NCBI GenBank assembly: GCA_937925685.1
Contig: CALAMI010000002.1
Span: forward strand, 62,001 to 126,000
Origin: Candidatus Binatia bacterium
GTDB lineage: Bacteria; Desulfobacterota; Binatia; HRBIN30
Direction of reading: 5' to 3'
DNA length: 64,000 bases
The translations under genes were made by a program, and so were the position numbers. Below, in pieces: positions 1 to 64,000 of the stretch. Numbering within the stretch: position 1 is the stretch's first letter; every line of letters begins with the position of its first letter. The notes below the pieces were generated by a model. It was not told the DNA's origin. It searched no databases and saw only the letters and a program-made list of their open reading frames with translations.

Positions 1-538
1 GTGCTGGCTTCAGCACGACCGTGGCCCCGGCAGTCAAAGCAGGCGCTAACTTCAGCATCGTGGTAAACAAGGGGACGTTCCAGGGCACGATGCACGCAGC
101 CACACCTACGGCTTCCCTACGTACCAACACAGGCCCCATCATCCCCTCGCGCACTTCTTCGAAGGCAAAACTGCTCGCGAGGTCGATGTAGTAGTGGAGC
201 ACCATGGTGGCTGCCAACGTCTGACCGAGCCGAGAAAAGCTGATGGGAGAACCCATCTCTAGAGTAATCATCTGGGCGAAATTTTCCTGCTGTTCTTGCA
301 CGAGCTGGAGCAACCGTTCCAAGTAGGTAGCTCGCGCCGCCGCGCTCATGTGGGGCCAATCTCCATGATCGAATGCCCACCGTGCCGCCGCAACCGCGCG
401 ATCCATGTCAGCTTTTTCCCCAGCGGGGACTCGAGCGACCACTTCCTCCGTGTGCGGAGAAACAACTGATATTTGCCCAGAACCGGCGGGCTCTACCCAT
501 CGACCACCAATGAAAAGCCGATCGAAACTCTTGAGCAT
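1..538 (-). CDS. Aldehyde dehydrogenase family protein, N-terminal part (cut by window edge)
   Basis: NAD(P)-dependent oxidation of an aldehyde to an acid is the expected reaction. Reading leftwards from an ATG at 538, the frame stays open to base 1 and gives 179 residues. It shows the usual N-terminal landmarks: FIGGRWVEP near residue 10, TLEMGSP in the middle, then the cofactor-binding PWNVPLF stretch and the start of the LKPA motif at the cut end. The catalytic Cys and Glu lie beyond the window. It is downstream of the phosphotransferase at 587-1657 on the same strand with a 48-base gap, so it is probably the last of at least three co-transcribed genes. The substrate cannot be told from this fragment. 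Confidence 0.9.
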   Translation of the reverse strand, partial: MLKSFDRLFIGGRWVEPAGSGQISVVSPHTEEVVARVPAGEKADMDRAVAAARWAFDHGDWPHMSAAARATYLERLLQLVQEQQENFAQMITLEMGSPISFSRLGQTLAATMVLHYYIDLASSFAFEEVREGMMGPVLVRREAVGVAACIVPWNVPLFTTMLKLAPALTAGATVVLKPA

Positions 539-586
539 CGGTTTGTATCCTCCGCCACGAAGTCTAGCCCCACAGAGTTACGCGCA

Positions 587-1657
587 CTACCCACCTTTTA
601 GCTTGAGCTCACGCTCGAGGATTACCGAGGCTAGGTTCTCTCGATCCATTTCCGTATCGTCTGGAAAAACCTCGTAGTGACAGAGTTGCCGTACAACCCT
701 TGCCATAATTGCCGTGAATTTGTAGAGCGCGAGCATTTCGTAGTAATCGAAGTACTTCGCGGAAAATCCCGAAGCTGCCTCCCAAAGAGCGATGGTTCGT
801 TCACGTGGAGGCAGACCCTCGAGCCGGGAGATCCCGAGTCCCTCACTGAAGCAGCGATCGATCGCCCACCACCAAGCAAGGTCTTGAACCGGATCGCCTA
901 ACCGTGCCATTTCCCAATCCAGCAGGGCGACACACCGTCCCTCCCGGAATAACTGGTTTCCGAAGCGCGCGTCGCCCCAGCAAAGCGCGAGCTGGTCCTC
1001 TGCGGGCTTGTGCGTTTGCAGCCACACCTCGGCTCGTTCGAGCAGTGGATAACGACTGCGATTTAAACCCCAATCGATGAACCGGCGGTAATCATCGAGT
1101 TGCAAATCAAGGTACGTTCGCCCCGGGTCGGGCGCAGAAAATAGCGATCCAACGAGGTCCAGCCACGGAGCGCGGTGCACAGCAGCCATGGCAGCAATCC
1201 CCGCATTCCAGAGTTGGCCCCGTTCGCTCGCGTTGAGTTCAAGGAGCCAACCTGAAGAGTGATAAGGTGGGTTATCCGGTGGAACCTGCCCAGGGATGAA
1301 CTCCATAATGTAAAAATCGTTGCCCAAAATCTCGGGGCGGGTTTCCAGCCATAAGACTTTAGGCACGGGGGCTTCGGTGGAACGGCCGATCCAAGCGAGA
1401 AGGCGATACTGCCGCTCCATGTCGTAGTCCGGGAATACCGTAACCCCTTGGGGACGTAATTTGGCGACGAAAGTGATCCAGAGCTGTTGCTGGCTCCCGA
1501 TGGTTACGTCGAACAACAAAGTGTCGCTGGAGTAACCTGTTGCCGTCGGGCCACGGAGGTTCACCACGGTCAAGCTCTCGAAGGCAGGAAGTTTGCCCTG
1601 GAGCCATCGTGTCAAAGCGCGGCGCATTGCCGCTAGATCACGTCGGGGAGGCGGCAT
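587..1657 (-). CDS. Phosphotransferase family protein (APH / ACAD10-11 N-terminal kinase type)
   Basis: A protein of the aminoglycoside-phosphotransferase/choline-kinase fold, about 356 aa. The Brenner-type catalytic loop is visible as WGDARFGNQLF (the usual HGD is WGD), followed by LLDWEMARLGDP, which supplies the metal-binding Asp. An in-frame ATG at 1759 would overlap the upstream gene by 73 bases, so I chose the ATG at 1657, which falls 29 bases after the upstream stop. Kinases of this type are often found beside acyl-CoA dehydrogenases and may phosphorylate hydroxyacyl substrates, as the kinase domains of ACAD10/11 do. Here the neighbours are an aldehyde dehydrogenase and a lipocalin-like protein, which also suggests lipid or steroid catabolism rather than antibiotic resistance. 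The substrate is inference. Confidence 0.85.
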   Translation of the reverse strand: MPPPRRDLAAMRRALTRWLQGKLPAFESLTVVNLRGPTATGYSSDTLLFDVTIGSQQQLWITFVAKLRPQGVTVFPDYDMERQYRLLAWIGRSTEAPVPKVLWLETRPEILGNDFYIMEFIPGQVPPDNPPYHSSGWLLELNASERGQLWNAGIAAMAAVHRAPWLDLVGSLFSAPDPGRTYLDLQLDDYRRFIDWGLNRSRYPLLERAEVWLQTHKPAEDQLALCWGDARFGNQLFREGRCVALLDWEMARLGDPVQDLAWWWAIDRCFSEGLGISRLEGLPPRERTIALWEAASGFSAKYFDYYEMLALYKFTAIMARVVRQLCHYEVFPDDTEMDRENLASVILERELKLKGG

Positions 1658-1686
1658 ATCGGCTGTTGTTCGCTGGGTGATTTGCC

Positions 1687-2826
1687 TCAGGCTTCTCCCG
1701 TCGTTGGCGGCGCTCCGGAGAACGCATCCTTCAAACCATACCGGCGAAACGGCCCCCAAAATCCAAACTCATGCAGACCGTACCCGACATCCCCGCTGTC
1801 CGTGGTGAAACGGGCTACCTGGTCCACAAGGCCATATTGCCCGAAGGATGCTACCTCTTCGACGTCGCGATGGAAACCTTGGACCACTAGGGGACCTTGG
1901 TACATCCCGTGTCGCCAGTCGGGTTCCATGCCGTAGCCCGTGCCCACGGCCACAAAGGCGTTCAACAATGGAGTGACCGTAATCGTGAGCGGCCCGCCCG
2001 GCGCCTGCGGAAAGCTTAAGCGTGATGCCTGAATTAGGCGCGTTCCTGGGCTGAGCGTATGCTCGTGTTCCGGCCGACCCAGAGCCTCTGGAGGACGTTG
2101 CGGATCCACCCAGATACGGACGGCTTCCTCTAGCGGACGTTGACCATCGTCGTTTTCATTCACCATGTAGAGAATGGCATAGTCAGCAAATTGCATCGGT
2201 GCGTAATTCCACAGCCCCGTCAGTTGTGCCTCGTTCTGCCGAATTCCTGGATGCTCAGGTTCTCCCACGGGACGTACCCCCCAGGAGCGATCCCGTGTTC
2301 CCCACCAGCGGTCTGTGCTGACCCGGAATCTATGTCCGGCGATTTGCAGCCAACCGGTCCAAAACCCGGTCTGCATGAACCGCTGCGTGTCAAACAGGAC
2401 CCGACCGTATTTTCGTATGAACTGCCGCGGTTCGAGGTATGCGGGTGTATGCCCGAGCCACTGCAAATCACAGGCAAGAGAATACTCGCCAGGTTCCAAG
2501 ACGAAGCGCAGCCTTTTAAGAGGTTCCTGAACCTCCACGCGAAAGGGCCCGACGCTAGTGTCCATCCGATCGCCTAAGATTTTCGAGGCGCGCACCACGT
2601 GGTGTTTGCCGTCGAACGTGGCGCACGCGAAGGCGTCTTGCACGGCAAGATTGGGGTACTGCCCGATGCCGAAAATGACGAACAGTGAATCGTCGCAGGC
2701 GTGCACGTTGAAGTAGTAACGGTCGTAGAAGTTCCGGTCGCTAGTTCCTACGTGTCGCACAACCTCGGCGATTTGGTGTACCGGGTAGTCATCCCAGGAC
2801 GACAACGCTGAACGATTGTTCGTCAT
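1687..2826 (-). CDS. Conserved hypothetical, AttH/lipocalin-like (DUF7064/7065-type)
   Basis: About 379 aa, soluble, with no signal peptide. The central [19 protein letters not shown] stretch resembles the DHSWG-type signature of AttH/CrtC-like calycin proteins that occur in lipid and steroid clusters of actinobacteria and Binatota. Other sections are beta-rich with many aromatic residues. The longer reading from 2961 would run into the mutS promoter region, so the ATG at 2826 (MTNNRSAL) is preferred. It begins a minus-strand group with the phosphotransferase and aldehyde dehydrogenase and diverges from mutS. The family link is from memory of the motif; the biochemical role is unknown. Confidence 0.7.
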
Positions 2827-2989
2827 CGTCCCTCTTACAACCACACGGGCGCTCCTGCTGGCAAGAGGGTGGTTTCCTCCTGGCGTGTTCGAGCGCTCGC
2901 GAGTGGCAAGGGTGAAAGGTCGGGATGCGTTTTGGAGAGCGGTCGGTTGCGTTGCCCCCACTCCTCATGACTGCCATTATCCCACGGCC

Positions 2990-5590
2990 ATGGAGCGTGA
3001 TCAGCCGAAGCTCACGCCAATGATGGAACAATACTTGCGCCTCAAGGCGGAATATCCAGACGCTTTGTTGTTCTTTCGCCTGGGGGATTTTTACGAGCTA
3101 TTTTTCGACGACGCCGAGCGAGCGGCACCAATTCTCGACGTGGCACTGACAACGCGGAGCCGCAAGGACGAAGTACCGATCCCCATGTGCGGGGTGCCCC
3201 ATTTTGCGGTGCAAAGCTACATTGCCAAGCTGCTGGCGGCAGGGCTCAAGGTTGCCATTTGCGAGCAGATGGAAGACCCAGCCACCGCCAAGGGCTTGGT
3301 GCAACGCGCTGTGGTGCGCGTGGTCACCCCTGGCACAGTGACCGAGGAAGAATGCCTCGACCCCCACTTGCCGAACTATCTCGTGGCCGTGGTTTGTGAT
3401 GGTGATGTCTGCACCATGGTTGCAGTGGACGTGTCGACGGGGGACATGCAGGATTTCCATTTCGGGGACCGCACGGCGCTGTGGGATGCCCTGTTCCGCC
3501 TCGACCCCCGGGAGGTCGTGGTGGAAGAACGAAACGCAGCGCTGGCAGAGGAACTTGGTCAGCGCCTTCCCCGACTCGTGGTGACCCGCGAGCCCTCGTT
3601 CACCTTCGATCGAGACACCGCAAGCGCTTGGTTGGCGCAACTTGGGCGAGATCCAAGCACGGAGTCGGAGAGCTTCTTGGCTGCACTGGGTGGTCTGCTG
3701 CGGTACCTGCAAAGAACTTACCGCGCCGAACTTTCCCACCTCCAGCCGCCAGCACGCCAGGAAACACCCTCGATTCTCTACATTGACCGCGCCACTCAGC
3801 GAAATTTGGAGCTCGTCAGCAATCTTCGAGGAGAGTCGCGGGGGTCTTTGTTTTGGGTGCTAGATCAAACGCGTACTGCCATGGGGAGCCGATTGCTCCG
3901 CCGTTGGCTGCTGGCGCCGTTAACTGACCTGCGAGCCATTGGCGCACGTTTGGACGCAGTGGAGGAACTCTTGGACAAAGGCACCTGGCGGCAGGAGCTC
4001 GAGCGCGAGTTGGCTGCCTTGGGAGACTTGGAGCGGTTGAGCGCTCGCCTGTCCGTGCGCCGTGTATCGCCGCGCGAACTAGGGCGGCTGCGGGAAGCCT
4101 TGCGCCGGGTAGAACGACTCAAAAGAGAATTGGCGGGCAGCGGTTCGAGCCTTTTGCATACCTGCAGTGAAGAGATGGATCCTCTGCCCGCGCTGCGTGC
4201 GCGTTTGGAATGCGCCCTGGTCGACGAACCGCCCCTCCAACTTCACCAGGCTCCGACGATACGCCCTTCCTTCGATCCTGTCATCGATGAGCTGCGTCGC
4301 CTGGCCCACAGTGGGCGAGAGGTGCTGGCGAAGTTCGAAAGCCAGGAGCGGGCCCGCACCGGAATTTCTTCCCTCAAAGTCCGTTACAATAACGTGTTCG
4401 GCTATTACATCGAGGTCACGAAACCGAACCTTCACCTGGTGCCGGCAGACTACCGCCGCAAGCAAACCACCGCCAACGCCGAACGCTTCGTTACCCGTGA
4501 ACTTGAGGAGTACGAGCATCGGATCCTCGGCGCGGAGGAGCGCTTACGCCAGCACGAGGCGCAGCTTTTTGCACAGCTTGTCGACGAAGCCGCTGCCGCC
4601 CAGGCGCAGTTGAGCCGCTCGGCAAGAGCCTTGGCTGCGCTCGATGTGTTGTGTTCCTTGGCTACCGTGGCCCAGAAGCAGGGGTACGTGCGACCGCAGT
4701 TGCACCACGGTCGCTCGATCCGTATTCGCGAAGGACGGCACCCTGTTGTGGAGGCAATGAGTGGGCGAAGAGGGTTTGTTCCGAACGATACCGTGCTCGA
4801 CCCCGACGAGTTTCAGATCGTCACCCTGACCGGACCGAACATGGCCGGCAAGTCAACTTACCTCCGTCAGGTGGCTTTGATTGTTTTGCTCGCACAGACG
4901 GGAAGCTTTGTACCGGCCGCAGAAGCCGAAATCGGTATTGTCGATCGGTTGTTTACCCGGGTCGGGGCGTCAGACAATCTCGCCGAAGGCGAGTCTACGT
5001 TCATGGTGGAGATGAAAGAAACGGCGAACATCCTTTCCCACTTGACGCAACGAAGCTTAGTTATCTTGGATGAAATCGGCCGGGGTACCAGCACATTCGA
5101 CGGCATTTCCATCGCTTGGGCAGTGGCGGAGTACTTACACGAGGCCGCACAACGGCCGCTGGTTTTGTTTGCCACGCACTACCACGAACTCACCGATCTC
5201 GCCCGCGTACACCCCCGGATTCGTAATTACTCGGTGGCTGTACGGGAGTGGAAGGGAGAGGTGATCTTCCTGCGCCGGGTTGTTCCGGGTGCCGCCTCGC
5301 GCAGTTACGGCATTGAAGTAGCCCGCCTCGCCGGAGTCCCAGACCCGGTCATACAGCGGGCGAAGGAGATTTTGCACAACCTTGAGCAGAGCGAACTCGA
5401 TGCCGCAGGTCGCCCGCGACTTGCTCGAGCTAAACGGGAGGAGACAGCCCCAGCGCAGATGCCGTTATTTGCCTCAGCGGCTGATTGCTGGCGCGAAGAG
5501 CTCGCGGGCATCGACATTGACCATCTAAGCCCGATGGAGGCGCTGCTGCGGTTGCATGCGCTGGTGGAACGAGCGCGTCGCTCGTCCTAA
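2990..5590 (+). CDS. mutS: DNA mismatch repair protein MutS
   Basis: Recognises mismatches and small loops and recruits MutL. At 866 aa it has the normal MutS1 length. The mismatch-probing motif GDFYELF lies at residues 32-38 (Phe34-x-Glu36), the connector, lever and clamp domains follow, and the ATPase domain has Walker [11 protein letters not shown] near residue 615 and Walker [16 protein letters not shown]. The C-terminal segment before the end fits the short dimerisation tail. The frame is open from 2816, but [10 protein letters not shown] at 2990 is the start that aligns with the family. It is the first of a plus-strand series (mutS, glnD, xerD) and diverges from the gene ending at 1687. 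Confidence 0.98.
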
Positions 5591-5796
5591 CCGTCTGTGG
5601 CCGTGGTGTAGGGGCACGAAGAAATTTTCGGGGCAGTGGCGGGACCAGGATGGCTTTGCTCTTCTCAGGCGACGCAAAGGTTGCCATGCCGCAATTCAGG
5701 TGCTGGATGGCTCTTTCCCTGGTTCCGCGCGGGCAGCTCCTTGCCGCGAGGGTTTGGCGGGTCGCCCTTGCGTGGCGGTGCGTGAGCGGTAGAGAA

Positions 5797-8544
5797 ATGA
5801 CGACAGATCCGAGAGCGATGAATCGAACCGAGACAATTACTGGCGGTTCTGCTGGCGCGCCCATGGTCGTTCTCCGCCTGGAGGGCGACTGGGGCCGCGC
5901 TGCCCGCGAGTATCTCGATGCAACGCGCGAGCGTTTGTTCGCTTGGCATTGCGATGGAGCAAGCGGCTCGGCCATCGTACAAGCATACACCGCTGCTGTC
6001 GACGGTTTGATTCAAGTGCTCTTCGACGCGTCGGCAAATGAGGCCCAACAGAGATTCCCCTTGTTGAATCAGAGTTTCTCTTTGGTGGCTCAAGGGGGCT
6101 ACGGCCGGGGCGAGCTCAATCCCTATTCCGATTTAGACCTGTTGTTTCTCTTTCCGTTCAAGAGCGAGCCCTACATCGAGTACGTTGCCGAACGCATTTT
6201 GTACACCCTCTGGGATGCACGACTGACGGTGGGCAACGCCCTGCGCGGGGTGCGCGAGTGCCTACGCTTGGCCACCAAGGACTTTAAGGTCAAAACCGCA
6301 CTGCTGGATGCGCGGTACGTGTGTGGCGACAAGTCCTTGTATGACGATTTCGCCCAGCGCATGGAAAAGGAAGTTTTGAACCGCGATGTGGATCGTTTTT
6401 TCGAAAACGTGCTGGCAGAAGTTTCGACGCGCCACCACCGCTACGGGGATTCGGTATACCTGCTCGAACCCCAAATTAAAGAGGGACAAGGCGGGCTGCG
6501 GGAACTGCATTCGGCATTGTGGCTTGCCAAAGTGAAGTTCAAAACCAACCGGCTCGGCGAGCTCGTGCAAAAGGGCATCCTGACTGAGCGGGAACGCGCA
6601 GAGGTCGAGGAGGCGCGAAATTTTTTGTTTCGGGTGCGTAACGCCTTGCACTTCTTGGCTCGGTCCCACCAAGACCAACTCACCTTCGAATATCAGGAGC
6701 GCATCGCTCCGATGCTCGGCTTTGCGGACACCCCACAAATGAAAGGGGTGGAACACTTCATGCGCGCCTACTACATGGCCGCGGCCACACTCGATCGCTT
6801 TGCTGCGGACATGATCGAACGGTGCGTCCGGCAACCGCGATCGTATTTTTCTTTTTTTCGCACCCGTGCGCGGCGCATTCGCCCGGGGGTGACGATCGCC
6901 CAGGGCTTGCTCAGCATCGCAGGACCGGAAATTTTGCACGCCGATCCGAGCAATTTGCTTCGCGTCTTTCTCGATGCGCAGCGACACGAGGTAAAGATTT
7001 CCCGGGCGACGAAGCGCATTTTGCGTGCCCACCTCCACTTGCTTGACGATACCTGGCGCAGCCACCCGGCGACGGTGGCAGCATTTTTTCAGGTCCTGAA
7101 AGGGAAGAATGTTGCGGAGACCTTGCGGGATATGCACCAAGCTGGGGTCCTCGGTGCGTTTTTACCGGAATTCGGCGCACTGACGTGTATGGTTCTCCAC
7201 GACGCCTACCACATTTACACCGTGGATGAGCATTCGCTCCGCGCTGTGCAAGAACTCGAATGGTTGAGAGCGGGCAAATACCGCGACTCCGTACCCTTGC
7301 TCACCCATGTGATGCGAGACATCGACCGGGTCGACCTTTTGCTTTTGGGAATGCTGCTGCACGACATTGGAAAGGGACGGGGAAGCGGCCATTCTGAACG
7401 AGGAGCAGCCATGTGCGACGGCATTGCCGCACGCTTGCACCTGAATGCGGATGAGGCCGCACAGGTGAAATTCCTGGTGGCTCAGCACTTGAACATGGCG
7501 CACTTGGCCCAACGCCGCGACATCCATGACCCGCGATTGATCATCGATTTCGCGCGCCGCGTGGAGACGTTGGACAACCTCAAGCGCTTGTACCTACTCA
7601 CATTTGCTGACATGCGGGCTGTAGGGCCGAAGATCTGGAACAGTTGGCATGACATGCTGCTGGCCGAGCTTTATTTACGCACGGCCGAAGTCTTCGAGCG
7701 GGAGGAGTTCATCGAGGAGGAGTACCGCGAGCGCGCCGCCCGAATCCGGCAGCGGGTGGCAGCGGCTAGCACAGTACCGGAAGCGATCCGTGAACGCTTC
7801 CTTGCGGGCATGCCTGACCGCTACTTCTTATCCACCGCGGAGGAAACGATTCTGCACCACTTGGAGCTCTATCGCGACTACCACAACGGGGAGGTCGTTT
7901 GCTCCGTGCGACACTACCGAGAGCGCGCGTTCAGCGAATGGACCGTGGTTACTGCTGACCGACCCGGTCTCTTTTCCATGATTACCGGGGTGCTTCTCGC
8001 CGAGGGTATGAATATCCTCACCGCTAACATCCACACCAGTACAGCCGGTGTGGCCCTGGACGTCTTCCGCATTTCTCATGGGGACAATCCGGACACCGTC
8101 GTCGCCCCCGAGCGCTGGGAACGTGCAGAGGCTAATTTGCGAAAGGTACTGCAGGGTGCGGTGGACGTAGAGGAGTTGGTGGAGCGTGCACGGCCACAGC
8201 TGCGATTACCACGACGCTACACACCACGTGTCTCCACACAAATTGAGATCGATAACCACGTGTCGGAACACTACACCGTGCTCGACGTGTACACGCACGA
8301 TCGCGTCGGCTTGCTGTTTACGATTACCAACACGCTCTATCACCTGGGGCTGTCCATCCATTTGGCCAAAATCACGACCAACGTGGACCAGGTCCTTGAC
8401 GTCTTTTACGTTACGGACGGCAACGGTCAAAAAATCCTCGACCAGGAGTTCCTCGAGCGGATTCGGCTGGCATTGTACGAGCGGCTCACTGCCGATACCC
8501 CCCAAGCTTCTGGCGAAGTGGTCCGAGCTACTGCAGGTGCGTGA
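5797..8544 (+). CDS. glnD: [Protein-PII] uridylyltransferase / uridylyl-removing enzyme
   Basis: Senses glutamine and uridylylates or deuridylylates PII proteins, setting nitrogen assimilation. The 915-aa product shows the full architecture. The nucleotidyltransferase motif GGYGRGELNPYSDLDLLF sits near residue 105, a GlnD-type helical linker follows, the HD hydrolase domain has LLHDIGKGRGSGHS, and two C-terminal ACT domains start at WTVVTADRPGLFSM and TVLDVYTHDRVGLLF. The open frame begins at 5650, but that extension has no family resemblance, so the ATG at 5797 is used; ATG 5818 is an alternative. No glnB or glnK is adjacent. The gene overlaps or abuts the recombinase that follows. Confidence 0.96.
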   Translation: MTTDPRAMNRTETITGGSAGAPMVVLRLEGDWGRAAREYLDATRERLFAWHCDGASGSAIVQAYTAAVDGLIQVLFDASANEAQQRFPLLNQSFSLVAQGGYGRGELNPYSDLDLLFLFPFKSEPYIEYVAERILYTLWDARLTVGNALRGVRECLRLATKDFKVKTALLDARYVCGDKSLYDDFAQRMEKEVLNRDVDRFFENVLAEVSTRHHRYGDSVYLLEPQIKEGQGGLRELHSALWLAKVKFKTNRLGELVQKGILTERERAEVEEARNFLFRVRNALHFLARSHQDQLTFEYQERIAPMLGFADTPQMKGVEHFMRAYYMAAATLDRFAADMIERCVRQPRSYFSFFRTRARRIRPGVTIAQGLLSIAGPEILHADPSNLLRVFLDAQRHEVKISRATKRILRAHLHLLDDTWRSHPATVAAFFQVLKGKNVAETLRDMHQAGVLGAFLPEFGALTCMVLHDAYHIYTVDEHSLRAVQELEWLRAGKYRDSVPLLTHVMRDIDRVDLLLLGMLLHDIGKGRGSGHSERGAAMCDGIAARLHLNADEAAQVKFLVAQHLNMAHLAQRRDIHDPRLIIDFARRVETLDNLKRLYLLTFADMRAVGPKIWNSWHDMLLAELYLRTAEVFEREEFIEEEYRERAARIRQRVAAASTVPEAIRERFLAGMPDRYFLSTAEETILHHLELYRDYHNGEVVCSVRHYRERAFSEWTVVTADRPGLFSMITGVLLAEGMNILTANIHTSTAGVALDVFRISHGDNPDTVVAPERWERAEANLRKVLQGAVDVEELVERARPQLRLPRRYTPRVSTQIEIDNHVSEHYTVLDVYTHDRVGLLFTITNTLYHLGLSIHLAKITTNVDQVLDVFYVTDGNGQKILDQEFLERIRLALYERLTADTPQASGEVVRATAGA

Positions 8545-8552
8545 AGGCGAGG

Positions 8553-9491
8553 ATGGGCAAAACGACAGAACATAGAACGACAGAACACCAACCATCGGCT
8601 GGCTGGCACGCCGCGATCGACCGCTTCTTGGCCTATTTGGCGATCGAGCGCGGTGCCTCACCGCACACGCTGGAGGCGTACGGTCACGATCTTAGAGATT
8701 TTGTCGTGCACCTGGAGCGGCGGCAAATCGGGCAACCAGAGCAGCTCGTTGCCGCCGATGCCTCGAGCTTCCTGCAGGTGTTGCATGGGCGAGGCCTCAG
8801 CGTGCGCACCCGTGCCCGCCGCCTTTCCGCGATCCGCAGCTTTTGCCGTTTTCTTGTTCGCGAGGGCTGGCTGCCGCAAAATCCACTCGAGGACGTCCGC
8901 CCCCCGCGGTTACCTCGGACACTGCCGCGCAGTCGCTCTGTAGAAGAAATCCTCGAGCTCTTGCGCGACGATCCGCGGGACGACTTATTCCTGCGGCGCG
9001 ATAAAACCATGGTGGAGCTCATTTACGCGGCTGGCCTGCGCGTTTCCGAAGCGGTGCGGTTACGCCTTGCGGAAGTCAACCTGGAAGCGGGGTTCGTCGT
9101 TGTTACGGGTAAGGGATCGAAACAACGGGTTGTGCCCATCGGGCTGTACGCCCAAGAGCGGATTCGATCGTATTTGAGCGAAGTCCGTCCGCACTTGGCA
9201 CGAGGTAAGGCCACTAACTTCCTATTCCTGAGCCGACGTGGGCGGCCCTTGCGACGCTGGCACGTGGCTCGCCGGCTTATGTTGCTAGTCCGAAGAGCAG
9301 GCTTAACCGGCAAGCTGAGCCCACACACGCTGCGGCACGCGTTCGCAACCCATCTGGTGGAGCGGGGGGCAGACTTGCGGGCCGTGCAAGGCATGCTCGG
9401 TCATGCCAACATTAGCACCACGCAAATTTATACCCACGTGGCGATGGAACATTTACGAGCGGTGCACCGCAAATATCACCCTCGTGCTTGA
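8553..9491 (+). CDS. xerD: Tyrosine recombinase XerC/XerD
   Basis: Resolves chromosome dimers at dif with its partner recombinase. The 312-aa protein has an N-terminal SAM-like core-binding domain (FLAYLAIERGASPHTLEAY) and a catalytic domain with the full active set: Arg in AGLRVSEAVRL, Lys in TGKGSKQRVVP, HTLRHAFATHL, LGHANISTTQ, and the nucleophile Tyr in IYTHV. A GTG at 8541 overlapping the glnD stop is possible, but ATG 8553 has a GAAGG Shine-Dalgarno about five bases upstream. XerC and XerD cannot be told apart by eye; the sequence reads slightly more like XerD. Its 3' end overlaps the convergent methyltransferase gene by 16 bases. Confidence 0.93.
   Translation: MGKTTEHRTTEHQPSAGWHAAIDRFLAYLAIERGASPHTLEAYGHDLRDFVVHLERRQIGQPEQLVAADASSFLQVLHGRGLSVRTRARRLSAIRSFCRFLVREGWLPQNPLEDVRPPRLPRTLPRSRSVEEILELLRDDPRDDLFLRRDKTMVELIYAAGLRVSEAVRLRLAEVNLEAGFVVVTGKGSKQRVVPIGLYAQERIRSYLSEVRPHLARGKATNFLFLSRRGRPLRRWHVARRLMLLVRRAGLTGKLSPHTLRHAFATHLVERGADLRAVQGMLGHANISTTQIYTHVAMEHLRAVHRKYHPRA
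8562..8587 (+). repeat. Two direct copies of an 11-base repeat with a 15-base period
   Basis: ACGACAGAACA occurs at 8562-8572 and again at 8577-8587, encoding TTEHRTTEH at the very N-terminus of the XerC/D protein. It looks like a small duplication in a part of the gene that is not conserved in the family. Confidence 0.7.
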
Positions 9492-9991
9492 GAAGAAACG
9501 CGCGCTTCGTAGTCCAGAAGCCAGAGTTTGCGCTGCACGCCGCCCGCGTAGCCGCCGATCCAACCGTTGGCCGCGATCACCCGGTGGCAGGGCACGATGA
9601 GCGTGATTGGGTTCCGATGCAAAGCGGCGCCAACGGCGCGGGCTGCAGCCCGGGTAGCCACTCGTTCGCCAAGTTCGCCGTACCGGATGGGATGCCCAAA
9701 TGGAACGGCCCTTAAGGCAGCCCATACTTTTTGTTGGAACGTGGTGCCGCGAGGCTTCACCGCCACGCCGTCGAGGCACGTCGGATGCACGGAAAAATAC
9801 CTTTGAACCTGTTCGGTGATCATCGTTCCTTGGCCCTCGGCTGGCCAAGGAACGTTCCGATACCAGCGGTGCCAATGCTGCCGGGCGGCAAGTTGCTGCT
9901 CTTCCCAGAAAGCTACGTGAATCGCCTCGCGATCATCCACGACGAGGTAAAGCCGACCCAAGGGTGTGGCGGCCGAACACAGGGAAAACAT
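9476..9991 (-). CDS. ogt: Methylated-DNA--protein-cysteine S-methyltransferase
   Basis: Removes O6-alkyl groups from guanine by transfer to its own cysteine. The 171-aa protein has the Ada/Ogt-type N-terminal RNase-H-like domain and the C-terminal DNA-binding domain. The latter holds the arginine-finger region (ARAVGAALHRNP) and the suicide site IVPCHRVIA with Cys135. The following GYAGG turn is also conserved. It stands alone, with its stop inside the convergent xerD 3' end. The symbol ogt is by family; no Ada regulatory domain is fused. Confidence 0.93.
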   Translation of the reverse strand: MFSLCSAATPLGRLYLVVDDREAIHVAFWEEQQLAARQHWHRWYRNVPWPAEGQGTMITEQVQRYFSVHPTCLDGVAVKPRGTTFQQKVWAALRAVPFGHPIRYGELGERVATRAAARAVGAALHRNPITLIVPCHRVIAANGWIGGYAGGVQRKLWLLDYEARVSSQARG

Positions 9992-10045
9992 CTCGTCAAC
10001 GCTCCGGCTCCATGCCGTAACACTGAGATAGCGCTTCCTTCGTAG

Positions 10046-10522
10046 TCATCCTTTGCGTGGTCGCAGTGCGCGCTCGATCTCACGTTGGGCATCCCGCTCG
10101 CGCATCGCAGCCCGCTTGTCGTACAATTTTTTGCCGCGGGCCAATCCGAGTTCGACCTTGGCGCGCCCGTTTTTGAAGTAAATCCTCAGAGGAATCAACG
10201 TCAGTCCTTTCTCGCGTACTTTTCCTGCCAACCGGGCGATTTCGCGCTTGTGGAGCAGTAACTTGCGGGGCCGCATGGGGTCATGACCGAACCGGGCCGC
10301 AGGAGCGTACTCGCTGATGTGGGACTGCAAGAGCCACACCTCGCCATCCTTCACTCGGGCGTAACTATCTTTGAGCTGGCCTTTGCCGGCGCGCAACGAC
10401 TTGACCTCGCTGCCGGTTAATACCAACCCGGCCTCGAGAGTTTCTTCAATGTGATAGTCGTGCCGAGCACGACGGTTGACCACTACGTCTTTTTTTTGCC
10501 CCGTTTCCGCGTTGCCAGCCAT
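10046..10522 (-). CDS. smpB: SsrA-binding protein SmpB
   Basis: Delivers tmRNA to stalled ribosomes. The 158-aa protein shows the family signatures NRRARHDYHIEETLEAGLVL, GSEVKSLRAG, the LKDSYARV strand and the positively charged C-terminal tail (KKLYDKRAAMRERD) that enters the mRNA channel. Start at MAGNAETG (10522) rather than the 6-codon longer frame. No tmRNA gene sits in the short gaps on either side. The gene may be transcribed with the ABC importer genes upstream on the same strand (80-base gap), though there is no functional link. Confidence 0.96.
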   Translation of the reverse strand: MAGNAETGQKKDVVVNRRARHDYHIEETLEAGLVLTGSEVKSLRAGKGQLKDSYARVKDGEVWLLQSHISEYAPAARFGHDPMRPRKLLLHKREIARLAGKVREKGLTLIPLRIYFKNGRAKVELGLARGKKLYDKRAAMRERDAQREIERALRPRKG

Positions 10523-10602
10523 GTCGATCCTCGAGACCACCTGGATCGAGAAACAAAGGTAACCGTTCTGCGTGCGTACCGATACCGTGACTCGCTCTTG
10601 TA

Positions 10603-11466
10603 TCAGAATTTGAGGGCACCGCTAAGGATCCCAGCGACGTAGGCTCGCTGAGCGACGAGAAACAGCAACACCGCGGGCAACATGGTCAGAACGGCACTCG
10701 CCATCATCAGCTCCGTATCTTGCACGTGCTCGGCCGCTAGGCTGGCGAGTGCAACCGGAAGGGTTTGCTTGCTGCTGTCGCTGAGGACAATGAGCGGCCA
10801 CAAGAAGTCGTTCCAAGTGCCGAGAAAGGTGAACACCCCGAGGGTCACCAAAATGGGGCGGCAAAGGGGCAAAGCGACCGACCAAAACACTCTGAGTTCA
10901 CTGGCTCCGTCCACTCGAGCGGCATCCAGGAGTGCATCGGGGATCGATTGGGCGTACTGGTGCACTAAAAAAATCCCGAACACGCTGGCTAAGCTGGGCA
11001 CGAGAACACCCCAGTAGGTGTCAACCCACCCGAAACTCCGGAGTAAGAGGAACAGAGGTAACATACCCACTTGCCCGGGTACGACGAGCAGCGCGAGCAA
11101 GAAGGCAAACACACGATCCCGGCCCACGAAAGGAAGTTTGGCCAACGCATACCCGGCTAACGAATTGAAACAAAGGGAGAGTACGGTGGCCGCGGCAGCA
11201 AGGAACAAACTATTGAGGAAGTTCCGCCCAAGATGCAATGAGGAAAATAGTACTGCGTAATGCTCCACCGTGGGCCGGCTCGGCCACCATCGTGGCGGCA
11301 ATTGACTGGCCTCGCCCTCCGGCATGACGGACGCCACGCACATCCATATCAGTGGCGCCAGCACCACCGCTCCGCCGACAAACAAGATTCCGTGCAAAAC
11401 GAGCCGACGCAGACAGCGGACGCATGGTTGCAATTGCGGCAAGTGACGCAGAATTAGTCGTCTCAT
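10603..11466 (-). CDS. Carbohydrate ABC transporter permease, MalG/UgpE type
   Basis: One of the two membrane subunits of a CUT1-type sugar importer. About 287 aa with six hydrophobic segments. The cytoplasmic EAA-like loop is recognisable as LLDAARVDGASELRVFWSVALP, the docking site for the ATPase. The ATG at 11466 overlaps the stop of the partner permease by four bases (ATGA), implying translational coupling; the much longer open frame to 11895 is a shadow of that partner gene. It is last in the order binding protein, permease, permease. No ATP-binding subunit follows. Confidence 0.92.
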   Translation of the reverse strand: MRRLILRHLPQLQPCVRCLRRLVLHGILFVGGAVVLAPLIWMCVASVMPEGEASQLPPRWWPSRPTVEHYAVLFSSLHLGRNFLNSLFLAAAATVLSLCFNSLAGYALAKLPFVGRDRVFAFLLALLVVPGQVGMLPLFLLLRSFGWVDTYWGVLVPSLASVFGIFLVHQYAQSIPDALLDAARVDGASELRVFWSVALPLCRPILVTLGVFTFLGTWNDFLWPLIVLSDSSKQTLPVALASLAAEHVQDTELMMASAVLTMLPAVLLFLVAQRAYVAGILSGALKF

Positions 11467-12356
11467 TGCCCTGGGCGCGCCCGTAAGCGCCTCAGTGTCA
11501 GGGTGGCGATCACAAGTAAGGCGAAAAGTACCCACGCCACCGCCGCGCCATAACCAACATTCCACCATTGAAATCCATTCCGGTACATGAGCAGCACGAG
11601 ACTGAGCGTGGCGTTCGCCGGGCCACCTTGTGTCATCACGTAAGGCTCCGCAAACAGTTGGAAGGAGCCAATGACCGTGATGAGCACGACAAAGGACAGC
11701 GCAGGCCTCAGCATCGGTAGCGTCACGCAACGGAACTGCTGCCAGCCGGTAGCTCCGTCGATGGCTGCAGCTTCGTACAACCGCTGGGGAATGCTTTGGA
11801 GCGCAGCGAGGAAAATGACCATGTGGAAGCCAAAGTTTTTCCAAACCGAAAACGCGACAATGGCCAGCATGGCCCAGCGTGGGTCGCCCAGCCAATCGAT
11901 TGCGGGTAGGCCAATCCAGCGCAAAGCCACATTAAGCAAGCCGACACGCGGATGGTACCATGCGCGCCAAACCACCGCTGCGGCCACGATCGTGGTCACC
12001 ACGGGGAGAAAGTACACGGTCCGAAAAAAGGCTTGCACCGTTCGGGCAGCACGCCACACGGCGAGGGCAGCCCCTAACGCGGTCAGGATGGTCAGTGAGC
12101 CACCAACGACCACGAACGTGACGGTATTCTGAAGCGCCTGCCAAAATAACGGGTCACGAAGTAGAGTCTGGTATTGTTCCAATCCTACCCAACGGAGATT
12201 GCTCGAATCGGCTATGGTGTAAATGTCGAAATCGGTCAAGCTGAGCACCAGCCCGGCAAGCACCGGCCCGACGAAAAACGCACCAATTGCCGCTAAGGCT
12301 GGGGCGAGAAAGACGCAAGCGGCGACGGTCCGTGTTCGGTGCATTGGTCGGCGCAT
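11463..12356 (-). CDS. Carbohydrate ABC transporter permease, MalF/UgpA type
   Basis: Second membrane subunit of the same importer, 297 aa with six predicted membrane helices starting at VAACVFLAPALAAIGAFF. The EAA loop reads YEAAAIDGATGWQQFRCVTLP, a close match to the MalF-family consensus. The gene starts 6 bases after the binding-protein stop and overlaps the second permease by 4 bases, so the three genes form one tight operon. The substrate is probably an oligosaccharide, polyol or glycerol phosphate; nothing in the sequence decides which. Confidence 0.93.
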   Translation of the reverse strand: MRRPMHRTRTVAACVFLAPALAAIGAFFVGPVLAGLVLSLTDFDIYTIADSSNLRWVGLEQYQTLLRDPLFWQALQNTVTFVVVGGSLTILTALGAALAVWRAARTVQAFFRTVYFLPVVTTIVAAAVVWRAWYHPRVGLLNVALRWIGLPAIDWLGDPRWAMLAIVAFSVWKNFGFHMVIFLAALQSIPQRLYEAAAIDGATGWQQFRCVTLPMLRPALSFVVLITVIGSFQLFAEPYVMTQGGPANATLSLVLLMYRNGFQWWNVGYGAAVAWVLFALLVIATLTLRRLRARPGQ

Positions 12357-12362
12357 TTTTCT

Positions 12363-13646
12363 TTAGGGGCGAGTAGGCGTGCGTTGCAACAACCAGCGGC
12401 GCTTGGCCAGTACACGGTCCGTTTCTTCATCGAGCCGCGCCAACGCAGCGTCCACCGCCAGTTGCCTGCGCACCACGAGTTCGGTGTACCGTGTGAGTAA
12501 ACCCGCAATCCGCTCCCACTCGGGGATCTTGGGGGTACTGCGCGCCTGTTCGAGTTGTTCGCGAAAAGCAGCTAAACGAAGAGGGTCGTGTTCGCTGAAT
12601 CGATGCCAGACGCTGCGGCGAGCTGGTAGGTCTCCGGTGGCGTGATACAAGTGCACAAGCTCATCCGGGCTCAGTAAGCGTTGGAGGAGCCGGCGCGCGG
12701 CGGCGCGCTTGTCGCTGGCCGCGGTTATGGCAAGGCTTGCCCCTCCCATGACGGATACCGAAGGACTGTCGACCTCGGGCGTAGGGAGCACGGCAGTGGC
12801 CCATTCACTTTGCAAGGCCGCAGGTAAGCGGCGGCGGAACTCTCCTAGATTCCACGGGCCGGTAACGTAAAAGGTGAAGAGGCCCGCGGCGAAGTCTTGA
12901 TAAACGTTGGCCACCTGCCCCGGTCCTTCAAAGGGGGCGAGGCCATCGTGAAACAAGGAAACGTAGAAAGAGAATGCGCGGCGAAACTCTGGGCTTTGGA
13001 AGTTGCCGTATTGGTCCCGATCACGGAGCAAATCTGCACCAGCTTGGAATGCCAAGGCAACGAGCAAGTGCCAGTCGTCAAGAGGCAGGAGCAAACCATA
13101 GTGCTGCGGCCCGAGCTGCTTGATCTGCCGCATTGCCTGCCGCCAGTCGTCCCAGGTGCGCGGGGGCAGGGAAAAACCAGCACGGCTTAGGAGGTCTCGT
13201 CGGTAGAAGAGTACCCGTGTGTCGACGTACCAAGGGGTGCCGCACCAACGGTGATCGACGAGGTTCGCTGCCACTGCGCCCGGAAAAATGTCTTGAACGA
13301 CCTCTTCGTCTACCTCCGTACAGTGCAGGGCTCCCACAGCTGCGAACTCCGGGATCCATGTGCTGCCCATCTGGATGACGTCGGGCAGGGTGCCGGCGAC
13401 AAATGCAGTCAAGAGTTTCTCGTGAGCGGCACTCCAAGGAATCCGCTGCACCTCGACACGACGCCCGTCAAGGACGATGCCATGAATCCGGGAGATAAGA
13501 AACTCTGCTTCTTTACCCATAGCCCAGATCCGCAAAGTTGGTTCATGTTGTTCGCCGGATTGGCAGCCGATGACGGCCCCAAGGGTGACAGCCACCGCCA
13601 ATGTCCACATCCACCCCCTCCCGGACTGCAGCCACACCGCGTGCAT
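12363..13646 (-). CDS. Extracellular solute-binding lipoprotein of a sugar ABC importer
   Basis: A family 1 (MalE/UgpB-like) binding protein, 427 aa. The signal sequence ends in a lipobox (AVIGC, Cys28), so the mature protein should be membrane-anchored in the periplasm. Typical features follow: LLTAFVAGTLPDVIQM, the GTPWYVDTRVLFYRRDLL hinge segment and TWDDWRQAM. It leads the minus-strand operon with the two permeases and is divergent from the purine permease, with 99 bases between the start codons for both promoters. The alpha-galactosidase at 32.8-34.8 kb could act on the same kind of sugar, but it is not linked. Confidence 0.92.
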   Translation of the reverse strand: MHAVWLQSGRGWMWTLAVAVTLGAVIGCQSGEQHEPTLRIWAMGKEAEFLISRIHGIVLDGRRVEVQRIPWSAAHEKLLTAFVAGTLPDVIQMGSTWIPEFAAVGALHCTEVDEEVVQDIFPGAVAANLVDHRWCGTPWYVDTRVLFYRRDLLSRAGFSLPPRTWDDWRQAMRQIKQLGPQHYGLLLPLDDWHLLVALAFQAGADLLRDRDQYGNFQSPEFRRAFSFYVSLFHDGLAPFEGPGQVANVYQDFAAGLFTFYVTGPWNLGEFRRRLPAALQSEWATAVLPTPEVDSPSVSVMGGASLAITAASDKRAAARRLLQRLLSPDELVHLYHATGDLPARRSVWHRFSEHDPLRLAAFREQLEQARSTPKIPEWERIAGLLTRYTELVVRRQLAVDAALARLDEETDRVLAKRRWLLQRTPTRP

Positions 13647-13745
13647 GCCGAACTGTCTCTAGTCCCGCAGGCTGCGTCGATCCAGAGTGCAAGCTCTGCC
13701 AGCGTTATCTCGCCCGCCGGCTTTGCTTGGCGTAGAAAAGACGTC

Positions 13746-15056
13746 GTGAAGCAGTTGCTCGAACGGTACTTCGCGTTTTCGACCCACGAGACCACGTGGT
13801 CTCGCGAACTAGTGGGGGGTGCGACGACTTTCGTGACCATGGCGTATATTATCGTGGTAAACCCCGCCATCTTGGCCGAAGCAGGTATTCCTCGGGAAGC
13901 TTCGGTGACCGCCACGGTCTTAGTGGCTGCACTTGGCTCGTTGGCGATGGGGATCTATGCACGGCGGCCGTTCGCTGTAGCCCCCCTCATGGGCGAAAAT
14001 GCGTTTGTGGCCATGACCGTGGTGGCCCTGCTTGGCGAACCGTGGCCCGTGGCTTTGGGAGCGGTGTTTTGGAGCGGTGTGACGTTTGCCGTGCTCACGC
14101 TTCTGGGCGCACGTCGCTACTTGGCCGAGGCCATTCCAGCGTCGCTTAAACAGGCAATGGCCGCTGGCATTGGGTTGTTTCTGACCTTCATCGGATTGCA
14201 CAGCGCGGGGTTGGTGGTCGCAAGCACAAGTGGGCCGCCTGTACGTTTGGGGAACATCCACGATCCCCGTGTGGTACTGGCTGCCACTGGCTTTCTCCTG
14301 ATATGTGTGCTGATGCTTCACCGGGTGCCGGGAGGAATCATCGTCGGCATTCTCTGCATCACCGCAGTTTCCGTGCCGTTGGGGCTCACAGCATGGCCGG
14401 AGTCCGTTGTGGCTTGGCCTGCTAGCCTGGATCCCATCTTGGGACAGCTGAACTTTGCGGCCAGTCTGTCTCCACGGTTATGGCCGGTTGTGCTGACGAT
14501 CTTCGTGATGGTGTTCGTGGATACACTGGCCACTTTGTACGGTCTGTCGGTCCGAGCGCGCTTGCTGGATGCCCGCGGCCAGCTACCCCAGATGGAGCGG
14601 CCGATGCTCGTCGATGCCTTGACCACTGCCCTGGCCGCGCTTTTGGGAACAACAACGGCGGGGGCGTACGTGGAGTCAGCCGCCGGAATTGCAGCCGGGG
14701 GGCGTACCGGGCTCGTGGCCTGCGTGGTCGCACTGTTGTTTTTGATCAGTTTGTTTTTCTGGCCTCTGGTGACCGCCATTCCGAGTCATGCTTATGGTCC
14801 AGCGCTAATTTTCGTCGGGCTACTGATGCTCGAGGCGATCCGCGACGTGAGGTTCGACGACTGGACAGAACTCGTTCCCTCCTTCGTGACTATCGCTTTC
14901 ATGGTGTTCACGTTCCACCTCGGGGTTGGAATGACCGCGGGTTTCGTTTCCTATCCCCTGATGAAACTCGCAGCCGGGCGGGCTCGCGAAGTGCCTGCAG
15001 GGCTATGGCTCCTCGCGGCCTTGTCAGCGATCTTTTTCGTCGTTGCGCCTCAGTGA
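13746..15056 (+). CDS. NCS2 family permease, AzgA-like (guanine/hypoxanthine)
   Basis: Proton-coupled uptake of purine bases is the likely role. The 436-aa protein is highly hydrophobic with about 12-14 segments. Characteristic AzgA stretches are visible: ELVGGATTFVTMAYIIVVNP, the family Q-site region LKQAMAAGIGLFLTFIGL, VFVDTLATLYGLS and TAGAYVESAAGIAAGGRTGL. I use the GTG at 13746; the frame is open much further upstream, but that part lies over the divergent lipoprotein start and is not family-like. It follows no purine-metabolism gene in the window. Confidence 0.92.
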   Translation: MKQLLERYFAFSTHETTWSRELVGGATTFVTMAYIIVVNPAILAEAGIPREASVTATVLVAALGSLAMGIYARRPFAVAPLMGENAFVAMTVVALLGEPWPVALGAVFWSGVTFAVLTLLGARRYLAEAIPASLKQAMAAGIGLFLTFIGLHSAGLVVASTSGPPVRLGNIHDPRVVLAATGFLLICVLMLHRVPGGIIVGILCITAVSVPLGLTAWPESVVAWPASLDPILGQLNFAASLSPRLWPVVLTIFVMVFVDTLATLYGLSVRARLLDARGQLPQMERPMLVDALTTALAALLGTTTAGAYVESAAGIAAGGRTGLVACVVALLFLISLFFWPLVTAIPSHAYGPALIFVGLLMLEAIRDVRFDDWTELVPSFVTIAFMVFTFHLGVGMTAGFVSYPLMKLAAGRAREVPAGLWLLAALSAIFFVVAPQ

Positions 15057-15347
15057 GGCGCCGCGAGCAGGAACCAACGGTGCAGGGGCGCGAGGTGCAC
15101 AGGCGGTTGCTGCGGGTCGAACGGCGCTAAGGGACGGAGACAGGACTTCGAAGCTTGACAGCGGAGCCATGGTGCCCCCGCTCGTATGCGGGCCCATTCT
15201 GGAGGTGGCGGCTCTGAGGGAAATTTGGCACGGTGAAGAGACGGGCGGGGCTCCAGGAAAACCTGCTGAGAAATTCGTTGCTTGACAACCTCGGCGATCG
15301 TGTGGCAAACAAAAGTTGTTTTGAGAAGAAACCAACGGAGGCGCGCA

Positions 15348-18300
15348 ATGACGATTCGATTCTCTCGCCCGGCGATGTCGCTGGCGATGGTTGCGTTGGC
15401 AGCCCTGAGCGGTTGTGGGGGAAACGATAACGGTAACGGCAGCAGCTCTCGTCCCACGTTTACCCTCACTCCGAGCCGTACCCGGACGTGGGGTGGAACT
15501 CCCACGCCGACGCCCACCGCTTTTCGGCCCACCCCGACTCCCATGATGACACCGACGGTTGCAGGAGAATCTTTACAAGGTCTGTTGGTGGTTGGCCGCG
15601 ATGTGCCCACGGGTCCGCAAGACACCTTGGTCCCTCCACCCCCGGGATGGGTCGAAGGGGCCGATGCCACGGCATTCGACCGCGGCTTCGGCCGTGCAAC
15701 ACTTCGGCTGATCGGCGAGGAGACAATTACCGTTGAAAGCAGTGCAGACGGCTCGTTTTCCGTTCCCCGAGTTCCGCCTGGCTTGTACCGGTTAGAGATC
15801 GAAAAGGTTCTCAACGGCAATCTCGTGCAGGCTGCGGTGCCACTGAGTCCCGTGAAAGGCGTGCCTGCACGAATTCTCGTTCAAATCGGTTGGGGGGAGT
15901 TGCGGGTTCGGGTCGAGAGCCGGGATGGGCAGACTCAGGTGATCCAAGTTGTGGCCCCGCAGCGGGTGTCCGTGGGCTTGGAAGATGGCCGGTTGGTCGA
16001 GTTCACTGATGGCAGCTCGACCTGGCGGGATGAAGACGGTGATGGAGTACTGGAGCCAGTTCGTTGTAATCGCGTGCTGTGGGAGTGTGGGGAGGATTTT
16101 GTTTGTGAAGATGGCAGCCAGTGTCGATGTACCTCGAGTTGCCCCATGTGCGAAGATTGCGGGCCGGGAGTCTGCGGTGCAGCAGATACTCGGTATGTGT
16201 ACCGGTGCCATGACGACGGCAGTTGCATGGGACCGGGAGATGTTTGCGTGTGTGTGGCGAGTTGCCCGAACTGTGATGACTGCAACCGCCGCGTCTGCGT
16301 GCCCGAGTGTGGTCCAGTGGAAATTAAGGGGCTGGAGATTTCTGGCGGCCGCGAAGTGGTTGTTGGTCGGTCTGTCCAACTGCAAGCTGTCGCGTACCTG
16401 TCAAATGGAACGGTGTTAGACGTGTCCCGCCTCGTCTCCTGGCGGGTCTCCGACGAGAGCGTGGCTACGGTCGATTCCTGGGGCCGGCTCTACGCAAAGT
16501 CTGTTGCCGCAGTCGATATCACGGTCACGCTGGGAGCTGCAGCCAGTTCGCCCTTTACGGTGCGGGTGGTGGAGCGCAGTTCGTTGGAACGGCTAGTCGT
16601 GCGTAACGTTTCTTGCTCTTGTCCCGTTCCGACGCGGCCTGTCCTGCTTGGTGCGCCGGACGGGATCATGCCTCCCTGCGTACTCCTCGATCGACCTACC
16701 TTAGACCTGATTCCCGTGCCATGGTGTCGCGATGTCGTGCTCGTGGGGCGCTCTCTTCAACTTGCGGCCATTGGGGAATATGCCGACGGTTCCATTGAGG
16801 ATCTCACCGATCAGGTAAGTTGGCTCCTCGAACCGGCGATAGCGGCGGCGATCGAGCGGGGCATGCTGAGGACCTTAGCGGCAGCAGAGTTAACGATTCG
16901 TGCGCAGTTTGGCGGACTCGTTAGCGAGCCTTTGCGAATCCGCGTCGTCGACCAGCCGACACCCGTCGCGTTACGCATTTTCGCGCAGGGGCCTGTTTCC
17001 GCGCTTGTCCAAGGCGGAGCGGATGCCTCGACTCCGCCCCAGGTGGAGACGTGCGTCGAGTGCGATTACGTCGTTCCCATATTGGTTGGGGACACGGTGC
17101 CGTTCCAAGCTTCCCTCGAGTACGACACCGGGGAGTGGGAAGACGTAACCGCGCGCGTTACTTGGCGCGTATCCGACGAAGGGGTTGCTGCCTTTACGGA
17201 CCCAGGTGTCTTGCAGGGGAAAACTCCGGGCGAGGTGCGCGTCGATGCGAGCCTGGGTGTGCTGAAGAGCAATGCCGTCGGTGTCCGCGTGGTTGCAGAA
17301 GCCTCTGTTACGGCGGTCTACGTGTACGTGGAAAGCAACGACCGCGTTGTGGCTAGGGGCCAGAGCCTCTTTCTCCGTGCCCATGCGATGTATGACCTGG
17401 GCTTTGTCCGCGACGTGACCGATGAGGCGTCGTGGCGTAGCCGGAACGATGCCACGGGCCGTTTTGTACGGCCAGGCGAGTTCCACGCTCTGGCCGTCGG
17501 CACCACCGAGGTATGGGCGGAATTCGCTGGAACGGCGAGCAACCGGATTGCGCTGGAAGTTTACGAAACGCGGGACATCCAGTACTGCGATCCCTCTCTT
17601 GTCAACCGAGCCGTTTGGTCCGACGCATTTAACCGGGTGGTGCTGGAGTCGGACTGCGATCGTTACGATATTCCAAGCACGGTAACCCTCCGCTACACCG
17701 TTACCGAGACGCAACCGCACGGAGGGATTTTCGACCCGTGTCTCGACCTCTACGTCCTCCGCGGCGCTGAACTGGTTCGTGTGTTGCGTGAGGAAGGCTG
17801 TGGTCAGCCGTTTCTGTCGAGCGCCGCTCCGGGTCGCGAGGATGCCGTTGTGCGTTATCAAACCTTGGCGTTTTGGGACTTGCGTGACCAACAAGGCAAT
17901 CTGGTTCCGCCTGGTGTATATCGGATTTACGGGCGGTTCTTCTTGTATTACGACCCTGTGGTCTTCCTCGATATTACGGTGGGAACCCCTGCGGCCCAGC
18001 CCACGCCTGCTCCCTTGCCATTGGCCGGAGGATGCTTTGTGGGAGGTTGTGGGGGGCTCCTTCCCGGATTTCCTGATCGTGCCTCTTGTTGCTCCTACGC
18101 CCGCGTCAACTTGCTTCCAGTAGCGGTTGTTTGGTGTGACTCCAGTGCCGACGGAACGTGCGACCCGCAGTCTTGTAGGCCTCCATGCGACGCGGAACTT
18201 GCTTGTTGTCCGCTCGATGCACGTTGCTTGCCAGAGATTCCACCGTGTGAAAGAAAATGCTGCCCTCCCAACGCCGTCTGCGACCCGGCGAGTTTGCCCC

Positions 18301-18482
18301 TGTGCGAAACCTGTTCGGGTTCGGGGCGTGCCCCAGATTGCACGCCTCATCCTTCCGCGACATGCCCAGCCGTGTGGATGCCGGTTTGCGGGTGCGACGG
18401 TCGAACGTACAGCAATCGCTGCGCGTTGATGGCCGCATGCGTGCAACAAGCACACGAGGGGCCGTGTGCGGACGGAAGATAG
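15348..18482 (+). CDS. Giant Cys-rich lipoprotein with Big2-like repeats and a C-terminal Kazal-like domain
   Basis: A 1044-aa surface or periplasmic lipoprotein. The ATG at 15348 has a GGAGG ribosome site; the signal ends in a lipobox with Cys23. A Thr/Pro linker (TPTPT, PTPTP) follows to about residue 75, then a carboxypeptidase-regulatory-like beta domain (SSADGSFSVPRVPPGLY, about 145-165). Next comes a duplicated Cys cluster (SSCPMCEDC and ASCPNCDDC, about 245-325). At least four Big2-type Ig-like domains follow, each with a motif like VSWRVSDESVATV. The last 150 residues are again Cys-rich and end in a Kazal-type inhibitor pattern (PVCGCDGRTYSNRC). Adhesion or protease inhibition at the cell surface is inferred; I do not recognise the whole protein. 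Confidence 0.85.
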   Translation: MTIRFSRPAMSLAMVALAALSGCGGNDNGNGSSSRPTFTLTPSRTRTWGGTPTPTPTAFRPTPTPMMTPTVAGESLQGLLVVGRDVPTGPQDTLVPPPPGWVEGADATAFDRGFGRATLRLIGEETITVESSADGSFSVPRVPPGLYRLEIEKVLNGNLVQAAVPLSPVKGVPARILVQIGWGELRVRVESRDGQTQVIQVVAPQRVSVGLEDGRLVEFTDGSSTWRDEDGDGVLEPVRCNRVLWECGEDFVCEDGSQCRCTSSCPMCEDCGPGVCGAADTRYVYRCHDDGSCMGPGDVCVCVASCPNCDDCNRRVCVPECGPVEIKGLEISGGREVVVGRSVQLQAVAYLSNGTVLDVSRLVSWRVSDESVATVDSWGRLYAKSVAAVDITVTLGAAASSPFTVRVVERSSLERLVVRNVSCSCPVPTRPVLLGAPDGIMPPCVLLDRPTLDLIPVPWCRDVVLVGRSLQLAAIGEYADGSIEDLTDQVSWLLEPAIAAAIERGMLRTLAAAELTIRAQFGGLVSEPLRIRVVDQPTPVALRIFAQGPVSALVQGGADASTPPQVETCVECDYVVPILVGDTVPFQASLEYDTGEWEDVTARVTWRVSDEGVAAFTDPGVLQGKTPGEVRVDASLGVLKSNAVGVRVVAEASVTAVYVYVESNDRVVARGQSLFLRAHAMYDLGFVRDVTDEASWRSRNDATGRFVRPGEFHALAVGTTEVWAEFAGTASNRIALEVYETRDIQYCDPSLVNRAVWSDAFNRVVLESDCDRYDIPSTVTLRYTVTETQPHGGIFDPCLDLYVLRGAELVRVLREEGCGQPFLSSAAPGREDAVVRYQTLAFWDLRDQQGNLVPPGVYRIYGRFFLYYDPVVFLDITVGTPAAQPTPAPLPLAGGCFVGGCGGLLPGFPDRASCCSYARVNLLPVAVVWCDSSADGTCDPQSCRPPCDAELACCPLDARCLPEIPPCERKCCPPNAVCDPASLPLCETCSGSGRAPDCTPHPSATCPAVWMPVCGCDGRTYSNRCALMAACVQQAHEGPCADGR

Positions 18483-18709
18483 GTGGGGAGGTGTGAGCGT
18501 CCATCGTTAGCTGCTGTGCCCTTTCCCCTATTGGCACAACGACCGCGATGCCGACATCGGTAGCGACGGCGCGGCAGTGGTGAGCGCGCCGTTCTACAAG
18601 AGTGTAGAGAAGGTGCCCCTCAGCGATCGGACCGGCTACCCGCAAGATCGCAACACTCGCAAATGGAAGGTACAACATGCAGCACGGCCCGGACAGTCAT
18701 AAGGCAGCA

Positions 18710-19144
18710 TTATCGGGTGGGGTCGAGGGATGTCAGCCAACGTTGCATCTCTCGAGCCGGGGCGACACCGGAATGCTCGAAGACCACAGAGCCACGGTGA
18801 AAGACGATGAAATGAGGGATGCCCATGACGCCGTAACGAGCAGCAAGCTCCGGATAACGGTCGGTGTCGACTTTGAGGACGAGGGCTTTTCCCGCGAGGG
18901 CGCGCGCGAGTTCCGCAACTTCAACTGCCGCACGACGACAGGGGCCGCACCAAACCGCCCAAAAGTCTACGAGCACGGGTACCTTCGCCACGCGAACGAT
19001 TTCCTCGAAACTTTGCGGATCGACATCGATGGGCTCGGCGACCGGCGGCAGTGGGGCACGGCAAGCGCCGCAACGACCTTGGTCGGCAAGATGCTGCGCC
19101 GGCACCCGGTTGCTCCGCCCACAGTGCGAGCAAACTCGAAGCAT
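18710..19144 (-). CDS. trxC: Thioredoxin 2 (TrxC-type) with N-terminal zinc ribbon
   Basis: A 144-aa protein-disulfide reductase. The N-terminus holds two CxxC pairs (Cys5/Cys8 and Cys25/Cys28) that form the TrxC zinc ribbon. The thioredoxin fold follows with active site WCGPC at residues 65-69 and the cis-Pro loop GIPHFIVF. The gene is isolated on the minus strand between the giant lipoprotein and the nucleoside kinase. TrxC types are often induced by oxidative stress, but no regulatory site is obvious here. Confidence 0.94.
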   Translation of the reverse strand: MLRVCSHCGRSNRVPAQHLADQGRCGACRAPLPPVAEPIDVDPQSFEEIVRVAKVPVLVDFWAVWCGPCRRAAVEVAELARALAGKALVLKVDTDRYPELAARYGVMGIPHFIVFHRGSVVFEHSGVAPAREMQRWLTSLDPTR

Positions 19145-19247
19145 GGCCCTTTCCTGGCACAGTTGTGGCGGCAGTCCAAGTGCTCAGCGTGGTGGACTTT
19201 TTTTTCTTTCCAGTTCTGTGGTAACAGCGGCCGTAACGCCGCAACTT

Positions 19248-19889
19248 ATGGCTGTGCCTGGCTACATTGCTGTGGAAGGTCCTATCGGAGTCGGGAAAAC
19301 TTCCTTGGCATGTTTATTGGCTGCGGAGTTAGGTGCTCGGGCCGTGCTCGAGCCGATTGAGGAAAACCCGTTTCTGCGCCGCTTTTATGAACAGCCGGGT
19401 GTCTGGTCCTTCCAGACCCAACTATCCTTTCTGCTCTCCCGCTATCGGCAGCAGAGCGTGCTGTGCCAGAGCCAGTCAGCCGAAGCTGGTATCGTGGCAG
19501 ATTACTTGTTCGCTAAGGACCAAATTTTTGCTCAGCTCAATTTGGAAGGGGAAGAGCTTGCTCTGTACCGTCAAATTTATCAGTTGCTCGATTCCCGCTT
19601 GCCGAAACCGGATCTTGTAGTATACCTTGAAGCACGTCCAGAAATTTTAATCGAGCGGTTGCGTAGACGAGATCGTGACTACGAACGGCGAATATCACGG
19701 GACTACATCGAAGCGCTGGCGGTGGCTTACCGGAAGTTTTTCTTCGACTACAGAGAAACTTCCTTGCTGGTGGCCGATGTTTCCGAAGTGGACTTCGTGG
19801 AGAACCGAGAGGATTTTCTCGATCTCGTCCGTGAGATTCGCTCGATGGGAAAAGGAGTGCAGCATTACATTCCGCTTGGATCCAGATAA
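19248..19889 (+). CDS. Deoxynucleoside kinase
   Basis: Phosphorylates deoxynucleosides (deoxyadenosine/deoxyguanosine family, PF01712) for nucleotide salvage. About 213 aa. The P-loop GPIGVGKTS is at residues 11-19, the base-binding segment QTQLSFLLSRYRQQ follows, then the DRY-like ADYLFAKDQIFA motif and the LID region RRRDRDYERRIS. The ATG at 19248 is the start that aligns with the family; the frame is open further upstream across the divergent thioredoxin start. It lies 188 bases before panB; the pairing of such a kinase with pantothenate genes is common in deltaproteobacteria-like genomes. Confidence 0.9.
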   Translation: MAVPGYIAVEGPIGVGKTSLACLLAAELGARAVLEPIEENPFLRRFYEQPGVWSFQTQLSFLLSRYRQQSVLCQSQSAEAGIVADYLFAKDQIFAQLNLEGEELALYRQIYQLLDSRLPKPDLVVYLEARPEILIERLRRRDRDYERRISRDYIEALAVAYRKFFFDYRETSLLVADVSEVDFVENREDFLDLVREIRSMGKGVQHYIPLGSR

Positions 19890-20077
19890 CTCCGGCCGAT
19901 TCGGTCGGTGGTGCGGACCGAGACGGAGCGCCTTAGAGCCAGGGATGAGGAAGAAGCCCAGTGTAGTCGTCCGCGCGGTGACCACGTATGGCGCCGACCC
20001 GGGAAGGACGATGTTCTCGGCTTTTCACGCCCTCGTGCACGAAAGCCCTCCGGGTTCGGTCCCAGGAGGTGCTTTCG

Positions 20078-20923
20078 ATGCAGGGCAAGGTTACCGTTCC
20101 TGACATTCGCAGCCGCAAAGGTGGCGCGCCCATCGTTGCCTTGACGGCTTACGACTACCCGTTTGCGCGCTTGGTCGATGAAGCGGGAGTCGACCTGATG
20201 CTGGTTGGCGACTCCTTGGGCATGGTTATCCAAGGGCTTCACACGACTCTGCCAGTGACTCTGGAAGAGATTGTTTACCATTGCCGCATGGTCGCTCGGG
20301 GCTGCCAACGCGCTCTTTTGGTGGCCGACCTGCCCTTTGGCTCGTACCAGGTGTCTGCACGGGCGGCGCTGTCGAGCGCAGCGCGATTGCTGAAGGAAGG
20401 CGGCGCCGAGGCGGTCAAGCTGGAGGGTGGTACCCATATGGCGCGCACGATCCGGGCACTGGCGGAAGTGGATATCCCCGTCATGGGCCACATTGGCCTG
20501 ACACCACAATCCGTGCATCGGATGGGTGGCCACAAGGTCCAAGGACGGCGCCCGGGTGAACAAGATCGATTAGTGGAAGATGCTTTGGCCGTGGAGGAAG
20601 CCGGGGCGTTTGCCGTGGTGCTCGAGGGCATTCCTCGAGAACTTGCCGCCGACATCACCAGGAAACTCTCTATCCCCACCATTGGCATCGGCGCTGGCCC
20701 CGAGTGCGACGGCCAAATCCTGGTTTTGCACGACGTTTTAGGGTTGACCGAGGGGCGGAGCCCGAAGTTCGCCAAGCGATATGCAGACTTGCACGGCATC
20801 GTGAGCGCCGCCTTGCGATCCTATGTGGAAGAAGTCCGCGGCGGCCTTTTCCCTACGGAGGACCACTCGTTCCACATGTTAGTTGGCGTGCCCCGAGAAA
20901 GAGCCGTTAGCGGCGCCTCCTAA
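20078..20923 (+). CDS. panB: 3-methyl-2-oxobutanoate hydroxymethyltransferase
   Basis: Makes ketopantoate from alpha-ketoisovalerate and methylene-tetrahydrofolate, the first committed step of pantothenate synthesis. The 281-aa protein has the TIM-barrel signatures IVALTAYDYPFARLVDEAG, VGDSLGMVI, ADLPFGSY, AVKLEGG and MGHIGLTPQS. The ATG at 20078 has AGGAGG just upstream; the longer frame from 19988 is not conserved. It heads panB-panC-panD. Confidence 0.97.
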   Translation: MQGKVTVPDIRSRKGGAPIVALTAYDYPFARLVDEAGVDLMLVGDSLGMVIQGLHTTLPVTLEEIVYHCRMVARGCQRALLVADLPFGSYQVSARAALSSAARLLKEGGAEAVKLEGGTHMARTIRALAEVDIPVMGHIGLTPQSVHRMGGHKVQGRRPGEQDRLVEDALAVEEAGAFAVVLEGIPRELAADITRKLSIPTIGIGAGPECDGQILVLHDVLGLTEGRSPKFAKRYADLHGIVSAALRSYVEEVRGGLFPTEDHSFHMLVGVPRERAVSGAS

Positions 20924-20946
20924 GCGGTCCCCTTAGTTGCGCGGAT

Positions 20947-21870
20947 ATGCAAGTGATCGAGAGTGTTTTGGAGATGCAGCGTTGGGCGGATCAGCAGCGC
21001 GGTCACGGCCGACGCATCGGTTTTGTGCCGACGATGGGTTACTTACATCGAGGCCACTTAAGCTTAGTCGAGATAGCACGGTCCCGCGCGGACTCCGTGG
21101 TCGTGTCGATTTTCGTCAACCCGCTTCAGTTTGGTGCCAACGAAGATTTTCAACGTTACCCACGTGACCTTGAAGGGGATCGCTGCAAGCTCGAATCGGT
21201 TGCAGTGGATGCGCTTTTTTTGCCTCGAAGCGATGAGTTTTATCCGCCAGGGTTCCAAACGCAAGTGGAAGTCGAGCGAGTCACGCGCGGGCTTTGCGGA
21301 GTGTCGCGGCCTACGCACTTTCGCGGAGTGACCACCGTGGTGGCGAAGTTGTTTCTTGCGGTAAAACCGCACGTGGCTGTTTTTGGGCTCAAGGACTTCC
21401 AACAGTTGGTCACCATCCGTCGAATGGTTCGGGACTTGAACTTCGATGTCGAGATTGTGCCTGCCCCGATTGTTCGCGAGCCGGATGGATTGGCCATGAG
21501 CTCGCGCAATGCCTACCTCTCCCCGGAGGAGCGCCACGCAGCACGGGGGATCTTCGAAGCGCTTACTCGTGCTCATGCGGCATTTGCGGCTGGGGAGCGT
21601 GCCGCGCAGCGGCTGCGCGATGTGGCTGCCGACCATTTGTCGGCCGCGCCACTGACGCGCATTGATTACGTCGAGGTCGTGGATGCCGAGACGCTAGAAC
21701 CCGTGCAAACCGTGGAGCGTCCTGCAGTGGTCGCGGTTGCAGCATTTGTCGGCTCCACCCGCTTGATCGACAACTGCCTGCTCGACCCAGCGGGGGTCGC
21801 GCAGCCGGCCACACAACAGCCAATCGCAGTCAGCCACTTCGAGCAATGTGTGACGGAGGGAAACGGATGA
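20947..21870 (+). CDS. panC: Pantothenate synthetase (pantoate--beta-alanine ligase)
   Basis: Joins pantoate and beta-alanine with ATP. The 307-aa protein carries the nucleotidyltransferase signature [16 protein letters not shown] (HxGH), the [10 protein letters not shown] strand, the FGLKDFQQ loop (usually GEKDYQQ) and the [12 protein letters not shown] variant of the KMSKS loop. It starts 23 bases after panB and its stop overlaps the panD start (ATGA). The last 25 or so residues extend past the usual end and look nonconserved. Confidence 0.97.
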
Positions 21871-22262
21871 GGACCATGCTTCGTGGGAAAATTCATCGGG
21901 CTACGGTCACTGGCGCCGAGTTGCACTACGAGGGGAGTGTGACCGTCGACGCGGAACTTCTCGAGCGTGCCGACATTTTGCCTTACGAGCAGGTGGAGAT
22001 TTGGAATGTGACCAACGGTGAGCGCTTTTCCACTTACGCCATCGCGGGGCAGCGAGGTTCCGGCGTTGTGTGTATCAATGGCGCCGCGGCCCACAAGGCT
22101 CGTAAGGGAGACATTGTCATCATTGCGGCATTTGCCACGGTGCCAGACAACGAGGCCCGCACGTGGCAGCCGCGATGTGTTTTCGTCGACGAGCGTAACC
22201 GGCCGGTCGAGATCCGCAGCGAGCGCGCAGGGCAAGCCGAGCTTGTCCATGGGTGGCAGTAG
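21867..22262 (+). CDS. panD: Aspartate 1-decarboxylase proenzyme
   Basis: Makes beta-alanine for panC. The 131-aa proenzyme self-cleaves between Gly23 and Ser24 in YEGSVTVD to form its pyruvoyl group. [12 protein letters not shown], the [14 protein letters not shown] segment and NGAAAH are family hallmarks. Start ATG 21867 overlaps the panC stop by four bases, so expression is coupled. The next gene starts inside its last 14 bases. Confidence 0.97.
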
Positions 22263-23370
22263 CCGACGCGCGGCGCAACGTTACTGGCGGCTTCCCTTTC
22301 TGCTCGCCGCGGGGGTCAGCCTACTCGCAGGGGTGTGGATAGGGTTAGCACGCGCAGGGCTCCCTGTTCCTATACCTTGGCCTGAACTCCTTGCCTTCCA
22401 CGGGCCTTTAATGATTCCCGGTTTTCTCGGCACCTTAATTGGACTCGAGCGAGCCGTGGGGGTGGGTCGTGCCTGGCTCTATCTAAGTCCGGCGACAAGT
22501 GCACTCGGCACGTGCCTCTTGTTTGCCGGAGCAGCGGTGGTTGCGGTGGGAAGTGTGTACTCGCTTGCGGCGTTTTTTCTAACAATCAGCATGGCAACTC
22601 TGTGGTTCCACCACCGAGCTTGGTACACGTTTCTGTTCGTTGTCGGTGCAGCTTGCCTGTTCGTGGGGAACTTGGTGTGGTTGGCAACGCTGGCGCCAGC
22701 TCACGCGACCCCCTGGTGGCTTTCCTTTTTGGTCGCGACGATCGCCGCGGAGCGCATGGAGCTGAGCCGTGTTGCGTCGCCCCCAGCGTGGGCCCAGCCA
22801 GCACTTGTCCTGGTTTTCGTCGTGCTTGTGGTGGGTAACCTCTGGGGAGGATTGGGGCATAGAGCGGGCGCCACGACGATGGGCATCGCGCTCCTTGGCA
22901 TTGCTTTGTGGCTCCTGCGCTTCGATGTGGCTTGGCGCACCTTGCGCCACCAGGGTTTGCCACGCTTTGTGGCGGTCGGCTTGCTTTCGGGATTTGCTTG
23001 GCTTGCTCTGGCAGGTGTTCTCGCGGCCACGCAACCGGTGGCAGCAGCGGGGCCCGTGTATGACAGCATTTTACATGCGGTACTTCTTGGCTTTGTGTTC
23101 TCTATGATTTTCGCTCATGCCCCCATGATCTTTCCAGCGATTTTGCATGTTCCCATTCCTTACCACTGGCTGTTCTACGTGCATTGGGCCGTGCTCCACG
23201 GATCATTGATTCTTCGGGTCACTGGAGATCTCAGCGGCAACGCCTTCGTGCGAACCTGGGGCGTCCTCGGTAATGGCACGGCAGTGCTGTTGTTTTTGGG
23301 GAGCACTATCATGCAGGTCTTGCGCCGCGACCGAGGTCGCGGGCGTGCGGTTGTCGCGGCCCGCGCGTGA
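22249..23370 (+). CDS. Polytopic membrane protein, NnrS-like
   Basis: About 373 aa with roughly 10-12 hydrophobic segments. Conserved-looking polar spots include [21 protein letters not shown] in the first third, and near the end [26 protein letters not shown] and [15 protein letters not shown], rich in His within the membrane. The pattern recalls NnrS/heme-copper accessory families, but I cannot assign it with certainty. ATG 22249 overlaps panD by 14 bases, so it is the fourth gene of the pan operon by position. A role in pantothenate export or uptake is conceivable but nothing supports it directly. Confidence 0.75.
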
Positions 23371-24328
23371 GCCGGAGGGAACAACGAATAGTTACCCCCT
23401 TCTACGGCAAGCTTGCCGGGGAGGATCCACCCCTCGCTCCCTTCCGGGGATCGGTTGCTAGCGATGGAGCGTGGCGCGAGTGAACCTGAGGCCCAGGCGG
23501 GCGTCCTACGTGGCGGATGCGTCGCGGCTTTTGGGAGAAACCCGAGCTGGTAGATGCGTGCATCGAACCACCGCGGGTGGATTTGGCGGCTCTTAGCTGT
23601 GCTTGGTTTTGATCGCTACCAACGGTTCTCGATCGTCTTCGGAGTGAGTCTTTGCGTCCAGGGAAGCATCCTGAGGGGCGGGGGCCTCTGTTGAAGGCAA
23701 ATTATGGCGATACCCCATAACAGCCTCGAGGCTGGTTGTCGACGAGGGCCAGGCTAATCGGTACGAGGAACGGCTGCGCGTGTATGCCGCGTGGGCGAAG
23801 CCGACGCCGATGGCTAGGAAGACGAGCCTCCGTTGTTCCTAGCATGCGGGCCGATCTCCTCCTGCCCCAGGGGGGAAGCTTGATGCCACCAACCCACTGC
23901 AAGTGCCTCAAACATGGATGACAAGCAAGCTTGTCTGGGGCGAGGTGGTTGCCTCGTCGCTCGGAACCACACCTTGGCCGTGGGGACCGAGAAGTCACGG
24001 CGTGGTCGCGGGTAACGGAGAGCGTAAGTGGAAAGCCGGCGCCGCTGAGGGCGGAAAACGATGTCCGTGATCCAGTCGCCTCTAGCTTGCAATCCTAGGC
24101 GCGACTGAGAGTCTGGTGCAGACAACGCAAAAGGGCTCTTGGGGCGTTGTGGCGAGGACTGGGCCGGACCGGCCAGCCGGTCGGAGCTCCACGCGCCGAG
24201 CACGAAAGCACCTTCGTGGACACTCCATAGCGCATGCTCTCGTGGTGGTGAAGCCGTTTGGAAAGAAACTTCTCAGAAAGCCCTGGCTGTGTTAAACGAG
24301 CAGTTGCCATTCCGTTACTAAACGGGGC
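23371..24328. other. Long intergenic stretch without a convincing gene
   Basis: About 960 bases. Short frames on both strands lack ribosome sites, family motifs or plausible composition. The only mildly interesting one is a 46-codon hydrophobic frame at 23554-23694 on the plus strand. No tRNA cloverleaf, no terminator with a T-run and no inverted-repeat ends of a mobile element were found. It could be decayed coding sequence. Confidence 0.5.
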
Positions 24329-24655
24329 ATGAGATCAGGGGTTCAATCGGTCATGGAATCTTCCTCGTCTCTTTCCGAACGTCAGCAGCTTCAGGAAAAA
24401 CTATGGACGTACGCCCAGCGTGCGGTGGTTCTTGCCGTCGCAGTGGGGGCGGGCATCTTCATCGGCTTTCAATTGTGGGGCGAGGCTGCGGAACTTCGCC
24501 AAGAGGTGCGCGAACTGCGCGACCGCGTAACCATGCGGGAAAAAGAGAGGGATACCCTCAAAAGCCAGCTGGCCATTGTGGACCGTGACAAAAAGGAGTT
24601 GGAAAAGCGGTTTCAGGACCTGCAGGCGCGCTGTGGCGTTCAAGTGCATCCATGA
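24329..24655 (+). CDS. Small membrane protein with a C-terminal coiled coil
   Basis: About 108 aa (100 from an alternative ATG at 24353). A short cytoplasmic N-terminus is followed by one membrane segment (AVVLAVAVGAGIFIGFQLW, about 33-51). A heptad-rich charged helix follows (ELRQEVRELRDRVTMREKERD and on to the end). The form resembles FtsB/FtsL-like or septum-associated bitopic proteins, yet no family signature is recognisable. It lies just before ffh and its promoter. The gene could be species-restricted; coding potential rests on the coherent TM plus coiled-coil pattern. Confidence 0.6.
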   Translation: MRSGVQSVMESSSSLSERQQLQEKLWTYAQRAVVLAVAVGAGIFIGFQLWGEAAELRQEVRELRDRVTMREKERDTLKSQLAIVDRDKKELEKRFQDLQARCGVQVHP

Positions 24656-24679
24656 AGGTGGGTGCAGCCCCGGGTTGCA

Positions 24680-24708
24680 TTGACAAGTTCGAGTTGCTCG
24701 TGTAGCTT
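24680..24708 (+). promoter_or_regulatory. Sigma70-type promoter for the ffh-rpsP operon
   Basis: TTGACA at 24680-24685, a 17-base spacer and TAGCTT at 24703-24708. It lies 46 bases before the ffh start and just past the stop of the small coiled-coil gene. The -35 is perfect; the -10 keeps the first, second and last consensus bases. Confidence 0.5.
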
Positions 24709-24754
24709 GCGGTGCTCCCAGGATCAGCAGGAATTTACAGCACTGGCATCGCTC

Positions 24755-26089
24755 ATGTTCGACTCGCTTTCCGAGAAGCTGGACCAGACGATTCGACGGC
24801 TTCGGGGGCTTGGCAAGATCACCGACCGCAACATTGAAGAAGCTGTGCGGGAGGTGCGCCTGGCGCTCCTTGACGCGGACGTGCATTTCCAAGTGGCCAG
24901 GGAGTTTACCGAGCGCGTCCGCCAGCAGGCTTTGGGCCAAGAGGTCTTGCAGAGCCTCACGCCGGCGCAGCATTTTGTCAAGATCGTTGCCGAGGAACTG
25001 ACGCGTGCCATGGGGGGGCAGGTGGTGCCCTTGAACCTCCAAGGGCCTGCGCCGGTAGTGCTGATGGTCGTAGGCTTGCAGGGGTCGGGGAAGACGACCT
25101 CGGTTGCGAAACTTGCGCGCTACCTCGCGCAGGAGCGCAAGCGGAAGCCTTACATGGTATCGGTGGACGTGTATCGGCCGGCCGCAATGGAGCAACTTGC
25201 TCTGTTAGCGCGACAGCTAGGCCTGCCCATTCACCCAAGCCGAGCCGACGCTGACCCTGTGCAGCTAGCGCAAGCCGCAACGGTAGCGGCCAAAGAGGCC
25301 GGTTGTGATACGGTTCTTATCGACACCGCTGGCAGGCTGCACGTCGATGTCGAGCTCATGGAGGAGCTCGAACGAATTCAGTCTGCCGTCAAGCCCGAGC
25401 ATGTGTTGTTGGTCGTGGATGCCATGACCGGGCAGGATGCCTTGCAGATTGCCCGCGGTTTCCACGAACGTTTGCGAGTTAGCGGGATCGTTCTCAGTAA
25501 GTTAGACGGGGATGCCCGCGGGGGAGCCGCACTTTCGGTGCGAACGGTGACCGGGGCGCCCATCCTGTTTGCGGGAACGGGGGAAAAACTGGATTGCCTC
25601 GAGGTTTTCTATCCCGACCGCATGGCCCGCCGCATTCTCGGTATGGGTGATGTGCTCAGTTTGGTGGAGCGGGCCGAGCGTGCATACGATTTGAAGAAAG
25701 CAGAGGAACTCCAGCGCAAACTCCGGCGGAACGAATTCACCATCGAGGACTTCCGTGAGCAACTGCGGGCGGTGCGCAAAATGGGGGCCATGGGGGAGTT
25801 GCTCGGCATGATTCCGGGCATGAAGAAATTCGTTCGCGGGGTTGACCTGAGTCAAGCGGAAGATGAACTCAAGCGGGTTGAAGCGATCATCAACTCGATG
25901 ACGAAGGCGGAACGCCAAAATCATTTGATCCTCAATGCTAGCCGTCGGCGGAGGATTGCCCTCGGTAGCGGTACGAGCGTGGCGGAGGTGAACCGATTTT
26001 TGAAGCAGTTCGAACAAACCAGGAAGATGATGAAGCAAATGACCAAGGTGATGGGGCGGGGCGGCTTTTCGTCGCGACTTGGTTTTTGA
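24755..26089 (+). CDS. ffh: Signal recognition particle protein Ffh
   Basis: GTPase of the signal recognition particle that targets inner-membrane proteins. The 444-aa product has the N domain, the G domain with GLQGSGKTTSVAKLA (G1), VDVYRPAA, DTAGRLHVD (G3) and SKLDGDARGG, and the Met-rich M domain (GMIPGMKKF, SRRRRIALGSGTSV, MMKQMTKVMGRGG) that binds 4.5S RNA and signal peptides. Start MFDSLSEKL at 24755; the 31-codon upstream extension is not conserved and would cover the promoter. Confidence 0.98.
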   Translation: MFDSLSEKLDQTIRRLRGLGKITDRNIEEAVREVRLALLDADVHFQVAREFTERVRQQALGQEVLQSLTPAQHFVKIVAEELTRAMGGQVVPLNLQGPAPVVLMVVGLQGSGKTTSVAKLARYLAQERKRKPYMVSVDVYRPAAMEQLALLARQLGLPIHPSRADADPVQLAQAATVAAKEAGCDTVLIDTAGRLHVDVELMEELERIQSAVKPEHVLLVVDAMTGQDALQIARGFHERLRVSGIVLSKLDGDARGGAALSVRTVTGAPILFAGTGEKLDCLEVFYPDRMARRILGMGDVLSLVERAERAYDLKKAEELQRKLRRNEFTIEDFREQLRAVRKMGAMGELLGMIPGMKKFVRGVDLSQAEDELKRVEAIINSMTKAERQNHLILNASRRRRIALGSGTSVAEVNRFLKQFEQTRKMMKQMTKVMGRGGFSSRLGF

Positions 26090-26129
26090 GGTCAGTCTGG
26101 TTCATGATCGTAAGGGAGGAAAACTCGAT

Positions 26130-26429
26130 ATGCCAACCACGATTCGCTTAGCCCGGCACGGTTCGAAGAAACGGCCCTTCTACCGGATTGTCGTGGCGGA
26201 TTCCCGTGCGCCGCGAGATGGGCGTCGGGTGGACCAAATCGGTTACTACGATCCTAGGTGCAATCCGGCAAACGTCCGGATCGATCAAGCGAAGCTCGAT
26301 CTTTGGTTGCAAAGGGGGGCACAGATGAGCCAAACCGTTGCACAGTTGCTGAAACGGGTTCGGCAGTCGCAATCGGCGGCGAGTGCCAGTATAGGGTCTG
26401 CACCACAACACGGGGAGGCAGAAGCATGA
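26130..26429 (+). CDS. rpsP: 30S ribosomal protein S16
   Basis: 99 aa. IRLARHGSKKRPFYRIVVADSR is the classic S16 N-terminus. GGGAGG ribosome site 8-9 bases before ATG 26130. The tail beyond residue 80 (Ser/Ala-rich) is a normal variable extension. Its stop overlaps khpA by four bases. Confidence 0.98.
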   Translation: MPTTIRLARHGSKKRPFYRIVVADSRAPRDGRRVDQIGYYDPRCNPANVRIDQAKLDLWLQRGAQMSQTVAQLLKRVRQSQSAASASIGSAPQHGEAEA

Positions 26430-26662
26430 AGGAACTGGTTCAAGTCTTGGCAAAACACTTGGTGACGAAGCCAGACGCCGTTGAGGTGCGTGAAACGCTG
26501 GGGGAAACCGCCTCCGTGGTCGAGTTGAAGGTGGCGCGCGAGGACTTGGGGCGGATCATCGGCAAGCAAGGGCGAATGGCGAAGTCGATCCGCACCATCT
26601 TGAATGCCGCGGCGTCGCGTGCCAACCGCAAGGTTATCCTCGAAATCATCGAAGAAAAGTAA
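26426..26662 (+). CDS. khpA: KH-domain RNA-binding protein KhpA
   Basis: 78 aa. Small KH protein that in other bacteria pairs with KhpB/Jag to bind RNA. The GxxG loop is visible in LGRIIGKQGRMAKSIRTIL. The ATGA overlap with rpsP and the position rpsP-khpA-rimM-trmD are typical of many bacteria. Confidence 0.95.
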   Translation: MKELVQVLAKHLVTKPDAVEVRETLGETASVVELKVAREDLGRIIGKQGRMAKSIRTILNAAASRANRKVILEIIEEK

Positions 26663-26711
26663 GAAGACGCCCACCTGGCATCGGGGCGCACCGTTCGCGG
26701 AGGAAGGCCGC

Positions 26712-27212
26712 ATGGTGCGCCTGGGGAAGATTGTCGGGGTGCATGCATTAGGAGGCGAGGTTCGCTTCCTACCGTACAATCCCCACTCCGATACGCTGGC
26801 GCCGGGGGTCACTGCGGTGCTTTGCCGCGCTGGCGAGGCGGAAACAGCCGAGGTTGCCTCGGTGCGTCGACACCAGCGTTTCCTCCTAGTCCGTTTTGCT
26901 GGGGTGGACGACCGTTCAGCAGCCGAACGACTTCGGGGGTGCGATGTCTGGGTGCGCCTGGAAAGCCTTCCGGCCCCGGGGCCCAATGAGTTCTACTATC
27001 ACGAATTGGAGGGCATGGAGGTTGTCACAGGTGCGGGGGAAAGCCTCGGGTATGTCGCCAGGGTGATGACAAGTGCGAGCGCCGATCTTCTCGTGGTTCG
27101 CCAAGGGGAACGGGAGCACTTGATTCCGATGGTGGCGGAGTTCGTAAAGTCGATCGACCGCAACTTGCGCCGCGTGTGCATCGAGCCGATCCCTGGGTTA
27201 CTCGAGCCTTGA
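26712..27212 (+). CDS. rimM: Ribosome maturation factor RimM
   Basis: 166 aa. Assists assembly of the 30S head by binding S19. RLGKIVGVHALGGEVRF starts the N-terminal beta-barrel; the PRC-barrel begins at FYYHELEGMEVV and ends with LIPMVAEFVKSIDRNLRRV. ATG 26712 follows a GGAGGAAGG site. Its stop overlaps the trmD start (TGATG). Confidence 0.96.
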   Translation: MVRLGKIVGVHALGGEVRFLPYNPHSDTLAPGVTAVLCRAGEAETAEVASVRRHQRFLLVRFAGVDDRSAAERLRGCDVWVRLESLPAPGPNEFYYHELEGMEVVTGAGESLGYVARVMTSASADLLVVRQGEREHLIPMVAEFVKSIDRNLRRVCIEPIPGLLEP

Positions 27213-27946
27213 TGCGTTTCATCATTCTTACCCTGTTTCCGGAGTTCTTCCACTCGCCACTGTCGAGCTCCATGCTCAAAAAGGGCCAGGAGCGGGGAGC
27301 GGTGTCGTTTGAAATCGTCAACATCCGCGATTTTGCCACCGATAAACATCGCACCACCGATGACACCCCTTATGGGGGTGGAGAAGGAATGGTGATGAAA
27401 CCAGAGCCGATCGTTGCGGCGCTGGACTCGTTAGGTAGCGGGTCAGACCGCCCCTACCGCATTCTGCTCTCCCCCCAAGGCTGTCCACTTCATCAAGCCC
27501 GGGTTGAGGAGCTCGCTCGAAAGCCGACGCTTGCACTGGTTTGCGGACGTTACGAGGGAGTGGACGCCCGCGTGAGCCACTTCGTAGACGAGGAGCTTTC
27601 CATTGGTGATTACGTGCTTTCCGGAGGCGAGGTCGCCGCTTTGGTCGTCGTCGACGCAGTCTCGCGACTGGTCCCTGGAACTTTAGGTTCCCCGGCATCG
27701 ACGTCGGCTGAATCGTTTTCCGATGGCTTGCTTGAGTACCCGCACTACACCCGCCCAGCGGAGTTCCGTGGCCTACGAGTGCCTGACGTGCTGCTTTCGG
27801 GAGACCACGCAGCAATCGCACGGTGGCGGCGTCAGGAGTCACTGCGGCGAACCTGGGAGCGACGGCCCGATCTTCTCTCCCGGGCGCGGCTCAGCGACGA
27901 AGATCGTGCCTTTTTGCGCTCGATCGGAGCGAGGCTCGATGGCTGA
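27212..27946 (+). CDS. trmD: tRNA (guanine-N1-)-methyltransferase TrmD
   Basis: Makes m1G37 in tRNA to prevent frameshifting. 244 aa. SPOUT trefoil-knot motifs are clear: DDTPYGGGEGMVMKPEP, LVCGRYEGVDARV, SIGDYVLSGGE and the C-terminal YTRPAEFRGLRVPDVLLSG. Coupled to rimM by a one-base overlap; 8-base overlap with the following gene. Confidence 0.98.
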   Translation: MRFIILTLFPEFFHSPLSSSMLKKGQERGAVSFEIVNIRDFATDKHRTTDDTPYGGGEGMVMKPEPIVAALDSLGSGSDRPYRILLSPQGCPLHQARVEELARKPTLALVCGRYEGVDARVSHFVDEELSIGDYVLSGGEVAALVVVDAVSRLVPGTLGSPASTSAESFSDGLLEYPHYTRPAEFRGLRVPDVLLSGDHAAIARWRRQESLRRTWERRPDLLSRARLSDEDRAFLRSIGARLDG

Positions 27947-28499
27947 ACTTTATCTCGCGCTACTCCACCACCCCATGTTGGATAAAAATGGCCAGGTCGT
28001 GACCACGGCGCTCACGAACATGGATATCCACGACATCTCCCGCAGCGCTCTGACTTACGGAGTTCGGCGTTTTTACGTTGCTCACCCGGTTCGGGCGCTG
28101 CGAGTGCTGGCCCAAAAGATCATTGACCATTGGCAAACCGGCTATGGGGCAAGCTACAACGAAACCCGCAAAGAAGCGTTGGAGATCGTGGCCCTGGAGA
28201 CGGATTTCGATGGCGTGCTCCTTTCGATCGAGCGCGATGCTGGCTGCCGCCCACAGGTTGTGGCAACCTCGGCGAAACCAAGCTGTGGTCGACTCTCCTT
28301 CACAGAGTTGCGCTGGCGGCTGGAAAACGACCAACGGCCGTATCTCTTGGTTCTCGGCACGGGGTGGGGTCTAGCGCCAGAGTTGATTGCCCGTTGCGAC
28401 TTCTTCCTCGAACCGATCGAGGGCACCGGGAGTTACAACCATTTGTCCGTTCGCTCTGCGGCCGCGATTATGCTTGACCGGCTGCGAGGTCAGCGCTAG
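27939..28499 (+). CDS. SPOUT-family RNA methyltransferase (PF09936 type)
   Basis: 186 aa. Begins MAELYLALLHHPMLDKNG and has VVTTALTNMDIHDISRSALTYG, then a knot-like SAM site LVLGTGWGLAPELI and IEGTGSYNHLSVRSAAAIMLDRL. This is the Tm1570-like SPOUT group that sits between trmD and rplS in deltaproteobacteria, Aquificae and Thermotogae. The RNA target is not known to me. ATG 27939 overlaps trmD by 8 bases, so it is co-translated. Confidence 0.88.
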   Translation: MAELYLALLHHPMLDKNGQVVTTALTNMDIHDISRSALTYGVRRFYVAHPVRALRVLAQKIIDHWQTGYGASYNETRKEALEIVALETDFDGVLLSIERDAGCRPQVVATSAKPSCGRLSFTELRWRLENDQRPYLLVLGTGWGLAPELIARCDFFLEPIEGTGSYNHLSVRSAAAIMLDRLRGQR

Positions 28500-28541
28500 G
28501 GAGCGGCTTTCCGGTTGGCCGAAAGTGCGAGGAGAGCCACC

Positions 28542-28886
28542 ATGAACATCATCGATGCAATCGAGCAAAAGCAACTACGTTCCGATATTCCTGACTTTCG
28601 CCCGGGAGACACCGTGCGCGTGCACTGCATCGTGGCAGAAGGCGACAAGGAGCGTATTCAGGTGTTCGAGGGGGTCGTGCTTCGGCGGTCACGCGGTGCA
28701 AATCGGGCAACGTTTACCGTACGTAAGGTGTCCTACGGCGTTGGTGTAGAACGTACCTTTCCCCTGCATTCGCCGCGGATCGACAAAATTGAGGTGGTGA
28801 GCCGCGGCAAGGTGCGACGGGCGAAGCTTTACTACCTGCGAGAACGGTTTGGCAAAGCGGCCCGAATTCAGGAAGTGCAGTCGTAA
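28542..28886 (+). CDS. rplS: 50S ribosomal protein L19
   Basis: 114 aa. [42 protein letters not shown] and [21 protein letters not shown] are diagnostic. GGAG ribosome site before ATG 28542. It closes the ffh operon; a hairpin follows. The C-terminus ([20 protein letters not shown]) is normal. Confidence 0.98.
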
Positions 28887-28898
28887 TCCCTCCCGACC

Positions 28899-28925
28899 CC
28901 TCGATCCCTTGCGAAGGGGATGAGG
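28899..28925 (+). terminator. Hairpin after rplS
   Basis: CCTC-G-ATCCCTT / GCG loop / A-AGGGGAT-GAGG forms an 11-bp stem starting 13 bases after the rplS stop. There is no T-run, so intrinsic termination is uncertain; the place fits the operon end. Confidence 0.45.
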
Positions 28926-29150
28926 CCTAGAGCCGAATCGTTGGCTGTTTCCGCATGGAGAACTCGAGCGCGCCAGAGGTGTGGTAGGCTTCAAGCGGGC
29001 CAATGCAGGTTGGAAAGGGAGATGCCGCCCTACCGAGTCCGAGCGGAAGCGCGTTGCCAGACGGGGAGGCTGGCCTAGACTTCTCTGTCGCAGAGGTTGC
29101 GCGGTTTGGGTGAAGCGGCGCAGTGACAGGAGGGGCGCTCGGTACAGGAG

Positions 29151-29918
29151 TCAGCATGATCGAGAGCCAACCGACACAAAATCACGGATTGCGTCGGCAA
29201 CGAGCTCGCGCTCGCAGTCTACACTGACCACGTGAAAGCTCTTCTCCAAGGTCAAGATTTCCACGGGGCCCCGGATCCGTCCTCGGAGAAACTCAACGCC
29301 TTTCCAGAGGCACGTGTGGTCTAGCTTCGATTGCACGATAAGCGTGCGGTGGTGGAGACGGTGCACCTCGGAGCGAACGAGGCGTTGTAGTCGGACGAGT
29401 TCCCGCAGAGCTCGTAGCGGCACGCAATTGTAGCCCACTCGGTCGGCGCGCGCACGTGGATCGGCAATGTCGCTTGTGCCCTTGGGCCAACAGGGCTCGA
29501 GCCGTGCGAGGATTGGCAGTACCGCAGCAAAGGTTTCGACCCACCACGCCCGCAGGAAAATCGCTGGCGCCAAGAGGATCAAGTCTTGCACCCACTGGGG
29601 CCGGCATGCTGCGAGATGCAATGCCAGGAGTCCACCTAAGGATTGACCAACGACCACGATGGGAGTTCGCTCTGGGTCGAGAGCTCGAGCGCTCTGTTCC
29701 ACCGCTTGATACCAGTCTGTCCACCGAGTCTCTGCAAGAGCGGCTGGCGTGGCTCCATGGCCGGGGAGTAGTGGTACCAGGGCATGGTGGCCACTTTGGG
29801 CGACCGATTCGGCAAGAAACCGTAGTTCTTCCGGCGAGGCGGTAAAGCCATGGAGGAACAAGTGCGCAGGACGAGCGCCACGATACTCCAGAGCCGCTGC
29901 ATCCCTTCCCAGCGTCAT
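29151..29918 (-). CDS. Alpha/beta hydrolase, Est30-like carboxylesterase
   Basis: 255 aa, cytoplasmic. HGFTASPEELRFLAES carries the oxyanion-hole HG, VVGQSLGGLLALHLA the nucleophile Ser, SKLDHTC the Asp and KSFHVVSVDCERELV the His. This arrangement matches the Est30/monoacylglycerol-lipase subgroup that cleaves short to medium acyl esters. It diverges from the rplS operon and lies 49 bases upstream of the foldase gene on the same strand. The natural ester is unknown. Confidence 0.85.
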   Translation of the reverse strand: MTLGRDAAALEYRGARPAHLFLHGFTASPEELRFLAESVAQSGHHALVPLLPGHGATPAALAETRWTDWYQAVEQSARALDPERTPIVVVGQSLGGLLALHLAACRPQWVQDLILLAPAIFLRAWWVETFAAVLPILARLEPCWPKGTSDIADPRARADRVGYNCVPLRALRELVRLQRLVRSEVHRLHHRTLIVQSKLDHTCLWKGVEFLRGRIRGPVEILTLEKSFHVVSVDCERELVADAIRDFVSVGSRSC

Positions 29919-29967
29919 GGGTCCGCAACTCCTTGCGAATTGCGAGGAACCACGCCCCTGGACTCAA

Positions 29968-31896
29968 CTACCGTCTACGGTTTCCTGAAGCTGCGGCCAC
30001 CTGAACACGCCCAAGGTCGATTTTCGCCTTGGACTGAAGATAATTGGTAAACTCTTCGAGCACGTGCGCCCGCCGTTGTGCGATCACTTGCTGCAAGAGT
30101 TGTTCTTTGCGGGAGAGAAAATCGTCTTCGCTGGGCTCGGTGCGTTCCAGGAGGGCAGCAACCACGAAGCTATCGCCGACACGGTAAACCTTTGGTGCCA
30201 GGGGCGTTTCTGCACGCAGCGTAAAGGCGGCTTGTTTGAGTTCCGCACTGTCGCCAAGGCGCGGGATAAAGTCCCCTTCCCGGCTAAAAGCAGGAGTTTC
30301 AGCGACTTCGAGGCGTTGAGCGGAAGCAGCGCTTTGCAAGGTGGATTTTTGCGCTTCCTCTAACAGAGCCTGCGCCTTTTGCTGCGCCAATTCGCGCGCC
30401 TTTGCTAGCTTTGCCTCGTCGGTCACCTTTGCCTCGATCGCTTCCAGATCCGGAATCGCCGAGGGAATCCGCTCCAACACTTTAAAAACGATGAATTCGT
30501 TTGCGCCGCTGACCACCGGACCGACCTCCCCCGCACTGGTTTGAAACGCGGCACGCGACAATGGGTGGTTATTACCGAGCCCTTCGATCGCCTCGCCTTC
30601 TGCAAAGGGAGGTGGAAGCTTGAACGCGAGACCTTGAGCTTGAGCAATGCGCTCGAGCGGTTCGCCGCTCGCGGCACGGGTGCGGTCAGCCCCTGCTTGT
30701 TGCCGCGCCATTTCCCGGGCCTTTTCGCCTTGAAGCGTGCTGCGAATCGTTTCCCGCACCTCTTCCAGCGGCTGCGTTCGCGCCTCCTCTTTGCCTTCAA
30801 CCTTGATGATATGAATCCCAAAGTTTGTTTCTACCAGGTCGCTGATGGCGCCCGGGGGGAGCGCAAACGCGACGGCTTCGAAGGCTGGCACCATTTGCCC
30901 GCGGGGAAAGAAGCCCAGGTCCCCTCCTTGCGGGCCGCTTCCCGGATCTTCGGAGTGTGTTTTCGCGAGCTCGGCGAAGTCCTCTCCTTTGCGGGCTCGC
31001 TCCAGCACCTCAGTGGCACGCTTACGCACCGCCTCCCGCTGTTCCATGGTGGCGTTTGGTTGCAGGCGGAACAAGATGTGTCGGGCGTGCACCCGTTCCG
31101 GTTGGCGGTAATCGCTCTCATGGCTTTCGTAATACTTGCGGATCTCTTCTTCGCTCACTTCCACCCGCGACGCAAAGTCTCGCTCTTGGTAGACGATCAG
31201 CTCGATGCGGGCGCGTTCCGGCTCGCGAAAGAACTCTTTGTGTTGTTGGTAGTACTGCTCCACCTCCGCTTTTGAGATAGCCACCTCATTCGTCATTTCT
31301 GCGGCATCGAATTCCACAAAGGCAAGTCGGACCTTTTCTTCTTCGTGACGGAAGCGCTGGCGAAGGTCATCGTCGCTTACTTGCACGCCAGCGAGGACGA
31401 TGTCTTGCACCTTGGTGACCAGAATGTCGCGTCTCACCCCTTCCTCGAATTCTGCTGGTGTGAGGCGGTTAGCGCGGAGAACGCGAATGTAGAAGTCGCG
31501 GTCGAAACGTCCATCGCGGTGAAACGAGTTCATTTCCGCGATGAAGTCTCGCACCTCGTTGTCCGTGGCCTCTAGGCCAAGCCGGCGCGCTTCCTGGACC
31601 ATGAGTTCCGTGCGAATCAGCCGATCGAGCGCTTGCGAACGAATGTCGATGCCTTGCAACAGCTCTGGCCGGAACTGATCGCCGTAGAGGTTGCGGTAGA
31701 AATTGCGGAGGTTGTCTTCGGCGCGCTCCAAATCCTTGTCGGTGATCGGTTTGCCATTGACTTTGGCAACGGCGTTGTAACGGCTGCCATTACTCAACCC
31801 CACCCCAATCCCCCAGTAAATGAACACTGCAGCGAGGATCCCGAACAAGATCTTCACCCAGGTGGCAGAGGCATTTCGCCGAATGAACTTAAGCAT
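29968..31896 (-). CDS. ppiD: PpiD/SurA-like periplasmic peptidyl-prolyl isomerase
   Basis: 642 aa. Short N-terminal cytoplasmic patch (MLKFIRRNASATWVK), one membrane anchor (ILFGILAAVFIYWGIGVGL), then a SurA_N-like chaperone domain (VNGKPITDKDLERAEDN). A parvulin domain follows near residues 270-370 (RHILFRLQ, SEDPGSGPQGGDLGFF, FGIHIIKVEG), then a second degenerate rotamase-like region. The form is that of PpiD, a membrane-anchored foldase at the Sec translocon exit. It should help outer-membrane and secreted proteins such as the Cys-rich products in this window to fold, by inference. Confidence 0.9.
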   Translation of the reverse strand: MLKFIRRNASATWVKILFGILAAVFIYWGIGVGLSNGSRYNAVAKVNGKPITDKDLERAEDNLRNFYRNLYGDQFRPELLQGIDIRSQALDRLIRTELMVQEARRLGLEATDNEVRDFIAEMNSFHRDGRFDRDFYIRVLRANRLTPAEFEEGVRRDILVTKVQDIVLAGVQVSDDDLRQRFRHEEEKVRLAFVEFDAAEMTNEVAISKAEVEQYYQQHKEFFREPERARIELIVYQERDFASRVEVSEEEIRKYYESHESDYRQPERVHARHILFRLQPNATMEQREAVRKRATEVLERARKGEDFAELAKTHSEDPGSGPQGGDLGFFPRGQMVPAFEAVAFALPPGAISDLVETNFGIHIIKVEGKEEARTQPLEEVRETIRSTLQGEKAREMARQQAGADRTRAASGEPLERIAQAQGLAFKLPPPFAEGEAIEGLGNNHPLSRAAFQTSAGEVGPVVSGANEFIVFKVLERIPSAIPDLEAIEAKVTDEAKLAKARELAQQKAQALLEEAQKSTLQSAASAQRLEVAETPAFSREGDFIPRLGDSAELKQAAFTLRAETPLAPKVYRVGDSFVVAALLERTEPSEDDFLSRKEQLLQQVIAQRRAHVLEEFTNYLQSKAKIDLGRVQVAAASGNRRR

Positions 31897-31968
31897 AAGG
31901 CCTGCGACCTCGGCCTTCGACGATAGACGAGCTCCCTAACGAACGCAATTCACGCGGGTGCGCCCCGC

Positions 31969-32298
31969 TCAACGCTGATCCTGTGCGCATCTGAGGCAGG
32001 TGCATGGATCAGTTGCTTCCGTTCCCCACTCCGATGGAGTGGTCGTTTGCAGACGAAGAGCATGCACCTGCCTGCCGATGTGTGCGGCAAGCGCCTGGTA
32101 GACCAAGCGGTGGCGTTCCAGTAAAGACTTCCCGGTGAAATGGGCGGAAACGATGCGCACATGAACGTGGCGCCCCCCCGCACGAGCTCCGGGGTGCCCC
32201 AGGTGTTGGGCACTCTCGTCCTCGATCCACAAATGAACGGGTTCGAGCGCCGAGGTTAAAAGGTTTTCGAGGAACCGAGCTAGCTCGACCGTTTCCAT
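31969..32298 (-). CDS. BolA family protein
   Basis: 109 aa. A BolA-like alpha/beta fold: EPVHLWIEDESAQHLGHPGARAGGRHVHVRIVSAHFTGKSLLERHRLVYQAL matches the family in full except that the usual GG/GH spacing carries an extra RAG insertion. The C-terminal tail after the core is Cys/Thr-rich and not conserved. The frame begins with a TTG at 32310, but ATG 32298 follows a GGAG site. BolA proteins partner with monothiol glutaredoxins in iron-sulfur trafficking; no Grx gene is adjacent. It is next to the receiver gene on the same strand. Confidence 0.85.
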   Translation of the reverse strand: METVELARFLENLLTSALEPVHLWIEDESAQHLGHPGARAGGRHVHVRIVSAHFTGKSLLERHRLVYQALAAHIGRQVHALRLQTTTPSEWGTEATDPCTCLRCAQDQR

Positions 32299-32325
32299 GT
32301 TGTGCTCCAAGCTTGCATCGATTCG

Positions 32326-32763
32326 TTAGGTTGAGTCAGCAAGGGATCGCAAATTGTACTTCGTCCGGTATGTTGTCAACTGAACGAACACACGCAGGTA
32401 TTCTTCATAGCGCGACGGCCTGACGACGTAACTGTTGGCGCCTGCCCGGTAACATGCCAGAACATGACTCGGGTCAGTCGAAGCGGTGAACACCACAACT
32501 GGGAGTTTCTCGGTGCGAGGGTGGGCACGAATGCGCCGCAATACTTCGATTCCATCGAGGCCAGGTAAACTAAGATCGAGAAGGATGACGCAAGGCAAGG
32601 AGGGATGTTGTTGCTCGTGCAGCCACTGAAGAGCTTCGAAGCCGTCCGTGACCGTTAGAATGGCAGTTCCGTCTAACGCACCACCTGCGAGCGACCGTAC
32701 GAGGTCGCGATCCGCAAGGTTGTCTTCCGCCCACAGCGCATCCACGCTCGTTCTGCGTCGCAT
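32326..32763 (-). CDS. Single-domain response regulator (CheY/Rcp1-like receiver)
   Basis: 145 aa, receiver only. Acidic pocket in WAEDNLADRD, phosphoacceptor Asp in ILLDLSLPGLDG, switch Thr in VVFTAS. The conserved Lys before Pro is replaced by Arg (SYVVRPSRYEEY). The sequence resembles the Rcp1/phytochrome-associated receiver group with the long DGFEALQWLHEQ helix. No histidine kinase is in the window. The start ATG is at 32763. Output is probably through protein contact. Confidence 0.88.
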   Translation of the reverse strand: MRRRTSVDALWAEDNLADRDLVRSLAGGALDGTAILTVTDGFEALQWLHEQQHPSLPCVILLDLSLPGLDGIEVLRRIRAHPRTEKLPVVVFTASTDPSHVLACYRAGANSYVVRPSRYEEYLRVFVQLTTYRTKYNLRSLADST

Positions 32764-32835
32764 GAACCTGTAATACTTCGTGCTGCCTGAGCAGCGATCG
32801 TGCGCTCTTGTGCGGTGGATGACAAGCGTGTTGGT

Positions 32836-34827
32836 TCAGTCGGGAGGTAAGGTGATGATCCGGCTTCCATGTGGCGGCACCACCGGCAAGATGGCGGTGC
32901 CTCCTTCCAGAGGCAGAACTTGGTTGGTCCAAAACTCGAAGGCGTGGGAGAGTGCTTTGGCCTGCGGAAACCAGCGCCAGGCTTCCACGCGACCAGTGAC
33001 CGCTTCGTCTTTCAGGTTCAGGAAGGCGAGTGCGCACTGGTCGTCGGAGGAGGCCACCAGCACCTCCGGCGGGTCGTCCGCTACAAGGTTCGGCACGACC
33101 GCGCGAAAGCGATGTTCGTTGCGAAGTTCCAGAGCTTGGCGGAGTCTGTCGAGCTCCAGCTCTGTCAGTTGAGATAGGCGATCGCTTAGCACTAAGAGCC
33201 CGTCGGTTAGCAGAATGGCTGTTGCCAGCGTGCGAAACTCCTCTTCCGTGAGTTGCGTACGACTGGTGCGAACCATCAAGCAGTCCGGATCGTTGAGCCA
33301 CCAGTTTCTGTGCAGGAAGGCGCGGGTAAGCGTGTTTCGGATTGCATGTTTCGTGGCCACGCCATGGAGGTCGCGCAGGAAAACACGGCTGAGCAAATTG
33401 CTCCAGAATGGGGCGACGTCAGGTCCGATGCGCATCGCATCGACGACGCCGACCGCCGGCCCAAGTGGGCAGCCGCAGCCGATGAGAAAGGCCTCCTCCC
33501 CGGCTGCCGCACGGATTGCTTCCAATCCCCGTCGCAGCGCCTCAGCACGGGTTGCAGCAGGGTCGGACCTTTGCCCAGGTAGCGCCGCCGCATAGAGGAA
33601 ATCGAGCTTCAGTACAGTGAAGCGCCACTGGTGTACCAGCGTGTCGACAACCTTTCGGATCCAGTCGAGGACCTCTTCCCGTGTCGTATCGAGAGCATAG
33701 CACGGGCTTGATCCCCACATTGGGTTCCATAGGGCAAAGCGAGGTCTGTGGTCTTCGTTTTTGAGGAACCAATCGGGATGCTCCTGGAACAGCCGAGAAT
33801 CGCGCTTGGCAATAAACGGTGCCACCCAGATACCAGCGTCAAATCCGGCAGATCGGATGTCGGCGGCTAAGCGGGCCATGCCCTGCGGGAACTTGGCATT
33901 TGGCTGCAGCCAATCCCCAATGGCGGTTTCGTAGCCGTCGTCAATTTGCAAATAGTCGAATCCAATGATGGGCCGCAGGCGCCGCGCGGCATCGATATTT
34001 TCCCGGATTGCACCTTCGTCGATGGCGGTGAAGTAGTCGTACCAGGAACACCAGCCAAGGCGATTTTTGGAAGGGATGCGGGCGCCCATGTACTTGCCGC
34101 TGTACCGGGCGTAGGCTTGTAGCCCCTCATATGCATCGCTGGCCACAGCGAGAACCAACGGGGGCAAGAGGACGGATTTTTCCGGGGGCAGTGGTTTGCC
34201 ATCGTAGTGCACCGTGGCTACCCATTGGCCACAACGCTCGCCGGTAATGGCCACTTCGATGTCGGCAAAGTTAAAGCGGACGTCAAGAAAGCCTACGACC
34301 AAGACTTCCTGGCTGCTTCGGTTCACAATGGCCGTGAACAGGTCGGAACGGAAGTGGCCAACAACACCCGGAGAAGGGCGGGCTACGTCAATTAGGCCAA
34401 TTTTGAGCAAATTCGAGAGAGGGTCGCGATCGACTTCCTGAGCACGGAAGCTTCGAGTGCCGGTCCACGACTGATACCCATTGCGAAACACGCTCCAATC
34501 CCGCGCCGAGCGCCCAACCAGGACGGCACCAAAATCGGGGAGCCACAGAGGAGCCACAGACTGCAGACGGATAGGCTCCTGCCCGTGGTTCGTAAGCCGA
34601 AGCTCGATGACGACAAAAGGCTGCTCGCTCCTCAGCGTAAGCTCGAGGGATAAGCCATGTTGTGCGGTAGCAGAGCGCGCACCGCCATCGATTCGTTCTA
34701 GGTAGGGACGGAACACCTGCGGCTCTCCGGCGATCTGGTAACGTATGCTTGACCGCAAACCCTCGAGCCGGACACGCTCATCTCTGGTCCAGAAAAACAG
34801 TCGCCCATCTCTTACCTCGTAAAGCAT
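32836..34827 (-). CDS. Alpha-galactosidase, GH36 family
   Basis: Hydrolyses terminal alpha-galactosides such as raffinose or melibiose. About 663 aa, no signal peptide. An N-terminal beta-supersandwich is followed by a TIM barrel with SKNRLGWCSWYDYF, DYLQIDDGY and the nucleophile in VLKLDFLYA (about residue 408). The acid/base Asp is in MRIGPDVAPFW (about 470), and WWLNDPDCLMVR follows. ATG 34827 is used; a GTG two codons upstream at 34833 has better spacing from the GGAGG site. It is one of few carbohydrate genes here and might work with the 10.6-13.6 kb importer, which is not linked. Confidence 0.9.
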   Translation of the reverse strand: MLYEVRDGRLFFWTRDERVRLEGLRSSIRYQIAGEPQVFRPYLERIDGGARSATAQHGLSLELTLRSEQPFVVIELRLTNHGQEPIRLQSVAPLWLPDFGAVLVGRSARDWSVFRNGYQSWTGTRSFRAQEVDRDPLSNLLKIGLIDVARPSPGVVGHFRSDLFTAIVNRSSQEVLVVGFLDVRFNFADIEVAITGERCGQWVATVHYDGKPLPPEKSVLLPPLVLAVASDAYEGLQAYARYSGKYMGARIPSKNRLGWCSWYDYFTAIDEGAIRENIDAARRLRPIIGFDYLQIDDGYETAIGDWLQPNAKFPQGMARLAADIRSAGFDAGIWVAPFIAKRDSRLFQEHPDWFLKNEDHRPRFALWNPMWGSSPCYALDTTREEVLDWIRKVVDTLVHQWRFTVLKLDFLYAAALPGQRSDPAATRAEALRRGLEAIRAAAGEEAFLIGCGCPLGPAVGVVDAMRIGPDVAPFWSNLLSRVFLRDLHGVATKHAIRNTLTRAFLHRNWWLNDPDCLMVRTSRTQLTEEEFRTLATAILLTDGLLVLSDRLSQLTELELDRLRQALELRNEHRFRAVVPNLVADDPPEVLVASSDDQCALAFLNLKDEAVTGRVEAWRWFPQAKALSHAFEFWTNQVLPLEGGTAILPVVPPHGSRIITLPPD

Positions 34828-34952
34828 CCCCACGACCAGTCCTCCTCTCCTCGATGGTGCACTTCGCAGGCCCGGTGCCAAATCAGCTTACGACGAATTG
34901 TGCTTGGTCGCCAAGTGGTTCGCGCCTAGGGGGCAGTGCTTTCGCGAAACTC

Positions 34953-36734
34953 CTACGACAGCGCAGAGCCCGGGGGAGGATACGCCAGCGTGCCCCGGAG
35001 AGCGGCAACTTCCTCTTCCGGAGGATAAGGCAACCAAAGGCGACGCTGTTCTCGCCACGCTCTTACCTGCGCTTCGGCTTGCGCCCGGCGACCGGCATCT
35101 AACCCCGAGTCACTACCACAGTACACAGTTTGCGACGGGAAAGCGAACCCCGTACCGCTCTCGGCCACGATGTCCATGATGCGCAGAAAGAGGTCTTCGC
35201 GAATGGCCAGGAATTCGTCGTGTTCGGTTGTTTCAATGTACGCGAGAATCTCTACATCGAGGGAGTACGCTCCAAACCCGACGAATCGCACCCGGGCCGG
35301 TTCCGGCGATACCTTCGGATGCGCGATCAGGAGTTTTTTGATTTCGATCAGCAGGTACCGAAGTTGATCGGGGGTGGTTTCGTATCGCAAGCCAATCGTG
35401 GCAGTCAAACGAATGCGGTCTCGCCGGCTGAAGTTCTCGATTTGCATCGAGGCAAACTCCCCATTCGGTACGGACAGCAAGGTACGATCCAGGGTTCGGA
35501 CGCGCGTGGAGCGAAGGCCGATGTCCTCGACCACGCCGAGCTTGTCGCCAAAACGACAAAATTCGCCGACTCGCACAGGTTGGTCGGCTACCAGAGCAAT
35601 GCCCCCGAAAAGATGCTCGAGCGTCTTTTGCCCCGCCAAGGCTACGGCAAGCCCTCCAATTCCAAGGCCAGCGAGCAAACTCGTAACGTTGAACCCAAGG
35701 TTTTGCAGGGCCACGAGGAGAGTCAGCGTGGCAAGGAAAACTTTGGTCACACGGCGGCCAAGAGGCAGGAGCGACGCCGCTGCCTGGCGGTTTGCCGCCC
35801 GCTGTTCGATGGCTCTAGCTGCCAGGTCGACAGCGCGCATGAGCAACCAAGCAGTTGCGAGAATCATTGCCGCACTGGTGAGCGAGCTGACGACATGCGC
35901 GGAGCGAACGGAAAGAACAAGCAGCGGCACTTCGCTGCGAAAGATCGCAAGTGTAAACAACAAGTGCAGGGGCGCCCGCATGACGATGACGGCCTCCTCG
36001 CTTAGCGGCACCCACGACTGAGAGACGATCACGCGCCCAACGCGCACACTGAGACGGGTGAGCCCCCAAGCCAAGAGCCAAGCGACTAAGCCGAGGACGA
36101 TGAATCCAATCCATTGCCACAGCCGCACTCCTAAAAACTGTACTTCGAAAAAGGGCTTGGGGAGGTAATCTTCGAGCGGCCCGTAACCGAACTCTTGATA
36201 GAGGGTAGGGATACGAGCGACGGTGTCCGGAGCGACTCTCCAGATCAGTACTCCGTCTTCCCGCGGCCCTCGTTCCAAGAAGACGCGCGTGGGCTTTTCT
36301 GCAGTGGGAATCACGGCGATGCTCTCTCGCCGCGGCGGTAAGCCGTCTTCGCGATCGCCCTCGCTCGAGTCGCTCATCTGTTCCGGTTCCAGCCATACAG
36401 TGCGATCCAAGACGAGGCACAACTGCCTTGCGAGCACGGGCCCAGCTTCCGGACGTTCGCTGGCGCGGATGCGCCGCAAGTCCAAATAGAAGCTTGCCCG
36501 TACGTAGTCTTGCGCATGGCAAGCTTGCAGGAAGCCTCGCACGGTCGAGCGGGGCGTGCCGCGACCATAGTCATCGACCGGCCCAGCGCTGGTTGGCGTG
36601 GCCAGAGGGGACGGCCCCTGCGGTGTTTCTGCCACCTGAGCCAGCAAGCTTGGAGCTGCCGCGGCTGTCACAATGAGGGTCATGCAACCGAGGATCCACC
36701 GACGTGCTGGAAGAATAGAAACCGTCATAGTCAT
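34953..36734 (-). CDS. Mechanosensitive ion channel, MscS family
   Basis: 593 aa. A signal peptide (ILGCMTLIVTAAAAPSLLA) leads a periplasmic domain of about 180 residues that contains STVRGFLQACHAQDYVRA. Several membrane helices follow. The pore helix reads NLGFNVTSLLAGLGIGGLAV and continues into QKTLEHLFGGIALV. The MscS beta domain has IGLRSTRVRTLDRTLLSVPNGEF and the C-terminal alpha/beta part is complete. A GGAGGAGG site precedes ATGs at 36734 and 36728. It opens under osmotic downshock. Divergent from the tRNA-binding gene; the longer frame to 36911 overlaps that gene and is rejected. Confidence 0.92.
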   Translation of the reverse strand: MTMTVSILPARRWILGCMTLIVTAAAAPSLLAQVAETPQGPSPLATPTSAGPVDDYGRGTPRSTVRGFLQACHAQDYVRASFYLDLRRIRASERPEAGPVLARQLCLVLDRTVWLEPEQMSDSSEGDREDGLPPRRESIAVIPTAEKPTRVFLERGPREDGVLIWRVAPDTVARIPTLYQEFGYGPLEDYLPKPFFEVQFLGVRLWQWIGFIVLGLVAWLLAWGLTRLSVRVGRVIVSQSWVPLSEEAVIVMRAPLHLLFTLAIFRSEVPLLVLSVRSAHVVSSLTSAAMILATAWLLMRAVDLAARAIEQRAANRQAAASLLPLGRRVTKVFLATLTLLVALQNLGFNVTSLLAGLGIGGLAVALAGQKTLEHLFGGIALVADQPVRVGEFCRFGDKLGVVEDIGLRSTRVRTLDRTLLSVPNGEFASMQIENFSRRDRIRLTATIGLRYETTPDQLRYLLIEIKKLLIAHPKVSPEPARVRFVGFGAYSLDVEILAYIETTEHDEFLAIREDLFLRIMDIVAESGTGFAFPSQTVYCGSDSGLDAGRRAQAEAQVRAWREQRRLWLPYPPEEEVAALRGTLAYPPPGSALS

Positions 36735-36846
36735 GCCTCCTCCGCGAAATTGATCGTCGAGCTTGGTGGGTTGGCAGAGGCAACGCAAGAACACAGCGAG
36801 GTCATCGTCGTTTTCTTTCGGCTTCCACCACGCTAGAGCGACGACC

Positions 36847-37170
36847 ATGTTGACGATCGAGGAATTCAGTCGGGTAGACCTACGCGTCGGCACTGTTGTG
36901 GCCGCCCACAATCACCCCCATGCGGACCGACTGTTGGTCTTGCACGTCGACCTGGGCAGTGAGGAGCGCCAAATCGTCGCCGGTATTCGGGCGCACTACA
37001 CACCGGAGGAACTCGTCGGCCGCCAAATTGTCGTCGTCGCCAATTTGCAACCAGCGATGTTACGCGGCGTGGAAAGCCAGGGTATGCTGTTGGCGGCCAG
37101 CGATGACGAGGGCCACCTGGCCATCGTCACTCCCGAACGAAGAATTCGGCCAGGAGCACAGGTGAAGTAG
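36847..37170 (+). CDS. tRNA-binding (MetRS beta / CsaA-like) protein
   Basis: 107 aa, an OB-fold protein matching the C-terminal domain of methionyl-tRNA synthetase. VDLRVGTVVAAHNHPHADRLLVLHVDLGSEERQIVAGIRAHYTPEELVGRQIVVVANL is diagnostic of this family, followed by MLRGVESQGMLLAA. The stand-alone protein may dimerise and bind tRNA structure, or act as a trans-subunit of a MetRS lacking this domain. Start ATG 36847 gives the canonical N-terminus. MetRS itself is not in the window. Confidence 0.92.
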   Translation: MLTIEEFSRVDLRVGTVVAAHNHPHADRLLVLHVDLGSEERQIVAGIRAHYTPEELVGRQIVVVANLQPAMLRGVESQGMLLAASDDEGHLAIVTPERRIRPGAQVK

Positions 37171-37263
37171 GCCGACAAGGGTCCTGTTGCTGCGGGGGGT
37201 GGCTTGGCTGCCACTGGCTAACGCGATAGGCGATCAGTTCGAAGTTTTCCAAGGAGCCACGCC

Positions 37264-38490
37264 ATGGCAATCGACTTTTCGTTCCCCCCGGAAATCGAGC
37301 AAGTGCGCTTGCGGGTACGGGAGTTTGTCCGCGACGTCGTACGCCCGCGAGAGCAGGAAATCGAGCAGCATCCCAACGACCGAGGATTTTTGATTCGGAA
37401 AATCGTTGAAATGCGGCAGGCCGCCCGTGAGTGGGGTTTGTGGCTTCCGCACATGCCCAAGGAATACGGTGGGATGGGCTTGGGACACGTGGCCATGGCC
37501 GCGGTGCAAGCGGAAGCCGCGAAGTCAGCGTTTGGCCCGTTCGCCCTCAATGCCCAAGCGCCGGACGAAGGCAACATGCACACGCTATTACACTGGGGCA
37601 CCGAGAAGCAAAAGGAAAAATACTTGCGTCCGCTGTGTGAAGGGGTCATTCGCTCCTGCTTTGCCATGACGGAGCCGGAAGTTGCTGGCTCCGACCCTAC
37701 GCTCATCCAAACCCGCGCCGTGCTCGATGGAGATGAATGGGTGATCCATGGCCATAAGTGGTTCATCTCGGGGGCGCGCGGAGCGAGTTTTGCCATCTTG
37801 ATCGCTCGCACCGAGGACAACCCTCCCGTTCCCCAAGCAGCGAACTCAGCGTTCATCGTAGACCTGCCCGCTGAGGGGTGGACGGTGGTCCGCGACATCG
37901 AAACCATGGCAGGGACTCACAACCATTGCGAGATCCGCATCGAAAATTTGCGCGTGCCGCGCGAGAACCTGCTGGGCCAACGGGGACAGGGGCACTTGCT
38001 CGGCCAGAGCCGTCTAGGCCCCGCGCGCTTGGCTCATTGTATGCGGTGGATCGGGCAAGCGGAAATGGCGTTGGACATGATGGTCGACCGTGCGCTGAAA
38101 CGCTACGCCCACGGATCCTACTTGGCCGAGAAGCAAGGCATCCAGTGGATGATCGCCGATTCGGCAATGGAGCTTTACCAGTGCAAACTCATGGTGTTGC
38201 ACGCAGCCTACAAGATCGACCGCGGGGAAGACTTCCGAAGCGAGGTGTCGATGGCCAAGCACTTTGTGGCCAATGCGTTGAACCGCATTATCGATCGTGC
38301 CATCCAGGTGCACGGTGCACTTGGTTATTCGCTTGACACCCCTCTCGCCCGCATGGCTCAGCACGCTCGCTGGGCTCGCTTCGCCGACGGCGCCGATGAA
38401 GTCCATCAATGGCGAATCGCCCAGAGAACCATCGAGGCGTACCAGCGCGACGGTACGACGCATGCAGCCACTGGTGGGCTTCCCCTGTGA
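37264..38490 (+). CDS. Acyl-CoA dehydrogenase, ACAD10/11-like
   Basis: 408 aa FAD enzyme. N-terminal helical domain, middle CFAMTEPEVAGSDPT flavin-contact motif, HKWFISGARGA, then SRLGPARLAHCMRWIGQAE and the tail ending RFADGADEVHQWRIA. The DG.DEVH ending marks the ACAD10/11-related group rather than the short-chain EG type. AAGGAG ribosome site before ATG 37264. Substrate likely a branched, hydroxylated or aromatic acyl-CoA by family; a second paralogue is at 60.3-61.5 kb and a separate kinase-type gene is at 0.6-1.7 kb. Confidence 0.93.
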   Translation: MAIDFSFPPEIEQVRLRVREFVRDVVRPREQEIEQHPNDRGFLIRKIVEMRQAAREWGLWLPHMPKEYGGMGLGHVAMAAVQAEAAKSAFGPFALNAQAPDEGNMHTLLHWGTEKQKEKYLRPLCEGVIRSCFAMTEPEVAGSDPTLIQTRAVLDGDEWVIHGHKWFISGARGASFAILIARTEDNPPVPQAANSAFIVDLPAEGWTVVRDIETMAGTHNHCEIRIENLRVPRENLLGQRGQGHLLGQSRLGPARLAHCMRWIGQAEMALDMMVDRALKRYAHGSYLAEKQGIQWMIADSAMELYQCKLMVLHAAYKIDRGEDFRSEVSMAKHFVANALNRIIDRAIQVHGALGYSLDTPLARMAQHARWARFADGADEVHQWRIAQRTIEAYQRDGTTHAATGGLPL

Positions 38491-39976
38491 GGATGGAGCT
38501 GGCGTTTTCGTTTGCTGGCGTGCCCTGTTAGCGGTAGCCGCGATCCCGCTTTTGTGCACACCGTTTGGATGTCGCTCGGCACCCCATCGAGCCCCTTTAA
38601 AGGGCGCCGATGTGGTGCTCGTGGTCATCGACACCCTACGGTCGGACCACCTGGGGCTGCACGGCTACGCATTGCCCACGTCACCGTTTTTGGACCGTTT
38701 AGCGAGTGAATCGGCGGTCTTTACCGACGTGGTTGCCCCCTCGTCTTACACGCGGGAATCCATTGCCGGGCTATTTTCGGGCCAGTGGCCCTCGTGTGTC
38801 GGAGCTGTCGGTTGGGACGCCTCTCCCCGCAAAGCATCCGTGACGCTGGCCGAACGGCTCCGTGCCTCAGGCTACGCAACTACCATGTTGACGTTGACGA
38901 CGATGCTGTCTGACGGAGGCTTTGCGCGGGGGTTCGACCGGGTGGAGCACCTGACTTCCGAGTGGGGCGTCAGCCGCGCCGGAGCAGCGCTGACGCGTCG
39001 GGCACTCGAAGTGTGGAACGAGCCCCGTGGCAAGCCATTGTTCTTGTACGTGCATTATCTCGACCCGCATGGACCATATGACCCCCCACCAGAGAAGCTT
39101 GCCCGCTTTGCGCCAGCCTCCAGCGTGGTCTTGGACCTGTACCGCGATATCCGCCCACGCCTGCCAGAGCTCGTTGCTGAGGGCTTTGGTCCCGAGGATC
39201 CCCGCTTTCGGGAACTCGTGCGGCGATACGATGCCGAGATTGCCGATACTGACGCAGCCGTGCAACAGCTCACCGCTGGCTTGCGGGCGCGACCTTCGCA
39301 GCGTCCTTTGTTGGTTGTGATCACCGCCGATCACGGCGAGGAGTTTCTGGATCATGGTTTTGTGGAGCACGCGTGGACGCTGTACGAAGAAAGCGTGCGT
39401 ATTCCTTTGCTTTGGTGGTCGCCGGGTTACATCCCGGCCACTCGTTCGTCACAACCGGCGTCGCTTGTCGACGTTGCGCCGACACTGTTGGCGTTGCTCG
39501 GGCTCGACTCACCACGAGTGCTCTCGGAGGCAACGGGCCAAGCATTGTTCCAAGCAAGCAACGCCGGGGTCACGATTGCAAATCTTGGCTCACGCGTACG
39601 CTTCGCTGAGCTGGCGATTGCGGAGCGTAACGTTGCCCGGGCGGTGTGGTTCGATGGCTGGAAATACGTGGTTGCCCGGCGTTGGCTCGATGTGGACGAG
39701 CGTGCACGGTCGAGCCGCATCGAGGAGCAACTACGCCAGCAGGGCAGAGTAGCGCCACCGCCTCCTGCGGTCGTAGTCCGGGAGGAGCTGTTTCATTTGC
39801 CGAGCGATCCTGAGGAGCAAAGGAGCCTTTTCGCCTCCGCCCCGGAGGTTTTGCCGCGTCTGCGTGCATTCTTGGCGGAGCATGAGCGACGTTGCCCATT
39901 AGTCCAGCCGTTGTCCGAACGCCCGGTTACGCTGGCTCCGCACGAGTCTGAGGCGTTGCGGCAATTAGGCTACTAA
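38462..39976 (+). CDS. Sulfatase-like (alkaline-phosphatase superfamily) lipoprotein with Thr nucleophile
   Basis: About 504 aa. LVVIDTLRSDHLGLHGY provides the first metal Asp; HYLDPHGPYDPP and ITADHGEEFLDHG supply the other metal ligands. In the segment PSSYTRESIAGLFSG the nucleophile position is Thr97, not the Cys or Ser that is converted to formylglycine. This indicates a phospho- or sulfo-hydrolase of the Thr type. A hydrophobic leader ends in a Cys (PFGCRS), so it may be a lipoprotein. The start is uncertain: ATG 38462 overlaps the dehydrogenase gene by 29 bases. The physiological ester is unknown. Confidence 0.85.
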   Translation: MQPLVGFPCEDGAGVFVCWRALLAVAAIPLLCTPFGCRSAPHRAPLKGADVVLVVIDTLRSDHLGLHGYALPTSPFLDRLASESAVFTDVVAPSSYTRESIAGLFSGQWPSCVGAVGWDASPRKASVTLAERLRASGYATTMLTLTTMLSDGGFARGFDRVEHLTSEWGVSRAGAALTRRALEVWNEPRGKPLFLYVHYLDPHGPYDPPPEKLARFAPASSVVLDLYRDIRPRLPELVAEGFGPEDPRFRELVRRYDAEIADTDAAVQQLTAGLRARPSQRPLLVVITADHGEEFLDHGFVEHAWTLYEESVRIPLLWWSPGYIPATRSSQPASLVDVAPTLLALLGLDSPRVLSEATGQALFQASNAGVTIANLGSRVRFAELAIAERNVARAVWFDGWKYVVARRWLDVDERARSSRIEEQLRQQGRVAPPPPAVVVREELFHLPSDPEEQRSLFASAPEVLPRLRAFLAEHERRCPLVQPLSERPVTLAPHESEALRQLGY

Positions 39977-40096
39977 TGCCTTGCGGCAGGCGCAGAGCTG
40001 GCGGTGGTTCGCTTTTTACGGATTCTAAGAGCGCTGTTGCCTCGGGAGGGTAAGAGGGGGTAAGCTTCGGGCACAGTTGTCGAGAGGAGGGTAGTC

Positions 40097-40606
40097 ATGA
40101 CGGCAAGAAGGAGCCTAACGGTTTTGCTGGCCGTTGCTTGCTTGGGTTCAGCGGGCGTGGCAGTGTCCTCGCACGCGGCGCCGAACCCGGGCTGTGTTGC
40201 CGAGGCGGCCCATGAACGCAACCTCTGCCGAGACCTTTGCCGGGAAAACTTCCAGGCGGCGAAGGACCTGTGTCGGAACATTAATCACGACTGTGCCGAT
40301 GCCTGCCGGGCGGGACGCGAAGCTTGCTTGGAAGGTACGGCAGAAAACCCAGGCCCGGTGGCAACGTTGCGAAGCTGCATAGAGAACTGCAACGACAATT
40401 TGAACGCGGAGAAGACCCGTTGCCGAAACGAGCAGTGCCCAGAGGGAACCCCGAACCGCGAGGCATGCCTTGATGCCTGCATCGACGCTGCTCAGGTGGT
40501 AGCGTTCCAATGCCGCGATGGGTGCCGAGAAGCGGCACGCCCAGGGCTGAAGTTGTGCCGCGATGCGTTCCGCGCTTGTATCCGCAACTGTCCGCCGGCG
40601 CCTTAG
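40097..40606 (+). CDS. Secreted Cys-rich protein with repeated Cx3Cx10C motifs
   Basis: 169 aa. A Sec signal peptide ends near HAA, leaving about 141 residues with 18 cysteines (an even number). The spacing Cys-x3-Cys-x10-Cys recurs exactly at 44/48/59, 94/98/109 and 124/128/139. The last cysteines at 143, 154, 161 and 165 extend the pattern. The helices between them are Arg/Glu/Ala-rich. This suggests a compact all-helical protein held by disulfides. GAGGAGG ribosome site before ATG 40097. I do not recognise a family; similar Cys-rich exported proteins occur in Binatota-like and myxobacterial genomes. No partner oxidase is adjacent. Confidence 0.8.
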   Translation: MTARRSLTVLLAVACLGSAGVAVSSHAAPNPGCVAEAAHERNLCRDLCRENFQAAKDLCRNINHDCADACRAGREACLEGTAENPGPVATLRSCIENCNDNLNAEKTRCRNEQCPEGTPNREACLDACIDAAQVVAFQCRDGCREAARPGLKLCRDAFRACIRNCPPAP

Positions 40607-40954
40607 TTCGAGGCAAGCTGCCGCTCGTTAATCGCTGTATGGCGCGATGCCGTTGGCGGCAATTCTACACGGCTGCGCGCGTGCCCGCGTGGCATCTGAT
40701 TGCCTAGCGTGCGTCCAGGGAAAGAGCCCTAGGCAGGTGCGGGCGGAGCGGGCCCACGCTCAAAGGGGCTTCGTTCGTACCGAGTCGATGGCGGGCGGAT
40801 TCACTATGACGAAGGCCCCGCTCAATCCCGTGGCGTACTGCTGCGCCCCCCCAAGAGCGGAAGGGTAGAATCGGCACGCCAGCCTTGGGTATGTCCCCAG
40901 GGGTAGTTGGCGACCGTGGTTCCGTTCTGGTGATCGGCAGGTGCACTTGCTAAC
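40607..40954. other. Intergenic region between Cys-rich protein and protease pair
   Basis: About 350 bases without a convincing reading frame or RNA. Short frames on both strands are not supported. It probably holds the promoter of the pair that follows, but no clear -35/-10 is visible. Confidence 0.5.
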
Positions 40955-41545
40955 GTGGCGGGCGTGTTTTGGCGGATCGTCGGTGAGGCACTGTTGACCC
41001 TGATGGTCGGTGCAGTAACGGCCTCGGCATTGGTTGTCCTGCAGAGAGACTTTCACGATTTGGTGCACCGTGCAGAACTGATCCTCGAGGGTACTGTTTC
41101 CCGGGTCGAAGAGGCTTCAGACGCCGCGGGAATTCAACGGACCCTGGTTACCTTGAAGGATCTTACCATCTATAAGGGGCAAGTAACGGAGCCGAACTAT
41201 ATTTTGGACGTAGTCGGCGGCAGCAAAAACGGATTTCGCTCGCAGGTGCTCGATCTTCCCTCGTTCGCTCCGGGCGATCGGGTTATCCTGTTCGTGCGCG
41301 GTAACGGCGAGGCAGTGTTCCCTGTGGTCGGGGTCCACCAAGGATACTTTCGCGTTCAGCCGCGGGCCGACGGAAGGCTAGGCGTCGTGCGTTGTGACGG
41401 ACTCCCCCTGGTTGGGCGCTACCAACGTACCCTTCGCTTTGCACCCCGAACGAGCCGCGGGAGAGAACGCGCCGTGTCGGTAGAAGAGTTCCGCACCTGG
41501 ATCCACAGCGAGCTGCAAATGCTCGACAGGAGTGAAGCTCGTTGA
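40955..41545 (+). CDS. Exported protein of unknown function, coupled to the metalloprotease
   Basis: 196 aa, GTG start. An N-terminal hydrophobic leader (IVGEALLTLMVGAVTASALVVL) is followed by a beta-rich domain. Recurring landmarks are LILEGTVSRVEEAS, TLVTLKDLTIYKG, VVGGSKNGFRSQVLD and FAPGDRVILFVRG. This arrangement recalls small exported proteins next to matrixin-like proteases in myxobacteria and relatives, though this is from memory. The stop overlaps the protease start (TTGA), so the two are translationally coupled. It may be a propeptide-like or inhibitory partner. Confidence 0.72.
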   Translation: MAGVFWRIVGEALLTLMVGAVTASALVVLQRDFHDLVHRAELILEGTVSRVEEASDAAGIQRTLVTLKDLTIYKGQVTEPNYILDVVGGSKNGFRSQVLDLPSFAPGDRVILFVRGNGEAVFPVVGVHQGYFRVQPRADGRLGVVRCDGLPLVGRYQRTLRFAPRTSRGRERAVSVEEFRTWIHSELQMLDRSEAR

Positions 41546-42537
41546 AGCGCTCGATTTCGTTGCTCGCCGTGCTGGCAGGAGTCGGTCTCGGCTCGTGGCC
41601 GGGGCCCTTGTTTGCCTGGACATGCATTCGGGCAAATCCGGCCAATCCTTCCAGTCGTTGCATCCACTGGCCGGAAGGGAAGGTAACGGTGAAGTCGTTC
41701 CTTGGCGCCCCTTCCCAGGGCCCGCTCCTTAATGGCACACGCACGTGGGACGAGAACACGCTTTTGGCGGCCAATGAATGGAATGCTCAGGGGGCATCCG
41801 TGAAAATAACGGTTGAGATCGGTGGAACCTTCCACAATCCCTGTGGTCGCCAAGGTGCTGGTCATGCGTGTGATAATACCGGACCTCCCGGGGACAACCC
41901 GATCCTCTTTGCCAACGACTTCTGTGGGCGCGATTTCGGTGACATCATTCAGTTGACGAACAATTGTTATCGGCCCGATACCGGCGCGATGGTGAACGCC
42001 CCCGTTTTCATTAGTTCCAAAGTGCGCTGGAACGCGTACGACGGAAGAATCCGCTTCGACACCTCCACCGGTGTGCCCGAGCCTGTCTATGATATTCGTC
42101 GGGTGATTTTGCACGAATTGGGTCACGTTCTCGGTCTCGCTCACCCCGATGAAGCAAATCCTCCACAGGCTGTACTTGCGATCATGAACTCGCGGGTCAG
42201 TAACCTCGACCGTCTGCAAACGGATGACGTTGCCGGACTGCTGGCGATTTACCCTCCCGCGACCCAGGGCCCACTGCCCACCCCGTCCCAGGGGTGCGCG
42301 ATCGAGCCCGCGATGACCCTGCGGCCGTGGCTTGCCGCTCTTGCGCTGGTCGTAGGCATGACTCGCGTTCGACGCTCGTTGGTCCGTGCTCTCTCGAAGA
42401 GGCAGGCCTGCTCTCGAGCGTTTGCTTCCGGAAGAAACGGCACTCTCCGTTGTTGGGAACAAACGAAATGCCAAATCACCGAGGTCGCGGGTGAGAGGGC
42501 AGGCTCAACCGTAAGCAGCAATCAAGGCGCTTCCTAA
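41542..42537 (+). CDS. Secreted matrixin-type metalloprotease with C-terminal hydrophobic segment
   Basis: 331 aa, TTG start overlapping the upstream stop. Signal peptide (LLAVLAGVGLGSWPGPLFA), then a mature domain with six Cys in the first 130 residues. The zinc site HELGHVLGLAHPDE is near residue 191 and the Met-turn follows in AIMNSRVSNLD. This is a metzincin of the matrixin kind. After the catalytic domain a Cys (SQGCAIEP) precedes a hydrophobic stretch (LRPWLAALALVVG) and Arg-rich VRR, which looks like a C-terminal sorting signal. Unusually, about 53 further residues follow and overlap the convergent DMT gene by 33 bases; a frameshift or extended ending is possible. Confidence 0.83.
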   Translation: MKRSISLLAVLAGVGLGSWPGPLFAWTCIRANPANPSSRCIHWPEGKVTVKSFLGAPSQGPLLNGTRTWDENTLLAANEWNAQGASVKITVEIGGTFHNPCGRQGAGHACDNTGPPGDNPILFANDFCGRDFGDIIQLTNNCYRPDTGAMVNAPVFISSKVRWNAYDGRIRFDTSTGVPEPVYDIRRVILHELGHVLGLAHPDEANPPQAVLAIMNSRVSNLDRLQTDDVAGLLAIYPPATQGPLPTPSQGCAIEPAMTLRPWLAALALVVGMTRVRRSLVRALSKRQACSRAFASGRNGTLRCWEQTKCQITEVAGERAGSTVSSNQGAS

Positions 42538-43365
42538 GGCGATCACCGTGGCGCCCAAGAGCCGATAGTGGGTTTCCCCTTCGCGAAGCACGAAGTGCGC
42601 GAGCAACACGCCGAACACGATGCTGCACTGGCGTAGGCCGAGAACGTAGCTCGCGGGTGCCGTGGCAAGAGCCCACAGAATGAGCAAGTAGGAAAAACCG
42701 CCAAGCACACCCGTTGTCGCGATGCGTGGGGCATTGCGCCGCCACTCAGCGCTGAGGCGTGCGGTGAGACTGCTGCCCAGAATCACAGCGATGACGCATG
42801 ATTCTCCCAAACTGACGAAATACAGAAACACGAGTGGGTGAAAGAAGCGGACTCCGTGTTTGTCGACGATGGTAAACAAGGCCACAAACAGTGCCGTAAT
42901 CAAAGCGTAGCGGGTAACCGGCGCGGTCAACACCTGGCCTAACCCGTGTGTGCGGACGCTTGGCCACTGCAACACGATCGCTCCGCTACCCGCGAGCACC
43001 GCTCCGGCGAGTCCCGCAGAGGTGACCGGTTCACCAACGGCGAAAGCATCCCAGGCCGCCAGCAGCACCGGTGCTGTGCGGCTCAACGGGTATGCTACGG
43101 AAAGATCGCCTGCATCGTATGCACGCAACAAGTACACCGCATACGCGGCATGAGCTGCCACAGACAGCAGAACCCAAAGCCAACCGAGGACGGGCACACC
43201 CTGAGCCACGAGAAACCATGCGGTCAGAGGTAAGTACGCCAAGGCAGCAACCGTTCCTTGAGCGAGGAAAAAGGCCCAACGATCGCTGCTTCCTTTGTTG
43301 AACAAGTTCCACAGGGCGTGCAAAAACGAGGAAAATAAAACAGCAAGCACGGCCTCCGCGGACAT
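42505..43365 (-). CDS. EamA/DMT-family transporter
   Basis: 286 aa, about ten membrane helices arranged as two EamA repeats: SSFLHALWNLFNKGSSDRW opens the first, YPLSRTAPVLLAAWDA ends it, and LGLRQCSIVFGVLLAHFVLREGE lies in the second. The substrate is unknown; relatives export metabolites or amino acids. Start ATG 43365; the 3' end overlaps the metalloprotease gene convergently. Confidence 0.88.
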   Translation of the reverse strand: MSAEAVLAVLFSSFLHALWNLFNKGSSDRWAFFLAQGTVAALAYLPLTAWFLVAQGVPVLGWLWVLLSVAAHAAYAVYLLRAYDAGDLSVAYPLSRTAPVLLAAWDAFAVGEPVTSAGLAGAVLAGSGAIVLQWPSVRTHGLGQVLTAPVTRYALITALFVALFTIVDKHGVRFFHPLVFLYFVSLGESCVIAVILGSSLTARLSAEWRRNAPRIATTGVLGGFSYLLILWALATAPASYVLGLRQCSIVFGVLLAHFVLREGETHYRLLGATVIALGSALIAAYG

Positions 43366-43456
43366 GCGTTGGTGCTAGGGAGCGGTGGTTCTGTTTGCAA
43401 CGTCAGTCGCCCGCGGCTTAGTGGAGCGAAGGCTGCCGCAGGAAGGAGCGTCGGTG

Positions 43457-43861
43457 ATGATTCGAGTACAGGCACTCGACCATTTCGTATTGAGGGTGCG
43501 CGATCTGGAGCGCGCGTTGGGGTTTTACCGAGACGTCTTGGGACTTGAGGCCTTGAATCTCGAAGAGTTTCGGGCCGGGCGGCGTCCGTTTGTTTCTCTT
43601 CGCGTCGGTCAGCAACTACTTGACCTGGTTCCCGACCCGGGCTTTGCAGGTCCCGATCAAGGTCCGCACGACGGCTTTTTGCATTTTTGTGTGATCGTGG
43701 CGGGCCCCCTCACGGAGCTGGTGCCGTGGCTGCTCGCTCGCGGCGTGGCGTTGGTGGAGGACAGGCCGTCGTGGAGGATGGGTGCCCAAGGCTGGGGTTG
43801 GTCGCTCTACATCCGTGATCCCGACGGCTACGTGGTGGAACTCAAGGAGGGCAACTCGTGA
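43457..43861 (+). CDS. VOC (glyoxalase/dioxygenase) superfamily protein
   Basis: 134 aa. Starts LDHFVLRVRDLERALGFYRDVLGLEA, the classic VOC opening with metal ligand His9, then GFLHFCV and YIRDPDGYVVELKEGN with the last metal-binding Glu. ATG 43457 has an AAGGAG site. TGATG overlap with the M20 gene. Could be a glyoxalase-, fosfomycin-resistance- or extradiol-like enzyme; the substrate is not predictable. Confidence 0.88.
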   Translation: MIRVQALDHFVLRVRDLERALGFYRDVLGLEALNLEEFRAGRRPFVSLRVGQQLLDLVPDPGFAGPDQGPHDGFLHFCVIVAGPLTELVPWLLARGVALVEDRPSWRMGAQGWGWSLYIRDPDGYVVELKEGNS

Positions 43862-45252
43862 TGAAGCGAGGACACCGGAGCTGTCGGCTCGGCTTGGTGG
43901 TGGTCGCTTTTGGCCTTTGGATTCCCCTCGCTGGCGCAGCCGCACTCGACTGGACGGCGGTGGAGCAGGAGGCCGTGGAACTACTGCGCGACTACTTGCG
44001 AATCGACACGACAAATCCGCCTGGGAACGAACTTGCCGCTGCTCGGTTTTGGGAGGCGAAATTCAAAGCCGAGGGGTTGTCTCCCAGGGTGTTCGAGACA
44101 GCCGCGAACCGCGGTGGCGTTTGGGTGCGCTTGCGAGGTGGCGGACGAGGGGGTGCACTCATGTTGTTGCACCACTTGGACGTGGTGCCGGCTAACCCTT
44201 CCGAGTGGCACTATCCTCCGTACGCCGGCGAGGAGCACCATGGGTACATTTACGGCCGGGGCGCTGTCGATGCCAAGGGCCTTGGGGTCGTGCAAGCGCT
44301 TGCCGTGCTTTTGCTCCGGCGGTCCGGTGTCGTGCCGCCGCGGGACGTATTGTTCGTGGCCACGCCGGATGAAGAAGCTGGCGGTCGTGCCGGTGCTGGT
44401 TGGTTCGTCGAACACGTGCTGCCGGGCTTGGGCCAGGTCGACTTCGTTCTTAACGAGGGGGGCCACATTCGCCCGACGCCATCGGGCAAACTGGCCTTCG
44501 AGGTGGCCGTCGCCGAAAAGACTCCCTTGTGGCTGCGCTTGACTTCGCACGGAAAAGCAGGACACGGCTCGGTGCCCCCAGCGGAAAGCGCGGTAACCAA
44601 GCTCATTCAAGCGCTTGCCCGGCTGCAATCGCAACCGCGAGCGCCCCGCGTTACCGACGAAGTACAGCGTTATTTTGCTGCACTGGCAGCGCTGCAGGTG
44701 GGCGAGCAAACCGCACACTTCGCCGATCTTCGAACGGCGCTGGCGGAGCAGAAATTCCGCGAGACCTTTCTCTTGGAGCCCCGACAAGCGGCGTTGGTGC
44801 AAGACACGATTGCCATCACGGTGTTACAGGCAGGTTCCAAAACTAACGTGATTCCTGCGCGAGCGTTCGCAGAACTCGACTGTCGTTTGCTACCCGGTAC
44901 GGACCCGCTGGCCTTCGTGCAGCGACTCCTGGAGGTCATTGGCGATGCCACAATCCGCGTGGAAACGTTGCTGCAATTCCCTCCGTCGGCCTCGCCGACC
45001 AACACGCCACTCTACGCCGCAATCGAACGATTGGCAGAAGGCGAAAACGCGCGCGTCGTGCCGAGTGTGTTGACGGGCTTTACCGACAGTCATTATTTCC
45101 GAGAGCGAGGAATTCCAAGTTACGGATTTGCTCCGTTTGTTTTGAGCGAATCGGACTTGCAAGGCATGCATGGTGCCGACGAGCGGCTGAGTCGCACGAA
45201 CCTACGCGAGGGCACCCGTCGGTTAATGGAGTTGATCCGCACCCTCGAATGA
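43861..45252 (+). CDS. M20 family metallopeptidase (exported)
   Basis: About 463 aa. Signal-like leader ending GAAA. Di-zinc site: LLHHLDVVPA, GRGAVDAKGLGV, TPDEEAGGRAG, VLNEGG and the C-terminal GMHGADER. Lid/dimerisation domain in the middle (LTSHGKAGHGSVPP). Likely a dipeptidase, carboxypeptidase or acyl-amino-acid hydrolase in the periplasm. ATG 43861 shares a base with the VOC stop; the in-frame GTG 43858 is an alternative. Confidence 0.9.
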   Translation: MKRGHRSCRLGLVVVAFGLWIPLAGAAALDWTAVEQEAVELLRDYLRIDTTNPPGNELAAARFWEAKFKAEGLSPRVFETAANRGGVWVRLRGGGRGGALMLLHHLDVVPANPSEWHYPPYAGEEHHGYIYGRGAVDAKGLGVVQALAVLLLRRSGVVPPRDVLFVATPDEEAGGRAGAGWFVEHVLPGLGQVDFVLNEGGHIRPTPSGKLAFEVAVAEKTPLWLRLTSHGKAGHGSVPPAESAVTKLIQALARLQSQPRAPRVTDEVQRYFAALAALQVGEQTAHFADLRTALAEQKFRETFLLEPRQAALVQDTIAITVLQAGSKTNVIPARAFAELDCRLLPGTDPLAFVQRLLEVIGDATIRVETLLQFPPSASPTNTPLYAAIERLAEGENARVVPSVLTGFTDSHYFRERGIPSYGFAPFVLSESDLQGMHGADERLSRTNLREGTRRLMELIRTLE

Positions 45253-45552
45253 GGCGAGCACTTCGCGCGGAAAGGAGCCCGATGGGTGTTTCACTGGGGG
45301 CGCGGCGCACCGAAGTGCGGCGGTCTGTGTTCCTCCGGGAGTTTCCGACCGGGTTGGAGTTTGATGGCACGGTTAGGTGGGGGTGGCTCAATTCGCGTTC
45401 ACGGTCCGAACCGAGCATAACCGGTGGCTGCGAACGCCTAAGGTCCGTGCCCCGTCTGGGGCCGCTGAGCGGGCGCTTATTTGCAGCAGCACAGCTGGGT
45501 GCCGACCTTTTTCAGACTGCCCGCAAGCTTGCCGTTGTTTGCGAAGACGGCG
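45253..45552. other. Intergenic region between M20 gene and sdhB
   Basis: 300 bases between convergent genes. A 107-codon frame starts at 45249 (overlapping the M20 stop) but has an Arg-rich random composition and overlaps sdhB; I do not support it. No clear intrinsic terminator seen. Confidence 0.5.
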
Positions 45553-46299
45553 TCACGGTTCGAGCAGCGTAGCACGGAAGTAATCGCGGTTGAGCCGCGC
45601 AATGAAGCGCACGCTAATTTGCTTGGGGCAGACAGCTTCGCACTCGAACGTATTCGTGCAACCGCCGAAGCCTTCTTGGTCCATTTGCGCCACCATGTTG
45701 CGCACTCGCCGGTAACGTTCGGGTTGTCCTTGCGGGAGCAAGCCTAAATGCGACACCTTGGCAGCCACGAACAACATGGCCGAGGCGTTCTTGCAGGCGG
45801 CCACGCAAGCTCCGCAACCGATGCACGCGGCTGCGTCCATCGCCATCTCTTGGTCTTGTTTTGGTACCGGAATGGTGTTGGCTTCCGGAGCGCCGCCGGT
45901 GTTCACGGAAATAAAGCCACCGGCTTGCATGATGCGATCGAAGGCGCTGCGATCGACAATTAAGTCGCGGAGAACAGGGAAGGGCTTGGCGCGAAACGGT
46001 TCCACGGTAATGGTATCGCCATCACGAAAATGGCGCATGTAGAGTTGGCAGCTTGCCTTGCCCCTTCCGGGACCGTGAGGGATGCCGTTGATGACCAGCG
46101 AGCAGGAACCACAAATGCCTTCTCGGCAGTCACTTTCAAACGCTACTGGCTCCTCACCCCGTTCCACGATCTCCCGGTTGAGCGCATCGAGCATTTCGAG
46201 GAAGGACATGTCAGGTACGACATGGTCTTTCACGTAGGTGACAAAGCCACCGGGCGAATTCGCGTCCTTTTGTCGCCAGATGCGCAACGTCAGTCGCAT
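45553..46299 (-). CDS. sdhB: Succinate dehydrogenase/fumarate reductase iron-sulfur subunit
   Basis: 248 aa. Carries [2Fe-2S] ligands in [18 protein letters not shown] and a following ASCQLYM, [4Fe-4S] in [13 protein letters not shown], and the [3Fe-4S]/last cluster region in [15 protein letters not shown]. The CREGICGSC form and the PHGPGRG loop are shared with the Bacteroidetes-type SdhB rather than the E. coli type. Its ATG overlaps the sdhA stop by one base (TAATG). Transfers electrons from FAD to the quinone site. Confidence 0.97.
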
Positions 46300-48212
46300 T
46301 ATTTGTAACTCCTGGTTGTCAGGTCAACGAATTCGAACCGCAAGGGTTCCACGTGACGAAGGGGCCGTTCGTTTTCCCCACGGTATTCCCAGGCCGCCAC
46401 ATGACAGAAGTTTTCGTCGTCGCGCTTGGCCTCTCCGTCTTCGGTTTGGAATTCCTCCCGGAAGTGACCTCCGCAAGATTCCTTGCGTTCCAGGGCATCC
46501 AAGCAGAGGAGTTCGGCGAACTCGAGAAAATCCGCCACACGGCCGGCCCGCTCCAGCGCTTGATTGATGCCCTCCGGACCACCGGTGACCCGCGCTTCAC
46601 GCCAAAAGCGCTCTCGGATCTTGGGAATTTCCTCCAAGGCGTGGCGCAAGCTTGCCTCACTGCGTGACATGCCACAGTTGTCCCACAGCAACTTGCCGAG
46701 TTCGCGGTGAAAAACGTCAACCGGGTGCTTGCCGTTGATCGCTAGGAGGCGTTCGATCCCTCGAAGGGTCCGTTCCTCGGCTTCGCGGAATTCAGGCTGG
46801 TCGGGGTCCGGCCGGGAGCGGCGGGAGCGGGCAAAGTAGTCGCCAATCGTGTAGGGCAAAATGAAATAGCCGTCAGCAAGGCCCTGCATGAGGGCACTGG
46901 CCCCTAAGCGGTTGGCGCCGTGGTCCGAGAAGTTCGCTTCGCCAATCACGAATAACCCCGGTAGATTGCTCATGAGGTTGTAATCTACCCACAGCCCTCC
47001 CATGGTGTAATGCACTGCTGGGTAAATCCGCATCGGTACTTTGTAGGGATCTTCATCGGTGATCTCGCGGTACATATCGAACAAATTGCCGTATCGCTCG
47101 CGAACGACATCGATGCCTAAGCGGCGAATCGCGTCGCTAAAATCGAGATACACGCCGAGACCGCCTGGCCCTACGCCCCGCCCTTCATCGCACACGCGCT
47201 TGGCCGCACGCGAAGCAATGTCCCGCGGCGCAAGATTGCCGTAACTCGGGTACATCCGCTCAAGGAAGTAATCGCGTTCTTCCTCAGGAATTTGCTCCGG
47301 TGGTCGGCTGTCCCCCTTTTTTTTGGGTACCCAGACCCGGCCATCGTTGCGCAACGATTCCGACATCAGCGTGAGTTTGCTCTGGTGCTCGCCGGTGACG
47401 GGAATACAGGTCGGATGAATTTGCGTGAAGCACGGGTTGGCAAAAAAGGCTCCGCGTTTGTAAGCGCGATAAGTCGCGGTGACGTTGGAATTCACCGCGT
47501 TGGTAGATAGATAAAAGACGTTTCCGTATCCTCCCGTCGCGAGCACCACTGCATCGGCGGCGTGACGTTGGATTTCACCGGTGACCAGGTTGCGCGTGAT
47601 GATCCCCTTGGCATGACCCTCCACGACCACGAGGTCGAGCATCTCGGTGCGAGGGTACATCTTGATTTGGCCGAGGCCAATCTGCCGGCACATTGCCGAG
47701 TAGGCGCCAAGCAAAAGTTGCTGCCCGGTCTGTCCGCGAGCGTAAAATGTCCGCGATACCTGGGCGCCGCCAAACGATCGGTTGGCCAATAAACCACCGT
47801 ACTCGCGCGCAAACGGGACCCCTTGGGCTACGCACTGGTCGATGATGTTCACCGACACTTGTGCCAGCCGATAAACATTGGCCTCGCGGGAACGGAAATC
47901 GCCGCCCTTGATGGTGTCGTAAAAAAGGCGCCAGACACTGTCGCCGTCGTTCTGATAGTTCTTTGCCGCATTGATGCCCCCTTGAGCGGCAATGCTGTGC
48001 GCGCGGCGCGGACTGTCGTGGAAGCAAAACGCCGAGACTTGGTAGCCAAGCTCTGCAAGGGTGGCTGCAGCCGACGCACCAGCCAAACCGGTACCGACGA
48101 CAATCACGTGATACTTGCGCTTGTTGGCGGGATTGACCAGCGCAAGCTGGTTGCGATGGCGATCCCACTTCTGTTCCAAAGGTCCCGCAGGAACATGTCC
48201 GTCGAGGATCAT
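46299..48212 (-). CDS. sdhA: Succinate dehydrogenase/fumarate reductase flavoprotein subunit
   Basis: 637 aa. [20 protein letters not shown] binds FAD, and the covalent flavin His lies in [16 protein letters not shown]. Substrate-site segments [11 protein letters not shown], the catalytic-Arg region and [11 protein letters not shown] are present. The internal RDIASRA helix matches the long B-type SdhA. Order sdhC-sdhA-sdhB, as in Bacteroidetes and epsilon/delta types. Oxidises succinate to fumarate. Confidence 0.98.
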
Positions 48213-48213
48213 C

Positions 48214-48909
48214 TCACTTCCCTACCACGGGATACGGAATCAATCCGGCCAGAACCGCGAGTGGAATCGAGCAGTTGCCGAGAAACACAATGAGGCTGAC
48301 GATCGGACCGAGCGCACGGATGATGCGATTGTACCGCGGGTGGTTCAGGCCAAAGGTCTGGAAGAAGCTCGACACCCCGTGCTGCAAGTGCAACAACAAC
48401 GGCACCATAGCTAGCAAGTAAGAAAGCGAAACTAACGGTTGACGAAAACCTAGGACGACCATCGCGTATACATCGTGCCGCCCTTTAGCGTCGTGAAGCT
48501 TGAAGTGGTCCGGGTGGGTAAGGCCAAAGGTGAAGTGCGCTAAGTGGTACACGATGAAGCCAGCTAAAATAACGCCACCCATGAACATCGTGCGCGCAGC
48601 GTACGTGGTTACTTGTGGAGACCACAGCTCGTAGGGCGTTGGCCGCGCAGCTCGGTTCAATTGCGTGATTCGCACTGCAGAAAGAACGTGCAGCAGAAAA
48701 GCGGCCAATAGTACGATCCGCGCCGCCCATAGGAGCAGGGGCATTTTCCGCAGCGACTCGGCATATGCGTTGATGGCGTCGGGACCGAGGTAAATCTGCA
48801 GGTTACCGAACATATGTACGACGACGAAGCCGGAGAGGACAAGCCCACTCGTGCCCATGAGCCACTTGAGGCCGACGGTCGAGCGGAACAGTGCACGAAA
48901 CCAAGTCAT
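48214..48909 (-). CDS. sdhC: Succinate dehydrogenase cytochrome b subunit (single, type B)
   Basis: About 231 aa with five hydrophobic helices. Heme-ligand His candidates lie in [30 protein letters not shown] and [20 protein letters not shown], as in di-heme fused SdhC/SdhD-type subunits. ATG 48909 (MTWFRAL) is preferred to the TTG five codons upstream. It is first in sdhC-sdhA-sdhB, with a palindrome 36 bases upstream. Confidence 0.95.
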
Positions 48910-48944
48910 GGTCGATCCGTACAACTCCTGGCTCCTACCAAAAC

Positions 48945-48989
48945 TGAACAGGTGTTCAACTAAATTGGATCGCTATTCTTTTCATGCAA
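48945..48989 (-). promoter_or_regulatory. Palindromic operator and weak promoter ahead of sdhC
   Basis: A perfect 14-base palindrome, TGAACA-CC-TGTTCA, occupies 48945-48958 (36 bases before the sdhC ATG). On the minus strand a TTGCAT (48989-48984), 17-base spacer and AATTTA (48966-48961) could form a poor sigma70 promoter. If so, the palindrome lies around the transcription start, where a TetR-like repressor would act. Promoter match is weak. Confidence 0.4.
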
Positions 48990-49730
48990 AGTATTAGCGG
49001 ACTGCCATCTTGACGAACGGTCAGGATGTTTCTTGGGAAGGGCTTTTTTCTAGCGGCGATCGACGAGCGAGAGAAGCAAACGGTGCTCCGTCGCTGCTTT
49101 ACGCGGACCGCGGTCAGTAGAGATGCCGGGAGCGAGGCAACCCCTGCACTGGAGGAGTGGTTATGCGAAGGGGCAGGAGTTTGCGCGGATCCATGGTGGG
49201 TTGGTGGTGCGGCGGTGGAATTCCGATGTGCCGACGTCGGCGGGGTCACGGGTCCTGCCAACCTTAGGTGGCAGGTCCACGCCGGGATTCGCTGGCGACG
49301 CACGTTTGCCTGAAGTCTTGCCGCTGCCCGCCGTCACACGACCCTTGTGTGCGTTTGGCGAGGGCGTGGCGGCGGCCGCAGTTAGCGCCTGCGTATCCTC
49401 TCACCCTCGAGCGAACGAGCGGCTGACAGGGGTCCTGCTCGGCGGATGAGCAACCCCGAACTCTATCCTTGCTGGCAGGCGGAGTGGTTGGCGCGCCGTC
49501 ACGCAACAGCGTGGCCCAGAAATGGATGAGTTGACGCTGGGAATGCTTGCAGCCGCGGAGGAACGGCCCGCATGCATTGCTGGCGAGGGGTTACCGTTTC
49601 GTGTGGTTCGAGCCAGAGTTGAGTTTGGCATTGCAGCGCGAGGTGTGTCGCAAGGGTCCGAACGGAACCCGCGTGCAAGCGATGGGCAACGTGGTAGGCC
49701 CGAAAACGTAATTTTGTTACACGCTCATCG
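48990..49730. other. Intergenic region between sdhC promoter and crotonase gene
   Basis: About 740 bases. Contains a 12-base perfect palindrome GCCGACGTCGGC at 49230-49241 and a strong hairpin at 49254-49275 (CCTGCC-A-ACC paired with GGT-GGCAGG). Frames such as 49026-49313 (95 codons) show no family features. No tRNA seen. Confidence 0.5.
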
Positions 49731-50522
49731 ATGGTCCCAAAATTTGAACACCTGTGCCTCGATCGCGATGGAGCCGTGTTGTGGGTCACGATCGATCGTC
49801 CTGACTGTCGTAATGCGTTAAGCTTGCAGACGTGGGCCGAATTGCACGACGCCGTGCGTTGGGCGAGTCGAGAGGAATTTCGCGTGTTGGTGATCACCGG
49901 GAGTGGCAGGGAGGCGTTCGTCTCGGGCGCCGACATTCGTGAATTCCCGGTTGCACGAGCGAACCCGCAGCAAGCGGTGGAATACGACCGGGTGAGTCAC
50001 GCGGCGCTATTGGCGATCACCGAAATCGAGCAGCCGGTGATCGCCCGAATCAATGGGCTGTGCTTTGGAGGGGGCGTAGCCCTCGCGCTTGCCTGCGATA
50101 TCCGGCTAGCGACGGCCGATGCCCGCTTTTGCATTCCAGCCGTTCGCCTAGGTCTTTCGTACCCTTTGGCAACGGGAATCGTGCCCCTCGTGCGCACCAT
50201 GGGGCCAAGTGCGGCGGCGGATTTGCTGTTGTCGGGCCGAGTTGTCGGGGCCGAAGAAGCTCTCGCACTGGGTTTGCTGAGTCGAGTCGTCCCGATGGCG
50301 GAGCTCGATCGTGAAACCCGTGCCTATGCGGAACGTCTGGCGGCTGCTGCTCCCCTCACGCTTGCTGCCCACAAAGCTGCGATCCGTGCTTTGATGGCCG
50401 AGGTGCCGCTGGGGTTGGAAGTCGTGGAAGAGAAAATCCGCCGTTGTTTCGCCAGCGAAGATTACCGCGAAGGAGTCGAGGCCTTCTTAGGGAAGCGTAA
50501 GCCTCAGTTCCGCGGCCGCTGA
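49731..50522 (+). CDS. Enoyl-CoA hydratase/isomerase family protein lacking both usual catalytic glutamates
   Basis: 263 aa, crotonase fold. Oxyanion-hole segments are present (EAFVSGADI and NGLCFGGGVALA). The two Glu of hydratases (in GGCELA and QPEILLG of rat ECH) are both Ala here: GGGVALALACD and CIPAVRLGL. So it is probably not a hydratase; a dehalogenase-, isomerase-, thioesterase- or ligase-like crotonase is possible. CoA binding is inferred by fold. Start ATG 49731. Convergent with the SDR. Confidence 0.85.
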   Translation: MVPKFEHLCLDRDGAVLWVTIDRPDCRNALSLQTWAELHDAVRWASREEFRVLVITGSGREAFVSGADIREFPVARANPQQAVEYDRVSHAALLAITEIEQPVIARINGLCFGGGVALALACDIRLATADARFCIPAVRLGLSYPLATGIVPLVRTMGPSAAADLLLSGRVVGAEEALALGLLSRVVPMAELDRETRAYAERLAAAAPLTLAAHKAAIRALMAEVPLGLEVVEEKIRRCFASEDYREGVEAFLGKRKPQFRGR

Positions 50523-50533
50523 GCCCCCTAGCC

Positions 50534-51349
50534 TTACATGTAAAAGCCCCCGTTGGGGGACAACACTTGCCCGACGGTGTAACTCGAATCGTCGCTCGCA
50601 AGGTACAAGGCGACGGCGGCCACTTCGTCCGTGGTGCCGAAGCGGCCGATGGGAGCTTGTAGTGCAATCAGGTGTTTGAGCGCAGGATCCATTTCCGCCA
50701 GAAGCGGGGTATCGATGAACCCTGGCGCTATGGCGTTGACGTACACGCCACAGTGAATGGCTTCTCGAGCGATGGCCTTGGTCAAGCCAATGATGCCGGC
50801 CTTCGCTGCGGAGTACGCGGCTGCGCCGGCCAGCCCAGCCAGACCGGCCACCGAGGCCATGTTGATGATTTTCCCGTACCGCTGCGCTTCCATCAGTTTG
50901 AGCGCTTCACGCGTACAATAAAACGTCCCGTCGAGATGGACCGCCAAGGTGCGACGCCACTCCATGTCGGTCACGTTTTGCGACACGGCCAGAGGTTCCG
51001 GCGTTGCGAGGCCCTGAAGCCGCTGCATGTGAGCCTCTATGAGCCGTTGCTGTCTGGAGCTGTCGAGGACAACAATCCCTGCGTTATTGACGAGAATGTC
51101 CAGCCGGTGCCACTGAGCAGCGAGTTCCTCGAACATCGCGCGAACTTCGACGGAGTCGGATACATCGGCGCAAAATGCCAAGGCATCTCGTCCGAGGGAA
51201 CGAATCTCCTCGGCGACCCCCTCCACACCTTCGCGGCGAATGTCGTTCACGGCCACGGCCGCCCCTTCGCGGGCGAAGCACAATGCGATGGCTCGACCGA
51301 TTCCAGACCCTGCACCCGTTACTAGGGCTTTGCGCTGCGCTAGCTTCAT
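50534..51349 (-). CDS. Short-chain dehydrogenase/reductase (FabG-like) with an insertion
   Basis: 271 aa. TGAGSGIGRAIAL (NAD(P) binding), NNAG, ASVAGLAG, YSAAKAG (catalytic Tyr/Lys) and APGFIDTPLL are present. Between beta-4/NNAG and the active-site helix there is an added segment (DSSRQQRLIEAHMQRLQGLATPEPL) not usual in FabG. GGAGG ribosome site before ATG 51349; longer frames from 51643 overlap the divergent DHH gene. A beta-oxidation or alcohol dehydrogenase role with the adjacent crotonase is inferred. Confidence 0.9.
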   Translation of the reverse strand: MKLAQRKALVTGAGSGIGRAIALCFAREGAAVAVNDIRREGVEGVAEEIRSLGRDALAFCADVSDSVEVRAMFEELAAQWHRLDILVNNAGIVVLDSSRQQRLIEAHMQRLQGLATPEPLAVSQNVTDMEWRRTLAVHLDGTFYCTREALKLMEAQRYGKIINMASVAGLAGLAGAAAYSAAKAGIIGLTKAIAREAIHCGVYVNAIAPGFIDTPLLAEMDPALKHLIALQAPIGRFGTTDEVAAVALYLASDDSSYTVGQVLSPNGGFYM

Positions 51350-51400
51350 CGATGTCTGCCTCCTTTTGTTGCGACGATTGGTACGCCATAATGACAAATC

Positions 51401-52378
51401 GTGACCGGGAAAAGCCGACAGCGAATTGTTCACGTAGTCAGCCATGGCCCACAATGCCTCGATGGGGTCACCGCAGCGGTGGTCGTGGCTTCCTTTCACC
51501 CCGATAGCGAAGTGCAAGCGGAATTTTGCAGCAACACCGGCGTGAATCGCACCCTCCGCCACTTCCCTTGCGAACCCGAGGCGGCCGAGCACGAAATTTG
51601 GATAACGGACATCTCGTGGACCGATCCAGAGGTGGATCAGCACCTAACCCAGCTGCAAAAGCGAGGGGTGCGGTTATTTTGGATCGACCATCATCGCACT
51701 GCGCTCGAACGCTACCGCAGCGGTAGTGTGCAGGTGCCCTTCACCGACGTTGTTTTGGACGAATCCTTCGCTGCTTCGCGCTTGGCGTATGAATATCTGC
51801 GTCGCAACCGCCCTCTGCAGGTCGAGCCGACGGGGCTTTCGCAGCTAGTCGCCATGGCGGACGATAACGACCGCTGGCTGCACCAAATGCCCGATTCGCA
51901 TGCCTTGGCCTTGGCGGTCCATGCATTGAACGACCTTGCCGCTTACCAAGAGTTGTTCGAATTCGCTCGTACTGGGAAGTGGACGCCGCGCTTGCGCGCC
52001 GCTTACGAAATAGCCCGGCAAGATGTAGCTCGGAGTATTGCAACTGCGGAGCGCAGTCGGGTGGAAAGACCGTTGCCGGGGTGCGGCGTTGTTTTGGTTG
52101 CCGCTGTGTGCGACGGCTACCCTAGCGAGGTTGCCGAACACTGGAACCGACATGCGGAAAACGCGGTCTTTGTGTTTTTCGACTTGCGCACCCAGAGTGT
52201 AAGTTTCCGGCGTTCTCCTGATTGCCAGGTGGATTTGTCGCAGGTGGCCAAGAGGCTTGGTGGGGGTGGGCATCCTGCAGCTGCAGGATGCGAGGTGCCC
52301 GCTGTACTGCAGGGGATCGCCCGCGCGCTGGCGCAGGAAGTCGAGCCAACGTTGCTGGAAGTGTGGCAAAGTACATGA
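51401..52378 (+). CDS. DHH-family phosphoesterase
   Basis: 325 aa, GTG start. Motif I-like HGPQCLDGVTAAVVVA, the DHH triad in WIDHHRTAL, and a C-terminal DHHA1 with RLGGGGHPAAAGCEV. Architecture like NrnA/oligoribonuclease-type or cyclic-dinucleotide phosphoesterases; ESFAASRLAYEYLRR and ADDNDRW are additional family-like stretches. Motif I has QCLDG where many members have DCDG, so metal binding may differ. Diverges from the SDR with a 51-base gap. Substrate unknown: nanoRNA, pAp or c-di-AMP. Confidence 0.85.
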   Translation: MTGKSRQRIVHVVSHGPQCLDGVTAAVVVASFHPDSEVQAEFCSNTGVNRTLRHFPCEPEAAEHEIWITDISWTDPEVDQHLTQLQKRGVRLFWIDHHRTALERYRSGSVQVPFTDVVLDESFAASRLAYEYLRRNRPLQVEPTGLSQLVAMADDNDRWLHQMPDSHALALAVHALNDLAAYQELFEFARTGKWTPRLRAAYEIARQDVARSIATAERSRVERPLPGCGVVLVAAVCDGYPSEVAEHWNRHAENAVFVFFDLRTQSVSFRRSPDCQVDLSQVAKRLGGGGHPAAAGCEVPAVLQGIARALAQEVEPTLLEVWQST

Positions 52379-52759
52379 GCCGCTGGCACACGCTCGCGCA
52401 AGCATTTGCGAACGATTCATGGGCAAACCACACCACGGGAAAGCAAGTTGACGGTTAAGGGAGCCTGCGAGGGCAGCGGTGCCCGGAGGAATTCGTTCGA
52501 GCTGGCTTGCTTGTATGCAGCGTGCCTCGAGAGCAAGCCTCGATTGCAGCCTGGCACGACCAGGGCTTGCGATCCTGCGTAAGTGTTAGCCTGCCCGGCT
52601 GTGGCCGGCGGCTTCATAACCCCTGTACAATTTTGTCAGGACAGGTTGCCGACGCTGTACAAACTGCATGGAAGTGTGCAATAAGCACGGCGCCTGCTTG
52701 CGGGCCGAGCGATGGCATCGGCATTGCTGGCAAGCATGGTGTGGAGGAGGTGGTGGAAG
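52379..52759 (+). promoter_or_regulatory. Upstream region of the small gene with repeated TGTACAA boxes
   Basis: CTGTACAA occurs at 52623-52630 and 52655-52662, 32 bases apart (about three helical turns), and a TGTCAGGACA palindrome sits between (52634-52643). TTGTCA (52633-52638), a 17-base spacer and TGTACA (52656-52661) could be a weak promoter for the gene at 52760. The remaining part of the gap shows nothing recognisable. Confidence 0.35.
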
Positions 52760-53059
52760 ATGGCACGAGGTCAGTTACAGCCGGTTCAGCCGAGGCGGCG
52801 GGCACTGGCTGCGGAGGAACTACTCATGCTTGCCGTATTAGAGCAGGCTGTAGCCGACCTCGACCATCCTTGCCCGGCGATTCGCGCCGACGCGGACGCG
52901 TATATTTTCTCCTACGATCCGGACTACAGTATTTTCAGCTTCGACTCGGTGTGCCGGTACTTTAACATTTCGCCGTCCGCCGTGCGTCAAGCGCTCAAGA
53001 ATCGGCCACGCCGGCTACTGCGGGGCAAAGGCCCGAGGTCGTACCGAAGCGCGGCATAG
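52760..53059 (+). CDS. Small HTH-like protein of unknown function, related to 53807-54184
   Basis: 99 aa (ATG 52760 after GGAGGAGG; an ATG at 52712 is possible). The core AEELLMLAVLEQAV, IFSYDPDYSIFSFDSVC and FNISPSAVRQAL aligns with RRLMLAVLQDAL, IFSSDQRWWYSFENIC and LGFDSAYLRRQV of the protein at 53807-54184. The final part looks like a helix-turn-helix and is followed by an Arg/Lys-rich tail. A DNA- or RNA-binding role is inferred, not shown. It is convergent with coaE. Confidence 0.7.
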   Translation: MARGQLQPVQPRRRALAAEELLMLAVLEQAVADLDHPCPAIRADADAYIFSYDPDYSIFSFDSVCRYFNISPSAVRQALKNRPRRLLRGKGPRSYRSAA

Positions 53060-53087
53060 TCCAACGCTGCAAGCAGGAACTTTCGTC

Positions 53088-53681
53088 TCAGCAGTCGCGT
53101 GCAAGCGCTTCTTCGAGTTGCTTGCGCAATTGCGCAAGCGAGCCTGAGTTTTCTATGACGACGTGGGCGTAGGCTCGTCTCGCCGCATCATTCATTTGCG
53201 CTCGTTGGCGCGCCTCGACTTCTGACGGTGTCATCGCGCGCTGGCGCTGCAGGCGTTGGAGCACGAGCTCGGGCGGAGCTGTGATTAGCCAGACTTGATC
53301 GACAAGCTCTTGCCATCCGGCTTCGAGCAACAGTGCTGCTTCGAGTACGACCAAGTGCACCTGACCACGGCAACGAAACGCGTCGATGCGACGGCGAATT
53401 TCCTCCGTGACCAGTGGGTGGACAATGCCTTCTAGCCGGCGCCTCGCTTGTGGTTCGGCAAACACAATTGCAGCGAGCTTTTTCCGGTCGATGGTCCCGT
53501 CGGGGCCGACAATATCGCTGCCGAAGGTGGAAACCACTGCGTCCCACCCCGTAGTACCCGGAGCATACACCTCGTGCGCGACCTTGTCCGCGTCGATCAC
53601 CGCAGCGCCCATTTCAGCGAGAATTTGTGCGGCAGCCGATTTTCCGCTGCCGATACCGCCGGTGAGACCTATGACTTTCAT
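53088..53681 (-). CDS. coaE: Dephospho-CoA kinase
   Basis: Last step of CoA synthesis. 197 aa. P-loop GLTGGIGSGKSAAAQ, DADKVAHEVYAPG for substrate binding, and LVVLEAALLLEAGW. Start MKVIGLTGG at 53681 rather than the 13-codon longer frame. Together with panBCD it gives the window two parts of the CoA pathway, though unlinked. Lies between two small paralogous genes. Confidence 0.96.
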   Translation of the reverse strand: MKVIGLTGGIGSGKSAAAQILAEMGAAVIDADKVAHEVYAPGTTGWDAVVSTFGSDIVGPDGTIDRKKLAAIVFAEPQARRRLEGIVHPLVTEEIRRRIDAFRCRGQVHLVVLEAALLLEAGWQELVDQVWLITAPPELVLQRLQRQRAMTPSEVEARQRAQMNDAARRAYAHVVIENSGSLAQLRKQLEEALARDC

Positions 53682-53806
53682 GCCAGCGGTGTTCGCATAA
53701 ACCGACCAGCCAAGCGGCACAAGGCAGGGCGGGAACAGCCAGAGGCCGCGCGGTTCGTGGCTTTAAAGCGGCCAGCCCCTTTCGATTGATTGGCCCCACC
53801 GCGCAG

Positions 53807-54184
53807 TTAACGCGCACGCACTCGGCGACGCGGCAGTTTCTGGTTTTGTGCCCAACCCTGCGGGTCGGCAATGGCCTGGGCGTGCCATTGCTCGACTTGC
53901 CGCCGCAGGTAAGCGGAGTCGAAGCCCAGCACTTCGCAAATGTTCTCGAACGAGTACCACCAGCGCTGGTCAGAACTAAAGATCCACTCGCGCGCTTCCG
54001 AAAAAATCTGTCGGCCGCGACTGTCTCGTGCAAAGGCGTATTTGCGATAGCACTCTAGCGCGTCTTGCAGCACCGCGAGCATCAGCCGCCGCTCCGGGTA
54101 CGCCGCACTGCCTTGCCCAAAGTTGGCGTAAAACTGCACGGGTACCAAAGCGTCAGGCTCGAATAAACCATGACTTCGCTCCAT
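53807..54184 (-). CDS. Small protein of unknown function, HTH-like, paralogue of 52760-53059
   Basis: 125 aa. ATG 54184 has GGAGGGGAG upstream. N-terminus MERSHGLFEPDALVPVQF, then YPERRLMLAVLQDALECYRKY, an ARDSRGRQIFSEAREWIFSSD block, and SFENICEVLGFDSAYLRRQVEQW, which resembles a helix-turn-helix. It ends in an Arg-rich tail. The block IFSEAREWIF is missing from the shorter paralogue. Similar proteins are, from memory, common in deltaproteobacteria-like genomes, with no known role. It lies between coaE and HU on the same strand. Confidence 0.75.
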   Translation of the reverse strand: MERSHGLFEPDALVPVQFYANFGQGSAAYPERRLMLAVLQDALECYRKYAFARDSRGRQIFSEAREWIFSSDQRWWYSFENICEVLGFDSAYLRRQVEQWHAQAIADPQGWAQNQKLPRRRVRAR

Positions 54185-54334
54185 GGTGCGACTCCCCTCC
54201 GCATTCAGTTCAGGGACTTTTTGTCCCAAAGGAGCAGAGCAAGAAAGCCCCTGTTGCCCTCAATGTGCTTTCCCCAAGCGTTTCTGGCCGTTGGTTTTCC
54301 GATCGCCCATGCTTTGCGGCAATGGCGTTGCTGC

Positions 54335-54625
54335 TTACTTTTTGGGTTTCGTGCCCAGGACTGATTCCTTGAAACTCTTGGCCACTGTGAACCGAACCTT
54401 TTTTCGCGCTGGAATCTTGATGGGCTCGCCTGTTTGAGGGTTGCGACCCGTGCGCGCCTTGGTTTGTACCTTACGGAAGATGCCCAGCCCGGGAATCTTC
54501 ACCGGGTCCCCTTTTTTGACCGTATTCACCGTGAGGTCTACGAGAGTTTGCAAGACGGTATCAGCTTGCCGTTTTGTAATTCCGGCTGAGTCTGCGAGTT
54601 TCTGCACCAGTTGCGATTTCGTCAT
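54335..54625 (-). CDS. hup: DNA-binding protein HU
   Basis: 96 aa nucleoid protein. MTKSQLVQKLADSAGITKRQADTVL start, GDPVKIPGLGIF and the DNA-arm RTGRNPQTGEPI, then VRFTVAKSFKESV. GGAGAGGAG ribosome site before ATG 54625. It is more HU- than IHF-like by the RNPQTGE arm. Confidence 0.95.
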   Translation of the reverse strand: MTKSQLVQKLADSAGITKRQADTVLQTLVDLTVNTVKKGDPVKIPGLGIFRKVQTKARTGRNPQTGEPIKIPARKKVRFTVAKSFKESVLGTKPKK

Positions 54626-54968
54626 ACTCTCTCCTCTCCCCTCGCTCGAATTCAGTGTTGACCACGCCGCGCACAACCGGCGAGACAAAATGATCGGAGC
54701 ACTTGTGCAACGGAATGGCGCTTCAAGTCAAGAAAGTCGAGCGACTTTTTTGCCCGCTTCGTTAGAAAAGTTCGACTGGGATGGGGTTCCCCGGCCACTG
54801 GTGGGAAAGCCGACCCACAAGTTGCCGTCCCGCGGCTCTAGCCAGGGCAGCGACTACACCAGCGGCGACTGCTCCAGGCGGATCCCAACGTCAGGGAAAT
54901 GCAGTGTGCCCTTGGAGGCAACGGCATAGCCTTACGAGTTGCCTTGACCGGCCTTAGCGGTGGGCCGG
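54626..54968. other. Region between HU and inositol phosphate synthase
   Basis: No gene. Holds a 6-bp hairpin AAAGTC-GAGC-GACTTT at 54733-54748 with extra T's on the plus strand, and the promoter area of hup, in which I see no convincing boxes. Confidence 0.5.
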
Positions 54969-54971
54969 TCA
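54945..54971 (-). terminator. Hairpin at the end of the inositol phosphate synthase gene
   Basis: TGACCGGCC at 54945-54953 is the perfect inverse of GGCCGGTCA at 54963-54971, a 9-bp stem with a 9-base loop that overlaps the stop codon. No T-run, so it may be a processing or Rho-related structure rather than an intrinsic terminator. Confidence 0.4.
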
Positions 54972-56282
54972 GTCGTAGTACTCGAGTCCGAGATGGGTAA
55001 TGAGTTCTTCCCCGCGCAAATACCGCAAGGTATTCTTCAGCTTCATCAGTTGGATGAAGAGGTCGTGCTCAGGATAGAGACCTTCGGCAGTCTGCGGGCT
55101 CTTAAAGTAGAACGACAGCCATTCCTGGATGCCGCGCATTCCCGCACGTTGTGCAAGATCCAAAAAAAGGGCGAGGTCGAGGACTAACGGCGCCGCCAGG
55201 ATCGAATCTCGGCATAGAAAGTTTATTTTAATTTGCATCGGATAACCAAGCCAGCCAAAGATGTCGATGTTGTCCCAGCCCTCTTTGTTGTCGCCCCGCG
55301 GAGGGTAGTAGTGAATGTGCACCTGATGGACGTAGTTGCCGTAAAGTTCGGGGTAGAGGTCTTTGCGTAAGATCACATCGAGTACGGACAGCTTGCTTTC
55401 TTCTTTGGTCTTGAAGGACGACGGTTCGTCAAGCACTTCTCCGTCGCGGTTTCCGAGAATGTTGGTGGAAAACCAACCTGTTAGCCCCAGCAAACGGGCT
55501 TTGAGGCCCGGAGCAATAATGGTTTTCATGAGCGTTTGGCCGGTTTTGAAATCCTTGCCGCAAATCGGCACATTTTTGGTTTGTGCTAACTCCACCATGG
55601 CAGGAATGTCCACGGTGAGGTTCGGGGCGCCGTTGGCGAAAGGAACGCCGCTGCTAAGCGCGGCGTAAGCGTAAATCATGCTGGGAGAAATTTCCGGGGA
55701 GTTGTTCTCGAGCCCAGTTTCGAATGCTTTAAGGGAGGAATGTACGGGTGCAGGCCGCAGGTAACTCTCTGTGCTCCCGCACCAAATCATCACCGCGCGC
55801 TTTAGCCCCAGGGTGCGAAATCCTTCGGCAATGTCCGCCTTCACTTGCTCGGCCAAATCGCGCTTGTTGCGCCCTGATTTCACATGCGTGCCTTGCAGAC
55901 GTTTGACATATTCTTGTTGGAACACGCCCGGCAGGGGCTGGATGTTCTCGAGGGTGGCACGTATGGGCTCGAGGTGGTGTTCCGCCAATACACCCGCTCG
56001 TTTCGCCGCCTGGTAAGCGTTGTCGGGAAAGATATCCCAGGCAAGGAACCGCAAGTCGTCGAGATGGGCAAGCGGCACGAAGTCGCGAATCAACGGGACT
56101 CGTCGCTCGGTTCGCTTTCCGAGCCGTATGGTACCCATTTGAGTGAGCGACCCGATGGGCTGGGCCAGTCCGCGACGTACCAGTTCGACTCCGGCGATGA
56201 ACGTGCTGCTGACCGCACCGAGGCCAACCAAGAAGATTCCGAGGTTGCCTTGCGCTGGTTGGATCGGCTTCCCAGGGTGCAT
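54969..56282 (-). CDS. ino1: Inositol-3-phosphate synthase (Ino1-type)
   Basis: Converts glucose 6-phosphate to myo-inositol 3-phosphate with NAD. 437 aa. GIFLVGLGAVSSTFIAGVELVRRG binds NAD; KDFKTGQT, GWFSTNILGNRDGE and SKLSVLDVILRKDLY are conserved active-site stretches (including the KSV/SKLSV-like lysines). Start ATG 56282; the frame can be read from a TTG at 56318. Long for a bacterial enzyme and nearer to the large Ino1 forms. Leads to phosphatidylinositol, mycothiol-like or osmolyte inositol; no partner gene adjacent. Confidence 0.94.
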   Translation of the reverse strand: MHPGKPIQPAQGNLGIFLVGLGAVSSTFIAGVELVRRGLAQPIGSLTQMGTIRLGKRTERRVPLIRDFVPLAHLDDLRFLAWDIFPDNAYQAAKRAGVLAEHHLEPIRATLENIQPLPGVFQQEYVKRLQGTHVKSGRNKRDLAEQVKADIAEGFRTLGLKRAVMIWCGSTESYLRPAPVHSSLKAFETGLENNSPEISPSMIYAYAALSSGVPFANGAPNLTVDIPAMVELAQTKNVPICGKDFKTGQTLMKTIIAPGLKARLLGLTGWFSTNILGNRDGEVLDEPSSFKTKEESKLSVLDVILRKDLYPELYGNYVHQVHIHYYPPRGDNKEGWDNIDIFGWLGYPMQIKINFLCRDSILAAPLVLDLALFLDLAQRAGMRGIQEWLSFYFKSPQTAEGLYPEHDLFIQLMKLKNTLRYLRGEELITHLGLEYYD

Positions 56283-56383
56283 GCTATCTCGTGTAGAAGG
56301 GGCGGGCGCCGAGAGCAAGCGTGAGCCGGTTGGCCGAGTGACAGGGGTGTGATAAGCGCTGCGAAGCGCTCAGGAGGCTTGGA

Positions 56384-57058
56384 ATGGCACGGATCGGACT
56401 GCTTGGTGGAACTGGCCCGGAAGGAAAAGGACTGGCGTTGCGCTTTGCGGCCATTGGCGAAGAGGTGTGGATCGGGTCGCGGCAGAAGGAGCGTGCCGAG
56501 GAGGTGGCGGGTAAGCTTCGGGAGAAACTCCGCATTGCCAATATCGATGCTAGCCTCGGCGCGGCGGAGAATCGTGAAGTTGCCGAATGGTGCGAGGTGG
56601 CGGTATTGACTTTCCCGTTCGAGGGGGTGGACACGTTGTTACCACCGCTTCGTGCGCCGCTGGCGGGCAAGATCGTGATGGACACGATTAACCCGATGGA
56701 AATGCGCGAAGGCGTGTTTCATTTGCTCGATGTCTCCCAAGGGTCGGCCGGGCAGCGAGTCCAAGAGTTATTACCCGATTCACAGGTGGTTGCCTGCTTT
56801 AAGAATTCCAGCGCTAAGGAACTCATGGATCTTCGCGCGGCGTTGCATGGTGACATTCTCTTGTGTGGCGACTTTCCCGAAGCCAATGCCTGGGTCGCTG
56901 CCCTGGTGCGGCGCATTCCGGAGCTACGCCCTGTAGATGCTGGTGGGCTGGCGAACTCGCACCACTTGGAAAGCATCACCACGCTCTTGATGAATCTGAA
57001 TCGCAAGTACAAAGCGTTGACGTCGGTGCAAATTCTGGGCTTGCCCGGGCATTGGTGA
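56384..57058 (+). CDS. npdG: NADPH-dependent F420 reductase (F420H2:NADP oxidoreductase)
   Basis: 224 aa. IGLLGGTGPEGKGLALRFA gives the Rossmann start with the characteristic GGTGPEG (rather than GxGxxG) of F420-NADP reductases; IGSRQKERAEE marks the NADP site, and FKNSSAKELMD and GGLANSHHLESIT match the family. AGGAGG precedes ATG 56384. If correct, the organism makes or takes up cofactor F420. Divergent from ino1 by 101 bases. A general NAD(P)-binding oxidoreductase is the main alternative. Confidence 0.78.
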   Translation: MARIGLLGGTGPEGKGLALRFAAIGEEVWIGSRQKERAEEVAGKLREKLRIANIDASLGAAENREVAEWCEVAVLTFPFEGVDTLLPPLRAPLAGKIVMDTINPMEMREGVFHLLDVSQGSAGQRVQELLPDSQVVACFKNSSAKELMDLRAALHGDILLCGDFPEANAWVAALVRRIPELRPVDAGGLANSHHLESITTLLMNLNRKYKALTSVQILGLPGHW

Positions 57059-57089
57059 GCTGGGTAAGTGGAAGAGGGAGCCGGTGAGC

Positions 57090-57854
57090 ATGCTGCACGC
57101 AAACACCTCGGTCGTGATCTTGGCCTGTATCGTCGGGTTGTCTTGGGCAAGCTCTGCAACCGCTGCTGGGGGACTGGCCTGGGAGGCGAGCATTACCGCC
57201 GAAGGCGGGGCGCCACAAAACATTCGTGTGCTCAGCGCTGCCCAGAGTTTGAAAATCCAGCGGGAGGGCGGAACGGAGTACCTGGTGCGTTTGGACCGCG
57301 GTGAAGCGTACGTGATTGACCACAAAAAACGCACGTACCAACGGGTGAAATTGGCCGAATTAGAGAACGCCGTGAAAAGTGCACGCGCACAAATGCAAGC
57401 GGCATTGGGTCACATGCGCAAGGAACTCGAAGCTCTTCCGCCGGCCCAACGGCAGTTGCTGGAACGAATGGTGAGCGAGCACGAGGCCGCGGGAACACCC
57501 GTGGTTCGCAAAACCGGCCAAACAAAAACGATCGCGGGCTACAAGTGTACGGAATACGTTGCGGAGGTGGAGGGCAAAACGCTCATGACCGCCTGCACGA
57601 CGGAGCAAATACCTGCCTTTCAAGCGATGCGTCAGGATTGGCTTGCCGCTCAACAACACCTCGGCAAGCTCAACCCGTTCGGGGGCGGCGATTTGCGCCA
57701 CGCCTACGGCAATCTCCCTGGGTTCCCTTTGGAGACGAAGGTGGGTGGTGTCCATGCCCTCGTGAGGAAAGTGGAGCCTCTCCCGCCTCCAGCTTCCGAG
57801 TTCGAGGTGCCAACGGGATTCGAGTTGCAGCCAGGCCCGCCGCTGCCGCAATAA
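57090..57854 (+). CDS. Exported DUF4412-like protein
   Basis: 254 aa. Signal peptide to about ATAAG, then a beta-rich domain with YLVRLDRGEAYVIDHKKRTYQRV, a long helix (QMQAALGHMRKELEALPPAQRQLL), and TKTIAGYKCTEYVAE then LETKVGGVHALVRKV. The GYKCTEY and final segment fit the DUF4412/LolA-fold group of periplasmic proteins. GTG 57084 or ATG 57090 start. Function unknown. Confidence 0.75.
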   Translation: MLHANTSVVILACIVGLSWASSATAAGGLAWEASITAEGGAPQNIRVLSAAQSLKIQREGGTEYLVRLDRGEAYVIDHKKRTYQRVKLAELENAVKSARAQMQAALGHMRKELEALPPAQRQLLERMVSEHEAAGTPVVRKTGQTKTIAGYKCTEYVAEVEGKTLMTACTTEQIPAFQAMRQDWLAAQQHLGKLNPFGGGDLRHAYGNLPGFPLETKVGGVHALVRKVEPLPPPASEFEVPTGFELQPGPPLPQ

Positions 57855-58052
57855 AAGGTATGATCGACGATGCTCAGGGGACAATTCGCGATGTGTGGCC
57901 CACCGTAGATTGCCGAAAGCGCCTGCCGGCGGAGCGGTGCGGCTATCGTGTGCCGGCGTGGCGCGCCCACGTACCTCCGGTTGTGGAGGTTTATCTATCC
58001 CTGAAGCTGGGGGTTTAACCGCTGCACCTGGCTCGGGGTAACGAATGCAGTG

Positions 58053-59201
58053 ATGAACTTCGTGGTCGACGCCGATGCCCACGTTTTGGAGCCCCCGGAC
58101 GTTTGGCAGCGTTACGCGGATCCGCCGTTTCGGGAACGGGCCATCCGTGTTCGCCGAAACAGCGATGGCCGTGATTACCTCGAGGTGGAGGGACGCCCCG
58201 CGCAGCTCACGACCCCGGAAATGCTCGGCGGAATCGGAGGGATGGGTTTGTCGCTCGAACAGTTGGCGGAGGCGGCCACTTCGGGCCGCTACTTAGCCTA
58301 CGCCCCCTCCGAAGCTTACGACCCGAAAGCGCGCTTGCAGTTACTCGACCTGCAGGGGGTCACCCATGCCATTCTGTATCCCACGCTGGGTTTACAGTGG
58401 GAGGCCGAGGTGACGGATCCTGCCTACGCGTTGGCTCACTGCCGCGCTTACAACCGCTGGATCGAGGACTTTTGCGCGGACTCCAGCGGACGGCTGGTGC
58501 CGATCGCCCACTTGACCTTGGGTGACCCGCACGCTGCTGCTGCCGAACTCCAGCGTGCGGTGGCCAACGGAGCACGAGGCGGGTTCCTCCTTCCATTTAC
58601 TCTGGACGGCTTGCCTCACGGTCACCCCGACCACGATCCCCTATGGGATGCTGCCCAAGAGCTCGATGTGCCGATAGCTATCCACACCGGTGTGGATCCG
58701 CCGACGCGGAGTCTCCACCATCGCTTCGATCATTTGGCATGGCCTGAGGCTGTACCCGCGAACATCTGGTACCTGCAAATGCTTTTCCCTCAGGCGGTGC
58801 AACAGGCGTTCTCCACCTTTTTTCAGTTCGCTACCTTCGATCGCTTTCCGAAGTTAAAGATCGTCGTGCTTGAGTCGGGGGCCGGCTGGCTGCCGTACTG
58901 GATGGATCGCATGGACGCACTGTACCGCGGCCCGTTGCGTGTAACGATTCCATTGCGCGAACTGCCGAGTTTTTACGTGCGCCGCCAGTGCTGGATTGCC
59001 GCCGATCCAGACGAGAGCTTTCTTGCGGCCGCGATTGCCGCTGTGGGCAGCGACCGGTTCTTGTGGGCGAGCGACTTCCCGCACAGTGACCACACCGGAG
59101 ACTATAGGGAAGAATTGGACAACCTTTGCCGTGCCCTTCCTCAGGAGGCGGTTCGGGCCCTGCGCGGTGGCAACGCAGCAACTCTGTACCGCCTTGGCTA
59201 G
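58053..59201 (+). CDS. Amidohydrolase family 2 (ACMSD-like) hydrolase/decarboxylase
   Basis: 382 aa, TIM barrel of PF04909. FVVDADAHVLEPPDVW opens the protein (metal-site DxDxH-like), followed by AHCRAYNRW, IAIHTGVD, VLESGAGWLPYWMDRM and the distal Asp in FLWASDFPHSDHTG. Such enzymes act as decarboxylases or hydrolases of aromatic or ring-cleavage products and are numerous in Binatota and actinobacteria. GTG 58050 or ATG 58053. Confidence 0.9.
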   Translation: MNFVVDADAHVLEPPDVWQRYADPPFRERAIRVRRNSDGRDYLEVEGRPAQLTTPEMLGGIGGMGLSLEQLAEAATSGRYLAYAPSEAYDPKARLQLLDLQGVTHAILYPTLGLQWEAEVTDPAYALAHCRAYNRWIEDFCADSSGRLVPIAHLTLGDPHAAAAELQRAVANGARGGFLLPFTLDGLPHGHPDHDPLWDAAQELDVPIAIHTGVDPPTRSLHHRFDHLAWPEAVPANIWYLQMLFPQAVQQAFSTFFQFATFDRFPKLKIVVLESGAGWLPYWMDRMDALYRGPLRVTIPLRELPSFYVRRQCWIAADPDESFLAAAIAAVGSDRFLWASDFPHSDHTGDYREELDNLCRALPQEAVRALRGGNAATLYRLG

Positions 59202-59714
59202 CGTGCCGAAGCAGGACTCGAAACGGTGCACAGGTAAAAGCCGATGGCACAACGGAAGGGAGAGAGAATGAAGGTCCGGTCAAATCTAGCGAGCATGCTA
59301 GCGGGAGCGCATCGCTAACCCGCTGGCGACGCTAGCGATGACCGAGAACAGCGGCAGAACCACCGGATCGCAGAAGGGTGGCCCATACCAGACGCTCTCG
59401 CACGCCTAACTTGCCTAGCCGAGTACCAGGCCCGTGCCGCCAGTCTCGCTCGCTGGCGACGATACAGACACCAGTACTTCGAGGATCGCTTGAAGGGCTG
59501 CCAAGGGTGCGTCTAGCGCAAGAAAGGGCGATAGCACCGGGCGTATGTTTCGCAGGTCGATGAGGCTGAGAGCACTGCACGGTCCCAAAATTTCCTGCTG
59601 CGCGCACGATCGCCAGAAGGAACAACAAGTAGGAGGAAGCCCTGTGACTCGGGCGAATGCTCCCGACGTCACCGCCGATGTGCGTGGTCAGGTCCTGCCC
59701 TGCGACAAAGCGGA
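59202..59714. other. Intergenic region between amidohydrolase and MBL gene
   Basis: 513 bases between convergent genes. Contains short inverted repeats (next entry). A 158-codon minus-strand frame (59332-59808) is Arg-rich and overlaps the MBL gene; not supported. Confidence 0.5.
59310..59340 (+). terminator. Hairpin after amidohydrolase gene
   Basis: CATCGCTA (59310-59317) and TAGCGATG (59333-59340) are perfect inverse copies around a 15-base loop; another CTAGC/GCTAG inverted pair lies 10 bases before. Could end transcription from the amidohydrolase, but no T-run. Confidence 0.35.
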
Positions 59715-60320
59715 TTAGGCTTGAAAGCTCTCCCACAGCTCGCGCAGCCGCTCGTGCCCGTCGCGAAACACGGGCCAGCCGTCGCCCACGAGCACTGCCT
59801 CGACGCATTGGAGTCGGAGCAGCCGTTCCACCGAAGCGCGCGCTGCACTGGGGTCTTGTAACCTGGCTTCAGGTAACAAGCACAACCACCCGGCACGGTG
59901 GCAGCGAACGAGATCGCCCGTAATCAACGTATCGGGCTCGAGGAACAAGGCCAGTTCTCCCGGCGTTTTCGACCCGTGCAGCTCATAGGCTTTGAGTCCG
60001 GCAACGATTTCTTCGCCGTCACCGAGCCAACGGTCGCAACGAAGCGGAAACGTTTCCCTTTCAGCTTGTGGACCCGCAATCCGAGCTCCGGTCGCGGCAG
60101 CAAGCTCGGCAGCAGCACGAACATGGTCAGAGTTAGTGATCACGATCCAAGCCACTCCACCTAGCCTCTCTAGATGGAGCCGGTCGTGGGTCGTAAGAGG
60201 CAAGGGGTCGATGGCTACATTGCCGCCCGTACGAACCCAAAGCACGGAGTGGAAGTCCAAATCGCGTTCTTCGTTGAACTGAGTCCAGCCGAACAAATCT
60301 TCACGGTGTAGGAGTTTCAT
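59715..60320 (-). CDS. Degenerate metallo-beta-lactamase-fold protein
   Basis: 201 aa. VLWVRTGGNVAIDPLPL and WIVITNSDHVRAAAELA resemble the MBL core, but the THxHxDH site reads TNSDH, and the usual GHTPG appears as GSKTPGE. So the first metal site is largely lost; LITGDLV is retained. Start ATG 60320 follows the dehydrogenase stop by only a few bases, so the two are cotranscribed. Possibly a non-zinc or single-metal relative; role with the acyl-CoA dehydrogenase unknown. Confidence 0.8.
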   Translation of the reverse strand: MKLLHREDLFGWTQFNEERDLDFHSVLWVRTGGNVAIDPLPLTTHDRLHLERLGGVAWIVITNSDHVRAAAELAAATGARIAGPQAERETFPLRCDRWLGDGEEIVAGLKAYELHGSKTPGELALFLEPDTLITGDLVRCHRAGWLCLLPEARLQDPSAARASVERLLRLQCVEAVLVGDGWPVFRDGHERLRELWESFQA

Positions 60321-60324
60321 TGGC

Positions 60325-61524
60325 TCATTCGTGCTCGGCAAGTTCGAGCTTGGCAATTTGGTTGCGGTGGACTTCGTCGGGGCCATCGGCAATGCGCAAT
60401 GTACGTGCCCCTGCATAAGCGTAAGCCAATCCGAAGTCGTCGCACACACCCGCGGCGCCGTATGCCTGAATGGCCCAGTCGATCACTTGCAGGGCCATAT
60501 TGGGCGCGGCAACTTTGATCATGGCGATTTCCTTGCGCGCCGCTTTGTTGCCCACGGTGTCCATCATATAGGCTGCCTTGAAGACGAGAAGGCGGGCTTG
60601 TTCGATGCGAATTCGTGCCTCGGCAATGCGTTCCAAGGTGACGGTCTGCTCGGCGAGCGTTTTGCCAAAGGCCACGCGCCTCTTCACCCGTTTGCACATG
60701 GCGTCGAGCGCGCGTTCCGCTAAGCCGATGAGCCGCATGCAGTGGTGGATGCGGCCCGGGCCAAGGCGTCCCTGGGCAATTTCGAAACCACGACCTTCAC
60801 CGAGCAGGATGTTGCTCGCGGGCACGCGAACATCTTCGAAGACCACCTCGCCATGTCCGTGGGGCGCGTCGTCGTACCCGAATACAGGCAAGTGCCGTAC
60901 CACTCTGACCCCCAGGGTGTCGCGGGGTACCAGGATTTGAGACTGCTGCTGGTGACGAGGCGCCTCGGGATTGGTTTTCCCCATCACGATCAGCAGCTTG
61001 CAGTGCGGGTGGAGGACTCCAGAGGTCCACCACTTGCGACCATTGATGACGTAAAAATCCCCTTCGCGTCGGATGCTACACTGGATGTTTGTCGCGTCGG
61101 ACGAGGCAACATCCGGCTCCGTCATGGCAAAGGCAGAACGAATTTCGCCCGCCAAAAGAGGCTCCAACCACTGCTGTTGTTGCTCCGGCGTACCGTAGCG
61201 GTCGAGGATTTCCATGTTGCCGGTGTCCGGCGCGGCACAGTTGAACACCTCCGGAGCGATATGCGAGCGGCCCATGATTTCGCATAGGGGGGCATATTCG
61301 AGATTGCTGAGCCCTGGTCCGCGGGGGCTGTGAGAAAGGAACAAGTTCCACAAGCCCGCCGATCGTGCTTTGGCTTTGAGTTCCTCCATGATGGCAGGCT
61401 GCGCCCATCGGTTTGCCTGCAGTTGCTGATGGTACACGGGTTCAGCAGGATACACGTAGTCTTCCATGAATTGCTCCAGCTTGCGCTGCAGCTCTCGCAC
61501 CTTCGGCGGAAACGAAAAGTCCAT
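60325..61524 (-). CDS. Acyl-CoA dehydrogenase, ACAD10/11-like (paralogue of 37264-38490)
   Basis: 399 aa. [15 protein letters not shown] flavin motif, [59 protein letters not shown] and the ending [20 protein letters not shown]. This ending is closer to ACAD11 than the paralogue's. No kinase domain is fused. Cotranscribed with the degenerate MBL gene. Confidence 0.94.
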
Positions 61525-61947
61525 GGTAGCTCCTCGATCTTGTGGAGAGTGAAATGCTGGAGCGCTCCCTAGTTGGGGGCGTCGTCAGCGTCAAGCAATC
61601 GCGCAGCCGGGAGGCTTGTGCGCCGCATCTGTCGTTCTTGCAGCCGGGCGCAAAGACGAATGGGAACCTGTAACACTCCGATGGTGCTCGCCTGAGGGCA
61701 GAATCCGGCCCGGTCTTGCGGACCGAAATCGCCGGGAGAGTGCTGAGAAGGAAGTTCCCGGTCGCGACAGCTGTTGTTCGTCCCCATGCGTAGCGGAAGT
61801 AACAACCGCTCCGGGGTGACGCCATTCGAGCGCATGCTAACGACAGGTTCACTGCTGGTCCACAAGCCTAGCGGCACTGCGGTGGGGGGGCTGGGGCCTT
61901 TGGCCCCGGCCTTGCCAAGTACCCCCACGCATGCCCGCTGCTTTTAT
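61525..61947. other. Intergenic region upstream of acyl-CoA dehydrogenase
   Basis: About 420 bases. Contains the hairpin at 61891-61909 and no convincing gene. A 119-codon minus-strand frame (61569-61928) shows no conservation signs. Confidence 0.5.
61891..61909 (-). terminator. Hairpin after glycerol-kinase-like gene
   Basis: GGGGCC (61893-61898), TTT loop, GGCCCC (61902-61907): a GC-only 6-bp stem, 39 bases after the kinase stop. No T-run on the minus strand. Confidence 0.35.
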
Positions 61948-63408
61948 TCACAGGCCCCCGAGGCGGGCAGCGGCGATAGCCTGTTGCCAGCGGGCAAAGC
62001 GTTCTTCGCGTTCCTCAGCGCTCCACCGCGGGACAAAAATGCCCCCGCTGCGCCAATGCTCCCGCAGCTCCTCGCGGTCGCTCCAAAAGTTGACGGCTAG
62101 ACCGGCAAGGAAGGCGGCCCCGAGAACCGAGGCTTGGAGTGAAGCCGGTCGTTCGACTTCGCATCCCAACGCGTCGGCTAAGCACTGCAACAGAATATCG
62201 TTGGCTGCCGCACCACCGTCCACGCGAATCCGTTCTGGTCGAGGTAGACCAGAATCGGAGAACAGAGTGGTCAGCACTTCACGGCAGCGAAAAGCAATGC
62301 CCTCAAGCATCGCTTTGACAATGTGGGCGGCGGTGCTCGCCCGGGAAAGCCCGCCGATCACGGCACGTGCTGCCGGGTTCATGTGCGGGGTGCCCAATCC
62401 TTGGAACGCTGGTACGGCCCAAACCCCTCCATGGTCGGGTACCGAAGCTGCCAGCGCCGCCGCATCCTCGATGCGTGGGAGAACGTGTAGGCCGTCGCGC
62501 AGCCACTGGACCGCAGCTCCGGCAGCGATGGTGGTACCTTCGAGGCAAAAGCATCGTTCGCTGCCCAAGCTCCACAGCACGAGCGGATAGGCGCCGTGTG
62601 CAGAGAGGGTGACCTCCGTACCGGTGTGCACATCTGCCATGGCCGACGTGCCCAGCGTGATCTTGGCCGCGCCTTTGTACCAGCCGAGCTCGCCGAACAT
62701 GGCTGCCTGTTGGTCGCCGGCGATGCTGGAGACCGCAATCGGCGCGCCGAATAAGTCCGGCGGCGTTTGACCATATACCTCGCTCGAGGAGCGAAGCTCG
62801 GGGAGCATCCGTTCGGGAATGCGCAGTACTTGCAGCACGTGAGTCCACCACGATCCCTCGAAAAGCTCGTACAGGGTGGTACAAGAAGCGTTCGAGTGAT
62901 CGGTCACGTGGGCTGCGCCGCCGGTCAGGTTCCACACGAGCCATGAGTCCATTGTGCCGAAGCAGAGCTCACCCCGTTCAGCGCGCGAGCGAATGGAAGG
63001 CGAAAGTTCAAGGATCCATTCAAGCTTAGTGGCCGAGGCCATGGCGTTGGTGAACACACCTTGCTGTGCGAGCTCGGCTGCCCGAGGTGCGGTGCGGGTG
63101 TCTTGCCAAACAATGGCGGGGTAGATTGGGCGGCCGCTTTTTCGCTCCCAAACGGTCGTGGTCGCCCTCTGCGTGCATACCCCAAGAGCGGCGATGTCGC
63201 GAGGTGCGACCGCCGCCCGCGACATCGCCGTGCGACACACCGCAAGGGTGGTTTGCCAAACCGCTATGGGGTCTTGCTCCACCCAACCGGGTGCCGGATA
63301 CGAAGCGTCGATCTCGCGATAAGCCTGTCCCAACACGCGTGCCTCGGGGTCGAAGACGTAGGCTCGCACTCCTGTGGTTCCTTCGTCGATGGCCAAAACT
63401 GCGCGCAT
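61948..63408 (-). CDS. glpK: FGGY-family kinase, glycerol-kinase-like
   Basis: 486 aa. AIDEGTTGVRAYVFD (ATP phosphate-1), WQDTRT, the GMDSWLVW-like GTMDSWLVWNLTGG, HVTDHSNAS (typical of glycerol kinases), SIAGDQQAAMFGEL and RVDGGAAAND. Glycerol kinase is the best call, but the GAPYW segment reads GTPHMNP and the substrate may be another polyol. Followed on the minus strand of the upstream side by an alkyl-DHAP-synthase-like flavoprotein (25-base gap), so a glycerol/ether-lipid set is plausible. Confidence 0.85.
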   Translation of the reverse strand: MRAVLAIDEGTTGVRAYVFDPEARVLGQAYREIDASYPAPGWVEQDPIAVWQTTLAVCRTAMSRAAVAPRDIAALGVCTQRATTTVWERKSGRPIYPAIVWQDTRTAPRAAELAQQGVFTNAMASATKLEWILELSPSIRSRAERGELCFGTMDSWLVWNLTGGAAHVTDHSNASCTTLYELFEGSWWTHVLQVLRIPERMLPELRSSSEVYGQTPPDLFGAPIAVSSIAGDQQAAMFGELGWYKGAAKITLGTSAMADVHTGTEVTLSAHGAYPLVLWSLGSERCFCLEGTTIAAGAAVQWLRDGLHVLPRIEDAAALAASVPDHGGVWAVPAFQGLGTPHMNPAARAVIGGLSRASTAAHIVKAMLEGIAFRCREVLTTLFSDSGLPRPERIRVDGGAAANDILLQCLADALGCEVERPASLQASVLGAAFLAGLAVNFWSDREELREHWRSGGIFVPRWSAEEREERFARWQQAIAAARLGGL

Positions 63409-63433
63409 TCTTTTTGCTCCGCCCTCAATGACG

Positions 63434-64000
63434 CTAGGATTCAGGCAAAAGTGTCCCCGGATTCAAGATCCCGGCGGGGTCGAGCGTGAGTTTCAGTGCG
63501 CGCAGCAGCTCCACCCCCTCGCCCAGTTCGTGTGCCAGCCAGGCTTTGCGGATCCGGCCAATGCCGTGATGATGGACAATCGATCCCCCAGCTCGCAGGG
63601 TGGCTTCCATTGCTGCGCGCCAACAGTCGAGGTAAGTTTGTTCTCCGAGTTCCGGTGAGGGCGGCCGCGCAGCAAAGGTGAAGTAAATGTTGGTCCCTTG
63701 CGGGTAGCTGTGCGAGCTGTGCCCGGAAGCGACCAAAACGCCAGAAACGCCCTGGAGCGCGTATACGACTTGGTCATACAAGGTGCTAACTCGATCCCAA
63801 GTTGCGCTCACTTCGATCGTGTCGACGACGAGCCCTTTTTCGATCAGCGACTCGAAGGTTGGCACGCGGTTACGCTCTTCGAGCCAACGTCGCACAGGCG
63901 CGGTGCCGCGTGACTGCCCCCCGAGCCCGGCGCATACGCCCGCCGCCGCCGCGGTTTCGGCGGCGGTGAACGCCCCTGGCCCCTCGGAAATCAGCAATAA
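63434..64000 (-). CDS. FAD-binding oxidase, alkyl-dihydroxyacetonephosphate-synthase-like, C-terminal part (cut)
   Basis: The frame runs off the right edge; 188 residues are visible. LVVDTIEVSATWDRV and, near the end, GSIVHHHGIGRIRKAWLAHELG and LKLTLDPAGILNPGTLLP are the marks of the ADPS/FAD-linked oxidase C-terminal cap, including the His triad. Such proteins link fatty alcohol to DHAP in ether lipid synthesis, or oxidise glycerol-phosphate-like compounds. Just upstream of the glycerol-kinase-like gene. The FAD domain lies outside. Confidence 0.88.
   Translation of the reverse strand, partial: LLLISEGPGAFTAAETAAAAGVCAGLGGQSRGTAPVRRWLEERNRVPTFESLIEKGLVVDTIEVSATWDRVSTLYDQVVYALQGVSGVLVASGHSSHSYPQGTNIYFTFAARPPSPELGEQTYLDCWRAAMEATLRAGGSIVHHHGIGRIRKAWLAHELGEGVELLRALKLTLDPAGILNPGTLLPES

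Follow-up and report, generated by a model that had tools for sequence, protein, structure and literature searches.

An exported 18-cysteine protein from a Binatia bacterium belongs to a family with mirror-image cysteine spacing, probably a helical hairpin stapled by nested disulfides

The 64,000-nucleotide stretch of Candidatus Binatia DNA analysed here (the window) encodes, at 40097..40606 (+), a cysteine-rich protein of 169 aa that we judge to belong to a real family, found in no library searched, and to carry the design of the disulfide-stapled helical hairpin to an extreme. We think it likely that the protein is exported and oxidised into a hairpin of nested disulfides, that its first helix (H1) carries disulfides of its own, and that the whole acts as a rigid structural or spacer module. 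The computed evidence comprises an export-type N-terminus, the family itself, the mirror-image spacing of its cysteines, their covariation and the predicted helices; from this we infer the actual disulfides, the pairing of the H1 cysteines, the location after export and the function.

Gene and protein

The open reading frame is preceded by AGGAGG, a likely ribosome binding site seen directly at 40085..40090 (+), six bases 5' of the ATG, and its translation belongs to no named family in the libraries searched. Residues 1-28, ending in SHAA, read by eye as a signal peptide (40097..40180 (+)), and the claim of export made by the earlier, sequence-only reading is supported. There are 19 cysteines in all, one of which (C15) falls inside the signal peptide as read by eye, leaving 18 in the mature protein, the even number that had been claimed. 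An RR pair at residues 4-5, looked at by eye as a Tat signal, is missing from the orthologues L031 and L003. The mature chain contains no Met and 2 His, and its VILMFYW content is only 14%.

The gene is real and is under purifying selection. Comparison with two other genomes of the genus shows all 18 mature cysteines conserved and 95 of the 122 remaining mature residues identical across the three, and the single pair whose dS is below saturation has a dN/dS of 0.06. Bacterium HR30 (HRbin30) is the nearest relative that has a name, at 77 percent identity. A chance open reading frame was considered and is ruled out by the conservation within the genus. High cysteine content alone proves nothing here, since 22 other frames of at least 60 aa in the window also exceed 7.5% Cys. 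Scans of the window with Rfam and for tRNAs found nothing, a promoter scan found none, and the one terminator-like site found in a scan is expected by chance.

Cysteine spacing

The sequence-only reading drew attention to three sets of cysteines with identical Cx3Cx10C spacing, at 44/48/59, 94/98/109 and 124/128/139. The positions are as claimed, and a fourth set at 139/143/154, overlapping the third, had been missed. When the mature sequence was shuffled the 4,11 spacing appeared at least three times in 2 of 5000 trials, and in a fairer test any one pair of spacings appeared four or more times in 47 of 5000, which makes the pattern, taken by itself, no more than moderately surprising. That reading took the sets to be three tandem units, each a small helical hairpin, which we now regard as very improbable. 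The equal spacing is real, even four times over, but two of the sets share C139 and so cannot be separate units, AlphaFold2 puts 139, 143 and 154 in one continuous helix, the gaps of relatives are mirrored about a turn, and the cysteine pairs that are gained and lost together are mirror mates that cross the supposed units. The triplicated unit is probably wrong, and the rungs of a single mirror-symmetric hairpin account better for the equal spacings.

This symmetry can be followed in relatives that carry repeats of 12 cysteines, where the gap string 4,7,11,4,11,9,11,4,11,7,4 is an exact palindrome in 13 of 14 aligned repeats; in the fourteenth a 10 replaces one 11. By arithmetic done by hand, 30 of the 34650 possible orders of that gap set are palindromic. 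The six cysteine pairs of an exactly mirrored repeat share one position sum, as is characteristic of an antiparallel pair of helices that face one another across the nine-residue step, and every gap except the turn is close to a whole number of helix turns. Other relatives mirror other gap sets, namely 4,7,11,4|9|4,11,7,4, 4,18,4|9|4,18,4 and 4,7,15,11|14|11,15,7,4. Shuffling the order of the gaps within each protein gave p<0.05 for the longest exact mirror in 36 of 51 proteins and p<0.01 in 23 of 51, values which are not independent tests because the proteins are related. Five or more rungs are found within one residue in 47 of 75 members, leaving 28 without, again in a set of related sequences.

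The window protein itself fails the exact-mirror test (p 0.98), as do its two orthologues (0.96 and 0.98), because some six extra residues lie between C77 and C94. These residues, 82-88 AENPGPV at 40340..40360 (+), appear in the alignment as a gap of 17 against 11 and break the mirror in the genus; L004 has a similar insertion, and most relatives are without it. When one indel is allowed the window protein shows seven rungs, which 83 of 20000 gap shuffles also reach, in a test chosen after the pattern had been seen.

Predicted structure and the proposed ladder

AlphaFold2 worked from just two sequences, those of the window protein and of the orthologue in HR30. For residues 30-169 it returned a pLDDT of 83.1 and helices at 34-59 (low confidence), 64-79, 87-113 and 121-163; for residues 60-169 the pLDDT was 94.8 and the pTM 0.80, with the last three as long antiparallel helices. 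H1 covers residues 34-59 at 40196..40273 (+), with pLDDT blocks of 43-57, and carries a stripe of C33, C44, C48 and C59 at gaps 11-4-11. H2, residues 64-79 at 40286..40333 (+), holds C66, C70 and C77 as the first half of a putative left rail, its second half being H3, residues 87-113 at 40355..40435 (+), with C94, C98 and C109. The long H4, residues 121-163 at 40457..40585 (+), holds C124, C128, C139, C143, C154 and C161 and would be the right rail. The protein had been called helical and disulfide-rich, and both descriptions are supported; where repeated hairpin units had been envisaged, the prediction shows one long helix opposite two shorter ones and not three hairpins.

Foldseek found no match to this model below E 0.6 in the PDB, and its best against viral models reached only E 0.18. 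The look-alikes returned by VIA are helical hairpins or bundles, among them ATP synthase c subunits (Z 8.4, rmsd 4.1 over 84) and prefoldin (Z 8.1, rmsd 5.9 over 93); Z is at most 8.6, within the common range for helical models, and shows arrangement and not kinship.

From mirror spacing and covariation we propose a ladder over residues 66-165 (40292..40591 (+)), with putative rungs 66-165, 70-161 and 77-154 (position sum 231), 94-143, 98-139 and 109-128 (sum 237) and 114-124 (sum 238). The protein would be exported and then oxidised outside the cytoplasm, the helices at 64-79 and 87-113 forming the left rail and that at 121-163 running antiparallel as the right. The ladder cysteines, at the helix-register gaps 4, 7 and 11, would lie on one face with each bonded to its mirror mate, giving seven nested disulfides in the window protein, the genus-specific 114-124 at the tip, and the cystines would take the place of the usual hydrophobic core. 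The window's genome carries a VKOR gene, in keeping with oxidation to disulfides outside the cytoplasm.

Covariation points to the same pairs. Among 37 aligned domains with nine variable cysteine columns, 98/139 and 114/124 are each concordant in 37 of 37 and 94/143 in 36 of 37, the exception being L035. C98 and C139 are both lost in L005, and the 114/124 pair is present only in the window's genus. All three covarying pairs are mirror mates, with position sums of 237 for 98/139, 238 for 114/124 and 237 for 94/143, and the covariation rests on few evolutionary events, perhaps three or four of them independent.

The total of cysteines is even in 63 of the 75 members, these being counts over related sequences. 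Among the 12 odd ones, L076 and L096 are cut by a contig end and L008 and L046 have an upstream cysteine counted in, so eight remain odd: L014, L037, L039, L040 (27 Cys), L144, L145 (13), L152 (23) and L015 (13). Two proteins break the pairing rules individually. L152, at 985..1755 (-), is missing a single cysteine from its second unit, for 23 in all, and L035, at 7715..8224 (+), has extra Cys, with C143 present and C94 absent; either sequencing error or real change could account for them.

The four cysteines of H1 (C33, C44, C48 and C59) would form two more disulfides, either in their own chain as a small hairpin or with the H1 of a second molecule as an antiparallel covalent dimer. The middle gap of H1 varies among relatives (4, 7, 8, 9 or 10). 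Either arrangement suits the stripe, the mini-hairpin within one chain (33-59, 44-48) or the antiparallel ladder between two. For members with a gap of 4 we lean slightly towards the interchain ladder, because AlphaFold2 draws one helix there, at low confidence. A wider proposal, which we offer tentatively and with more doubt than conviction, is that the gap string is a mirror code, that single-domain members are antiparallel H1-H1' dimers with rungs 33-59', 44-48', 48-44' and 59-33' (11-4-11 being itself palindromic), that tandem members are fused dimers, and that the family is a kit for extracellular cross-linked rods. Of 10 tandem proteins, 4 have no C48 in domain 1 and no C44 in domain 2; with the H1 helices paired antiparallel, this would amount to the loss of exactly one rung between the domains. 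Against fused dimers, the variation in the middle gap also fits the intrachain mini-hairpin, and those same four proteins, which are among the odd counts above, carry one extra cysteine that brings them to 27.

Family and distribution

The absence of a recognised family, as had been claimed, held under wider searching: the window protein has no Pfam, NCBIfam or PDB sequence match at E up to 10, and the family profiles have none among PDB sequences. Pfam run on 31 members matched one to Antistasin (E 5.9e-4) and one member each to six other families at E 0.16 or worse; on another alignment of 14 members its best match was Vps5 (E 0.044), and the best E values in two NCBIfam searches were 0.021 and 0.12. 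We take these scattered single-member matches as chance. In the open-licence literature no paper was found with the word combinations searched.

With the single protein as query and E up to 1, matches came from 34 of 58 related genomes, and many were weak. At E up to 1e-5 a profile of the full domain reached at least 25 of the 148 genomes of the class, Binatia, and a profile of the 12-Cys repeat at least 34; their union covers at least 36 genomes, in eight families of the class, and these figures are lower bounds because only part of the candidates were scored. The phylum was sampled in draws of 395 and 297 genomes, where outside the class only G076 and G148 had relatives; both belong to one family, of which 2 of 3 genomes match. 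No relative was found on viral contigs and plasmids.

The 75 distinct proteins collected differ in architecture. Some have a single domain and some two in tandem, one form consists of a leader and up to five 12-Cys repeats with as many as 68 cysteines in a chain, and in another two domains are joined by long Thr-rich linkers (L135-L138). In L143, at 818..1543 (-), the ladder domain follows a collagen-like Gly-X-Y stretch (PF01391, E 3.8e-5, below Pfam's cut-off). True duplication does occur in relatives, where it affects either the whole domain (two copies) or the 12-Cys hairpin (up to five copies).

A second member of the family is encoded in the window's own genome, on contig C11 (L118, 1249..2070 (+), 273 aa). 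It consists of a His-rich leader and two 12-Cys hairpin units, and has counterparts in the two other genomes of its genus, in L120 and L121. A subgroup of relatives (L093, L108-L112, L128, L146, L147 and L149) places a ten-Cys hairpin, 4,7,11,4|turn|4,11,7,4, before the twelve-Cys unit and shares a C-terminal tail, for example YGSASQAFL or SGAF, which is possibly a sorting or anchoring signal.

Relation to known cysteine-rich helical proteins

The nearest parallels in design are small eukaryotic hairpins. Alpha-hairpinins are described in PMC11591084 as plant antimicrobial peptides and trypsin inhibitors with the motif CX3CXnCX3C, or CX3CX3CX4-20CX3CX3C in the six-Cys form. As set out there, they have an antiparallel helix pair, nested disulfides and mirrored cysteine spacing, as does our family with its predicted helices and putative disulfides. 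However, they are short plant peptides of two or three rungs, whereas the ladder family would have six or seven over about 100 residues and is bacterial, exported and found in tandem arrays. No sequence relation between the two was detected, and the window protein, with 18 mature cysteines at gaps of 4, 7 and 11, goes beyond the four- or six-Cys motif with no further cysteine pairs. The twin CX3C small Tim proteins and the twin CX9C proteins (Cox17-like) are likewise helical hairpins, with an inner and an outer disulfide according to PMC3759932, but they have two rungs and belong to the eukaryotic intermembrane space; no Pfam match to twin CX3C or CHCH families was seen for the window protein (E up to 10) or for 31 members (E up to 1). 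Our verdict is that the family works like the disulfide-stapled hairpin of alpha-hairpinins and small Tim proteins and is a member of neither.

A different comparison is with Csp1 (DUF326, PF03860), which is also exported and helical with Cx3C motifs and many cysteines, but which, as PMC7558416 describes it, holds those cysteines in the reduced state to bind Cu(I) and has a signal of the Tat type. If the window protein stored copper or held another metal by thiolates, the cysteines lining its helical core would bind Cu(I) as in Csp1, an explanation that we find quite unlikely. Cx3C on helices, export and the helical prediction are all compatible with it; the class does contain true Csp1-like genes (3 of 56 relatives pass the PF03860 cut-off, and their proteins match Csp1 in the PDB), and methylotrophy is given as common in Binatota in PMC8262859. 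The three Csp1-type proteins provided a positive control for profile comparison, and hhalign against them returned a probability of 0.5 percent over 28 columns. Furthermore, PF03860 matched none of the 31 or 14 members, and the window protein has no Pfam match at E up to 10. The Csp1 relatives have 13, 13 and 12 cysteines and no mirror, in contrast to the ladder family, where the spacing is mirrored, cysteines come and go in pairs and totals are mostly even, and the mature window protein is without Met and has just the two His. CuMMO is reported in PMC8262859 for the orders Bin18 and Binatales and not for HRBin30. Copper storage was thus set aside after comparison by profile with real Csp1 relatives gave it no support. 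As to the four-helix bundle of Csp1, the ladder model is a two-rail hairpin, and no Csp entry is among the structural matches listed, neither of which decides against a likeness to Csp. The three Csp1-type genes (L113, L114 and L115) lie in three genomes of the class, and the contigs of L113 and L114 also carry a member of the cysteine-ladder family, 8 to 18 kb off.

Genomic neighbourhood

Upstream of the gene lies a sulfatase of the alkaline phosphatase superfamily. Downstream, an open reading frame of 196 aa with no Pfam family (40955..41545 (+)) is overlapped at its end by the start of a matrixin-like metallopeptidase (PF00413, E 1.8e-7) at 41542..42537 (+). In the two other genomes of the genus the 196-aa frame keeps its place beside the gene, and it also stays together with the metallopeptidase across the genus. 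Synteny of the neighbours goes no further than the genus, and there they are uninformative because the whole region is syntenic. Taking as recurrent any neighbour seen within 5 kb at three or more loci, the genes recurring outside the genus are short-chain and zinc dehydrogenases (Pfam on 4 ORFs) and frames that overlap the family gene itself or other genes. A conserved partner gene, for which a survey of neighbours had been suggested, was found at none of the loci surveyed outside the genus.

These neighbours bear on whether the same fold might serve as an inhibitor or antimicrobial, as in alpha-hairpinins, in place of a structural role, which we consider unlikely. Alpha-hairpinins, with that helix pair and nested disulfides, do act as antimicrobials and trypsin inhibitors (PMC11591084), and the window and both other genomes of the genus have a gene for the matrixin-like peptidase 0.9 kb downstream. 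However, no peptidase or immunity-like neighbour recurs outside the genus, and tandem arrays with as many as five ladders, like the long Thr-rich linkers, suggest a structural part.

Discussion

The low hydrophobic content, the tandem arrays, the Thr-rich linkers and the collagen-like fusion favour a part as structural element or spacer outside the cytoplasm; both the linkers (L135-L138) and the collagen-like stretch (L143) fit extracellular life. The most probable role would be that of a rigid module resisting heat, proteases and denaturation and serving as structure or spacer in the envelope or in material outside the cell. The order HRBin30 of the phylum Binatota was recovered from thermal springs according to a 2021 mBio paper (PMC8262859), and the window's lineage, placed with that thermal-spring order, has one rung (114-124) more than the relatives examined, which would make a relation between heat and rung number directly testable.

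If the nested-disulfide hairpin is correct, the disulfide pairing of a large family would be readable from mirror symmetry in its sequences and could be checked by covariation, with no structure required. Bacteria would then possess a class of helical rods with a cystine core instead of hydrophobic residues. Such a class would bear on the envelopes of uncultured bacteria and on the design of very stable helical modules.
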